Source: an uncultured Haliea sp. (lineage in GTDB: Bacteria > Pseudomonadota > Gammaproteobacteria > Pseudomonadales > Halieaceae). Taken from it: a stretch of DNA of 48,675 nucleotides. How positions within the stretch are numbered: the stretch's first letter is position 1; each line of letters begins with the position of its first letter. The stretch lies in the NCBI GenBank assembly GCA_947258585.1, contig CAMYIZ010000072.1, positions 1 through 48,675 of the forward strand, in the 5' to 3' direction. Below the pieces are notes generated by a model, which did no database searches, was not told the DNA's origin, and saw only the letters and a program-made list of their open reading frames with translations. Below, piece by piece: positions 1 to 48,675 of the stretch. Both the position numbers and the translations under genes were made by a program.

Positions 1-182
1 CCACGGACGTGACCGGCGCCTGTGAACTGCCCGAAGGTGTTGAGATGGTCATGCCGGGTGACAACGTGCAGATGGTTGTCACGCTGATCGCACCGATCGC
101 GATGGAAGATGGTTTGCGCTTCGCGATCCGCGAGGGTGGCCGCACCGTGGGTGCTGGCGTCGTCGCCAAGATCATCGAGTAA
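1..182 (+). CDS. tuf: Elongation factor Tu, C-terminal end (partial)
   Basis: This is the last 59 complete codons of EF-Tu, the GTPase that brings aminoacyl-tRNA to the ribosome. The gene is cut by the window start; the frame begins at base 3 and ends with TAA at 180-182. The visible part is the domain 3 beta barrel, recognised by MPGDNV and by the C-terminal [15 protein letters not shown] followed by the near-invariant end AKIIE. In E. coli tufA closes the str operon just upstream of S10; here three small genes lie between tuf and rpsJ. Confidence 0.97.
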
Positions 183-195
183 GACTTCAAGCGCG

Positions 196-230
196 ACAAA
201 AAAGCCCGGCCCTGCGCCGGGCTTTTTTGT
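196..230. terminator. Bidirectional terminator between tuf and TM2 gene
   Basis: A perfect 15-bp inverted repeat (arms 196-210 and 216-230, loop CCTGC) has a GC-rich core GCCCGGC flanked by an A-run on the left and a T-run on the right. It can therefore stop transcription from tuf on the plus strand and from the convergent TM2 gene on the minus strand. Confidence 0.93.
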
Positions 231-239
231 CTGCGGCTG

Positions 240-641
240 TCAGCGTCGGTAGGCGTTTGTCTCGGAGATCTGTCCGTTCAGGGTCAGGAAGTCGTAGAGC
301 AGCCCCAGTCCGAACAGGCCCAGGGTGAGCAAGTAGATGAGGCCGGTGACAATCTTGCCCATGTAGAAGCGGTGGACGCCGAAGACGCCGAGGAAGGTAA
401 GCAGGATCCAGGCCAGGTTGTAGTCGACCGGGCCCTCGCTGTAGCGCCGATCCGCGGCTCTGGACATGCCGGGAATCAGGAACAGGTCGACAATCCAGCC
501 GACGAAGAGCAAGCCCAGGGTGAAGAACCAGATAACCCCCGTGATCTGGCGGCCATAATAGAAGCGGTGAGCTCCCATAAAACCGAAGATCCACAGCAGG
601 TAGCCCATGAATACCGAATGTGTCTCTCTGGCTTCCCGCAC
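240..641 (-). CDS. TM2 domain-containing membrane protein with duplicated TM2 unit
   Basis: This is a 133-residue inner-membrane protein of the TM2 family, whose molecular role in bacteria is not established. The sequence shows two TM2-like halves: the first around residues 13-57 (GAHRFYYGRQITG, then a hydrophobic stretch and VDLFLIPGM) and the second around 75-122 (GVHRFYMGKIVTG, then YDFLTL). That predicts four membrane segments with a polar linker. The GTG start at 641 is chosen because a strong AGGAGG site lies about nine bases upstream (complement of 651-658); an ATG twelve codons in has no comparable site. It faces tuf across a shared terminator and is divergent from the YdcH-like gene. 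Confidence 0.85.
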   Translation of the reverse strand: MREARETHSVFMGYLLWIFGFMGAHRFYYGRQITGVIWFFTLGLLFVGWIVDLFLIPGMSRAADRRYSEGPVDYNLAWILLTFLGVFGVHRFYMGKIVTGLIYLLTLGLFGLGLLYDFLTLNGQISETNAYRR

Positions 642-813
642 TGGTCCTGACCTCCTGCAAGTGTGCTCCTATCGTCTGCCGGGGCCCGCTTCGGGTCAAG
701 CAGTATGTGGCGGTAGTGGCGCGTGGGCCCGATGCCCTGATCTGGATCATGGAGCGTGCGGCCTGCCTGCACTATGCTTTCCGGCAGATCACCATGATTC
801 ACCAGGAGTAGAT

Positions 814-1056
814 ATGTCAGTAGAACACCACGATCTCATCCACGAGTTTCCGGAGTTTCGCGACCGCATCCACGCGCTGAAAACGGGGGATGCCCATTTC
901 CGCAAGCTGTTCGAGGAGTACCACGAGCTGACCCGCAGCATCGAGAACATGGAGAACGAAGTGACGCCGGTGGCGACTCATACTGAGGAGCAGGCCAAGA
1001 TCCGTCGCCTGCATCTAAAGGATGCGCTTTACTGTATGCTGAATGCGGCCGACTAG
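814..1056 (+). CDS. YdcH/DUF465 family small protein
   Basis: This is an 80-residue, highly charged helical protein of the YdcH (DUF465) family. The family is widespread in proteobacteria and has no firmly established function. Typical features are the N-terminal FRDRIHALKTGDAHFRKLFEEY, here shortened to its recognisable parts HALK and FRKLFEEY, a central heptad-like NMENEV region and a C-terminal RLHLKDALY. The ATG at 814 is preferred over longer in-frame starts because CAGGAGT sits at 803-809 and because the family is normally 70-80 residues long. The DksA-like gene follows 49 bases downstream on the same strand. Confidence 0.85.
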   Translation: MSVEHHDLIHEFPEFRDRIHALKTGDAHFRKLFEEYHELTRSIENMENEVTPVATHTEEQAKIRRLHLKDALYCMLNAAD

Positions 1057-1105
1057 CCGGCGGCTGCGGTTGGACACTCGGCATGACCAGTGGAGGAGGG
1101 GTGAA

Positions 1106-1420
1106 GTGACAGAATCGTCAATCCGGGCCGTGCTCGAGGAGCAGCAGGCTGTTCTGGAGCAGCGTTTGGCCAGCATCAGGCGCGACAGCGCCCGCAGTCA
1201 TTCTGCCGACTCCGCCGATCAGGCCCAGGAGCGGGAGAATGACGAGGTAGAGGACGCTATCGGGATAGAGACCGAGCAGTCGCTCCGTGCTGTGAGGCTT
1301 GCCCTGGGGAGGCTGGACGCCGGTCTCTACGGTATCTGTGAGGGCTGCGGTGCAGACATTGACCCGGGCCGCCTCGAGGTGCTGCCGGAAACCGTGCTGT
1401 GTGTGAAATGTGCCGAATAA
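1106..1420 (+). CDS. DksA/TraR-family zinc-finger transcription factor
   Basis: This is a 104-residue protein of the DksA/TraR family, which binds the RNA polymerase secondary channel. It has a predicted N-terminal coiled-coil region (about residues 5-65), a D35-S-A-D38-Q-A40 segment matching the DxxDxA tip motif of DksA, and a C-terminal C4 zinc finger with C78, C81, C99 and C102 (CEGC, then CVKC). It is shorter than E. coli DksA (151 residues) and has no extra N-terminal region. The GTG at 1106 is chosen because GGAGGAGGGG at 1092-1101 is correctly spaced; a longer ATG start at 1043 would overlap the YdcH-like gene. It lies directly before the S10 promoter. Family membership is clear, but whether it acts as DksA is inferred. 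Confidence 0.88.
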   Translation: MTESSIRAVLEEQQAVLEQRLASIRRDSARSHSADSADQAQERENDEVEDAIGIETEQSLRAVRLALGRLDAGLYGICEGCGADIDPGRLEVLPETVLCVKCAE

Positions 1421-1456
1421 AGTAAGGCGAGACCCTAAAATAATGCCAGGGCGTGC

Positions 1457-1485
1457 TTGACAGCCTGATGGGCGCTCATTAGAAT
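1457..1485 (+). promoter_or_regulatory. S10 operon sigma70 promoter
   Basis: TTGACA at 1457-1462 and TAGAAT at 1480-1485 are separated by exactly 17 bases, a near-consensus sigma70 promoter. The bases just after the -10 box (TCGCG) are GC-rich, the kind of discriminator linked to stringent control. Transcription should begin near 1492, giving a leader of about 60 bases before rpsJ. Confidence 0.82.
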
Positions 1486-1501
1486 TCGCGTTCCTTTTTC
1501 G

Positions 1502-1531
1502 GGGGGCTCCTTTGCGGACCCCTGGTTTTTT
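1502..1531 (+). terminator. Attenuator-like hairpin in the S10 leader
   Basis: GGGG (1503-1506), a bulged C, and TCC (1508-1510) can pair with GGA (1516-1518) and CCCC (1519-1522) around a TTTGC loop. A run of six T follows at 1526-1531. This looks like an intrinsic terminator placed between the S10 promoter and rpsJ. In E. coli, L4 controls this operon by premature termination in the leader; whether this shorter hairpin works in the same way is inference. Confidence 0.5.
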
Positions 1532-1551
1532 ATTGATTGGAGTTAGGTCAG

Positions 1552-1863
1552 GTGCAGAATCAACGCATTCGTATTCGCCTCAAGGCTTTTGACCACCGCC
1601 TGATAGATACGTCTACTCAGGAAATCGTGGAAACGGCACGCCGTACCGGTGCCCAGGTCAGGGGGCCGATCCCGCTTCCGACCCGGAAAGAAAAGTACAC
1701 CGTGCTGATATCGCCGCACGTTAATAAAGATGCACGTGACCAGTACGAAATTCGTACGCACAAGCGTCTGTTGGACATCGTGGAGCCCACTGAAAAAACC
1801 GTGGACGCCCTGATGAAACTGGACCTGGCAGCAGGTGTGGAAGTACAGATCAGTCTTGGTTAA
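1552..1863 (+). CDS. rpsJ: 30S ribosomal protein S10 (uS10, NusE)
   Basis: This is the 103-residue S10 protein of the 30S head, which in E. coli also acts as NusE in antitermination with NusB. It follows the E. coli sequence almost residue by residue (N-terminus [46 protein letters not shown], ending VQISLG). The GTG at 1552 gives the standard N-terminus and length and has GGAG at 1539-1542; the TTG at 1537 would add five unsupported residues. It is the first gene of the S10 operon. Confidence 0.98.
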
Positions 1864-1986
1864 CTACAATTTGTAGCAAGACCTGCTCGCAGGCCCACAT
1901 GGTCTGCGGGTGTGTAACGCCCGGTTCTTTAAAGCAAGGCGGGGCGGCCATAGAGGGTAAGCCCCGTACACTGAGAGGTTAGCAAA
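1864..1986 (+). other. Structured rpsJ-rplC intergenic gap
   Basis: This 123-base gap is the longest between genes inside the S10 cluster. It contains small inverted repeats (CTACAA-T-TTGTAG near the start, CCTGC-TC-GCAGG, and CGCAG pairing with CTGCG) but no T-run that would make a terminator and no convincing promoter. Co-transcription through it is likely; a regulatory role is unproven. Confidence 0.3.
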
Positions 1987-2622
1987 ATGACTATTGGCTT
2001 AGTCGGCCGTAAGTCCGGTATGACTCGTGTTTTTACCGAGGACGGCGCATCCATCCCAGTAACCGTAGTGGAGGTTTCTCCAAACCGGGTTACTCAGATC
2101 AAAGAGCTCGAGAGCCACGGCTATCGTGCCATTCAGGTGACTGCGGGCATCCGCAAGGCCTCGAAAGTGAGTAAATCAGAAGCCGGACACTTCGCGAAGG
2201 CGGGTGTCGAGGCGGGCTACGGTTTGTGGGAATTCCGTTTGGGCGCGAGCGATGAGGCTCCCGCTATCGGTTCCGAGCTGACTGTGGAGCGTTTCGAGGC
2301 CGGGCAGAAAGTTGATGTTGCGGGCAAGTCCAAGGGCAAGGGCTTCCAGGGCGTTATCAAGCGCTGGAACTTCTCCATGCAGGACGCCACCCACGGTAAC
2401 TCTTTGTCCCACCGTGCCCCGGGTTCAATCGGTCAGTGCCAAACGCCTGGTCGTGTTTTCAAGGGCAAGAAGATGTCCGGGCACATGGGTGCGGAGAACG
2501 TCACCACCCAGGGTCTGGAAATCGTGCGCGTTGATGTGGAGCGGAATCTGCTGCTCATCAAGGGCGCTGTCCCCGGTGCACCCGGCGGCGACGTGATCGT
2601 GCGTCCCGCGGTCAAGGCTTAA
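1987..2622 (+). CDS. rplC: 50S ribosomal protein L3 (uL3)
   Basis: This is the 211-residue L3 protein, an early-assembling 50S protein whose extension reaches toward the peptidyl transferase centre. The start [16 protein letters not shown], the central [19 protein letters not shown] and the following SIGQCQTPG are diagnostic. The glutamine at position 150 corresponds to the residue methylated by PrmB in E. coli. It is the second gene of the S10 operon, and rplD follows after 18 bases. Confidence 0.98.
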
Positions 2623-2640
2623 GGTTAGGGGGTCTCTAAC

Positions 2641-3258
2641 GTGGAATTGAGTGTAGTCAAGCCAGGTAACGCCACAGCGGGTACGGTTTCCGTGTCTGAT
2701 GTCGCCTTTGCCCGCGAATACAATGAAGATCTGGTTCACCAGGTGGTTACCGCCTATCTGGCTGGTGCCCGTCAGGGAACCCGTGCCCAGAAGACCCGCT
2801 CCGATGTGAGCGGTGGCGGCAAGAAGCCCTGGCGCCAGAAAGGTACCGGTCGTGCCCGTGCGGGAACCATTCGCTCCCCGATCTGGCGCAGCGGTGGTGT
2901 GACCTTCGCGGCCCGGCCGCAGGATCACTCCCAGAAGGTTAACCGCAAGATGTACCGTGCGGCCATGCGTTCGATCATGTCCGAGCTGGCTCGTCAGGGT
3001 CGCCTGTTGGTGGTCGAGAGCGTAGAGCTCGAGGCCCCGAAAACCAAGCTGCTGGCTCAGCAGCTGGGTGAATACGGCCTGGACAGCGTGCTGATCGTGA
3101 CTGCGGAGCTGGGTGAAAACCTCTACCTGGCCGCCCGCAACCTGCACAAGGTTGATGTGCGCGACGTCGATGGCGTGGATCCGGTCAGCCTGATTGCCTA
3201 TGACAAGGTGATGGTCACCGTGGATGCGGTGAAGAAGTTTGAGGAGATGCTGGCATGA
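2641..3258 (+). CDS. rplD: 50S ribosomal protein L4 (uL4)
   Basis: This is the 205-residue L4 protein, which lines the nascent-peptide tunnel through an extended loop. In E. coli it also represses its own S10 operon at both transcription and translation. The loop is visible as [18 protein letters not shown] followed by [15 protein letters not shown], and the globular part ends in [10 protein letters not shown]. It begins with GTG at 2641 and its end overlaps the rplW start by four bases (ATGA), so the two are probably translationally coupled. Confidence 0.98.
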
Positions 3259-3551
3259 ACCAGGAGCGAATTTTCCAGGTGCTGGTCGCGCCGCACGTGT
3301 CCGAAAAGGCCGCGGTGCTGGCTGACAGCAATAACCAGTACGTGTTCAAGGTTGCCGTCAACGCGACCAAGGCCGAAATCAAGAAGTCGGTTGAGCAGTT
3401 GTTCAAGGTCAAGGTCGATGCTGTCCAGACCCTCAAGGTCAAGGGCAAGGTCAAGCGTAACAAGTACGGCCTGAGCGCCAAGCCGACCTGGAAGAAGGCA
3501 TATGTTCAACTGGAGCAGGGTCAGGACATCGACTTTGCCGTGGCTGAATAA
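3255..3551 (+). CDS. rplW: 50S ribosomal protein L23 (uL23)
   Basis: This is the 98-residue L23 protein, which sits at the polypeptide exit and in E. coli docks trigger factor and the signal recognition particle. Characteristic segments are [10 protein letters not shown] near the N-terminus, [18 protein letters not shown] and the basic loop KVKRNKYG. The ATG overlaps the rplD stop codon. Confidence 0.98.
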
Positions 3552-3565
3552 GGAGTAGGTTCGAG

Positions 3566-4393
3566 ATGGCAGTATTAACAAGTAAGCCCACTTCGCCCGG
3601 ACGTCGTCACGTCGTCCGCGTGACCAGTGAGGACCTGCACAAGGGCGCTCCCTATGCCCCGCTGCTGGAAAAACAGACCCGCAATGGCGGCCGTAACAAC
3701 AATGGCCGGATTACCACGCGGCACGTTGGTGGCGGTCACAAGCAGCACTACCGCATCATCGATTTCAAGCGCTCCAAGGACGGTATCCCGGCCAAGGTTG
3801 AGCGTATTGAATACGATCCGAACCGCACCGCGCACATCGCGCTGCTGCTGTTCGCCGATGGCGAGCGCCGCTACATTATCGCGCCCAAGGGTGTGAAGGC
3901 GGGTGACACTCTGCAGTCCGGGCCCGCGGCGCCGATCAAGGTTGGCAACTGCCTGCCGCTGCGCAACATTCCGGTGGGTTCGGTTATCCACGCGGTGGAG
4001 ATGAAGCCCGGCAAGGGAGCTCAGCTCGCTCGCTCTGCGGGAGCCTCCATCCAGCTGGTGGCGCGTGAAGGTCAGTACGCGACCCTGCGTCTGCGCTCTG
4101 GCGAGATGCGCAAGGTGCTGTCCGACTGTCGCGCGACCATGGGCGAAGTGTCGAACTCGGAACACAGCCTGCGCAAGCTGGGCAAGGCCGGTGCCACTCG
4201 CTGGCGCGGTGTGCGCCCGACCGTTCGCGGCGTGGCGATGAACCCGGTGGATCACCCGCATGGCGGTGGTGAGGGTCGTACTTCCGGTGGCCGTCATCCG
4301 GTCAGCCCCTGGGGTACCCCGACCAAAGGTTACAAGACGCGCTCGAACAAGCGCACTGACGGGCTCATCGTGCGCCGTCGTGGCAAGAAATAA
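3566..4393 (+). CDS. rplB: 50S ribosomal protein L2 (uL2)
   Basis: This is the 275-residue L2 protein, close to the E. coli length of 273. It is one of the most conserved 50S proteins and is needed for subunit association and peptidyl transfer. Landmarks are [20 protein letters not shown] in the N-terminal part, an OB-fold / SH3-like core, and the C-terminal [20 protein letters not shown], which carries the conserved histidine near the active centre. The protein ends in the basic tail VRRRGKK. Confidence 0.98.
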
Positions 4394-4429
4394 GTTCGGT
4401 CGACAGACAAGAGATTAGAGGAAGACACT

Positions 4430-4705
4430 GTGCCGCGTTCACTGAAGAAAGGTCCTTTTATCGACCTTCACTTGATTAAGAAAGTTGAAGCCGCGATTGA
4501 AAGCAACGACCGTCGCCCGATCAAGACCTGGTCGCGCCGTTCCATGATATCGCCTGATATGGTGGGTCTGACGATCGCCGTTCACAATGGCCGGCAGCAT
4601 GTTCCAGTGCTGATCAACGAAGATATGGTTGGTCACAAGCTCGGTGAATTTGCGGCTACCCGTACGTTCAAGGGCCACATTGTAGACAAGAAGGCGAAGC
4701 GCTAG
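4430..4705 (+). CDS. rpsS: 30S ribosomal protein S19 (uS19)
   Basis: This is the 91-residue S19 protein of the 30S head, which forms a pair with S13 near the A site. It starts with GTG at 4430, preceded by AGAGGAAG at 4417-4424. [19 protein letters not shown] and the [18 protein letters not shown] region identify it; the C-terminus is the usual basic DKKAKR. Confidence 0.98.
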
Positions 4706-4736
4706 TAAGCGCTGGTCTATAGCGAGGTTTAGGAAG

Positions 4737-5075
4737 ATGGAAGTTGCAGCAAGACTGAAAGGCGCGCGAATCTCGGCCCAGAAAGCTCGTCTGGTCGCAG
4801 ACCAGGTGCGCGGCAAGCCTGTTGAGGAAGCGCTGAGCCTGCTGGAATTCAGCACCAAGAAGGCGGCCCACATTGTCAAGAAGATCCTTGACTCTGCGAT
4901 TGCCAATGCCGAAAACAATGAAGGTGCGGATGTGGACGAGTTGAAAGTGTCCAGCATCTTCGTGGATGAAGGTATGACCATGAAGCGTCTGCGGCCCCGG
5001 GCCAAGGGTCGCGCTGATCGGATATTCAAGCGCACCTGTCATATCACCGTGAAAGTCGCAGACGGCCAAAGCTAA
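4737..5075 (+). CDS. rplV: 50S ribosomal protein L22 (uL22)
   Basis: This is the 112-residue L22 protein, which with L4 forms the constriction of the nascent-peptide tunnel. The N-terminal [18 protein letters not shown], the ANAENN segment and the beta-hairpin [18 protein letters not shown] are all present. Changes in that hairpin confer macrolide resistance in other bacteria; nothing unusual is seen here. Confidence 0.98.
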
Positions 5076-5092
5076 GTTCAGGAGAAGACCAC

Positions 5093-5764
5093 ATGGGTCA
5101 GAAAGTACATCCGGTCGGCATACGGTTAGGTATCGTCAAGGATCACAATTCGATCTGGTATGCGGATAGTAAAAACTATGCGAAGACGCTGATTACCGAC
5201 CTCGCTGTGCGCAAGTACATCGAGAAGACGCTGGAGCATGCGTCGGTCAGCCGCGTCGTGATCGAGCGTCCGGCACAGACCGCGCGTATTACCATCCACA
5301 CTGCCCGCCCCGGCATCGTGATCGGCAAGAAAGGCGAAGACGTGGATGGCCTGCGCAAGAAGCTGGCCGAGATGATGGGTGTGCCCGTGCACATCAACAT
5401 CGAAGAGATCCGCAAGCCGGACCTGGATGCCAAGCTGGTAGCCCAGAATGTGGCCCAGCAGCTGGAGCGCCGGGTAATGTTCCGGAGAGCGATGAAGCGG
5501 GTGGTGCAGAACGCCATGCGCCAGGGCGCCGAGGGCATCAAGATCCAGGTAGGTGGTCGCCTGGGTGGTGCTGAAATTGCCCGCACAGAATGGTATCGCG
5601 AAGGTCGTGTGCCCTTGCATACCCTGCGTGCGGATATCGATTACGCCACTTACGAGGCCACTACGACCTACGGCATCATCGGGGTCAAGGTATGGATCTT
5701 CAAGGGTGAAGTGATTGGCACTGAAGGCCATTCCGACAGCGCCAAGAAGACAGCAACTAATTAA
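5093..5764 (+). CDS. rpsC: 30S ribosomal protein S3 (uS3)
   Basis: This is the 223-residue S3 protein, which with S4 and S5 forms the mRNA entry site and contributes to mRNA unwinding. The [14 protein letters not shown]-terminus is followed by a KH-type RNA-binding domain with the GxxG loop in [11 protein letters not shown]. The C-terminal domain contains [20 protein letters not shown] and the [14 protein letters not shown] strand. It is ten residues shorter than the E. coli protein at the variable C-terminal tail. Confidence 0.98.
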
Positions 5765-5775
5765 GGGTTACGCAG

Positions 5776-6189
5776 ATGCTTCAACCAAAGCGTACTAAAT
5801 TTCGCAAGATGATGAAGGGCCGCAACCGCGGCCTGGCCGAGCGTGGCAGCAAGGTGAGCTTCGGCGAATACGGTTTGAAGGCGACTGGCCGCGGCCGTAT
5901 CACTGCGCGTCAGATCGAGGCGGCCCGTCGTGCGATGACCCGCCACATCAAGCGTGGTGGCAAGATCTGGATCCGCGTCTTCCCGGACAAGCCGATTACC
6001 GGCAAGCCGCTGGAAGTTCGTCAGGGTAAAGGTAAAGGTAACGTTGAGTACTGGGTGGCACAGATTCAGCCTGGAAAAGTGCTGTACGAAGTGCAGGGCG
6101 TTTCCGAAGAGCTGGCGCGTGAAGCATTCGCGCTGGCAGCTGCCAAGATCCCGGTGGCTACAACATTTGTAAAACGGTCGGTGATGTGA
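5776..6189 (+). CDS. rplP: 50S ribosomal protein L16 (uL16)
   Basis: This is the 137-residue L16 protein, which binds near the A-site tRNA elbow on the 50S subunit. The [18 protein letters not shown] start, the [20 protein letters not shown] helix and the PVTTFV-like C-terminus (here PVATTFVKR) identify it. In E. coli an arginine of the [17 protein letters not shown] segment region is hydroxylated; the segment is conserved here ([19 protein letters not shown]). Its TGA overlaps the rpmC ATG by one base. Confidence 0.98.
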
Positions 6190-6380
6190 TGAAAGCTAGC
6201 GAATTGCGTGATAAGTCCGCTGAGGACCTGAACAAGCAGCTGCTTACCCTGCGTGAAGAGCAGTTCAAGCTGCGCATGCAAAAGTCCACTGGTCAGCTCG
6301 GGCAGACGCATCTGCTGCAGCAGAACCAGCGCGACATCGCACGCGTCAAGACTGTACTGAATGAAAAGGCGGGTAACTGA
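6189..6380 (+). CDS. rpmC: 50S ribosomal protein L29 (uL29)
   Basis: This is the 63-residue L29 protein, a small helical hairpin next to L23 at the tunnel exit. [18 protein letters not shown] and the central [11 protein letters not shown] are diagnostic. The ATG at 6189, overlapping the rplP TGA by one base, gives the standard N-terminus; a GTG one codon earlier is possible but would add an extra residue. Confidence 0.97.
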
Positions 6381-6382
6381 GC

Positions 6383-6649
6383 ATGTCTGGTGCAGAGAAG
6401 CGGATACGTACGGCGACCGGCAAGGTCGTCAGCAACAAAATGGACAAGACCATCACGGTTCTGATTGAGCGTCGGGTCAAGCACCCGGTGTACGGCAAGT
6501 ACATTACCCGCTCTTCCAAGATCCACGCGCACGATGAGAACAATGTGTGTGGTATTGGCGATACCGTCAAGGTTACCGAGTCGCGGCCCATTTCCAAGAG
6601 CAAGACCTGGAAGCTGCTCGAAGTCGTGGAAAGTGCCCCACAGGTATAA
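6383..6649 (+). CDS. rpsQ: 30S ribosomal protein S17 (uS17)
   Basis: This is the 88-residue S17 protein, an OB-fold protein that binds 16S rRNA early in assembly. The typical [20 protein letters not shown] strand, the HDENN loop and the ending [11 protein letters not shown] are present. It is the last gene of the classical S10 operon and starts two bases after rpmC. Confidence 0.98.
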
Positions 6650-6660
6650 GCGCTGTATTT

Positions 6661-6675
6661 TGCGGCCTGGCCGCA
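6661..6675. other. Small hairpin at the S10/spc junction
   Basis: TGCGG-CCTGG-CCGCA forms a five-pair stem in the 40-base gap between rpsQ and rplN. No T-run follows and no clear -35/-10 pair is seen, so the S10 and spc gene sets are probably read through as one transcript. Confidence 0.3.
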
Positions 6676-6689
6676 GTTTGGAGTAAGAG

Positions 6690-7058
6690 ATGATTCAGAC
6701 AGAGTCGTATTTGGATGTCGCTGACAACAGCGGTGCCCGCCGGGTGATGTGTATCAAGGTGCTGGGTGGCTCCAAGCGTCGCTATGCGCGTGTGGGCGAC
6801 CTGATCAAGGTGACCGTCAAGGAAGCAATTCCCCGGGGCAAGGTCAAGAAAGGCCAGGTGATGACCGCGGTTGTGGTGCGTACCCGCAAGGGTGTGCGTC
6901 GCCCTGATGGCTCGCTGATCAAGTTTGACGACAACGCGGCAGTTTTGCTGAACAACCAGCAGGCGCCGATTGGTACCCGTATTTTCGGCCCCGTGACCCG
7001 TGAGCTGCGCGGCGAGAAGTTCATGAAGATTATTTCTCTGGCTCCGGAAGTTATCTGA
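6690..7058 (+). CDS. rplN: 50S ribosomal protein L14 (uL14)
   Basis: This is the 122-residue L14 protein, a beta-barrel at the subunit interface that also receives the silencing factor RsfS in other bacteria. [20 protein letters not shown] and the ending [11 protein letters not shown] are nearly invariant. It is the first gene of the classical spc operon. Confidence 0.98.
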
Positions 7059-7085
7059 TTCGGCCCCAGGAGGAGAGGAAAGGAA

Positions 7086-7400
7086 ATGTCCAAGATCAAG
7101 CGCGATGACGAAGTGATTATCCTGGCCGGTAAGGACAAGGGTAAGCGCGGCAAGGTTCGCAAGGTGATGACCGACAACCGCGTGGTTGTGGCGGGCATCA
7201 ATATGGTAAAGAAGCACACCAAGCCGAACCCGCAAATGGGTGTCGCTGGCGGTATCGTTGAGCGCGAAGCGCCCATCCAGGTCTCCAATGTGGCGATCTA
7301 CAATCCGGCCACCAGCAAGGCGGACAAGGTTGGTTACAAAGTTGATGGGGATACCAAGGTGCGTATCTTCAAATCCAGTGGCGAGGCGATTGACGCCTGA
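7086..7400 (+). CDS. rplX: 50S ribosomal protein L24 (uL24)
   Basis: This is the 104-residue L24 protein, an assembly initiator of the 50S subunit. The KOW motif is visible near the N-terminus as [17 protein letters not shown], followed by [14 protein letters not shown] strong AGGAGAGGAAAGG purine run (7069-7081) precedes the start. Confidence 0.98.
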
Positions 7401-7423
7401 GTCGGGGGTCAAGGGTAAAAGAC

Positions 7424-7963
7424 ATGGCAACGTTGAAAGATAGGTACAAGAGCGAGATAGCTCCCCGGCTGCAGGAAGAGCTGGGCCTGAAGAATGTGAT
7501 GGAGATTCCTCGCATTACCAAGATCACCCTGAACATGGGTGTTGGTGAGGCTGTGGGCGACAAGAAGGTACTGGAGAATGCGGTTGCGGACATGGAGAAG
7601 ATCTCCGGCCAGAAGCCCATCATTACCCTCGCGCGCCGCTCCATTGCCGGCTTCAAGATTCGTGACGGCTGGCCGATCGGCTGCAAGGTTACCCTGCGTT
7701 CGGATCGGATGTACGAGTTCCTGGATCGCCTGATCAGTATCGCCATCCCGCGTATTCGCGACTTCCGTGGCGTCAGCCCGAAGTCGTTTGACGGTCGCGG
7801 CAACTTCGCGATGGGTGTGAGCGAGCAGATTATTTTCCCGGAAATCGAGTACGACCAGGTGGACACCCTGCGTGGCATGGACATCACCATCACCACCACG
7901 GCTCGTACGGATGATGAAGGTCGCGCACTGCTGCGCGCCTTCAACTTCCCCCTGAAAGGTTGA
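7424..7963 (+). CDS. rplE: 50S ribosomal protein L5 (uL5)
   Basis: This is the 179-residue L5 protein, which binds 5S rRNA and contacts P-site t[36 protein letters not shown] and [16 protein letters not shown] are the family signatures. In E. coli the S8 protein represses translation of the spc operon at the start of this gene. Confidence 0.98.
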
Positions 7964-7975
7964 GAGGCTTAATTC

Positions 7976-8281
7976 ATGGCTAAGAAATCGATGATCGCAC
8001 GTGAGAAGAAGCGCGCGGAGATGGTAGTGAAGTATGCCGCCAAGCGGGCAGCGTTGAAGGCCGTTCTGAGTGATCAGGGCGCGTCCGATGACGCCAAGTG
8101 GGAAGCACAGATTGCGCTGCAGAAGTTGCCCCGCGATGCCAGCCCGGTGCGCAAGCAGCGCCGCTGCCAGCTGACCGGACGTCCTCACGGTGTTTATCGT
8201 AAATTTGGCCTGTGCCGCAACAAGCTGCGTGAAGCAGCGATGCGCGGTGATGTACCTGGTCTGGTTAAAGCCAGCTGGTAA
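7976..8281 (+). CDS. rpsN: 30S ribosomal protein S14, zinc-independent long form (uS14)
   Basis: This is the 101-residue long-form S14 of the 30S head. It lacks the CxxC...CxxC zinc ribbon of the short form: the corresponding region reads [20 protein letters not shown], with only two isolated cysteines. This is the usual C-minus type of gammaproteobacteria and does not depend on zinc. It starts 12 bases after rplE. Confidence 0.98.
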
Positions 8282-8296
8282 CGGAGAGATTCGAAC

Positions 8297-8692
8297 ATGA
8301 GTATGCAAGATCCGCTGTCAGATATGCTGACCCGCATCCGCAACGCGCAAATGGCCGGCAAGGCACGGGTAGAGATGCCCGGCTCCAAGCTCAAGGCTGC
8401 CGTTGCCGAGGTTTTGAAGCAAGAAGGTTACATCGCCGATTTCGCCGCAGCGAATGAAGCCGGCAAGCCCCGGTTGAGCATTGAGCTCAAGTATTACCAG
8501 GGTAAGCCAGTCATTGCAGAGATTGATCGTATCAGCCGTCCCGGCCTGCGCAGCTATGCCGCCAAGGACGAGCTGCCGACGGTACGCGGCGGTCTGGGCG
8601 TGGCTATTGTCTCCACCTCCAAGGGTGTGATGACCGATCGTGCGGCCCGTGCCGCAGGTGTCGGCGGCGAAGTGCTCTGCACCGTTTTCTAG
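8297..8692 (+). CDS. rpsH: 30S ribosomal protein S8 (uS8)
   Basis: This is the 131-residue S8 protein, a central 16S rRNA binder; in E. coli it also regulates the spc operon. [20 protein letters not shown] and the C-terminal [20 protein letters not shown] are diagnostic. The terminal GEVLCTVF is slightly different from the common GGEILCYVF, with Tyr replaced by Thr. Confidence 0.98.
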
Positions 8693-8716
8693 AATTACTG
8701 AGGAAGGGCATTCAAC

Positions 8717-9244
8717 ATGTCTAGAGTCGCAAAAAATCCGGTACTGCTGCCCAAAGGGGTGGAAGTGAAGCAGACTGGCAGGGACCTCACCGTCAAGGGT
8801 GGCAGGGGTACGCTTGCATTTGAACTGGGCGAAGGGATTGCCATAACCCAGGAGGACAACGTCGTTTCCGTTGCTTTCGACAACGACAAGTCCAAGGCGC
8901 TTGCCGGTACAACCCGCGCCCTGCTGAGCAATATGGTCATCGGTGTGAGTGACGGCTGGGAAAAGAAACTGGTCCTCAACGGCGTTGGCTACCGTGCCAA
9001 GGCGGACGGCAAGTCGGTAAACCTGACCGTTGGTCTGTCCCACCCGGTGGATTACCAGCTTCCGGAGGGTGTCAGCGCCGAGACCCCGACGCAGACCGAA
9101 ATCGTCGTCAAGGGTATAGACAAGCAGGCTGTTGGCCAGGCCGCTGCCGAGATTCGCAGCTTCCGTCCGCCGGAGCCTTACAAGGGCAAGGGTATTCGTT
9201 ACGCAAACGAAGTCGTTCGCCGTAAAGAAGCCAAGAAGAAGTAG
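8717..9244 (+). CDS. rplF: 50S ribosomal protein L6 (uL6)
   Basis: This is the 175-residue L6 protein, close to the sarcin-ricin loop and the factor-binding site. Two tandem similar domains are seen, the second carrying the hallmark [20 protein letters not shown]. The [17 protein letters not shown] start is conserved and an AGGAAGGG site at 8701-8708 precedes it. Confidence 0.98.
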
Positions 9245-9254
9245 GTAGGTTGAG

Positions 9255-9605
9255 ATGAGTGCAAAGAATGAATCAAGGCTGCGTCGCGCACGTCGCGCTC
9301 GCAACCGGATGCGCGAGCAGGGCGTCAACCGCCTGACTGTGCACCGCACCCCGCGCCACATCTACGCGCAGGTTATTGCCCCTGCCGGCGATCGTGTCCT
9401 GGCCAGCGCTTCCACGCTGGACGGCAGCCTGCGCAGTGGCAGCACTGGTAACCAGGCCGCTGCAGCTGCGGTAGGCAAGCTGGTGGCTGAGCGCGCGAAG
9501 GCTGCGGGTGTCGACAAGGTCGCGTTTGATCGCGCTGGCTACAAGTACCACGGACGTGTCAAGGCGCTTGCCGACGCTGCCCGTGAAAGTGGACTGGAAT
9601 TCTAG
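9255..9605 (+). CDS. rplR: 50S ribosomal protein L18 (uL18)
   Basis: This is the 116-residue L18 protein, which binds 5S rRNA together with L5. [15 protein letters not shown] is the usual basic N-terminal region; [16 protein letters not shown] and the C-terminal [20 protein letters not shown] identify it. Confidence 0.98.
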
Positions 9606-9614
9606 GGTAGGGCT

Positions 9615-10127
9615 ATGGCGTTTAACGATCAGAAGAAGCAGCAGCAGGACGGTGACTTCCAGGAAAAGCTGGTACAAGTCAACCGGGTTGCCAAGGTGGT
9701 CAAGGGTGGCCGTATCTTCAGCTTCACCGCCCTGACCGTGGTCGGCGACGGCAATGGCAAGGTCGGTTTCGGCCGCGGCAAGGCCCGTGAAGTCCCCGTG
9801 GCGATCCAGAAAGCCATGGAAGCCGCCCGTCGCAACATGATTCAGGTCGAGCTGAACAACGGTACGATCCAGTACCCGGTTCGGGCCAGTCATGGCGCCT
9901 CCAAGGTGTACATGCAGCCTGCCTCCGAAGGTACCGGTGTTATCGCCGGTGGTGCGATGCGCGCGGTGCTGGAAATCGCCGGCGTCCACAACGTCCTGGC
10001 GAAGTGCTATGGCTCTACCAACCCGGTGAACGTGGTTCGTGCAACGTTTAACGGCCTGCGCGACATGGTTGCTCCGGATGACGTTGCTGCAAAGCGCGGC
10101 AAGACCGTTGAAGAAATTCTGAACTAA
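9615..10127 (+). CDS. rpsE: 30S ribosomal protein S5 (uS5)
   Basis: This is the 170-residue S5 protein, important for decoding accuracy and the mRNA entry pore. The N-terminal dsRNA-binding-like domain shows [20 protein letters not shown] and [11 protein letters not shown]; the C-terminal domain shows [16 protein letters not shown] and [13 protein letters not shown]. No deviation from the family is apparent. Confidence 0.98.
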
Positions 10128-10145
10128 TTATTGGGTTGGCTAGTC

Positions 10146-10328
10146 ATGGCTAAAGCTACTATCAAGGTTACGCAGACCAAGAGCGTCCACGGTCGCCTGA
10201 AGAACCACCGCGCCTGTATCGCTGGCCTGGGTCTGCGCCGTATCGGTCATACCGTTGAAGTCGAGGATACCCCCTCGGTTCGCGGCATGATCAACAAAGT
10301 GAACTACATGGTTCGGATCGAGGAGTAA
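10146..10328 (+). CDS. rpmD: 50S ribosomal protein L30 (uL30)
   Basis: This is the 60-residue L30 protein of the 50S subunit. The ATG at 10146 gives the normal length and N-terminus ([12 protein letters not shown]); an upstream TTG would add five unsupported residues. The ferredoxin-like core shows [19 protein letters not shown] and the [11 protein letters not shown] ending. rplO follows three bases after the stop. Confidence 0.97.
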
Positions 10329-10331
10329 ATC

Positions 10332-10778
10332 ATGTCAGATGTTTTGCGACTGAACACCCTGAGCCCGAGCCCGGGTTCCCGCAAGGATGCCAAGCGCGTC
10401 GGTCGCGGGATCGGTAGTGGCCTCGGCAAGACAGCTGGCCGCGGTCACAAGGGGCAGAAGTCCCGCTCTGGTGGCAAGGTTCGTCCGGGTTTCGAGGGCG
10501 GCCAGATGCCGCTGCAGAAGCGCCTGCCGAAGTACGGTTTCACCTCACGCGTTTCCCGCACGACCGCGCAGGTGCGTCTGGGTGAGCTGAATGGAGTCCA
10601 GTCCGACGTGGTCGATCTGGAAGCACTGAAGGCCGCCGATGTGATCCGCCAGGATGTGTTGCGCGTGCGCGTGTTCCTGTCCGGTGAAATCACCAGACCG
10701 TTGACTGTAAAGGGGCTCGCGGTCACCAAAGGTGCCCGTGAGGCCATCGAACAGGCCGGCGGGAAAGTAGAGGAATAA
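10332..10778 (+). CDS. rplO: 50S ribosomal protein L15 (uL15)
   Basis: This is the 148-residue L15 protein, a late-assembling 50S protein. The glycine- and basic-rich N-terminal region ([20 protein letters not shown], then KSRSGG and [15 protein letters not shown]) is typical, followed by a globular C-terminal domain. It ends one base before the secY ATG, so translational coupling is likely. Confidence 0.98.
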
Positions 10779-12101
10779 ATGGCTAAAGGTCAGCTCCCAG
10801 GTAGCAACAAGGCCGGACTGGGCGAGCTCTTTGCTCGCCTTCGTTTTGTCTTGCTGGCGATTATTGTCTACCGGATCGGTACCCATATACCGGTTCCGGG
10901 AATTGACCCTGCACAGCTGGCTGCACTGTTCAACCAGAACCAGGGCACCATCCTGGGTCTGGCGAACATGTTCTCCGGCGGCGCACTGGAGCGGATGAGT
11001 ATCCTTGCGCTGGGAATCATGCCCTACATTTCTGCGTCTATTATCATGCAGCTGATGTCGGCGGTGACCCCGCAGCTGGAGGCTCTGAAGAAGGAAGGTG
11101 AGTCCGGCAGGCGCAAGATCAGCCAATACACCCGGTACCTGACCGTGGTGCTTGCCATCGTGCAGGCGACGGGCATGACGGTGGGCATGGCCAACCAGGG
11201 GATGTCCTACGATACCTCCGTGGTGTTCTACGTGATTGCGATTACTTCGCTGGTCACCGGCGCCGTGTTCATGATGTGGCTGGGTGAACAGATAACCGAG
11301 AAGGGTGTTGGCAACGGTATTTCCCTGCTGATTTTCGCCGGTATCGTGGCGGGTCTCCCGGCGGCCATTGGTCAGTCGCTGGAGCAGGCGCGACAGGGGG
11401 AGCTGAATATTCTCGTCCTGTTGTTTATCCTGGCCCTGGGGATAGCCGTTATCTACATGATCGTGTTCATTGAGCGCGGCCAGCGACGGATTACCGTGAA
11501 TTACGCCAAGCGCCAGCAGGGGCGCAAGATGATGCAGGCGCAAAGCTCGCACCTGCCGCTGAAGGTCAACATGGCCGGGGTGATCCCCGCGATCTTTGCC
11601 AGCAGCATCCTGCTGTTCCCGGCGTCGATCGCCCAGTGGTTTGGTTCCAGCGGTTCCGCCGACTGGCTGCAGGATCTGGCGCTGGCGATTGGTCCGGGGC
11701 AGCCCCTGAACATTCTGCTGTTCACCGGGTTTATCGTGTTTTTCTGCTTCTTCTACACGGCGTTGATGTTCAACCCCCAGGAAGTGGCCGACAACCTCAA
11801 GCGCTCCGGCGCCTTTGTCCCCGGCATCCGCCCCGGGCAGCAGACCGCCAACTACATCGATGGCGTACTGACGAGGTTAACCGTTTTCGGGTCAGCGTAC
11901 ATCGCGCTGGTCTGCCTCATGCCCCAGTTCCTGGTGGTCATGTGGAATGTACCGTTTTACCTGGGTGGTACCTCGCTGCTGATCGTCGTGGTGGTGGTGA
12001 TGGACTTCATGGCCCAGGTACAGAGTCACCTGATGTCGCACCAGTACGACTCGGTGATGAAGAAAGCGAAATTGAACAACTATGGTGCTTCCGGCCGCTG
12101 A
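10779..12101 (+). CDS. secY: Protein translocase subunit SecY
   Basis: This is the 440-residue channel subunit of the SecYEG translocon in the inner membrane. Ten membrane segments are expected, and the hydrophobic pattern fits. Recognisable parts are [13 protein letters not shown] and [16 protein letters not shown] near the N-terminus, [12 protein letters not shown] in the centre, and the cytoplasmic loop with [17 protein letters not shown] and the arginine-containing FIRPG-type motif, here [16 protein letters not shown]. It is embedded in the spc operon as in other bacteria. Confidence 0.98.
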
Positions 12102-12131
12102 CAGGCTGGCCGGTCCTTGGAGAAGAGCGAA

Positions 12132-12248
12132 ATGAAAGTACGTGCATCAGTAAAGAAGGTCTGCAGGAACTGCAAGATCGTTCGCCGCAACGGTGTCGTG
12201 CGTGTGATCTGCAATACAGATCCTCGCCACAAGCAGCGCCAGGGCTGA
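12132..12248 (+). CDS. rpmJ: 50S ribosomal protein L36, zinc-binding form (bL36)
   Basis: This is a 38-residue protein: [18 protein letters not shown], then [20 protein letters not shown]. It carries the C11, C14, C27, H32 zinc ribbon of the C-plus form. The ATG at 12132 is preceded by GGAGAAGAGCG at 12118-12128. As in E. coli it sits between secY and rpsM, at the end of the spc operon and just before the alpha operon promoter. Confidence 0.97.
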
Positions 12249-12268
12249 TCGGTTCCGGTCACAGACTG

Positions 12269-12297
12269 TTGATTTTTAGTAAACATACCGCTAGAAT
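12269..12297 (+). promoter_or_regulatory. Alpha operon sigma70 promoter
   Basis: TTGATT at 12269-12274 and TAGAAT at 12292-12297 are separated by 17 bases. The discriminator is GC-rich (GCTGCGCC). The predicted leader of about 90 bases before rpsM contains CCCTG...CAGGG-type pairing. In E. coli, S4 binds a pseudoknot in this leader; a matching fold has not been modelled here. Confidence 0.78.
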
Positions 12298-12397
12298 GCT
12301 GCGCCTTTCGCGCCCCACCCCCCGAGCCCTGCCGGGTTCAGGGTGCGGCCTGTTCGCTCAGCGCAAAGCGACGATTTGAGTATTTGGAGAGAGTTGG

Positions 12398-12754
12398 ATG
12401 GCTCGTATTGCCGGCGTCAACGTACCCGATAACAAGCACGCTGTTATCGCCCTGACCTATATCTATGGTGTCGGTCGCACCCAGGCCAGGCGCCTCTGTG
12501 CCGACTCCGGTGTTGCTGAAAACAGCAAGATCGGTGAGCTCAGCGAAGAGCAAATGGACACGCTGAGGAACAAGGTAGGCGAGCTGACGGTTGAGGGTGA
12601 CCTGCGCCGGGAAGTGTCGATGAATATCAAGCGCCTGATGGACCTCGGTTGCAACCGCGGCCTGCGCCATCGTCGCGGTCTGCCGCTTCGCGGCCAGCGC
12701 ACCAAGACCAATGCCCGTACCCGCAAGGGTCCGCGCAAGCCGATTCGCAAGTAA
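12398..12754 (+). CDS. rpsM: 30S ribosomal protein S13 (uS13)
   Basis: This is the 118-residue S13 protein at the top of the 30S head, contacting the 50S subunit and P-site t[24 protein letters not shown], shortened here to its core RIAGVNVP and [10 protein letters not shown], and the C-terminal [20 protein letters not shown] are diagnostic. It is the first gene of the alpha operon; TTTGGAGAGAG at 12383-12393 is its ribosome-binding site. Confidence 0.98.
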
Positions 12755-12788
12755 GGCATTCCGCCCCGGCGAATCCTTTTTAGTGTAG

Positions 12789-12804
12789 CTGCACCCGAGT
12801 GCAG
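12789..12804. other. Small hairpin between rpsM and rpsK
   Basis: CTGCAC-CCGA-GTGCAG forms a six-pair stem in the 77-base rpsM-rpsK gap. It has no T-run, so it is not an intrinsic terminator; it could influence message stability or translation of rpsK. Confidence 0.3.
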
Positions 12805-12831
12805 TGTTGATATTAAAGCAGGAAGAAGAGT

Positions 12832-13224
12832 ATGGCCAAGCCAGGTGCCAAGAGCACTCGCAAGAAAATTACCAAGACCGTGGTGGATGGCATAGCGCAC
12901 GTCCACGCGTCTTTTAACAACACGATCATCACCATTACCGACCGCCAGGGCAACACCCTGAGCTGGGCGACCTCCGGTGGCTCTGGCTTCCGCGGTTCGC
13001 GGAAAAGCACCCCCTTCGCAGCCCAGGTGGCAGCGGAGCGTGCAGGTGAAGCGGCCAAGGAATATGGTCTGAAGAATCTCGATGTACAGGTGAAGGGCCC
13101 CGGCCCGGGCCGTGAGTCAGCAGTGCGTGCGCTGAACTCCTGCGGCTACAAGATCACCAACATCACCGACGTGACGCCGATCCCGCACAATGGTTGCCGT
13201 CCGCCCAAGAAACGTCGCGTCTAA
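12832..13224 (+). CDS. rpsK: 30S ribosomal protein S11 (uS11)
   Basis: This is the 130-residue S11 protein of the 30S platform. [37 protein letters not shown] and the ending [13 protein letters not shown] are diagnostic. AGGAAGAAGAG at 12821-12831 precedes the ATG. Confidence 0.98.
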
Positions 13225-13244
13225 CGCTTACAGGAAGAACTGAC

Positions 13245-13865
13245 ATGGCACGATATATTGGACCCAAGTGCAAGCTCTCCCGTCGTGAGGGAACCGATCT
13301 GTTCCTGAAGAGCGGGGTGCGTGCACTGGAAAGCAAGTGCAAGCCCGAATCGGCTCCCGGCCAGCACGGCGCCCGTCGCGGCCGCCTGTCCGACTACGGT
13401 GTACAGCTGCGCGAGAAGCAAAAAGTCCGCCGGATTTATGGCATTCTGGAAAAGCAGTTTCGCAACTATTACAAGGAAGCGGCCCGACTCAAGGGCGCTA
13501 CCGGCGAGAACCTGCTGCAGCTGCTGGAAAGCCGCCTCGACAACGTGGTTTACCGCATGGGCTTTGGTTCTACCCGTGCTGAATCCCGTCAGCTGGTCAG
13601 CCACAAGGGCATCCTGGTCAACGGTGCCGTGGTGAATGTGCCTTCCTATCAGGTGCAGGCGGGTGACGTGGTGTCCCTGCGCGAAAAAGCCAAAAAGCAG
13701 CTGCGCGTGCAGTCTGCCCTGGCCCTGGCTGCCCAGCGCGGTGAGCCCGAGTGGATTGAAGTGAATAGCGATAAGCTGGAAGGAGTCTTCAAGTCAGCCC
13801 CTGAGCGTCAGGACCTGTCTTCCGAGATCAATGAAAACCTGATCGTGGAACTGTACTCCAAGTAA
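13245..13865 (+). CDS. rpsD: 30S ribosomal protein S4 (uS4)
   Basis: This is the 206-residue S4 protein, a primary 16S rRNA binder and, in E. coli, the translational repressor of the alpha operon. The ATG at 13245 ([18 protein letters not shown]) gives exactly the E. coli length and follows CAGGAAG; a longer in-frame start would overlap rpsK. The S4 RNA-binding domain is visible as [19 protein letters not shown], then [10 protein letters not shown]. Two N-terminal cysteines are present but no complete C4 zinc site. Confidence 0.98.
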
Positions 13866-13902
13866 TCCGACTTAGGACTAACCTACTCATACAGGTGCCA
13901 GA

Positions 13903-14907
13903 ATGCAGACAGCAGTGAACGAATTTTTGACTCCGCGCGTGATCAACGTCGAAGAAAAGACCAGCACCCGCGCCCAGGTCACCCTGGAGCCGCTGGAGCG
14001 TGGCTTTGGCCATACTCTCGGCAATGCCCTGCGTCGCATACTGCTGTCTTCCATGCCCGGCTGTGCCATAACCGAAGTGGAAATTGACGGCGTCGAGCAT
14101 GAGTACAGCGCCATTGAGGGTGTCCAGGAAGACGTCATCGAAATCCTGTTGAACCTCAAAGGGGTTGCCCTGGTCATGAACGGCAAGGAAGAGGCCGAGC
14201 TGACCCTGAGCCGCAAGGGTCCTGGCGTGGTCACCGCTGGTGACATCCAGGTGGATCACGACATCGAGATCCGCAACCCCGATCACGTCATTTGCGTGCT
14301 GACCGGCAGCTCGCACATCAGCATGAAGCTGAGTGTTGCGCGCGGCCGTGGCTACTCCCCCGCTGATTCCCGCGAGAATCCCGAGGAAGAGACCCGTTCG
14401 ATTGGTCGTCTGCACCTCGACGCTACATTCTCGCCGATCAACCGGGTGTCCTATGTGGTTGAGGCCGCTCGTGTCGAGCAGCGTACCGACCTCGACAAGC
14501 TGGTTCTGGATCTCGAGACCAACGGCACCATCGATCCCGAGGAAGCGATCCGTCGCGCCGCGACCATTCTCCAGCAGCAGCTGGCTGTGTTCGTGGACCT
14601 CGAGAGCGAGAGCCACAGTGAGTCCGTGGTCGAAGAGGACGAAGTCGATCCGATTCTGCTGCGTCCCGTCGACGATCTCGAGCTGACGGTGCGCTCGGCA
14701 AACTGCCTCAAGGCAGAGAATATTTACTACATCGGTGACCTGGTCCAGCGTACGGAAGTCGAGCTGTTGAAGACCCCGAACCTGGGCAAGAAGTCACTGA
14801 CCGAAATCAAGGATGTGCTGGCATCTCGCGGCTTGTCCCTGGGTATGCGCCTGGACAACTGGCCGCCGGCCAGCCTCAGAAACGACGACCGGGTGCTGAG
14901 TATCTAA
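13903..14907 (+). CDS. rpoA: DNA-directed RNA polymerase subunit alpha
   Basis: This is the 334-residue alpha subunit. The N-terminal assembly domain (about residues 1-232) includes [19 protein letters not shown]. An acidic linker at about 233-250 precedes the C-terminal domain, which begins around [14 protein letters not shown] and ends with DNWPP. Arg264 corresponds to E. coli Arg265, which contacts UP elements and activators such as CRP. The linker ([15 protein letters not shown]) is more acidic than in E. coli, within family variation. Confidence 0.98.
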
Positions 14908-14965
14908 GCTCCCGAGTTAACAGTTGGCAGTGCTGAGATAGCACAGACAGTATAGGAAAGGAAAA

Positions 14966-15358
14966 ATGCGTCACCGTCATAGCGGACGTCAGTTGAACCG
15001 GAATGCCTCCCACCGCAAGGCCATGTTCCGGAACATGACCGTGTCTCTGGTAGAGCACGAGTTGATCAAGACCACTCTGCCCAAGGCCAAGGAGCTGCGC
15101 AGCTACGCTGAGCCGCTGATTACCCTGGCCAAGAGCGACAGCGTCGCCAATCGCCGCCTGGCGTTTGATCGCATGCGCGACAAGGCTGCGGTCGGCAAGC
15201 TGTTCTCAGAGCTGGGGCCACGCTACCAGGCTCGTCCGGGCGGCTATATCCGCATCCTCAAGTGCGGCTTTCGCTCCGGTGACAAGGCCCCCATGGCCTA
15301 TGTTGAACTGGTCGATCGCCCGCAGATGGACGACGATGCGGATTCTGGCGAGGAGTAA
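14966..15358 (+). CDS. rplQ: 50S ribosomal protein L17 (bL17)
   Basis: This is the 130-residue L17 protein near the tunnel exit. [40 protein letters not shown] and [15 protein letters not shown] are diagnostic. AGGAAAGGAAA at 14954-14964 is its ribosome-binding site. It ends the alpha operon, and a strong terminator lies 19 bases downstream. Confidence 0.98.
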
Positions 15359-15376
15359 ATCCCCCAGATCGTGAAG

Positions 15377-15401
15377 AAGCCGGGCTAGCCCCGGCTTTTT
15401 T
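15377..15401 (+). terminator. Rho-independent terminator of the alpha operon
   Basis: AAGCCGGG (15377-15384) and CCCGGCTT (15390-15397) pair around a CTAGC loop and run into a six-base T tract (15396-15401). It ends the ribosomal protein cluster. Confidence 0.93.
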
Positions 15402-15431
15402 GTGTGCGCTGCCCTAAGGTGCCACGTCGCC

Positions 15432-15545
15432 GCCCGGAGCCGCTGTCAGGGGCTGGCCGGACACGCCGTGAATACATCCGTGTAGGCTCGGTGACGGCAT
15501 CCATGCCGTCAACGGTCCGGACACCCCCTGACAGCACCTCCGGGC
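15432..15545 (+). repeat. Cloverleaf-like palindromic repeat, copy A
   Basis: The outer stem is GCCCGGAG (15432-15439) with CTCCGGGC (15538-15545), then GCTGTCAGGGG (15442-15452) with CCCCTGACAGC (15525-15535), then CCGGAC (15457-15462) with GTCCGG (15515-15520). Inside are two side hairpins: TACA-TCCG-TGTA at 15473-15484 and GACGGCA-TCCA-TGCCGTC at 15493-15510. Core blocks GGACACGCCGTG, GGCTC and AACGGTCCGG are shared with copy B read on the other strand. The known class (REP-like, MITE or structured RNA) cannot be assigned from one locus. Confidence 0.85.
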
Positions 15546-15730
15546 TGATTCCTCTGCCACACCTGATCCTTGCAGTACCTACCCGCGTGCTGTCGAAATA
15601 GCGGGTAGGAATACTGTGCGTGCCCGGATGAGTGGGCCGCCGCTGATCCATTTCGCGTGCGGCCCGGGAAGCTCCCGGTATCATCCCCAAGCTGAAGTCG
15701 CCCGAACGTGTCGTCGAAGTGGCATCGCAA

Positions 15731-15848
15731 GCCCCGGGGAGTGCGGGTTGAGGTTGCCCGGACCGTTGGCGACATGGATGTCGCCAAAGAGCCCCCATGG
15801 ATGGGTACACGGCGTGTCCGGGCAGCCTCAGCCAGTGCTCCCCGGGGC
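15731..15848 (-). repeat. Cloverleaf-like palindromic repeat, copy B (inverted)
   Basis: Arms of 32 bases (15732-15763 and 15816-15847) match at 27 of 32 positions, starting with a perfect CCCCGGGGAG / CTCCCCGGGG pair and ending with GCCCGGAC / GTCCGGGC; several mismatches become G-U pairs in RNA. Two side hairpins lie inside: TTGGCGACA-TGGA-TGTCGCCAA at 15766-15787 and CCCA-TGGA-TGGG at 15794-15805. Read on the minus strand, the core lines up with copy A, including the TCCA loops, while the outer arms differ in sequence but keep pairing. Confidence 0.85.
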
Positions 15849-15885
15849 GATGTGCAGAGTCCCCGGCCTTCCCAGTCGACCAACG

Positions 15886-18783
<2,898 letters not shown>

Positions 18784-18818
18784 GAGTCTCCGGTCGGGGG
18801 CTGCCAGTCAAACCTGAC

Positions 18819-18848
18819 AGTATAGGCGCTCGGTTCGGTTGGAGGCAA
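18819..18848 (-). promoter_or_regulatory. Probable uvrA promoter
   Basis: On the minus strand TTGCCT (complement of 18843-18848) and TATACT (complement of 18819-18824) are 18 bases apart, placing the start about 30 bases before uvrA. Just downstream, 18805-18820 reads CAGT-N8-ACAG, one base from the LexA framework CTGT-N8-ACAG, but it lacks the AT-rich centre, so SOS control is only a weak possibility. Confidence 0.45.
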
Positions 18849-18958
18849 AATATACCGGGTTGTACGCAGCCCCGGCCGGCGCGGATGCCACGGCGGGAGC
18901 TAAGCTGTTAACATTAGGGTTTTTGCGAAGCTGCCAGCCTGTGATCACCGAACACCCG

Positions 18959-20155
18959 ATGACCTCCCAGGAGCGTCGATCCGTGACGTCCCTCGCCCTG
19001 CTCTACAACTTTCGCATGTTGGGGCTGTTCATGGTCCTGCCGCTGCTGGCCCTGTACGCGATTGATTTCGAGGGGGCTACCCCGGCCCTGATCGGGGTTG
19101 CGCTCGGTGCCTACGGCCTGACCCAGGCCTGCCTGCAGATTCCCTTCGGCTGGCTGTCTGACCGGGTCGGGCGCAAACCCGTGATTATTGGCGGGCTGCT
19201 GATTTTTGCCCTTGGCAGCGCTGTGGCTGCGTTGGCCGACAGTATCTACGGCATTATCGCGGGCCGCGCGCTGCAGGGTGCAGGGGCCATTGCCAGTAGC
19301 GTGATGGCGCTGGTCGCGGATCTCACCCGGCAGGAGCAGCGCACCAAGGCGATGGCGATCGTCGGCGCCAGTATCGGTCTGGCATTTGCCCTCGCGCTGG
19401 TGCTGGGGCCAATGGTAGCCGGGCTCGGCGGCCTGGAGGCCGTGTTCGGCTTTACCGCCTTCCTGGCGCTCGCCGGGATCGCCATTGTGAGCTGGCAAGT
19501 GCCTGACCCGCCGCGTACCGGTACCACGCACGCGGAGGTCGGCGCGCGCCGGGGCCTGATGGGGCTCAGCCTGCGTAACCCCACACTGCTGCGCCTGGAT
19601 ACGGGGATTTTCGCCCTGCACTTCATTCTCATGGTCAGCTTCCAGGTCGTTCCCGGGGTGCTTGAGAGCGCCATCGGCATTCCCCGTGAGCTGCACTGGC
19701 AGGTCTATCTGCCGGTGGTGCTGCTGTCCGTGCTCGGGATCCTGCCACTCATGCGCCTCGCGGAAAAGGGCGGCCGCCCGCACCTGGTATTCCTCAGCTG
19801 CATCGGCCTGTTGTTCCTGTCGCTGGCGCTGCTGGGTCTGGTGCGCGAGCCCTGGCTGTTTTACGCAGCCCTGTGGCTGTTCTTCGTGGGGTTCAATTAC
19901 ATGGAGGCAGTGCTGCCATCCCTGGTTAGCAAGGCGGTGGATCCCGGTGGCAAGGGCACCGCCCTGGGCATCTTCTCCACGTCACAGTTTCTGGGCATTT
20001 TTGCCGGTGGCGCCGCCGGCGGCTGGGTGTTGCAGCACTATGGCGTGGCCGGGGTCACGGAGCTCTGCCTGGTCGTGATGGCGCTCTGGTTCCTGATCGC
20101 CCTGCCTGTGCCGCGGGCTGTGTCGGAAACGGTCGACGGGGTATCCCTGCCCTGA
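18959..20155 (+). CDS. MFS transporter (DHA1-like)
   Basis: This is a 398-residue major facilitator superfamily protein of the inner membrane with about twelve hydrophobic segments. The family motif A is present between segments 2 and 3 as GWLSDRVGRKP, and segment 4 has GRALQGAGAIAS. It resembles the MFS gene found beside uvrA and ssb in Pseudomonas and the N-terminal part of YajR, but has no C-terminal soluble domain. The substrate is unknown; drug efflux would be a guess. The ATG at 18959 is the likely start, though no strong ribosome-binding site is visible and a GTG at 18941 is possible. Confidence 0.88.
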   Translation: MTSQERRSVTSLALLYNFRMLGLFMVLPLLALYAIDFEGATPALIGVALGAYGLTQACLQIPFGWLSDRVGRKPVIIGGLLIFALGSAVAALADSIYGIIAGRALQGAGAIASSVMALVADLTRQEQRTKAMAIVGASIGLAFALALVLGPMVAGLGGLEAVFGFTAFLALAGIAIVSWQVPDPPRTGTTHAEVGARRGLMGLSLRNPTLLRLDTGIFALHFILMVSFQVVPGVLESAIGIPRELHWQVYLPVVLLSVLGILPLMRLAEKGGRPHLVFLSCIGLLFLSLALLGLVREPWLFYAALWLFFVGFNYMEAVLPSLVSKAVDPGGKGTALGIFSTSQFLGIFAGGAAGGWVLQHYGVAGVTELCLVVMALWFLIALPVPRAVSETVDGVSLP

Positions 20156-20184
20156 GCTCCCTGCCCGCGTACCCGCCGGTCAGT

Positions 20185-21567
20185 TTGTGGCACGAGGCGG
20201 CGTGCCGTGCTTCACCTCGCTCCGCACTGGTGGGTGACCAGCGTTTCGACGTGGCCATCATCGGCGGTGGCTATAGCGGGTTGTGGGCCGCCTACTACCT
20301 GAAGACGCAGGCGCCGGATTGTTCGGTGTGTATTCTTGAAGCGGAACACTGCGGCTTCGGCGCTTCCGGCCGCAATGGCGGCTGGATGATGTCTGCCCTG
20401 CAGGGGGAGCAGCGGTTTCACCGGGCGCCGGGGGGCGTGGACGGAGCGGCTGTGCGCCACCATGTCCTCGGTATCCTGCCCGAAGTGGAACGGGTCCTCG
20501 CCGCAGAGGGCCTGGCCTGTGACTATGTGCGCGGGGGAGGCCTGTTTGCTGCGGCCCGGTATCCGGAACAGCTGGACTGGCAGCGGGCGCATCTGGCGAC
20601 ACTGCACGCGCTGGGTTACGGCGAAGAGGATTACCATTGGCTGGATGGCGCCGGGCTGGCCGCGCGCCTCGCGATCGCCCGGCCACTGGGTGCCATCTAT
20701 ACCCCCCATGTTGCCCGTATCCAGCCAGCCAGGCTGGCTTTGGGGCTCGCCGCCACAGCGGCCCGCCTGGGGGTGAGGATATTCGAGCAGACTCCGGTGA
20801 TCGCCGATAGTGGCGGGACGCTGACCACTCCCGGTGGCAGCGTGACCGCTCCGGTTAGGGTGCTGGCGGTGGAGGGGTTCAACAGCCGGTTTGCCGATTA
20901 CCGGCGACGTGTGCTGCCGGTGCAGAGCCGCATTATTGCCACCGAGCCGCTGAGCGCGGGGCAGTGGCAGGAAATTGGACTCTCCGGCGCAGAAGTCTTC
21001 GCCGACGCCAGCCCGGTCATCACCTATGGCCAGCGCAGCGCCGATGACCGGCTGGTGTTCGGCGCGCGAGGCGCTTACCGCTTTGGTGGCCTCCCCCGCA
21101 GTCGCTTCGACGGGGACCCGGGCGCGTTTCATCAGGTCCGGGCGCTGTTGCTGGCCTGCCTGCCGCAGTTGCAGGATGTCGCCATAACCCACGCCTGGGG
21201 CGGCACCCTGGGCATACCCCGGTCAGGCAGTCCCCACGCGGTGCTGGATCCGGTGACCGGCTTTGCCAGTCTCGGCGGTTATACCGGCGAGGGAGTCGGC
21301 GCGGCGAACCTGATGGCGCGCAGTCTGGTGGACCTTATCCTGGAGCGGGACACGGGGCTCAGTAGCATGCCCTGGTGTCAGCGTCTGCCCATGCGCAAGG
21401 CGCTTCGGCGCTGGGAGCCGGAACCGTTGCGCTGGTTGGGATTCAGGGCCATCAGCTCGATTCTGGGCTGGCAGGAGGCCGCCTGCGCCGCCGGCGCCGC
21501 CCCCTGGAAGCGCCGCCTGCTGGGGTTGACGGGCAATCGCCGGAGCATCCCTGGCGACCGGGATTGA
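20185..21567 (+). CDS. FAD-dependent oxidoreductase (DAO / PuuB-like)
   Basis: This is a 460-residue flavin oxidoreductase of the D-amino-acid-oxidase fold, closest in layout to gamma-glutamylputrescine oxidase-type proteins. The dinucleotide-binding loop is DVAIIGGGYSGLWAAYYL (residues 22-39), followed by an acidic ILEAE strand end and the family segment FGASGRNGGW. A C-terminal GGYTGEGVGAANLMA closes the FAD site. Substrate is unassigned. The start is uncertain: TTG at 20185 is used, but the upstream frame remains open with CTG codons and the family often begins a few residues earlier. It lies between the MFS gene and ssb. Confidence 0.8.
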   Translation: MWHEAACRASPRSALVGDQRFDVAIIGGGYSGLWAAYYLKTQAPDCSVCILEAEHCGFGASGRNGGWMMSALQGEQRFHRAPGGVDGAAVRHHVLGILPEVERVLAAEGLACDYVRGGGLFAAARYPEQLDWQRAHLATLHALGYGEEDYHWLDGAGLAARLAIARPLGAIYTPHVARIQPARLALGLAATAARLGVRIFEQTPVIADSGGTLTTPGGSVTAPVRVLAVEGFNSRFADYRRRVLPVQSRIIATEPLSAGQWQEIGLSGAEVFADASPVITYGQRSADDRLVFGARGAYRFGGLPRSRFDGDPGAFHQVRALLLACLPQLQDVAITHAWGGTLGIPRSGSPHAVLDPVTGFASLGGYTGEGVGAANLMARSLVDLILERDTGLSSMPWCQRLPMRKALRRWEPEPLRWLGFRAISSILGWQEAACAAGAAPWKRRLLGLTGNRRSIPGDRD

Positions 21568-21612
21568 CGGTTTATGGCGGTTATTGCTGGTGCATTTGCA
21601 GGAGGGGATTGC

Positions 21613-21618
21613 TATAGT
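21613..21618 (+). promoter_or_regulatory. Extended -10 element before ssb
   Basis: TATAGT at 21613-21618 is preceded by TGC, giving an extended -10 box; the -35 position (around 21590, GTGCAT) is poor. It would start transcription about 40 bases before ssb. Confidence 0.45.
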
Positions 21619-21667
21619 CCGCGACTCTATTTTCATTCCCTGAACCGTCCATGACAGAGGAGTTGCT

Positions 21668-22159
21668 ATGGCTTCACGGGGCGTAAACAAAGTCATATTG
21701 GTCGGCAATCTGGGGGCGGATCCGGAAACCCGGTACATGCCTTCCGGTGGCGCCGTGACCAACGTCAACCTCGCTACCTCCGATAGCTGGAAGGACAAAC
21801 AGACCGGCCAGCCCCAGGAACGTACGGAGTGGCATCGGGTGGTGTTCTTCAACCGCCTGGCGGAGATCGCCGGCGAGTACCTGAAAAAGGGTTCCAAGGT
21901 CTATGTCGAGGGATCCCTGCGCACCCGGAAATGGCAGGGCCAGGACGGCCAGGATCGCTATACCACCGAAATTGTCGCCAGTGAAATGCAGATGCTCGAC
22001 AGCCGCGGCGGTGGTCAACAGGGTGGCGGTTATCCGCAGGATGACTACAGCCAGGCTGCTCCGTCCCCACAACAGCAGCCGGCGGCTTCCCCCGGCCGAC
22101 AGCCCAGTGCACCGCCTCCTGGTGATTTTGGCGATTTTGACGACGACATCCCGTTCTGA
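21668..22159 (+). CDS. ssb: Single-stranded DNA-binding protein
   Basis: This is a 163-residue SSB, which coats single-stranded DNA in replication, recombination and repair. The N-terminal OB fold (about 1-110) shows [24 protein letters not shown] and [18 protein letters not shown], with [16 protein letters not shown] glycine-, glutamine- and proline-rich linker leads to the acidic tip DFDDDIPF, which recruits partner proteins. AGAGGAG at 21656-21662 is the ribosome-binding site. No LexA box is seen in front. Confidence 0.97.
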
Positions 22160-22207
22160 CCGCGGGTCTGTCCAGCCAACCAGCGCCACCCGGCCGGAGA
22201 CCCTGCT

Positions 22208-23092
22208 GTGCGCGTTTTGCTGATCGGATCCGACACCTCACTGGGCCTCGCGCTGGGTGAGCACCTGCGGCGTTGGGGCAGGCACGAGCTGGAGGTGGTT
22301 TCCTGCTCGGCCGCTCGCTGGAAGAGTGAGCGCCATGCCAAGAAAGTGGTGCGCCGGGTGCGCGCTGATATCGTGGTGGACGCGCGCCTCCAGGGCGCCA
22401 TCGACAGCGGTGAAATCCTCACCGAGCTCGACATTGAGCGCGGTCACTGGCTGGCCAAGGCCTGCCAGCGTGGCAGTGCCAGCTATTTCCTGCTGTCGAC
22501 CGCCAGGGTGTTCGCGGGCGACGCCGGGCGCGCCTACCGGGAGCAGGATGAGCCCGACAATACCGAAACTGTGGGCCGCTTGCTGGCCCAGGCCGAGACC
22601 CGAACCCGCGAAACCTGCGACAGGCATGTCATCCTGCGGCTGGGACCCGTGTTCGCACCCACCGGGGTTAACGTCCTGTCTCATATGCTCGAGCGGCTGA
22701 TCGAGGGCGGTAAGCTCGTGCTCGACAACCAGCTGCGCGGTTGCCCGGTAGAGTCAGCGGACGCCGCCCGGGTCGTGGCGGGTGTCCTCGACCAGCTTGG
22801 TGCCGGGGCGGCGGCCTGGGGCACTTACCACTATTGCAGTCCCGATCCCACCAACTGCTACGAATTCGCGGAAGCCCTGCTCGCCTCGGCATCACAGTTC
22901 TGCGAGTTTTCCCCCGACGCGGTACAGCCACAGCCGGTGGCGGCAGGCGACCAGTTGCGCAGCCGGACGCTGCAGTGTGGTCGAATCCGCAATACCTTCG
23001 CCATCAAGCAGGTGCCCTGGCGCGGCTTCATCGCCGATGCCGTACGCCAGTACTTCTTCCAGCGCCAGCAACAGCCCCCCAAGGAGGCGTGA
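22208..23092 (+). CDS. RmlD-like SDR-fold protein with altered active site
   Basis: This is a 294-residue protein with the layout of dTDP-4-dehydrorhamnose reductase (RmlD)-type extended SDR enzymes. The N-terminal nucleotide loop is MRVLLIGSDTSLG (Gly7, Thr10, Gly13), where the middle glycine of GxxGxxG is replaced. STARVFAGD (96-104) matches the STDYVFDG segment, but the catalytic YxxxK that should follow reads V121-G-R-L-L125, so both the tyrosine and the lysine are missing. It may bind a nucleotide without being a normal reductase. The GTG start at 22208 lacks a strong ribosome-binding site. It is followed six bases later by moaB. Confidence 0.7.
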   Translation: MRVLLIGSDTSLGLALGEHLRRWGRHELEVVSCSAARWKSERHAKKVVRRVRADIVVDARLQGAIDSGEILTELDIERGHWLAKACQRGSASYFLLSTARVFAGDAGRAYREQDEPDNTETVGRLLAQAETRTRETCDRHVILRLGPVFAPTGVNVLSHMLERLIEGGKLVLDNQLRGCPVESADAARVVAGVLDQLGAGAAAWGTYHYCSPDPTNCYEFAEALLASASQFCEFSPDAVQPQPVAAGDQLRSRTLQCGRIRNTFAIKQVPWRGFIADAVRQYFFQRQQQPPKEA

Positions 23093-23098
23093 GCGATC

Positions 23099-23629
23099 AT
23101 GTCCAAACATTCCGCAGACACCCAGGAAACGCTGGGCGTCGCTGTCCTGACGGTTTCTGATACACGTACTGCCGACACCGATACCTCCGGCCAATACCTG
23201 CAGGAGTCGCTGCTCGCCGCCGGCCATCGCTGCAGCGACCGCCAGATTGTCAGGGACGACATCTACCAGATCCGTGCGGTGCTGTCCCGGTGGATTGCCG
23301 ATGAATCGGTCGAAGTGATACTGGTCACCGGCGGCACCGGCTTCTCGGGCCGGGACTCCACGCCGGAGGCTGTGATGCCCCTGCTGGACAAGACCATCGA
23401 TGGCTTTGGTGAGGTGTTCCGGGCGTTGTCGCTGGCGGAAATAGGCTCCTCCACCGTGCAATCCAGGGCCCTGGGCGGGCTGGCCAACAACACGGTTGTA
23501 TTCTGTATGCCCGGCTCCACCGGTGCCTGTCGTACAGCCTGGACCGGAATCATTCGCGACCAGCTCGACAGTCGCCATCGCCCCTGCAACTTTGTCGGCG
23601 TGTTGAGGACCCGGGCCCAGCTGTCGTGA
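23099..23629 (+). CDS. moaB: Molybdenum cofactor biosynthesis protein B
   Basis: This is a 176-residue MoaB/MogA-family protein that acts in the late part of molybdopterin maturation; MogA adenylates molybdopterin, while the role of MoaB in E. coli is less clear. The family signature [16 protein letters not shown] (residues about 78-93) and the C-terminal [12 protein letters not shown] are present. AAGGAGG at 23082-23088 lies ahead of the ATG. The stop overlaps the moeA GTG by four bases, so the pair is probably coupled. Confidence 0.92.
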
Positions 23630-24828
23630 GCGGCTTGCTGCCGGTGGACCAGGCGCTGGGGGCGATGCTGGAGCAGGCGCCCCCGGCGCCCCCGGTTCAG
23701 CGCCTGCCGCTGTCATCTGCGTGCGGTGCGGTACTGGCAGATGCCGTGGTCGCTTCTGTCGCCGTGCCCCCGGAGGACAACAGCGCAATGGACGGCTATG
23801 CCTTGCGGGTGGCGGATGCGAGGCGTGTCCTGCCCGTCAGTCAACGGATTCCCGCCGGCGCCGCGCCCGGTCCTCTCGCGCCGGGAACCGCAGCGCGGAT
23901 ATTTACCGGAGCCGTGATACCGCCGGGCGCGGACACCGTGGTGATCCAGGAGCACTGCCGGGAGGTCGAAGGGTGTGTACAACTGCTGGAACCGGTGGGG
24001 CCGGGGGACAATATCCGCCGCCGGGGCCAGGACATCGCCGAGGGTTCACGGGTGTTCGCCGCTGGCCGCCGCCTGCGGGCTCCCGATCTCGGATTGCTGG
24101 CTTCCCTGGGCCTGGGCGAAGTGTCGGTATACCGTCCGCTGCGGGTCGCGCTGCTTTCTACCGGCAGCGAACTGGTGGAGCCGGGCAGCGGGCCCCTGCG
24201 CCCCGGCCAGATCTATAACTCCAACCGGATCGTCCTCAGCGCCCAGCTCCACGCCCTCGGGATGGAGGTAGTGGACTGCGGTATTGTCGCCGACAGTCCG
24301 GAGGCAACCGCGGCAGCACTGGAGAACGCGGCCAGCAGGGCCGACTGTATCCTCAGTTCCGGCGGCGTCTCCGTGGGCGAGGAAGACCATGTCCGTGGGC
24401 AGGTCGAGCGTCTGGGATCGCTGACACTCTGGCGCCTGGCCATCAAGCCGGGGAAGCCGCTGGCATTTGGCGAAGTCAGGGGAGTGCCCTTTATCGGTTT
24501 GCCCGGCAACCCGACGTCCAGTTACGTGACTTTTTGCCTGCTGGCGCGCCCGTTCCTGTTGCGTGCCCAGGGCGCGGTCGACGTGGCGCCGGTCTGTTTG
24601 TCAGCGCGTGCGAATTTTGTCCGCGAGCGGCCCGGTAACCGCCAGGAGTACCTGCGGGTGACGCTGGCGCCCGGTGCGGATGGGATGTTGGCCACCCCTT
24701 TCGGCAACCAGAGTTCAGGGGTGTTGAGTTCGGTTTGCGCCAGCAATGCCCTCGCGGTCGTGCCGCTGGGTGCCTCGGTCAGTTTCGGTGACTGGCTGCA
24801 GGTGCTGTTGCTGGAGACCCTGGAGTAG
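23626..24828 (+). CDS. moeA: Molybdopterin molybdenumtransferase
   Basis: This is the 400-residue MoeA enzyme, which inserts molybdate into adenylated molybdopterin. The domains are in the usual order: an N-terminal domain with [10 protein letters not shown], a linker domain, the MoaB-like catalytic domain with [15 protein letters not shown] and [12 protein letters not shown], and a C-terminal beta domain. The start is GTG at 23626 inside the moaB stop. The gene ends only four bases from the convergent fabB stop, with no terminator between them. Confidence 0.95.
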
Positions 24829-24832
24829 GCAC

Positions 24833-26059
24833 CTACCCGGTGTATTTCTGGAAGACCAGGGAGGCGTTGGTGCCGCCAAAACCGAAGCTGTTGGACATGA
24901 CCCGCTGCAGGTCTACGTTGTCGTGGCGTTGCGTAGCGATAGGCAGGCCTTCGGCTTCCGGGTCGAGCGTGTCGATGTTGGCGGAGGCGGCGATGAAGCC
25001 GCGCTGCTGCATCAACAGCGAGTAGATCGCTTCCTGCACGCCCGCCGCACCCAGTGAATGTCCGGACAGGGACTTGGTGGAGCCAATCACCGGGATATGG
25101 TCGCGATCGCGATACGCTTCACGCACCGCCTTGAGTTCCTGGATGTCCCCGGCGGGGGTACTGGTGCCATGGGCATTGATATAGTCCACCGGCCCCGCCA
25201 CGGTAGCCAGCGCCTGCTGCATGCAGCGGACAGCGCCTTCGCCCGAGGGGGCCACCATGTCGTGGCCGTCGGACGTGGCACCGTAGCCTACCAGCTCGGC
25301 GTAGATTCTTGCGCCCCGTGCCAGGGCGTGGTCCAGCTCCTCCAGCACCAGCATGCCACCACCGCCGGCGATGACGAAGCCATCGCGGTTGGCATCGTAG
25401 GCCCGGGAGGCACGCTCGGGGGTATCGTTGTACTTGGTCGACAGGGCGCCCATGGCGTCGAACAGGCTGCTCAGGGTCCAGTGCAGCTCCTCACCGCCAC
25501 CAGCGAACACGATATCCTGCTTGTTCATCTGGATCTGCTCCATGGCGTTGCCGATGCAGTGGGCGCTGGTGGAGCAGGCAGAAGAGATGGAGTAGTTGAC
25601 GCCCTTGATCTTGAAGGGAGTGGCAAGGCAGGCGGACACGGTACTGCCCATGGTCTGGGTGACCCGATAGGGGCCGACCCGGCGCAGGCCCTTCTCGCGC
25701 AGGATATCCGCGGCCTCGGTCTGGCTGGCTGAGGAGGCGCCGCCGGAGCCGGCAATGATGCCGGTGCGAACATTGGACACATCACGGTCACCGAGCCCTG
25801 AATCCGCGATGGCCTGTTGCATGGCGATGTAGGCAAACGCAGCGGCATCACCCATGAACCGCAGTTGCTTGCGGTCGATGTGCGCGGCCACGTCAATGAC
25901 AGGGGCCCCCGCGATGTGCGAGCGCATGCCCATGTCGATGTGTTCCTGCCGCAGGCGGATACCTGAGCGCCCTTCATAGAGGGCGTCGGCGACTGTGTCG
26001 GCATCATTGCCGAGACAGGACACGATGCCCAGCCCTGTGATGACTACCCGTCTGTTCAT
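24833..26059 (-). CDS. fabB: 3-oxoacyl-ACP synthase I
   Basis: This is the 408-residue beta-ketoacyl-ACP synthase I, which elongates unsaturated acyl-ACP. The thiolase-fold catalytic triad is in place: Cys162 in [12 protein letters not shown], His297 in [11 protein letters not shown] and His334 in [12 protein letters not shown], with Lys329. The ATG at 26059 ([14 protein letters not shown]) is chosen over a longer in-frame start because it gives the family N-terminus and lies four bases after fabA. It forms an operon with fabA. Confidence 0.97.
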
Positions 26060-26063
26060 GAGA

Positions 26064-26579
26064 CTAGAACGACTCCGTTGATGAGAACAGTCCAACCCGC
26101 AGGTCGCTGGCGTTGTAGATTTCGCGCCCGTCCACGGACACCACCCCATCGGCGATGCCCATGATGAGCTTGCGTTCGATGACACGCTTCATATGGATGT
26201 TGTAGCTGACCTTGTGCGCGCTGGGCAGGATCTGCCCGGTGAATTTGACTTCGCCGGAGCCTAGCGCCCTGCCGCGGCCGGGATTGCCGCGCCAGCCGAG
26301 AAAGAAGCCCACGAGCTGCCACATGGCGTCGAGACCGAGGCAGCCCGGCATTACCGGGTCACCGGGAAAGTGGCATTGAAAAAACCACAGATCGGGATGA
26401 ATATCCAGCTCCGCGACGATTTCGCCCTTGCCGTAGCGGCCGCCCTCCGAGCTGATGTGTGTGATCCGGTCCAGCATCAGCATGTTGTCGGTGGGAAGCT
26501 GGGCGTTGCCCGGTCCGAAAAGTTTGCCAAGGCCGCAAGCAACCAGCTCTTCTTTGGCAAATGCGTTTTGTGCAGTCAT
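26064..26579 (-). CDS. fabA: 3-hydroxydecanoyl-ACP dehydratase/isomerase
   Basis: This is the 171-residue FabA, exactly the E. coli length. It dehydrates 3-hydroxydecanoyl-ACP and isomerises the product to the cis-3 form, the branch point of anaerobic unsaturated fatty acid synthesis. The hot-dog fold active site shows His70 in [20 protein letters not shown] (with Asp84 in the same stretch). fabB follows after four bases. A dyad upstream at 26638-26657 may control the pair. Confidence 0.97.
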
Positions 26580-26637
26580 AGTGTATCCAATCGGGCCCTG
26601 GGATGGGGTGATGCTGCTGGTACCGGTTCTGCGTTGT

Positions 26638-26657
26638 GTTTATCCGGTGGGGTAAAC
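26638..26657. promoter_or_regulatory. Candidate operator in front of fabA
   Basis: GTTTATCC-GGTG-GGGTAAAC is a 20-base imperfect dyad (seven of eight arm positions pair) about 60 bases upstream of fabA in the region shared with manC. Its size fits TetR-type regulators such as FabR or DesT, which control fabAB in other gammaproteobacteria, but the sequence does not match a site I can name. Confidence 0.35.
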
Positions 26658-26789
26658 GGGTTCAGGTGGACCATTCTAATACCTGCGGGGCACAAGTCCA
26701 GCATTGTGGGTTTGACAGCGTCCAGGCCTCGCTGGCCTCGTCCTCCGTCCATCAGCTAAGATAGCGGGACCAACGTGACTGGATTTAGC

Positions 26790-28226
26790 ATGCTTACGCC
26801 CGTTTTACTCTCCGGTGGTGTCGGAAGTCGCCTCTGGCCCGTGTCGAGGGAGCTGCACCCCAAGCAGTTCCTGCCGCTGGCTGGAGAACTCACCATGCTG
26901 CAGCAGACCCTGGAACGCACCGGCAACCTTGAGGCCAGCGCGCCGGTTGTGGTGTGCAACGAAGAGCACCGTTTCATGGTTGCCGAGCAGCTGCGCCAGG
27001 TCGGTATTGCTCCCAGTGCACTGATTCTCGAGCCGGTGGGTCGCAACACAGCGCCTGCGGTCGCGCTGGCGGCACTGCAGGAGCAGGCCCGGGACCCTGA
27101 AGCAATACTGCTGGTGCTGCCTGCCGACCATATTATCCAGGACGGCGCGGCGTTTGCCGAGGCCGTGACCAGGGCCCTGCCGCTGGCTCGGGAGGGCCGC
27201 CTGATGACATTCGGGGTGGTGCCGCAGGCACCGGAGACGGGTTACGGCTACATTCGCTGTGGCGCCGCCCTGGGGGACGAGCTGTACGCCCTGGAGGCGT
27301 TCGTCGAAAAACCGGATGCGGAAACCGCGCAGGGCTATCTGGACAGCGGCAGCTACCTGTGGAACAGCGGCATGTTCCTGTTGCGCGCGGCAACTTACCT
27401 GGAGCAACTGGGGGAGTTCCAGCCGGAGATGCTGGCCTGCTGCCGGCGCGCCATGGCCAGCGCCACAGCGGATCTGGACTTCATCCGCCCCGAGGGGGGC
27501 GCGTTTGCAGCTTGTCCTGCGGACAGCATTGACTATGCCGTCATGGAGCATACCCGGGCGGGCGGTGTGGTGGCCCTGGATTGCGGCTGGAGCGATGTGG
27601 GTGCCTGGTCGGCGCTGTGGCAAGTCGCTGCGCGTGACGAGCACGGCAATGCCACCCAGGGCGATGTGATGCTCGACAACTGCCGTGACAGTTACTTCCG
27701 CAGCGAGTCCCGACTGGTGGCCGCGACCGGCGTTTCCAACCTGGTGGTGGTGGAGACCGCCGATGCGATCCTGGTTGCGGACCGCGACCGGGTGCAGGAT
27801 GTCAAGCGCATTGTCAACCGCCTCAAGGCGGAGTCCCGCCCGGAGGCTTCCCTGCATTCCCGCGTCTACCGTCCGTGGGGTTCCTACGAATCCCTGGTCA
27901 CGGCGGACCGCTTCCAGGTCAAGCGAATTATCGTCAATCCCGGTCAGACCCTGTCACTGCAGATGCACCACCACCGGGCGGAACACTGGATCGTGGTGCA
28001 TGGCACCGCCGAGGTCACCTGCGAGGACAGGGTGTTCATGCTCGCGGAAGACGAATCCACTTACATCCCCCTGGGCCGCAAACACCGGCTCGCGAATCCC
28101 GGGCGTATCCCGCTGGAGTTGATCGAGGTGCAGTCCGGCACCTATCTCGGGGAGGATGACATTGTCCGCTTCGAAGATGTCTACGGTCGCGACCGCCCAG
28201 CCACAAGCAAGGAGAAGAATTCATGA
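26790..28226 (+). CDS. manC: Mannose-1-phosphate guanylyltransferase / mannose-6-phosphate isomerase
   Basis: This is a 478-residue bifunctional enzyme (also called CpsB or AlgA). The N-terminal nucleotidyltransferase domain makes GDP-mannose and shows PVLLSGGVGSRLWPVSRELH with PKQFL, and FVEKPD near residue 175. The C-terminal cupin domain isomerises fructose-6-phosphate to mannose-6-phosphate and shows the metal-binding LQMHHHRAEHWIVV. The ATG at 26790 matches the family start; a GTG five codons earlier is possible. Its stop overlaps the galU ATG by four bases. Confidence 0.95.
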   Translation: MLTPVLLSGGVGSRLWPVSRELHPKQFLPLAGELTMLQQTLERTGNLEASAPVVVCNEEHRFMVAEQLRQVGIAPSALILEPVGRNTAPAVALAALQEQARDPEAILLVLPADHIIQDGAAFAEAVTRALPLAREGRLMTFGVVPQAPETGYGYIRCGAALGDELYALEAFVEKPDAETAQGYLDSGSYLWNSGMFLLRAATYLEQLGEFQPEMLACCRRAMASATADLDFIRPEGGAFAACPADSIDYAVMEHTRAGGVVALDCGWSDVGAWSALWQVAARDEHGNATQGDVMLDNCRDSYFRSESRLVAATGVSNLVVVETADAILVADRDRVQDVKRIVNRLKAESRPEASLHSRVYRPWGSYESLVTADRFQVKRIIVNPGQTLSLQMHHHRAEHWIVVHGTAEVTCEDRVFMLAEDESTYIPLGRKHRLANPGRIPLELIEVQSGTYLGEDDIVRFEDVYGRDRPATSKEKNS

Positions 28227-29050
28227 TCAAGAAGTGCCTGTTCCCGGTAGCCGGTTATGGTACGCGGTTCCTGCCCGCGACCAAGAGCATGCCCAAGGAG
28301 ATGCTGCCCATCGTCAACAAGCCGCTGGTCCAGTACGGCGTCGAGGAAGCCATTGCCGCCGGCATGACCACCTGTGCGATGGTGACCGGGCGCGGCAAGC
28401 GTGCAATTGCCGACCACTTCGACATCAGTTTCGAGCTGGAACACCAGATCTCCGGTACCGGCAAGGAAGTGTACCTGGAGAGCATCCGGGAGGTGCTCGA
28501 CCGGGGGGTGTTCACCATGGTGCGGCAACGGGAAATGAAAGGCCTGGGGCACGCCATCCTGACGGGTGAGGTCCTGATCGGCCATGAACCCTTTGGCGTG
28601 GTGCTGTCGGATGACCTCTGCCTGAACGAGGGGCCCGGCGTGCTCAGCCAGATGGCGGAACTCTATCGGCAGTTTCGCTGCTCCATTGTCGCCATTCAGG
28701 AGGTGCCGATGGAGGACGTCCACAAGTACGGCGTGATTGCTGGCGAGAGCCTGAAAGACGGGATCTACCGGGTCGACGAAATGGTGGAAAAGCCCGATGC
28801 CTCAGTGGCGCCCTCCAACCTGGCCATTATAGGTCGCTACATTCTGACCCCGGATATCTTCGATATCCTGCGCGAGACACCGCCCGGTGCCAACGGTGAA
28901 GTGCAGTTGACCGATGCGCTGCAAACACAGGCCCGGCAGGGTTGCGTCATGGCCTATCGGTTCAAGGGGCGGCGCTTCGACTGCGGCAGCGTACCGGGAT
29001 TTGTCGAGGCCACCAATTTCGTTTACGAAAACCACTATTCCCGCAGCTGA
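28223..29050 (+). CDS. galU: UTP-glucose-1-phosphate uridylyltransferase
   Basis: This is the 275-residue GalU, which makes UDP-glucose from UTP and glucose-1-phosphate. The N-terminal nucleotide loop [20 protein letters not shown], the KGLGHAIL segment, the metal-binding VVLSDDL and MVEKP are conserved. It overlaps manC by four bases (ATGA), and manB begins 13 bases downstream, so the three form one operon. Confidence 0.97.
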
Positions 29051-29063
29051 TCAGGAGCCTGCC

Positions 29064-30413
29064 GTGCAGTCACTGGAGTGCTTCAAGGCCTATGATGTGC
29101 GCGGGCGGGTTCCGGACCAGCTCAATGAGGATGTCGCGCACCGTATCGGCTGTGCATTTGCCGAGGTGATCGGGCCGCGCAAGGTCGTCGTCGGTCACGA
29201 TGTCCGTCTCAGCAGCGAGGCGATCAAGGCTGCCCTGGCCGCGGGCCTGCGTCAGCAGGGAGTGGATGTCTACGATATCGGGCTCTGCGGCACGGAGGAA
29301 ATCTACTTTGCGACCTCCCATGCCGGCATGGATGGCGGCATCGTGGTAACTGCCAGCCACAACCCCATGGATTACAACGGCATGAAGTTCGTGCGCGACC
29401 GGTCCCAGCCGATATCCGGCGACAGCGGCCTGTTCGCGATCCGTGATCTGGCGGCCCGCAACGAATTCACTCCCGCGGCGCGTGCTGGCAGTTATCAGCC
29501 CCTGGATACCTCGGCCGCCTATATCGCACATCTGCTCAACTATGTGGATGTGCCCGGCCTGCCAGCGCTGCGGATTGTGGTGGACGCCGGCAACGGCGGC
29601 GCCGGCCGTGTGATCGACCTGCTGGAGCCGCATCTGCCGTTTGAGTTTATCAAGCTCAACCATACACCGGACGGCCATTTCCCCAATGGCGTTCCCAATC
29701 CGCTGCTGCCGGAGAACCGGGCGCAAACCAGTGCGGCGGTGGTCGCTCACGGCGCCGACATGGGAATTGCCTGGGACGGGGATTTCGACCGCTGCTTCTT
29801 CTTTGATGAACGCGGCGAGTTCGTTGAAGGTTACTACCTGGTGGGTCTGCTGGCGGTCGCGTTCCTGCAGCAGGATCCGGGTGCCGCCATCGTGCACGAC
29901 CCGCGCCTGACCTGGAACACGGTGGATCTGGTGCACACTTTTGGCGGGCGCGCGGTACAGAGCAAGACCGGCCACGCGTTTATCAAGGAGCGCATGCGCA
30001 GGGAGAACGCGGTCTACGGCGGCGAAATGAGTGCGCACCACTACTTTCGCGAGTTCGCCTACTGTGACAGCGGCATGATTCCGTGGTTGCTGGTCGCCGG
30101 CCTGATGGGCAGTCGTGGCCTGCCCATGTCAGCGCTGGTGGCCGAGCGGGTGGCTGCGTTCCCCTGCAGTGGCGAGATCAATCGGACTATAGCCGATCCG
30201 CAGGCGGCGCTGGCCAGGGTGGCGAAGCGCTACGGGCCTGAAGCGTCGCTGGTGGAGTCTGTGGACGGGGTCAGCATGGAGTTCGCGGACTGGCGCTTCA
30301 ACCTGCGGCTGTCCAATACCGAGCCGGTGGTGCGCCTCAACGTGGAGAGCCGGGGCAACGTGGCCCTGATGCGGGCCCGCACCGAAGAGTTGCTGGCGCT
30401 GCTCGACGCCTAA
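29064..30413 (+). CDS. manB: Phosphomannomutase (CpsG/ManB type)
   Basis: This is a 449-residue alpha-D-phosphohexomutase, closest to CpsG/ManB, converting mannose-6-phosphate to mannose-1-phosphate for the ManC reaction. [18 protein letters not shown] at the N-terminus, the phosphoserine loop [15 protein letters not shown], the metal loop [14 protein letters not shown] and the sugar-binding [10 protein letters not shown] are in order. GTG at 29064 is chosen because AGGAG lies at 29053-29057; longer starts would run into galU. The related AlgC is a phosphoglucomutase as well, so activity on glucose phosphate is possible. Its TAA overlaps the pgi stop by four bases. Confidence 0.93.
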
Positions 30414-32074
30414 TCCTCACGCGGAGGCGCACGCCGCTTCTGCGCGGCGCGCCACTCGCCCAGCAGCCGCTCGGTGGCGGCATCCATGTTCTGCGGGCTG
30501 TCAGCCTGTTCCAGGCGCTTGAGGATGGCGCTGCCGATCTCCTTGCCCAGCTCCACGCCCCACTGGTCAAACGAGTTGATGCCCCAGAGCTGGCCGCTAC
30601 AGAAGGTCCGGTGTTCGTACAGGGCCAGCAGGGCGCCGAGACCTTGAGGCGTGACCGCGTCCAGGGTGATAACGCTGCTGGGGCGGTTGCCCGGCATGGC
30701 CAGGTGTGCTGCCAGCCGATCCGCCTCCGCGTTTTCCAGCCCCCGTTCCAGCAGGCTTGCCCGGGCCTCATCCTCACTGCGCCCGATCATCAGCGTGCGA
30801 CTCTGGGCGAGCCCGTTGGCGACCAGCATCCTGTGCCTGCCATCATCCACGAGCGGCGTCGTCAGCGGCAGGATGAAATCCGCCGGGCACAGACGCGTGC
30901 CCTGGTGCAGCAGTTGGTGGAAGGAGTGCTGGCCCATGGTGCCGGCGGACCCCCAAAGCACCGGAGCGCTGTCATAATCCAGCGGCTCGCCGTCCCGGGT
31001 AACGCGCTTGCCATTGCTTTCCATGGTCAACTGCTGGAGAAAGTCCGGCAGCTGCGCCAGGCCCTGATCGTAGGGCAATACGACCTGGTTGCCGGCGGCA
31101 AAAAAGTTGCAGTACCAGATCTCCAGCAGGCTCATCAGCATGGGCAGGTTGTGGGCGATGTTGGCACTGCTGAAGTGCTTGTCCATTTCCTCGGCGCCGC
31201 TGAGCAAACCGCTGAAGTTGTCCCAGCCGATGGCGATCGCGGCGCTGAGGCCGACAGCGGACCAGAGCGAGTAGCGCCCGCCTACCCAGTCCCACAGCGG
31301 CAGGCAGTTCTCGGCCGGTACGCCGAAGTCCGCAGCAGCCTCCAGATTGGTGGTGATGGCCAGAAAGTGGCGTTGCATATCCTCCGCTGTTACTCCGGCT
31401 GCCAGCAGCCAGTCCCGGGCGGCGACACCGTTGGCCAGGGTTTCCTCGGTGCGGAATGATTTGGAGCAAAGTATGAACAGGGTGGAGCCCGGATCCAGCC
31501 GCTGCAGGGTGTAGTGCAGGTCAGCGGGGTCGACATTGGCCACATAGTGGCAGCGCACGGGTCCCTGGAAGGCGGCCAGGGCGCCAGTCACCAGGCGCGG
31601 CCCCAGGTCGGAGCCGCCGATGCCAATATTGACCACATCCCTGATGGGTGCGCCGGAATGACCGAGCAAATGGCCGCCGTTGATCCGATCGCACCACAGG
31701 CGCATCCGCTGCCGGGTATCCTCGACCGCGCTGAACTCTGCATTGAGGCCGGTCGGCGCGGTGCGGGCCCTGAGCAGGGTGTGCAGCGCCGGCCGCGACT
31801 CCGTGTTGTTCAGCGGTGTCCCCGCCAGCAATTGCCCCGCGCGCAGCGGCAGCTGGGCCTGCTCCGCCAGTCGCAGTAGCGCGGCGCGGCTGTCCCTGCA
31901 CAGCAGGTGCTTGGAATAGTCGAGAGTCAGGCCCGCGGCGCTGGCGGTGAATTCCGTGGCCCGCTGCGGATCCCTGCTGAACAGGGCGGCAATGGTGGTG
32001 CCCTGCATTTGCGCCGCCAGAGCCTGCAGTTCACGCCAGGATGGGAAGTCGGAAAGCCGTAAGGTATCAGTCAT
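30410..32074 (-). CDS. pgi: Glucose-6-phosphate isomerase
   Basis: This is the 554-residue phosphoglucose isomerase, interconverting glucose-6-phosphate and fructose-6-phosphate. The two SIS domains show [32 protein letters not shown], and the active-site helix [20 protein letters not shown]. The C-terminal [11 protein letters not shown] is the second PROSITE-type motif. It is convergent with and overlaps manB by four bases (CTAA), and supplies the fructose-6-phosphate used by ManC. Confidence 0.97.
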
Positions 32075-32143
32075 CGCGGGCGCCGCCAGAGTGACTGTGC
32101 AGTATAGGCAGCGCGGCCGCAGCCTGCAATTTCGGTGTGCGGG

Positions 32144-33106
32144 CTAGCTGTCCCGTTCTAGCGATAGCCGGGTCAGGGCATGCAATGCGTCCACGGCGGG
32201 ACCCGGTGGCAGTCCGGCGAGCGCCGCCAGGGCGTGGTCATGGTGCTGGCGGGCTTGCCGGCGGGTATAGTCCGCAGCACCGCAGCGCGCCATGGCCGTG
32301 ACAATGGCCTGGATATCCGCCGCCGTCTTGCCGGTGATCGCCCGCCGGACCAGGGCCTGCTCGTCCGGATTGCCGCAACGCAGTACGTGGATAAGGGGCA
32401 GGGTGAGTTTGCCTTCGTTCAGGTCATCACCCACATTCTTGCCCATGGTGGCGGCGTCGCCTTCATAGTCAAGCATGTCGTCGACCATCTGGAAGGCGAG
32501 CCCGAGATGCAGTCCGAAGGTGGCCATCTGGTCCGCGCGGTCCTGTTCGCCCCCGCTGAGGATGGCGGCACCGTAGCAGGCGGCGGCAAACAACACCGCC
32601 GTCTTGCGGGTGATGATATCCAGGTAATCCTGCTCGCTGGTGTCGGCATTGCCGGCGCGTGCCAGCTGCAGCACCTCGCCCTCGGCGATGGTGTTGGTGG
32701 TGTCCGCCATATGGCGCAGTATGTTCATGTCCTGCAGCCCGACCATCAACTGGAACGCGCGGGTATAAAGAAAGTCGCCGACCAGGACGCTGGGTGCATT
32801 GCCGAAAGTGGCATTGGCCGTGGGCCGTCCGCGCCGGAGCTCGGAAACGTCCACCACGTCGTCGTGGAGCAGGGTTGCGGTGTGGATGAATTCGATCACG
32901 GCGGCGAAGGTGATGTGCTCGTCCCGGCACGCGCCCAGGGCGGCGCCGGTCAGCAGGGCAAGCAGGGGCCGCAGGCGCTTGCCTCCTGCGTCAACGATGT
33001 AGTGGCCGACATTCTCGACCATGGGGACGTTGGACTGGAGCTGGTCGATGATCAGTCGGTTGACCCGCTCGAATTCCCCGGCGACGCTGGCTCGAATGTG
33101 CTGCAT
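32144..33106 (-). CDS. ispB: Octaprenyl diphosphate synthase
   Basis: This is a 320-residue long-chain trans-prenyl diphosphate synthase that makes the isoprenoid side chain of ubiquinone. The first aspartate-rich motif is in LLHDDVVD and the second in MVDDMLDYEGD; GGKRLRPLLALL lies before the first. The ATG at 33106 gives the usual length; longer in-frame starts would extend into the rplU promoter. Chain length (C40 as in E. coli or C45 as in Pseudomonas) cannot be read from the sequence by eye. It is divergent from rplU, as in E. coli. Confidence 0.95.
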   Translation of the reverse strand: MQHIRASVAGEFERVNRLIIDQLQSNVPMVENVGHYIVDAGGKRLRPLLALLTGAALGACRDEHITFAAVIEFIHTATLLHDDVVDVSELRRGRPTANATFGNAPSVLVGDFLYTRAFQLMVGLQDMNILRHMADTTNTIAEGEVLQLARAGNADTSEQDYLDIITRKTAVLFAAACYGAAILSGGEQDRADQMATFGLHLGLAFQMVDDMLDYEGDAATMGKNVGDDLNEGKLTLPLIHVLRCGNPDEQALVRRAITGKTAADIQAIVTAMARCGAADYTRRQARQHHDHALAALAGLPPGPAVDALHALTRLSLERDS

Positions 33107-33191
33107 AGTAGGCTGGCTTGGTAAGTGCTCGCGCATGCTAGGGTGGACCGTCGGGGGTGTCAAGCGGCTACCGGGTGCGGGGAAATAAACC

Positions 33192-33220
33192 TTGCTCAAA
33201 AGAGCTGCTTTGAGTAGAAT
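33192..33220 (+). promoter_or_regulatory. rplU-rpmA sigma70 promoter
   Basis: TTGCTC at 33192-33197 and TAGAAT at 33215-33220 are 17 bases apart and are followed by a GC-rich discriminator (CGCCGCCC). The layout is the same as for the S10 and alpha promoters. The predicted leader of rplU is about 130 bases. Confidence 0.78.
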
Positions 33221-33276
33221 CGCCGCCCTCTGGAGGTCGTCTCGCAGGTGACGCGTGCTTCCGGGTTTCATGGACA

Positions 33277-33321
33277 CTGTTAGTGCCTGGCTCTGCCCCC
33301 TTGATTTAACAGGGTTTTTTT
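33277..33321 (+). terminator. Possible attenuator hairpin in the rplU leader
   Basis: CTGTTA (33277-33282) can pair with TAACAG (33307-33312), or CCCT (33298-33301) with AGGG (33311-33314); a run of seven T follows at 33315-33321. The stems are weak, so it could be a conditional terminator or chance. Confidence 0.3.
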
Positions 33322-33357
33322 CGAGATCGCGAGCAGGCTAACTGAACGGAGAGTGCA

Positions 33358-33666
33358 ATGTACGCAGTAATCGAAAGCGGTGGCAAGCAGCATCGCGTGA
33401 TTGAGGGCGAAACCCTCAAGCTGGAAAAAATTGAAGCGGCCACCGGTGATACGGTTGAGTTCGACCGGGTCCTCATGGTTGGCGGTGACCAGGTCAAGAT
33501 TGGCACGCCCCTGGTTGCCGGCGGCAAGGTGACTGCGGAAGTGGTTAGCCATGGGCGCCACAAGAAGGTCAAGATTGTAAAGTTCAACCGCCGCAAGCAC
33601 TATCGGAGAGAAACTGGTCATCGCCAGTGGTTCACCGAAGTGAAGATTACCGGCATCACGGCGTAA
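33358..33666 (+). CDS. rplU: 50S ribosomal protein L21 (bL21)
   Basis: This is the 102-residue L21 protein, which binds 23S rRNA with help from L20. [18 protein letters not shown], the [14 protein letters not shown] strand and [20 protein letters not shown] are diagnostic. GGAGAG at 33348-33353 precedes the ATG. rpmA follows after 15 bases. Confidence 0.98.
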
Positions 33667-33681
33667 CGGAGGCTATCGACA

Positions 33682-33939
33682 ATGGCACACAAGAAAGCAG
33701 GCGGCAGTACTCGCAACGGTCGCGATTCCGAAAGCAAACGCCTCGGCGTAAAGCGCTTTGGCGGTGAAGTGGTCAAGGCCGGCAACATTATCGTGCGCCA
33801 GCGCGGCACCCGCTTCCACCCCGGCGACAACGTTCGCTGCGGCAGGGACCATACCCTGTTCGCCACGGCCGAAGGCCGGGTTGAATTTGTGACGAAGGGT
33901 CCCAACAACCGCAAGTTTGTTCAGGTGGTGAGCGCCTGA
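33682..33939 (+). CDS. rpmA: 50S ribosomal protein L27 (bL27)
   Basis: This is the 85-residue L27 protein, whose N-terminal tail reaches the peptidyl transferase centre. [20 protein letters not shown] and [20 protein letters not shown] are diagnostic. The N-terminus begins AHKKAGG directly, so there is no Firmicutes-type leader that needs cleavage. A terminator follows. Confidence 0.98.
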
Positions 33940-33964
33940 TCGGGCGGTTGCGCTGAGCGAAGAC

Positions 33965-33997
33965 AAAAGCCTCGTCAACTGACGGGGCTTTTTTTTT
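33965..33997 (+). terminator. Rho-independent terminator after rpmA
   Basis: AAAAGCCTCGTC (33965-33976) and GACGGGGCTTTT (33981-33992) pair with one T-G wobble around an AACT loop, and the T-run continues to 33997. TATACT at 33997-34002 overlaps its end and could be the -10 box for obgE, but no good -35 box is seen. Confidence 0.92.
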
Positions 33998-34004
33998 ATA
34001 CTAG

Positions 34005-35242
<1,238 letters not shown>

Positions 35243-35243
<1 letters not shown>

Positions 35244-36370
35244 TGGACAGCGCTGCCCGCACAGAAATTGCATTGGCCCGGCGCTGGGTGATCAAGGTCG
35301 GCAGCGCCCTGCTTACCAACGACGGTCGCGGCCTGGACAGTGCCATGATCGGCAGCCTGGTGGCGCAGATCGCGGCCCTCCGGGCCGGCGGCGCGGAGGT
35401 GGTGCTGGTGTCCAGCGGTGCGGTCGCCGCGGGCATCGTGCGCCTCGGCTGGCCCCGCCGGCCGTCACAGCTGCACGAACTGCAGGCCGCCGCCGCAGTG
35501 GGCCAGTCTGCGCTGATCCAGAGCTATGAAACCGCGTTCCGGGGTTACGATATCGCCTCCGCGCAGATATTGCTGGGCCACGACGATATCACCGCCCGCG
35601 ACCGCTACCTCAACGCCCGCGGTACGCTGACGACACTGCTGCGCCTCGGTGTGGTGCCCATCGTCAATGAAAACGACACCGTCGTAACCGACGAAATCCG
35701 GTTTGGTGACAACGACACCCTGGCGGCGCTGGTGGCGAATCTGATCGATGCCGATGCCCTGTTGCTGCTCACCGACCAGCAGGGTCTCTACGAAGAGGAC
35801 CCGCGCATGAATCCCTTTGCCGCCCTGGTGGAAACCCGGGACGTGCACGATCCCGCCCTCGATTCAATGGCCGGTGAGGGCGGTGCGCTGGGTCGCGGCG
35901 GCATGATCACCAAATTGCGGGCGGCCAGGCTGGCCGCGAGGTCGGGCACAGAGACGGTGATTGCCAGCGGCCGCCACCCCGATGTGGTGGCGGAGGTTGC
36001 GACGGGAGTCATCGTCGGCACCTGGCTGCGCACCGGCAAGCAGCCGCAGAATGCCCGCAAGCAGTGGCTGGCGGGGATGGTCCGGATCGCCGGTAGCCTG
36101 GAACTGGACGAGGGCGCGGTACGGGTCCTGCGGGAATCGGGCCGCAGCCTGCTACCGGTCGGCGTGCGTGGAGCCTCCGGCAGCTTTCAACGGGGGGACA
36201 TGGTCTCTTGCCTTGGCCCGGACGGGCGCGAGGTTGCTCGCGGGCTGGCGAACTACAGTGCCGCGGAGACCCTGCGCATCATGGGTCAGCCGTCGGCCGC
36301 CATTGAGGAAGTGCTCGGGTACCAGGGCGACGAGGAAATGATTCACCGCGACAACCTGGTGCTGTGTTGA
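35243..36370 (+). CDS. proB: Glutamate 5-kinase
   Basis: This is the 375-residue ProB, which phosphorylates glutamate in the first step of proline synthesis. The amino acid kinase domain shows [28 protein letters not shown] and [23 protein letters not shown] lies near its end. A C-terminal PUA domain (about residues 285-360) is present, as in E. coli. It overlaps obgE by one base, the same order as in Pseudomonas. proA is not in the window. Confidence 0.97.
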
Positions 36371-36374
36371 CTTC

Positions 36375-37259
36375 ATGAGTATGAGCGCGGAATTGCTGCT
36401 GGCGGCCTACTGCGCCGCGATTGCCCTGCTGTCGCTGGCGGGGGGGCTACTGCCCAACTGGATAAACATGACCCACACCCGCACCCAGCTGGTCATGAGT
36501 TTTGTCTCGGGGCTGATGCTGGGAGTCGCGTTCTACCACCTGTTGCCACACAGTATTGCCCTGCAACCCCCGGCGCGGGCCGCGGATATCTCGGCGTGGT
36601 GGCTGATGGTCGGCCTGATCACCATGCTCCTGCTGCTGCGCATGTTCCATTTTCACCAGCATGACTTCAGCCCTGTGGAGGAAAAACACCACGATCATCA
36701 CCTGCACGACCACCCTGGGCACGACCATGGCAAGCACCATCATGCCCCGGCCGTGCCCGCCGCCCACCGCCTGAGCTGGGTCGGCCTCGCCCTGGGCCTG
36801 GGCTTGCACACGCTCATCGATGGTGTAGCGCTGGGTGCTGTCATGCAGGGCGAGCCAGGCCAGATGGCCGGCCTGCTGGGGGTGGGCGTTTTCCTCGCGA
36901 TTCTGCTGCACAAGCCACTGGATGCCATGTCGATTACCACGATCATGGAGGCCGGGGGCTGGAATAGACGCTCCCGGGCCCTGGCCAATATCGGCTTCGC
37001 CCTGCTGTGTCCGCTGGGAGCGTTGCTGTTTTACTTTGGTGTGGACCTGCTGGGCGATGCACGGCATCATGCGGTGGCAGTGGCGCTGGCTTTTTCCGCC
37101 GGTGCATTTATCTGCATCGCGCTCAGCGATCTGTTGCCTGAAGTCCATTTCCACAGCCACGATCGCGGCAAGCTGACGCTGGCGTTTCTCGCGGGTATCA
37201 TGCTCGCTTATGCCATTGGTGGTATCGAGCCGTCCGGCGCCCACCTGCACGGGGGCTGA
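36375..37259 (+). CDS. ZIP family metal transporter
   Basis: This is a 294-residue inner-membrane protein of the ZIP family, which brings divalent metals such as zinc into the cytoplasm. About eight membrane segments are visible. The family metal-site helices are HTLIDGVALGA (segment 4) and HKPLDAMSITTIM (segment 5). A long histidine-rich loop between segments 3 and 4 (about residues 93-125, with HHDHHLHDHPGHDHGKHHH) probably binds metal. The metal is not determined by the sequence. It begins five bases after proB; no clear ribosome-binding site is visible, so the exact start (36375 or 36381) is uncertain. Confidence 0.88.
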   Translation: MSMSAELLLAAYCAAIALLSLAGGLLPNWINMTHTRTQLVMSFVSGLMLGVAFYHLLPHSIALQPPARAADISAWWLMVGLITMLLLLRMFHFHQHDFSPVEEKHHDHHLHDHPGHDHGKHHHAPAVPAAHRLSWVGLALGLGLHTLIDGVALGAVMQGEPGQMAGLLGVGVFLAILLHKPLDAMSITTIMEAGGWNRRSRALANIGFALLCPLGALLFYFGVDLLGDARHHAVAVALAFSAGAFICIALSDLLPEVHFHSHDRGKLTLAFLAGIMLAYAIGGIEPSGAHLHGG

Positions 37260-37276
37260 GCAATCAGGAGAAGTTG

Positions 37277-37726
37277 ATGGTCAAGCGTATTATCTATCCG
37301 CCCATGTGGCTGGTGTTCGGTATCCTGGCCATTTTCACTCTCAACGAGTTCTATCCGGGCTTGCGCTTCACCAGCCTGGCCAGTCAGCTGCTGGGCGGTG
37401 TAATGCTGGTCATGGGCCTGGCCCTGCTGGTGGTCGCCGGCGGTCTGTTCAAGCGGGCTGGCACCGACCTGATACCCTTCCGCAACGTCTCAGCACTGGT
37501 CACCGACGGCGTCTACCGCTTTACCCGCAACCCCATGTACCTGGGGATGGCCCTCATTCTGCTGGGCGTCGCGGTAACGGTGGGCGCGGCGACGGCTCTG
37601 CTGATCCCGCCGCTATTCATGGTCATCATTGAGTGGCGCTATATCCGTCCGGAGGAAACGCTGCTGCAAGGGTTGTTTCCCGAGGAGTTTCCAGCGTATT
37701 GCCGGCGGGTACGACGCTGGCTGTAG
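37277..37726 (+). CDS. Isoprenylcysteine carboxyl methyltransferase-like membrane protein
   Basis: This is a 149-residue membrane protein of the ICMT/PEMT-like family, related to phospholipid and isoprenylcysteine methyltransferases. Three to four membrane segments are present, and the conserved block YRFTRNPMYLGMALILLG is followed by EWRYIRPEE and a PAYCRRVRRWL end. These residues match the region that binds the methyl donor in family members. The substrate in bacteria is unknown. The ATG at 37277 has CAGGAG at 37265-37270. It is convergent with hemH. Confidence 0.82.
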   Translation: MVKRIIYPPMWLVFGILAIFTLNEFYPGLRFTSLASQLLGGVMLVMGLALLVVAGGLFKRAGTDLIPFRNVSALVTDGVYRFTRNPMYLGMALILLGVAVTVGAATALLIPPLFMVIIEWRYIRPEETLLQGLFPEEFPAYCRRVRRWL

Positions 37727-37734
37727 CCTCGCTG

Positions 37735-38826
37735 CTAGCGCCTGGACCCCAAGGCGATGGCACGCGCCTGGCTGGCGTCGCCGTCAAAGCTCAGCGGCAG
37801 CCAGCCGCAGAGCTGCTGGTCGATGATGGTGGCGAGGGCATCGATGTGGTCCGGTTCACTGTTCAGGCAGGGAATGTATTCATAGCGCTCGCCGCCGGCC
37901 TGCAGAAAGTAGTCGCGATTTTCCACTCCGATCTCTTCAATCGTCTCCAGGCAATCCGCTGAAAAGCCCGGGCAGATCACCTGCACGGATTTGATGCCCT
38001 GGGCCGGCAGTCCCTGCAGCGTTTCATCAGTGTAGGGTTGCAGCCAGGGCTCGCGGCCGAAGCGGGACTGGAAGCAGGTCTGGTAGTCCTCGCTGCCCAG
38101 TCCCAGCGCTTCCGCCAGCAGGCGGCTGGTCTTGTGGCATTGGCAGTGATAGGGGTCGCCCTGCTCCAGGTAGCGCTGTGGCTCGCCGTGGTAGGACATC
38201 ATGAGTCGGTCGGCACGCCCATGCTGCTGCCAGTGCTTGCGCACGCTCGCAGCCAGGGCTTCGATATAGGCGGGGTGGTCGTGGTAGCTGGTTACGAAGC
38301 GGAGCTCCGGCAGCCAGCGACGGCGCTGGAAATCCTCCGCCAGTGCATCGAAGGTGGAGCCGCCGGTGGGTCCGCTGTACTGTGGATACAACGGCAGCAC
38401 CAGCAGGCGCTGGACACCTCGATCCAGCAGCGATTGCAGTTGCGCGGGGATGGAATTGGAGCCGTAGCGCATGGCGTACTCGACCAGCACCGCATCACCG
38501 TGCCCGGCTGTCAGCCTTGCCTGCAGCTTCTCGGCCTGGGCCCGGGTATGCAGCAGCAGGGGCGAGCCGTCCTCGGTCCAGACAGTGCGGTAGGCGGCAG
38601 CGGAGCGTGCCGGGCGCACGTTGAGGATGATGCCGTGCAGGATCATGAACCAGATCAGGCGCGGCACTTCCACCACCCGTGGGTCGGACAGGAATTCCCG
38701 CAGATAGCGCCGCAGGGCTCGTTTCTCCGCTGCATCCGGTGTGCCCAGGTTGGTCACCAGGACGCCGACCCTGGGCGGCTGGCGGTGGTTGTAGTCGGTG
38801 GTTCCGCGATAGCGCATGGTCCGCAT
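37735..38826 (-). CDS. hemH: Ferrochelatase
   Basis: This is a ferrochelatase of about 363 residues, which inserts ferrous iron into protoporphyrin IX at the end of heme synthesis. VGVLVTNLGTPDA near the N-terminus, LPLYPQYSGPTGGSTFD, the active-site SYHGEPQRYLEQGDPYHCQC and CPGFSADCLETIEEIG are conserved. The start is uncertain among ATG at 38826 and 38817; AGGA lies close to the first. No C-terminal iron-sulfur cysteine cluster is evident. Confidence 0.95.
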   Translation of the reverse strand: MRTMRYRGTTDYNHRQPPRVGVLVTNLGTPDAAEKRALRRYLREFLSDPRVVEVPRLIWFMILHGIILNVRPARSAAAYRTVWTEDGSPLLLHTRAQAEKLQARLTAGHGDAVLVEYAMRYGSNSIPAQLQSLLDRGVQRLLVLPLYPQYSGPTGGSTFDALAEDFQRRRWLPELRFVTSYHDHPAYIEALAASVRKHWQQHGRADRLMMSYHGEPQRYLEQGDPYHCQCHKTSRLLAEALGLGSEDYQTCFQSRFGREPWLQPYTDETLQGLPAQGIKSVQVICPGFSADCLETIEEIGVENRDYFLQAGGERYEYIPCLNSEPDHIDALATIIDQQLCGWLPLSFDGDASQARAIALGSRR

Positions 38827-38955
38827 TATCCTGTGAGTGCTGCCTGAAGCCAAGCAAAGAGATGTTGGTGGCCGAACAAACCTCCGTTACGCAAACCGTT
38901 CATCGCTGGATTGGTGCAGTTCACCGACGCTTGCCTGCCAGTCACCGAATGCCGC

Positions 38956-38984
38956 TTTCGGCTGTTTCCCGACTCTCCTAGTCT
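38956..38984 (+). promoter_or_regulatory. Weak promoter candidate for the UrcA-family gene
   Basis: TTTCGG (38956-38961) and TAGTCT (38979-38984) are 17 bases apart in the 239-base gap between hemH and the UrcA-family gene. The match is modest; the remaining gap shows nothing else clear. Confidence 0.3.
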
Positions 38985-39065
38985 GTGCATCAAGGACAGC
39001 GATTAACGACCGGATCGTCAGTCCCTGCAAAGCAAAAACCACACAATCCGGTAGGGAGAAATAGT

Positions 39066-39419
39066 ATGAAAACCCAATTCAACAAGCGTATCACGGCAAT
39101 GGTCTTTGCGATGGGCAGCTGCGTGGCAGTGTCCGCCATGGCCGGTGGTTATCAGGAGGCGACTCTGGTGCAGGCGCATGCCATGGAAGCGCGCACCGCC
39201 CATGTTTCTGTCGCTGACCTCAATCCGGCTTCGGTAGAGGGCCAGGAGGCGCTGCACGGGCGCCTGAGCCAGGCCGCTCGCGAAGTCTGCGGTTCGACCG
39301 ATTACCGCATCGCCGGTAGCATCCGGGTCGCGGCCAACAACAGGGCGTGCTATGAATCAGCCCTGGCTGAGGCCCTGTCCCAGGTCCATGCCGCCCAGGT
39401 TGCCGATATCGGCAAGTAG
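39066..39419 (+). CDS. UrcA family secreted protein
   Basis: This is a 117-residue protein with a typical signal peptide (MKTQFNKRITAMVFAMGSCV, then AVSAMAGGY, likely cleaved after AMA). The mature part has the UrcA pattern: VSVADLNPASVEGQEALHGR, an alpha-helical stretch with AAREVCG, and NNRACYESALAEALSQV, giving two cysteines that may form a disulfide. The family is common in alphaproteobacteria and some marine gammaproteobacteria and has no known role. GGAGA at 39055-39059 supports the ATG. Confidence 0.8.
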   Translation: MKTQFNKRITAMVFAMGSCVAVSAMAGGYQEATLVQAHAMEARTAHVSVADLNPASVEGQEALHGRLSQAAREVCGSTDYRIAGSIRVAANNRACYESALAEALSQVHAAQVADIGK

Positions 39420-39427
39420 GTGTTGAT

Positions 39428-39486
39428 CTCCCGCTACCCCTGGCGGGAGTTCTTCGGGGAGCCACCTGTCGGGTGGCTCCCTTTTT
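39428..39486. terminator. Double hairpin terminator region after the UrcA-family gene
   Basis: CTCCCGC (39428-39434) pairs with GCGGGAG (39443-39449). A second, stronger stem, GGGAGCCACC (39457-39466) with GGTGGCTCCC (39472-39481), runs into TTTTT (39482-39486). The second hairpin is a good plus-strand terminator and ends exactly at the stop of the convergent prenyltransferase. Confidence 0.9.
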
Positions 39487-40478
39487 CATTGCAGCAGGGT
39501 GTCCAGTATGAGCCCGAGCAGGAACAGGGGCGTGAAGTGGCGGGTGTGGCGGAAGCAGGCGGCTGAAAACCACAGGGGCCAGAGTTTGTCGGGATAGCTT
39601 TCCGGGCGCGTGACCGGCTTCGGCTTGCGCAACATCTGCAGGCTGCGGTACAGGCTGGGTATGCTGGCGAAGACCAGCAGGAGCGGCCAGCCGAAGGCGC
39701 CGGTGAAAACCAGTACCAGCGTCAGCACATACTGGGCCAGCAAGAGAGCGGCCGTCGCTTGCCGCGCCCGGCGCTCGCCCAGCAATACCGGCAGCGTATG
39801 CACCGACTTCTGGCGGTCTGCGTCCAGTTTGTCGGTGTGCTTGCCAAACAGCACTGTGGTCGGCCCCAGCGCGAATACCAGGCTGAGCCAGGCGACAGCG
39901 CCGCTCCAGTTGCCGGCCACCACGAAGTAGGTGCCGCCCACCATCAGCGGCCCCCAGACCAGCAGCACAGCGGGTTCGCCGAGGCCGATATACTTGAGCG
40001 GCCAGGTGTAGAAGAGCACGAAAAATGTGCCCGCCAGCATCAGGCCCAGAGTCGGGCCACTGCGCACGCTGACCAGCCACAGGCCAACGGCCAGTGCAAT
40101 GGCAGCGGTAAAGGCAAAGTAGCGCCAGAACTGGCTTGCACTCATGAGGCCGTCCTCCAGCACATGGACGCCATACTGGTTGCGATAGTAATTGTTGCGG
40201 TCGATGCCGCGGCGGGAGTCGGTGAAGTCATTCAGCAGGTTGTTGCTGGCGTGGGCAAAGGTGAGGCCCAGTGCACAGGCCAGCCACAACAGCACATCGA
40301 AGTGTCCGTCCCGCCAGGCCAGCAGGCCGCCCAGCATGGCCGCGGTCAGGGTCATGAACAGCACCGAAGCCCGGCAGGCCAGCAACCAGCGGGCCACGGG
40401 GTCCAGTTGCTGCCATCGCTTGGCATCGACGCCTGGCATTCCATTGAGCGCAGCGGCCCACAGTTTCAAGTCTGGCAC
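39486..40478 (-). CDS. UbiA-type prenyltransferase
   Basis: This is a 330-residue integral membrane protein of the UbiA superfamily, which joins a polyprenyl chain to an aromatic or related acceptor. The first aspartate-rich motif is NNLLNDFTDSRRGID (79-93) and the second is GKHTDKLDADRQKSVHTLPV; about eight membrane segments follow the usual pattern. The tail of the second motif recalls MenA more than UbiA, but the acceptor is not clear. GTG at 40478 is chosen because AGGA lies eight bases before it; longer starts would cross the MarR control region. It is divergent from the MarR gene. Confidence 0.8.
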   Translation of the reverse strand: MPDLKLWAAALNGMPGVDAKRWQQLDPVARWLLACRASVLFMTLTAAMLGGLLAWRDGHFDVLLWLACALGLTFAHASNNLLNDFTDSRRGIDRNNYYRNQYGVHVLEDGLMSASQFWRYFAFTAAIALAVGLWLVSVRSGPTLGLMLAGTFFVLFYTWPLKYIGLGEPAVLLVWGPLMVGGTYFVVAGNWSGAVAWLSLVFALGPTTVLFGKHTDKLDADRQKSVHTLPVLLGERRARQATAALLLAQYVLTLVLVFTGAFGWPLLLVFASIPSLYRSLQMLRKPKPVTRPESYPDKLWPLWFSAACFRHTRHFTPLFLLGLILDTLLQ

Positions 40479-40575
40479 GGAAGCTGTCCTGATCTTTCCC
40501 CGAAACGGCGCAGCATAGCAGGCATTGGCCTGGACGCGATGGAAAGGTAGCGGCGTTGGCCTCTCTCCCGGCCAC

Positions 40576-40593
40576 TGGTTGCTTTTGTAACCA
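40576..40593. promoter_or_regulatory. Candidate MarR operator
   Basis: TGGTTGC-TTTT-GTAACCA is an 18-base dyad with six of seven arm positions paired. It covers the -35 box of the MarR promoter, which is where an autorepressor would bind. Its size and symmetry suit a MarR dimer. It could also act on the divergent prenyltransferase gene, whose start is about 100 bases away. Confidence 0.6.
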
Positions 40594-40613
40594 ACTGTCC
40601 CGGGCGCTATACT
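40585..40613 (+). promoter_or_regulatory. Promoter of the MarR-hydroxylase operon
   Basis: TTGTAA (40585-40590) and TATACT (40608-40613) are 17 bases apart, placing the transcription start near 40620, about 25 bases before the MarR ATG. The -35 box lies inside the dyad at 40576-40593. Confidence 0.7.
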
Positions 40614-40643
40614 GCACCGTCCCATCCGTCCCGCAAGGCCTGC

Positions 40644-41117
40644 ATGCAGCACGCTCTCAGCCTGACCCGATTCCTGCCTTACCGCTGCAATACGCTGGCG
40701 CGCAAGATCAGTGTGTCCCTGTCGCGCATTTACACCGAGCGGTTTGGCATCAGTGTCGCGGAGTGGCGGGTACTGGTGACCCTTGCCGAGTACGGTGAAC
40801 TGTTGGCAAAGCAGGTAGGCGAATTGACCAGCATGGACAAGGTCCAGGTCTCAAGGGCCGTGGCGGGCCTGCTGGATCGCGAGCTGCTGCTGCGCCGGCC
40901 CTGTCAGCGCGACAGCCGAGCCGCGCTGCTGTGCCTGAGCCCGGCAGGGGTCGGGCTGTATCAGCGCATCGAGCCCGAGGTCCTGGCCTGGGAGCAGTCC
41001 CTGCTGGCCCCGCTTGAGCCTGCGGAACGGAAAGCGCTGTTCGCCCTGATCGACAAGCTGGAACTGCAGCTGGCCTGCATGTCAGACCAGCCCGCCGCCA
41101 ACCAGGGACCGACATGA
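40644..41117 (+). CDS. MarR family transcriptional regulator
   Basis: This is a 157-residue winged-helix regulator of the MarR family. Helix 1 (ALSLTRFLPYRCNTLARKIS) and the C-terminal helices would form the dimer. The DNA-binding part is SVAEWRVLVTLAEYG, VGELTSMDKVQVSRAVAGLL and the wing around [17 protein letters not shown]. Such proteins usually repress neighbouring genes and respond to aromatic ligands. The ATG overlaps nothing upstream, and the stop overlaps the hydroxylase ATG by four bases, so the two are coupled. Control of its own operon is inferred from the dyad. Confidence 0.9.
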   Translation: MQHALSLTRFLPYRCNTLARKISVSLSRIYTERFGISVAEWRVLVTLAEYGELLAKQVGELTSMDKVQVSRAVAGLLDRELLLRRPCQRDSRAALLCLSPAGVGLYQRIEPEVLAWEQSLLAPLEPAERKALFALIDKLELQLACMSDQPAANQGPT

Positions 41118-42838
41118 CCCAGCAGGAAATCGTTGCCAGCCTCCCGACGCACCTGCGCCCCTTCGTGCGGGTGCAGGACTATGGCCAGTACACCCCCCGC
41201 GACCAGGCCGCGTGGCGGTTTATCATGCGCCAGCTCACCCGGCGCCTGTGTGACAGCGCCCACCCGGTGTATCTGGAAGGACTGGCCCGCACCGGCATCG
41301 CCCTGGACCACATTCCCTCGGTGGAAGAGATGAACGCCTGCCTGGCGGAACTGGGCTGGCGGGCAGTGGTTGTTGACGGTTTTATCCCTCCGGCGATCTT
41401 CATGGAGTTCCAGGCGCTGAAAATCCTGGTCATTGCCCTGGAGATGCGCAGCGTTGACCACATTTTTTATACACCAGCGCCGGATATCGTGCATGAATCT
41501 GCTGGCCATGCCCCCTTTATCATCGATGTAGACTACGCGGAGTTCCTGCAGCGCTTTGGCGAGATCGGCATGAAGGCCATTGCCTCGCACCAGGATTTTG
41601 CCCAGTACGAGGCGGTGCGCCAGCTGTCCATCGTCAAGGAGGCCGCGGACAGCACGGCGGCAGACGTCGCCGCGGCAGAGCGCGCGCTGGAAGAGGCCAT
41701 GGCGGTCACGGAGGAACCCTCGGAGGCGGCGCTGCTCACCCGGCTGCACTGGTGGACAGTGGAGTATGGGCTGGTGGGGGAGCTGGACAGCTACCGCATA
41801 TTCGGCGCTGGCCTGCTGTCTTCCCTGGGCGAGAGCCGCAACAGCCTGGATGACCAGCGGGTGGCCAAGCTGCCCTTGACGGTAGACGCGGTGAACTATC
41901 CCTACGATATTACCCGCGAGCAGCCGCAGCTGTTTGTCACCAGGAGCTGCCACCACCTGGGCCAGGTGCTGGAGGAGTTCGCGGCCGCCATGTGTTTCCA
42001 GCGCGGCGGGGCGGAATCCCTGCGCACGGCGATTGCGGCGGGGACCGTCTGCACCGCCCGCTATGACTCCGGAATCCAGGTCAGTGGCCGGTTCGTGGAG
42101 GTGCTTTGCGATGCGGTGGGCAAGGCCGTGTACCTGCAAACCAGCGGGCCGACCCAGCTGGCCTGGCGGGATACGGAGATTTATGGCCACGGTACCGACG
42201 CCCATGCCGAGGGTTTTGGCTCACCCGTGGGCAAGCTCAAGGATTTCAGCCGCTGCCTGTCGGAGTATTCGGTGGACGAACTGAAGGCCCACCATATCGT
42301 GATAGGGGAGCCCGTGGTGCTGGAGTTCCTCTCCGGCATCACGGTTCGGGGGCGGCTGCAACATGTCCTGCGCCAGGATCATCGCAATCTGCTGCTCAGC
42401 TTCAACGACTGCACCGTGACTGACCTGCAGGGCCGGGTCCTGTTCCAGCCGGCCTGGGGCCGGTACGATATGGCGGTAGGCGCGAGCATCGATTCCGTCT
42501 TTGGCGGTACGGCCGACCGGGAGCGTTACCAGCTCTACAAGGCCGCGCCCGCCGCAGCCCCGTCGGGGGCCAGGGAGGAGGACGGGACCCTGCAGGGGCT
42601 GTATCGCCAGGTGGCCGCGCTGGCGGCGGGCGGCGGGGTCGCCGGACTGGCTGCCGGGCTGGATGCCTACCCGGACGAATGGCTGCTGAGGGCTGAACTG
42701 CTGGAGGCCGGTGCGGCGGTTGACGATGAGTTGCGGCAGCGCGCAGTGGACGATCTGCAGCGCTGCGCGGCAGCCCGGGAAGATCTGCGGGAGATCATCG
42801 GCCTGGTGCTGGAAACGGCAACGGCAACGGCTTCCTGA
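41114..42838 (+). CDS. Long-form aromatic amino acid hydroxylase
   Basis: This is a 574-residue protein of the pterin-dependent aromatic amino acid hydroxylase family. The catalytic domain occupies about residues 20-330. Predicted iron ligands are His127 and His132 (IVHESAGHAPF) and Glu217 (WWTVEYGLVG); PAPDIVHE and SSLGES are family blocks. Classic bacterial PhhA is about 260-300 residues, so this protein carries an extra C-terminal region of roughly 240 residues that I cannot assign. Similar long forms occur in Bacillus and Bacteroidetes and are labelled phenylalanine hydroxylase without firm proof. No pterin-recycling (phhB) gene is adjacent. Confidence 0.85.
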   Translation: MTQQEIVASLPTHLRPFVRVQDYGQYTPRDQAAWRFIMRQLTRRLCDSAHPVYLEGLARTGIALDHIPSVEEMNACLAELGWRAVVVDGFIPPAIFMEFQALKILVIALEMRSVDHIFYTPAPDIVHESAGHAPFIIDVDYAEFLQRFGEIGMKAIASHQDFAQYEAVRQLSIVKEAADSTAADVAAAERALEEAMAVTEEPSEAALLTRLHWWTVEYGLVGELDSYRIFGAGLLSSLGESRNSLDDQRVAKLPLTVDAVNYPYDITREQPQLFVTRSCHHLGQVLEEFAAAMCFQRGGAESLRTAIAAGTVCTARYDSGIQVSGRFVEVLCDAVGKAVYLQTSGPTQLAWRDTEIYGHGTDAHAEGFGSPVGKLKDFSRCLSEYSVDELKAHHIVIGEPVVLEFLSGITVRGRLQHVLRQDHRNLLLSFNDCTVTDLQGRVLFQPAWGRYDMAVGASIDSVFGGTADRERYQLYKAAPAAAPSGAREEDGTLQGLYRQVAALAAGGGVAGLAAGLDAYPDEWLLRAELLEAGAAVDDELRQRAVDDLQRCAAAREDLREIIGLVLETATATAS

Positions 42839-42879
42839 TATCCCTGCGAGAACCGCTGGGCAGTCCTTGTCTGCGGGTT

Positions 42880-42908
42880 TTGCCCGCTGGCTTCGACTGC
42901 GCTAGTCT
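42880..42908 (+). promoter_or_regulatory. Promoter of the acyl-CoA dehydrogenase cluster
   Basis: TTGCCC (42880-42885) and TAGTCT (42903-42908) are separated by 17 bases, about 20-30 bases before the first dehydrogenase gene. The match is moderate. Confidence 0.5.
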
Positions 42909-42936
42909 CTTGCGCAAAAAAACCACCCGGAGATAG

Positions 42937-44112
42937 ATGATGCCACTGGATTTTGACAGCGCGCGCCTGCCCAACCCCCACATCACCGGGGAGCACGAGG
43001 CCTGGCGCACCCAGCTGCGGCGTTTTATCGACACCGAGATCATGCCTCACGCCGATGCCTGGGATGAAGCCGGCCACGTTCCCGCCGAGCTGTGGCCGAA
43101 GGCGGCGGCAGTGGGGCTGCTCGGTCTCGGCTATCCGGAGGCCTACGGCGGCACACAGGAGGGTATCGACAGCTGGCACAGCTGGATAGCCCAGGAGGAG
43201 CTGGCACGCATTGGTGCCGGGGGCATTCCAGCCAGCCTGATGGTGCATGGCATAGGCTTGCCGCCGGTGCTCAACTGGGGCAGCGAGGCGATGAAGCAGG
43301 CGGTGGCACCGGCGGTGCTGGCGGGGCAGAAACACATCGCCCTCGGCATCACCGAACCCGGCGGTGGCTCCGATGTGGCCAGTCTGGCCACCACCGCAGT
43401 GCGCGACGGTGATCACTACGTGGTCAACGGCTCCAAGACCTACATCACCGGCGGCATGCGCGCCAACTGGGTATCCACCGCCGTCCGGACCGGGGGGCCG
43501 GGTGCCCGGGGTATCTCCATGCTGCTGATTCCCACGGACGCCGAGGGCTTTTCCCGCACCCCACTGGCGCGCAAACAGGGCTGGTGGGCCTCGGATACCG
43601 CCACGCTGTACTTCGACAATGTGCGGGTGCCGGCGGAGCAGCTTATCGGTGGGGAAAACCAGGGATTTCTGGTGATCATGACCAATTTCAACGGCGAGCG
43701 CATGGGCATGGCCGCAGGCATGGAAGCGCTGGCCAGGGTGTGTCTGGAAGAGGCGGTGACCTGGGCCCAGCAGCGCCGGACCTTTGGCAAGCGACTCGCG
43801 GACCACCAGGTGATACGCCACAAGATTGCCCAGATGAAGCAGAAGATCAACGCCACCCAGGCCTATATCCGGATCTGCTTCGAGGCGATAGAAGCGGGTA
43901 ATCCGAATCCCGGTGATATCGCCCTGCTCAAGGTGCAGGCCAGTGAAACCCTGGAATTCTGCGCACGCGAAGCGATGCAGATTCTCGGGGGCATTGGGTT
44001 CATGCGCGGCAGCCGGGTGGAGCGCATCTATCGCGAGGTTCGGGTCAATGCCATCGGCGGCGGCTCCGAGGAAATCATGCGCGACCTGGCGGCACGCCAG
44101 TATGGAGTCTGA
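42937..44112 (+). CDS. Acyl-CoA dehydrogenase
   Basis: This is a 391-residue acyl-CoA dehydrogenase, an FAD enzyme that makes the 2,3-double bond in acyl-CoA. The middle domain shows ALGITEPGGGSDVASLATTA and VNGSKTYITGG; the C-terminal helical domain shows RRTFGKRLADHQVIRHK and QILGGIGFMRGS. The medium-chain type catalytic glutamate is replaced by glycine (AIGGGSEEIM), while a glutamate is present at the isovaleryl-type position (NFNGERMGMAAG), so the latter is the likely base. Substrate is unknown. Two in-frame ATGs stand at 42937 and 42940 after CGGAGA. Confidence 0.93.
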   Translation: MMPLDFDSARLPNPHITGEHEAWRTQLRRFIDTEIMPHADAWDEAGHVPAELWPKAAAVGLLGLGYPEAYGGTQEGIDSWHSWIAQEELARIGAGGIPASLMVHGIGLPPVLNWGSEAMKQAVAPAVLAGQKHIALGITEPGGGSDVASLATTAVRDGDHYVVNGSKTYITGGMRANWVSTAVRTGGPGARGISMLLIPTDAEGFSRTPLARKQGWWASDTATLYFDNVRVPAEQLIGGENQGFLVIMTNFNGERMGMAAGMEALARVCLEEAVTWAQQRRTFGKRLADHQVIRHKIAQMKQKINATQAYIRICFEAIEAGNPNPGDIALLKVQASETLEFCAREAMQILGGIGFMRGSRVERIYREVRVNAIGGGSEEIMRDLAARQYGV

Positions 44113-44113
44113 G

Positions 44114-44752
44114 ATGAAACTGTGGCACTGCGGCGGGGCCCGCTCACTGCGCCCCCTGTGGACCCTGGAGGAGATGGGGCTGGAGTATGAGCTGGAGGTC
44201 CTGCCCTTTCCGCCCCGGGTCATGCAGCCCGATTTCCTGCAGGTCAACAGCCTCGGCACTGTGCCGTTCTTTGTCGATGGCACGACAGAAATGACCGAGT
44301 CCGCAGCTATCTGCCAGTATCTGGTGGACCGCTATCCCGAGCGCGCGGCGGACCTGGCGCTGCGGCCACAGGACAGAGAGTACGGCGCCTACCTGAACTG
44401 GCTGCACCACAGTGACGCCACCCTGACCTTTCCCCAGACCATTGCCCTGCGCTATTACCATTTTGAGCAGGATCCGGCCAAGCGTGCGGTCGCCGACGAC
44501 TATGCCAGGTGGTTTCGCGCCCGCCTGAGAAGGCTGGACGAGCGGGTTGCCACCCGCGACTACCTGGTCGCGGACCGCTTCACCATCGCGGACATCGCGG
44601 TCGGGTATGCCCTGTTCCTGGGCTCCATCCTGCACCTGGACAAATACTATCAACCCGCGACCAGGGCCTATCTGGACCGCCTGTTGGCGCGCCCGGCCTT
44701 CCAGCGCGCCAATGCCCACGCTGAACCGCTGGTGCTGCCAGACGTGGTGTGA
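44114..44752 (+). CDS. Glutathione S-transferase family protein
   Basis: This is a 212-residue protein with a GST layout: an N-terminal thioredoxin-like domain (about 1-78, with NSLGTVPFFVDG giving the cis-proline and TESAAICQYLVDRYP giving the Glu-Ser pair that binds glutathione) and a C-terminal helical domain with YLVADRFTIADIAVGYALF. ATG at 44114 is chosen over ATG at 44102 because GGAG at 44104-44107 is well spaced. It is placed between acyl-CoA dehydrogenase genes with one base to the upstream gene, so it may handle a product of the same pathway; the substrate is unknown. Confidence 0.88.
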   Translation: MKLWHCGGARSLRPLWTLEEMGLEYELEVLPFPPRVMQPDFLQVNSLGTVPFFVDGTTEMTESAAICQYLVDRYPERAADLALRPQDREYGAYLNWLHHSDATLTFPQTIALRYYHFEQDPAKRAVADDYARWFRARLRRLDERVATRDYLVADRFTIADIAVGYALFLGSILHLDKYYQPATRAYLDRLLARPAFQRANAHAEPLVLPDVV

Positions 44753-44781
44753 GCCCATCGGCCCCCGACAAGGAGCGAGCT

Positions 44782-45987
44782 ATGAGTACGGTGAGTGAAC
44801 AGGACCGGCAGGAATTCCGCCGGGAGGTCTCGGCCTGGCTGCGGGCCAACAAGCCCGCGGATCCGGGCTTTCTCCTGCCCCAGTCCTTCATGGAGGTGGG
44901 CAGCGAGCAGCAGCTCGAGTTCCTTCGTGAATGGCAGTACAAGGTGTGGGCAGCGGGTTATCTCGGCATGGCCTGGCTGAAGCAGTACGGCGGCCAGGGT
45001 CTGGACCCGGGCTTCCAGTCCATCGCGGACCAGGAAATGCGCCGGCACGCGGTGCCCATTTGCTTCAATGTGATCGGCCTGGGCTGGGCCGGCCCGCTGA
45101 TCAATGACATCGGTACCGAAGCGGAAAAGTCCCGCTACCTGAAGGGCATCCTGACCGGCGAGGATATCTGGTGCCAGGGTTTTTCCGAGCCGGATCACGG
45201 ATCGGACCTGGGCAGCGCCCAGACCCGGGCCGAGCGCGATGGTGACGACTACGTCATCAACGGCACCAAGATCTGGACCACCATGGGCAATTTCGCCAAA
45301 TACATGATCCTGCTGGCCCGCACCAATCCAGCGGCGGAGCGCAAATACGACGGCCTGTCATTTTTTCTTGCGCCCATGCAGGTGCCGGGGATAGACCCGC
45401 GGCCCATCCGCAAGCTGACCGGGGAGTACGGCTTCACCGAGACCTTCTTTACCGATGCCCGCATTCCCGCCAGCTGCCTGATGGGCGAGGAGGGGGAGGG
45501 TTGGAAGATTGCCATGAAGACCCTGCAATACGAGCGCGGTGCCGAGGCGGGCGCGGCGGGCGGCCTGGCCTTTGTGCGCATTGTCATCGACGACATGATC
45601 GAGCAGTTGCGGGACGTGGAGCGGGATGGCGCGCCGGTGCTGCAGGACCCGGCGGTCCGCGACCAGCTGGTGCAGTTGATCATGGAAGAAAAGGCCGTGG
45701 TCCTCGGCGACCGGCGCGCGGGCATCGCCCCGCTGACCACCGATTATCCGTTCTCCCTGCCCCTGTCCAACAAGCTGCGCTTCACCGAGAACACCCGCCG
45801 CATGCGCCAGCTGGCGATCAACCTGCAGGGCGCCGATGGTGGCCTCTACGTGGGTGACGAGGGCGCGCGCCAGGGCGGGTTCTGGCAGCGCGCCTACCTG
45901 AACAGCTTTTCCGCCACCATCGGTGGCGGCACCAGCCAGGTCCAGGCCAATATCATCGCCGAGCATATCCTCGGCCTGCCCAAGTAA
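44782..45987 (+). CDS. Acyl-CoA dehydrogenase, probable catalytic subunit of a pair
   Basis: This is a 401-residue acyl-CoA dehydrogenase. GFSEPDHGSDLGSAQTRAER and INGTKIWTTMGNFAKYMILL mark the middle domain. The helix-G position has a glutamate (LQYERGAEAG), the likely catalytic base, while the end of the protein reads GGGTSQVQANIIAEHILGLPK, again with glycine at the medium-chain type glutamate. It has the form of the larger partner in paired FadE proteins. ATG at 44782 is supported by AAGGAG at 44770-44775. The next dehydrogenase starts 12 bases downstream. Confidence 0.92.
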   Translation: MSTVSEQDRQEFRREVSAWLRANKPADPGFLLPQSFMEVGSEQQLEFLREWQYKVWAAGYLGMAWLKQYGGQGLDPGFQSIADQEMRRHAVPICFNVIGLGWAGPLINDIGTEAEKSRYLKGILTGEDIWCQGFSEPDHGSDLGSAQTRAERDGDDYVINGTKIWTTMGNFAKYMILLARTNPAAERKYDGLSFFLAPMQVPGIDPRPIRKLTGEYGFTETFFTDARIPASCLMGEEGEGWKIAMKTLQYERGAEAGAAGGLAFVRIVIDDMIEQLRDVERDGAPVLQDPAVRDQLVQLIMEEKAVVLGDRRAGIAPLTTDYPFSLPLSNKLRFTENTRRMRQLAINLQGADGGLYVGDEGARQGGFWQRAYLNSFSATIGGGTSQVQANIIAEHILGLPK

Positions 45988-45999
45988 GGAGTACCGCGG

Positions 46000-47145
46000 A
46001 TGTCTGTGATGGGCAATACGGCGCTGTCGTTCAGCGAAGACCAGGCGATGATACTGGATGTGGCGCGCGCCTTCTGCCGGGATAAATCCCCCATCGGCTC
46101 AGTGCGTGCGCTGCTGGAGTCGGATACCGGCTTCGATCCGGGGGTCTGGCGGCAAATGGTCGACATGGGCTGGCCCGGGATGGCGCTGCCCGAAGCAGTG
46201 GGTGGCTCTGGCCTGGGCATGGGGGCGGTGGTGCCGGTGATGGAGGCCATGGGCAAGTCCCTGCTGGGTGGCCCGCTGCTGGGCAGCGTGCTGGCAGGCC
46301 AGTTGCTGTGGCGGGCAGCGGACGACTCGGCACCGTCGGATTCCACCCGGAACGCGGTTCTGGTCGCGCTCGCGGCCGGCGCCCCCGCCGCGGTAGCGGT
46401 GCTGGACAATCACGACTGGGGTGCCAGCCGCATTCGCTGCGAACTGGGAACCGATAACGCGCTGCAGGGCGTGAAGCAACAGGTCATGGAGGCGGCTGGT
46501 GCGGAGTGGTTTGTGGTCGTGGCGCAGCAGGCGGGCGAGCCGGTGCTGGCGCTGGTGCCCGCCGCGGACCTTGTCGCCGGGGCCCGCCGCAGCCACACCC
46601 TGATCGATTGCACCCGCCGCGCCCAGGCCATTGATTTCAGCGGTGTCCGGGTGCCGGAGGACGCGGTTGTACGCGGACCCCGGGTGGCCGCGGCCCTGCG
46701 CGACTTCCGCCTGCTGGGCGCCCTGCTGGTGGCGGCAGAGGCCGGCGGCAGCGCTGCGGCCTGCCTCGACACCACGGTGGACTATCTCAAGACGCGCAAG
46801 CAGTTCGGCAGGCTGATCGGCTCCTACCAGGCCCTGAAGCATCCCTGCGTGGACATCCTGGTCGGTGTCGACTCGACCCGGTCTTTCGTCTATCACGCGG
46901 CAACGCTGCTTACTGATGGCGAGCTCGATCGCGAGGCCGAGGTCGCCTGCCGCATGGCCAAGGCTCAGGCGACGGAGACCCTGAAGTACGCCGGCGACCG
47001 GGCGATCCAGTTCCACGGGGGCATGGGCTTCACCTGGGAATGCGATGCCCAGCTCTATGTACGCCGGGCCCAGTGGAGCCAGCAGGCCTTCGGCGATGCC
47101 CAACATCACCGCAAGCGGCTGGCACAGTTGCTGCTCGATGACTGA
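46000..47145 (+). CDS. Acyl-CoA dehydrogenase-like protein, probable partner subunit
   Basis: This is a 381-residue acyl-CoA dehydrogenase homologue with a reduced middle domain. The FAD-site motif AIQFHGGMGFTWE is present in the C-terminal domain, and the RKQFGRLIGSYQALKH helix is conserved. The position that carries the catalytic glutamate in the two neighbouring proteins reads RDFRLLGALL here, with phenylalanine, and the C-terminus (FGDAQHHRKRLAQLL) offers no medium-chain type glutamate either. It probably works only as part of a heteromer with the preceding protein, as in steroid-degrading ChsE-type pairs; this is inference. Confidence 0.88.
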   Translation: MSVMGNTALSFSEDQAMILDVARAFCRDKSPIGSVRALLESDTGFDPGVWRQMVDMGWPGMALPEAVGGSGLGMGAVVPVMEAMGKSLLGGPLLGSVLAGQLLWRAADDSAPSDSTRNAVLVALAAGAPAAVAVLDNHDWGASRIRCELGTDNALQGVKQQVMEAAGAEWFVVVAQQAGEPVLALVPAADLVAGARRSHTLIDCTRRAQAIDFSGVRVPEDAVVRGPRVAAALRDFRLLGALLVAAEAGGSAAACLDTTVDYLKTRKQFGRLIGSYQALKHPCVDILVGVDSTRSFVYHAATLLTDGELDREAEVACRMAKAQATETLKYAGDRAIQFHGGMGFTWECDAQLYVRRAQWSQQAFGDAQHHRKRLAQLLLDD

Positions 47146-47199
47146 CACCGGCCCGCTGCAGGGAGACGTCCAGCAGGAGCGCAGCTGCGTAATAATCCC

Positions 47200-48597
47200 A
47201 TGAGCAAGAAATCATCCACCATTCGCCGGGGCAGCTTCGGGCGCGGCCTCAGCGTGTCCCTGGCCGGGCTCCGCGCCGGGGGTGCCTTTGCCATCGACGG
47301 CGCCCTGCAGCGTTTGCGCCCGGGCGGTCAACAGGAGGGGGGCGCGGTCGACTCTCCCTTCATCCGCAAGGAGGCGCGCCGGTTCGTGGCGGAACTGGGC
47401 CGGCTCAAGGGCACCTACGTCAAGATTGGGCAGATGTTCGCCCTGCTGGGCGAGCACTTCTTGCCCCGGGCCCTGACCGAGGCCCTGCAGGAGCTCAATG
47501 CCGCGACCGAGCCGCTGCCCTGGGAGGCAATGGAGCCGCAGCTGCGGGCCAGTCTTGGCCCCCGCCTTGCGGAGCTTGAGGTGGAGCCGGTCGCGCTGGC
47601 GGCGGCTTCCCTGGCCCAGGTGCATCGCGCCACGGTGAAGGCGACGGGGGAGCAGATCTGCCTGAAGGTGCAGTACCCGGGCCTGCGCGAAGTCATCGAT
47701 AGCGACTTCGACGCAGTGGTCCGGATGCTGCTGCTGGCGCGCTGGGTCAAGGCCGGGCGGGAACTGGACGACTGGCTGGAGTCCATGCGCAGCCACCTGC
47801 ATCAGGAAATCGATTACCGGCATGAGGCGCGCATGGGCGACACCGTGGCGAGGCTGGTGGCCAGGGACACGGCGGCGCCCGGCGGCAACCGCTACTACGT
47901 TCCCCGGCGGATCCGGCGCTACTGCAGCGATGACGTGCTGGCGCTCGAATACATTGCAGGCTGGCAGGTCAACCGACCGGAAGTGGCCGCCCTCTCCCAG
48001 CGTCGCCGCAATGCACTGGGCCGCAGTATGCTGGAGCTGTTCTTCTACGAACTCTACAGCTGGGGCGTGTTGCAGACCGATCCCAATTTTGGCAACTACC
48101 TGATTCGCAGCGGCTCTCGCCGCGACGAGCTGGTGCTGCTGGATTTCGGCTCCACCCTGAGTTGCGACCGCAGATTCCTGGCGCATCTTGGCGGCGCCAT
48201 CGCCGCCGGTCAGGAGCATGACCGGGAAGCGCTGTTGGACAGCCTGGTGGGCCTGGGCTGCCTGGACAGCGACAGCTCCGCCTACGCCAGGGAAACCTTC
48301 ATCGACTTCTGCCTGAACCTGCTCGAGCCCCTGCGGCCTCCGGGGGAGCTGCCGCGGGAGTACCTGAATGACAGGGGGGAATACTGCTGGGGGCGATCCC
48401 GCCTGCTGCGGCGGGCCGGCAAGCGGGCGGCAACTGCCGCAGCATCGCTGGATTTCGCCACTCCGTCCCGGGATTTCGCCCTGATTGCGCGCAAATTGAC
48501 GGGCGTCTTCACTTTCATCGCGGCACTGGACGCCGAGTTCAACGCCCACGACCTGGTGCGCAGGCACGTCCGTCACTGGCGGGAGAAGGAACTATGA
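47200..48597 (+). CDS. ABC1 family (UbiB/COQ8-like) atypical kinase
   Basis: This is a 465-residue protein of the ABC1/ADCK family, atypical kinases or ATPases linked to ubiquinone and lipid metabolism. The KxGQ motif is at 75-78 (VKIGQMFALLG), the alanine-rich nucleotide loop at 134-142 (AAASLAQVH), the nucleotide lysine at 156 (CLKVQYPG), the ExD-type glutamate near 203 (HQEIDYRHEA), the catalytic loop at 292-299 (QTDPNFGN) and DFG at 315-317. No C-terminal membrane anchor like that of UbiB is seen. It follows the dehydrogenase cluster by 54 bases and overlaps the next gene by four. Confidence 0.9.
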   Translation: MSKKSSTIRRGSFGRGLSVSLAGLRAGGAFAIDGALQRLRPGGQQEGGAVDSPFIRKEARRFVAELGRLKGTYVKIGQMFALLGEHFLPRALTEALQELNAATEPLPWEAMEPQLRASLGPRLAELEVEPVALAAASLAQVHRATVKATGEQICLKVQYPGLREVIDSDFDAVVRMLLLARWVKAGRELDDWLESMRSHLHQEIDYRHEARMGDTVARLVARDTAAPGGNRYYVPRRIRRYCSDDVLALEYIAGWQVNRPEVAALSQRRRNALGRSMLELFFYELYSWGVLQTDPNFGNYLIRSGSRRDELVLLDFGSTLSCDRRFLAHLGGAIAAGQEHDREALLDSLVGLGCLDSDSSAYARETFIDFCLNLLEPLRPPGELPREYLNDRGEYCWGRSRLLRRAGKRAATAAASLDFATPSRDFALIARKLTGVFTFIAALDAEFNAHDLVRRHVRHWREKEL

Positions 48598-48675
48598 CGG
48601 ATGAGCGCGACGGCAGTGCGGTGCCAGCCGGCCGGCTGCGGCGGCTGGCGGGGATGGCGCGGCTCGCCGGTGGCG
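48594..48675 (+). CDS. N-terminus of a probable second ABC1-type kinase (partial)
   Basis: An open frame starts with ATG overlapping the previous stop by four bases (ATGA) and runs off the window after 27 codons. The visible part ends in AGRLRRLAGMARLAGG, a basic and glycine-rich segment like that at the start of ABC1/AarF proteins. A tandem kinase gene is the best guess, but the piece is too short for certainty. Confidence 0.5.
   Translation, partial: MTDERDGSAVPAGRLRRLAGMARLAGG

Follow-up and report, generated by a model that had tools for sequence, protein, structure and literature searches.

The interval between rplQ and uvrA of an uncultured Haliea sp. contains two members of a scattered repeat family, and the conserved core of this family may represent an RNA hairpin module with two binding sites for CsrA/RsmA, a reading to which we assign a probability of about 0.5. 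The most likely account, as judged from sequence, is a dispersed two-hairpin element that is closely related to the Rfam families TwoAYGGAY and Ysr224, would provide a CsrA-binding module as RNA and would be spread or exchanged as DNA.

The window, i.e. the whole stretch of DNA analysed, measures 48,675 nucleotides. Its relevant part shows rplQ, a terminator-like hairpin of rplQ's own directly before copy A (read by eye), copy A, a spacer, copy B and the end of the convergent uvrA, in this order. Copy A occupies positions 15432-15545 (114 bp, GGA strand minus) and copy B positions 15731-15848 (118 bp, GGA strand plus), in inverted orientation around a 185-bp spacer (15546-15730); the coordinates, lengths and orientation given in the initial annotation are all correct. 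A covariance model (R1), built from 20 copies of the own genome aligned on the GGA strand (alignment A1), matches copy A at 15439-15538 with 97.5 bits and copy B at 15740-15839 with 96.6 bits. Alignment A1 and the pair counts place the core, a three-way junction bearing two hairpins with GGA loops, at 15459-15518 (minus strand) in copy A and at 15760-15819 (plus strand) in copy B. According to folding, the outer arm of copy A (15432-15458; 85% identity with its ortholog in genome G004) pairs with the inner, spacer-side arm (15519-15545; 93%), and the inner arm of copy B (15731-15759; 100%) pairs with its outer arm (15820-15848; 90%). The two copies are 75% complementary across 102 nt. As had been stated, the arms are unlike between the copies and complementary inside each of them, and each copy folds as the claimed cloverleaf: in RNA folding both strands of both copies reach z = -7.2 to -9.6, and for each of the four strands 0/200 dinucleotide shuffles were as good. 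The GGA strand gives -79.2 kcal/mol vs -75.6 for the opposite strand in copy A, and -91.9 vs -77.7 kcal/mol in copy B. The additional hairpins described for the spacer are present but weak (z = -2.1, 7/200 shuffles as good); the spacer is not common to other pairs, and it retains 58% identity in the G004 site vs 85-100% for the four arms. Scans of 15360-15900 gave no match to a sigma-70 promoter or a T-run terminator, the terminator scan having also missed the rplQ hairpin.

The family core comprises 60-62 nt and consists of GGAC, hairpin 1, GAGCC, hairpin 2 with a 5-nt bulge, and GTCC; outer arms of at least 20 bp prolong the GGAC/GTCC stem. Covariation in the family stems is strong. In the 20-copy alignment 91.8% of 800 cells are paired, 30 of the 40 pairs have been altered at both positions, and the number of doubly changed cells is 214, compared with 72.6 after shuffling and 38-56 for slid controls. 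These compensatory changes bear out the earlier suggestion of selection for structure. The strand that folds is the GGA strand, which is the more stable one in 19 of the 20 aligned copies. Outer-stem mismatches read on this strand in 243 copies with gap-free arms (only copies of 100-102 nt were kept) are strongly biased, with G.T 263 vs A.C 37, G.A 118 vs T.C 17 and G.G 68 vs C.C 9. If folding were not specific to one strand, the two mismatches of each class would be expected in roughly equal numbers, and any effect of replication or transcription direction should largely cancel because the copies lie in both orientations. The ratio of about 7 is alike for G.T, G.A and G.G, so that RNA wobble is not singled out and single-stranded DNA fits too; in the hairpin stems of alignment A2, G.T is not clearly in excess (14 vs 9 and 4 vs 6).

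The TCC(A/G) loops of the initial annotation do exist, but the other strand is the more informative reading, since it presents them as ANGGAN loops. Both loops on the GGA strand mostly read CANGGANG, and the published RsmE/CsrA motif is given as A/U-CANGGANG-U/A in passages of two papers (PMC6849547, PMC5864733). Two separate GGA hexaloop hairpins are found in 145 of 152 distinct copies from alignments A1 and A3, which were chosen without the GTDB pattern described below, although these counts lean on R1, a model of 20 own-genome copies that is biased towards loops of this type. Loop base 1 is A in 145/145 copies in both hairpins, A not being required by the count, and bases 2 and 6 are variable. 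A C-G pair closes the loop in 133/145 first and 144/145 second hairpins, and the two GGA triplets are spaced by 23 nt in 126 of the 145 copies. A CsrA dimer is able to bridge two sites about 23 nt apart. As a control, hairpins with a GGA hexaloop were taken from outside the repeats; of 1339 such hairpins only 197 have A as base 1. The bases that are fixed in the RsmE/CsrA motif are fixed in the repeat loops, and the N bases of the motif are free. Once the pattern-chosen loci are added, two GGA hexaloops occur in 235 of 280 copies, and loops of the form AYGGAY in 175 and 182 of these 235; in 3 of the 235 both loops were assigned to nearly one place (spacing 4), and the 152-copy recount therefore demands separate loops and leaves out the 80 pattern loci, because the pattern fixes part of hairpin 2. 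The 45 exceptions among the 280 copies include 16 with a CAGGANG pentaloop, which resembles the CsrB repeat, 6 with CTGGAC or CCGGAC loops that lack the A, and 8 incomplete copies.

Decoy RNAs such as CsrB, CsrC and RsmX/Y/Z carry several GGA hairpin loops that CsrA can bind and are single transcribed genes. The repeat resembles them in these loops, with two A(N)GGA hairpin loops in most copies, and differs from them in consisting of scattered two-site modules. A csrA gene was found in 54 of 58 genomes (own genome included, with four matches); the search found none in two repeat-bearing genomes, G016 (66% complete) and G045. No tracking of csrA copy number with repeat number was visible by eye across the 58 genomes. 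The genome with the most repeats (G051, 69 copies) also has nine csrA matches.

Two Rfam families cover parts of the repeat, so the earlier statement that no described family could be named holds only in part. With E up to 1 allowed, TwoAYGGAY (RF01731) matches the own genome four times, always on repeat-family members and on the GGA strand. Its scores remain just below the cut-off of 43 bits (42.3 for the best own-genome copy, 38.1 for copy B on 15724-15855), and at the cut-off 0/51 loci pass. Its alignment to the repeat reveals the same architecture: an outer stem, two hairpins with AYGGAY loops, and AAG and CGG between and after them. Rfam places TwoAYGGAY in clan CL00106 together with E. 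coli CsrB. In the passages seen, the family is listed for gammaproteobacteria (PMC2864571) and suggested as a CsrA binder (PMC4333381), whereas the high copy number, the outward pairs and the locus-specific arms of our repeat are absent from these descriptions. Ysr224 (RF02770), a Yersinia sRNA family, has a consensus that holds the opposite (TCC) strand of the repeat core. It matches a Sodalis member (L163) with 82.9 bits at a cut-off of 70, the sole pass among the 51 loci scanned, and scores only 23.8 and 21.7 bits for the copies in the window. Unlike our GGA-strand reading, Ysr224 is annotated on the TCC strand and as an sRNA, and part of one report (PMC9029176) describes it as temperature-responsive and among the most abundant annotated sRNAs. 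Another candidate was RsmU, a 3'-UTR RsmA-binding sRNA of Xanthomonas campestris (described in part of PMC7694677). Of 22 HHH_3 loci, the 11 with a small gene of ComEA size were inspected, in genomes of Xanthomonas and Stenotrophomonas other than X. campestris. One of these 11 has a copy, separated by about 1.3 kb from the gene; RsmU thus does not look like the repeat element and was rejected.

Copies A and B are members of a dispersed family. The initial annotation proposed a search for further copies as a check, and such copies are present in relatives as well as in the own genome, where BLAST detected more of them and R1 finds 29 places (2 of them cut by contig ends). R1 matches occur in 36 of the 58 genomes (own included), with 0 to 69 per genome. 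At least 119 stretches in GTDB genomes match a pattern in which part of hairpin 2 is prescribed; the 80 listed come from Xanthomonas, Stenotrophomonas, Arenimonas, Lysobacter, Marinobacter, Microbulbifer, Rheinheimera, Methylotuvimicrobium, Saccharospirillum, Sodalis and others. Carriage by phages or plasmids was rejected, as copy A had no blastn match in either collection. Some members are arranged or labelled in unusual ways. Four direct copies about 80 bp apart lie in a Saccharophagus MAG (L138:3110-3747), a Neiella array holds six copies with a duplicated block (L183:4876-5808), and three MAG contigs carrying the label Klebsiella pneumoniae (L202, L204, L214) contain copies. A small hairpin insert, alike in a Methylotuvimicrobium genome and a MAG, sits inside hairpin 1 (L213:2542-2689, L210:2967-3136) and looks as if another repeat had jumped in.

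For the arrangement of copies, 100 loci were picked from the best matches listed in the own genome, in G004 and in the 58-genome search. They yielded 187 matches (150 of which form alignment A3) and, after dropping 9 opposite-strand matches of the same places, 178 copies. In this set, 64 two-copy clusters have their GGA strands pointing outward, 0 inward and 1 the same way (12-bp gap); one four-copy cluster and 44 single copies make up the rest, and spacers range from 53 to 311 bp. The 80 pattern-chosen loci comprise 17 outward, 0 inward and 3 same-way clusters, 67 single copies and 5 larger arrays. Orthologous pairs were counted more than once in this tally, and the rule holds across distant lineages. 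All nine own-genome pairs within 450 bp are outward, as is a tenth pair with copies 805 bp apart. One outward pair of the own genome (L341:1960-2059 minus and 2865-2964 plus, contig C49) has near-identical cores (0.983) and unrelated arms; between its two copies lie genes for a HigB-like toxin (PF05015, E 1.6e-20) and a helix-turn-helix protein (PF01381), likely a HigBA toxin-antitoxin operon. When 83 spacers were compared, only 6 spacer pairs were similar, 5 of the 6 from orthologous sites. As the spacers of different pairs are unrelated, the repeating unit is one copy of about 115 bp, and the idea of a single 417-bp mobile unit, raised in the initial annotation, was rejected.

With genes taken as simple ORF choices, convergent-gene intervals are enriched in both locus sets (0.36 vs 0.18 and 0.32 vs 0.17 background) and divergent-gene intervals are depleted (0.17 vs 0.28 and 0.11 vs 0.24). 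Pairs occur between co-oriented and divergent genes too. The median gap to the neighbouring genes is 71 and 87 bp (pairs without an ORF over the cores), and single copies between co-oriented genes show no sense bias of the GGA strand (30 antisense, 19 sense).

Arms and cores have different histories. In the rplQ-uvrA ortholog of G004 the identity is 85-100% for the four arms and 58% for the spacer, only 87% and 77% for the cores, and 77% and 74% for the ends of rplQ and uvrA; the hairpin stems in these G004 cores are changed on both sides. A role special to the end of the ribosomal protein cluster, which had been suggested, is not supported by the rplQ loci of the own and related genomes, only 6/27 of which hold a copy, and by the copies elsewhere. 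Pairs occupy the rplQ-uvrA interval in the own genome (G000) and G004, and a different single copy is found in G003, G005, G006 and G007. In L256-L259, from four species of the genus other than the own one, the different single copy 3' of rplQ lies beside apparent tandem partial arm or half-core copies, which may reflect slippage at the hairpin. Within genomes (copies of 98-104 nt kept, as in the end-motif count below), 92 copy pairs have a core identity of at least 0.95, and only 10 of these 92 have an arm identity above 0.7. A comparison of G000 and G004, covering 25 copies of each genome, found the core nearer to a same-genome copy with unrelated arms than to the ortholog in 7 of 8 rows; in comparisons among G003, G005 and G007 this was so in 0 of 18 rows. 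Arms therefore stay with their place, whereas cores seem to be common to different places or swapped among them, in the two copy-rich genomes at least; core exchange between copies is the simplest reading. The titles and abstracts found by our searches of the open-access literature yielded no description of near-identical 60-bp cores in unrelated self-complementary arms, of outward-only two-copy clusters, or of a CsrA-like repeat family of such kind.

Whole copies including matching arms also occur at non-homologous places (C72A and C74, and G004 copies with these arms), which supports mobility. At another site G001 is without both copies, arms and spacer together, and in G006 the two copies survive as fused remnants, apparently through a deletion. 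The absence in G001 may likewise be a deletion, because copies are present at this site in other species of the genus; an origin of the arms from a pre-existing palindrome was considered and set aside, as this site does not settle arm formation. As regards MITE features, the pairs have no interior in common, and a search for empty sites from which target-site duplications could be read found no clean one. The motifs TGGCAC before the left arm (31 vs 7.0 among 265 copies) and ACGAAG after the right arm (29 vs 5.3) are enriched but weak, and may mark the true element ends.

An alternative that we consider possible, if tentative, is a mobile repeat acting at the DNA level only, similar to REP/REPIN elements or MITEs. 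Here the GGA strand would fold as single-stranded DNA that a nuclease or transposase recognises and mobilises in trans, with the loops supplying the recognition bases and no role for RNA. The many gene-free copies, the matching-arm copies at non-homologous places, the bias towards convergent gene ends and the strand-specific mismatch pattern are all compatible with it. So are the outward clusters, which recall REP dimers, and the REP-like reading of the arrangement in the initial annotation was well founded in this respect. The parts of PMC3733652 that deal with REP/REPIN and RAYT 'TIRtrons' describe intergenic palindromes in fixed opposite-orientation dimers 3' of genes, like our repeat, and report self-complementary TIR families in S. 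maltophilia. However, our repeat is much longer, has a two-hairpin core, and was not found flanking a Y1 transposase; at 114 and 118 bp copies A and B lie outside the REP palindrome size of 20-40 bp given in the abstract of PMC3733652. The search for a mobiliser covered Y1 transposases: none (RAYT-like, E up to 1e-5) was found in the own genome, and all 47 Y1 places in 20 repeat-bearing genomes included 1 with a copy within about 1.5 kb and 0 flanked on both sides. Y1_Tnp matches in the 58 genomes, with 30 loci examined, likewise gave 1 with a copy nearby. An origin from a RAYT/TIRtron system, an idea taken from the same parts of PMC3733652, was rejected, as the copies rarely lie beside Y1 genes. 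The unrelated spacers also speak against a DNA-level repeat, which moreover does not predict loops with the CsrA motif and free N positions.

A boundary device between convergent genes, be it a bidirectional transcription blocker, a 3'-end RNA stabiliser or a nucleoid/gyrase site (BIME-like), appears quite improbable. The convergent-gene bias and the short distances between pairs and genes would suit such a device, as would the position of copy A behind a gene with its own terminator-like hairpin. Yet the terminator scan of the interval was negative (with the rplQ hairpin missed as well), pairs are not confined to convergent genes, and the loop bases would be left unexplained. Ordinary neutral palindromes or an assembly artefact are scarcely credible: contigs C70 and C46 do end within copies, but the covariation, the conservation of orthologs above that of the flanking sequence, and the presence in many separately assembled genomes argue against both.

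In the preferred scenario, a CsrA-binding RNA module spread or exchanged as DNA, the copies themselves display the structure, the folded strand and the loop motif, and we infer transcription, binding and effect. Read-through or a local promoter would transcribe the GGA strand, the RNA would fold, and a CsrA dimer would bridge its two loops, so that the copies would serve as scattered decoys for CsrA or as 3' ends to which it binds. Since paired copies point outward, a transcript running through both, whichever side it came from, would contain one antisense and one sense module. A bolder and rather unlikely version would be a self-spreading, genome-scale CsrA sponge, made of movable two-site decoys that number in the tens per genome across gammaproteobacteria, in which each outward pair yields a sense decoy that can be masked by antisense, and in which TwoAYGGAY and Ysr224 are the two strands of one element.

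The strict orientation of pairs and the cores common to unrelated arms are puzzles of DNA mobility in themselves. If the CsrA reading is true, two Rfam RNA families of unclear role would be joined in one testable element, and a scattered repeat, present in different numbers in different genomes, would determine some of the targets that make up the pool of a global regulator.
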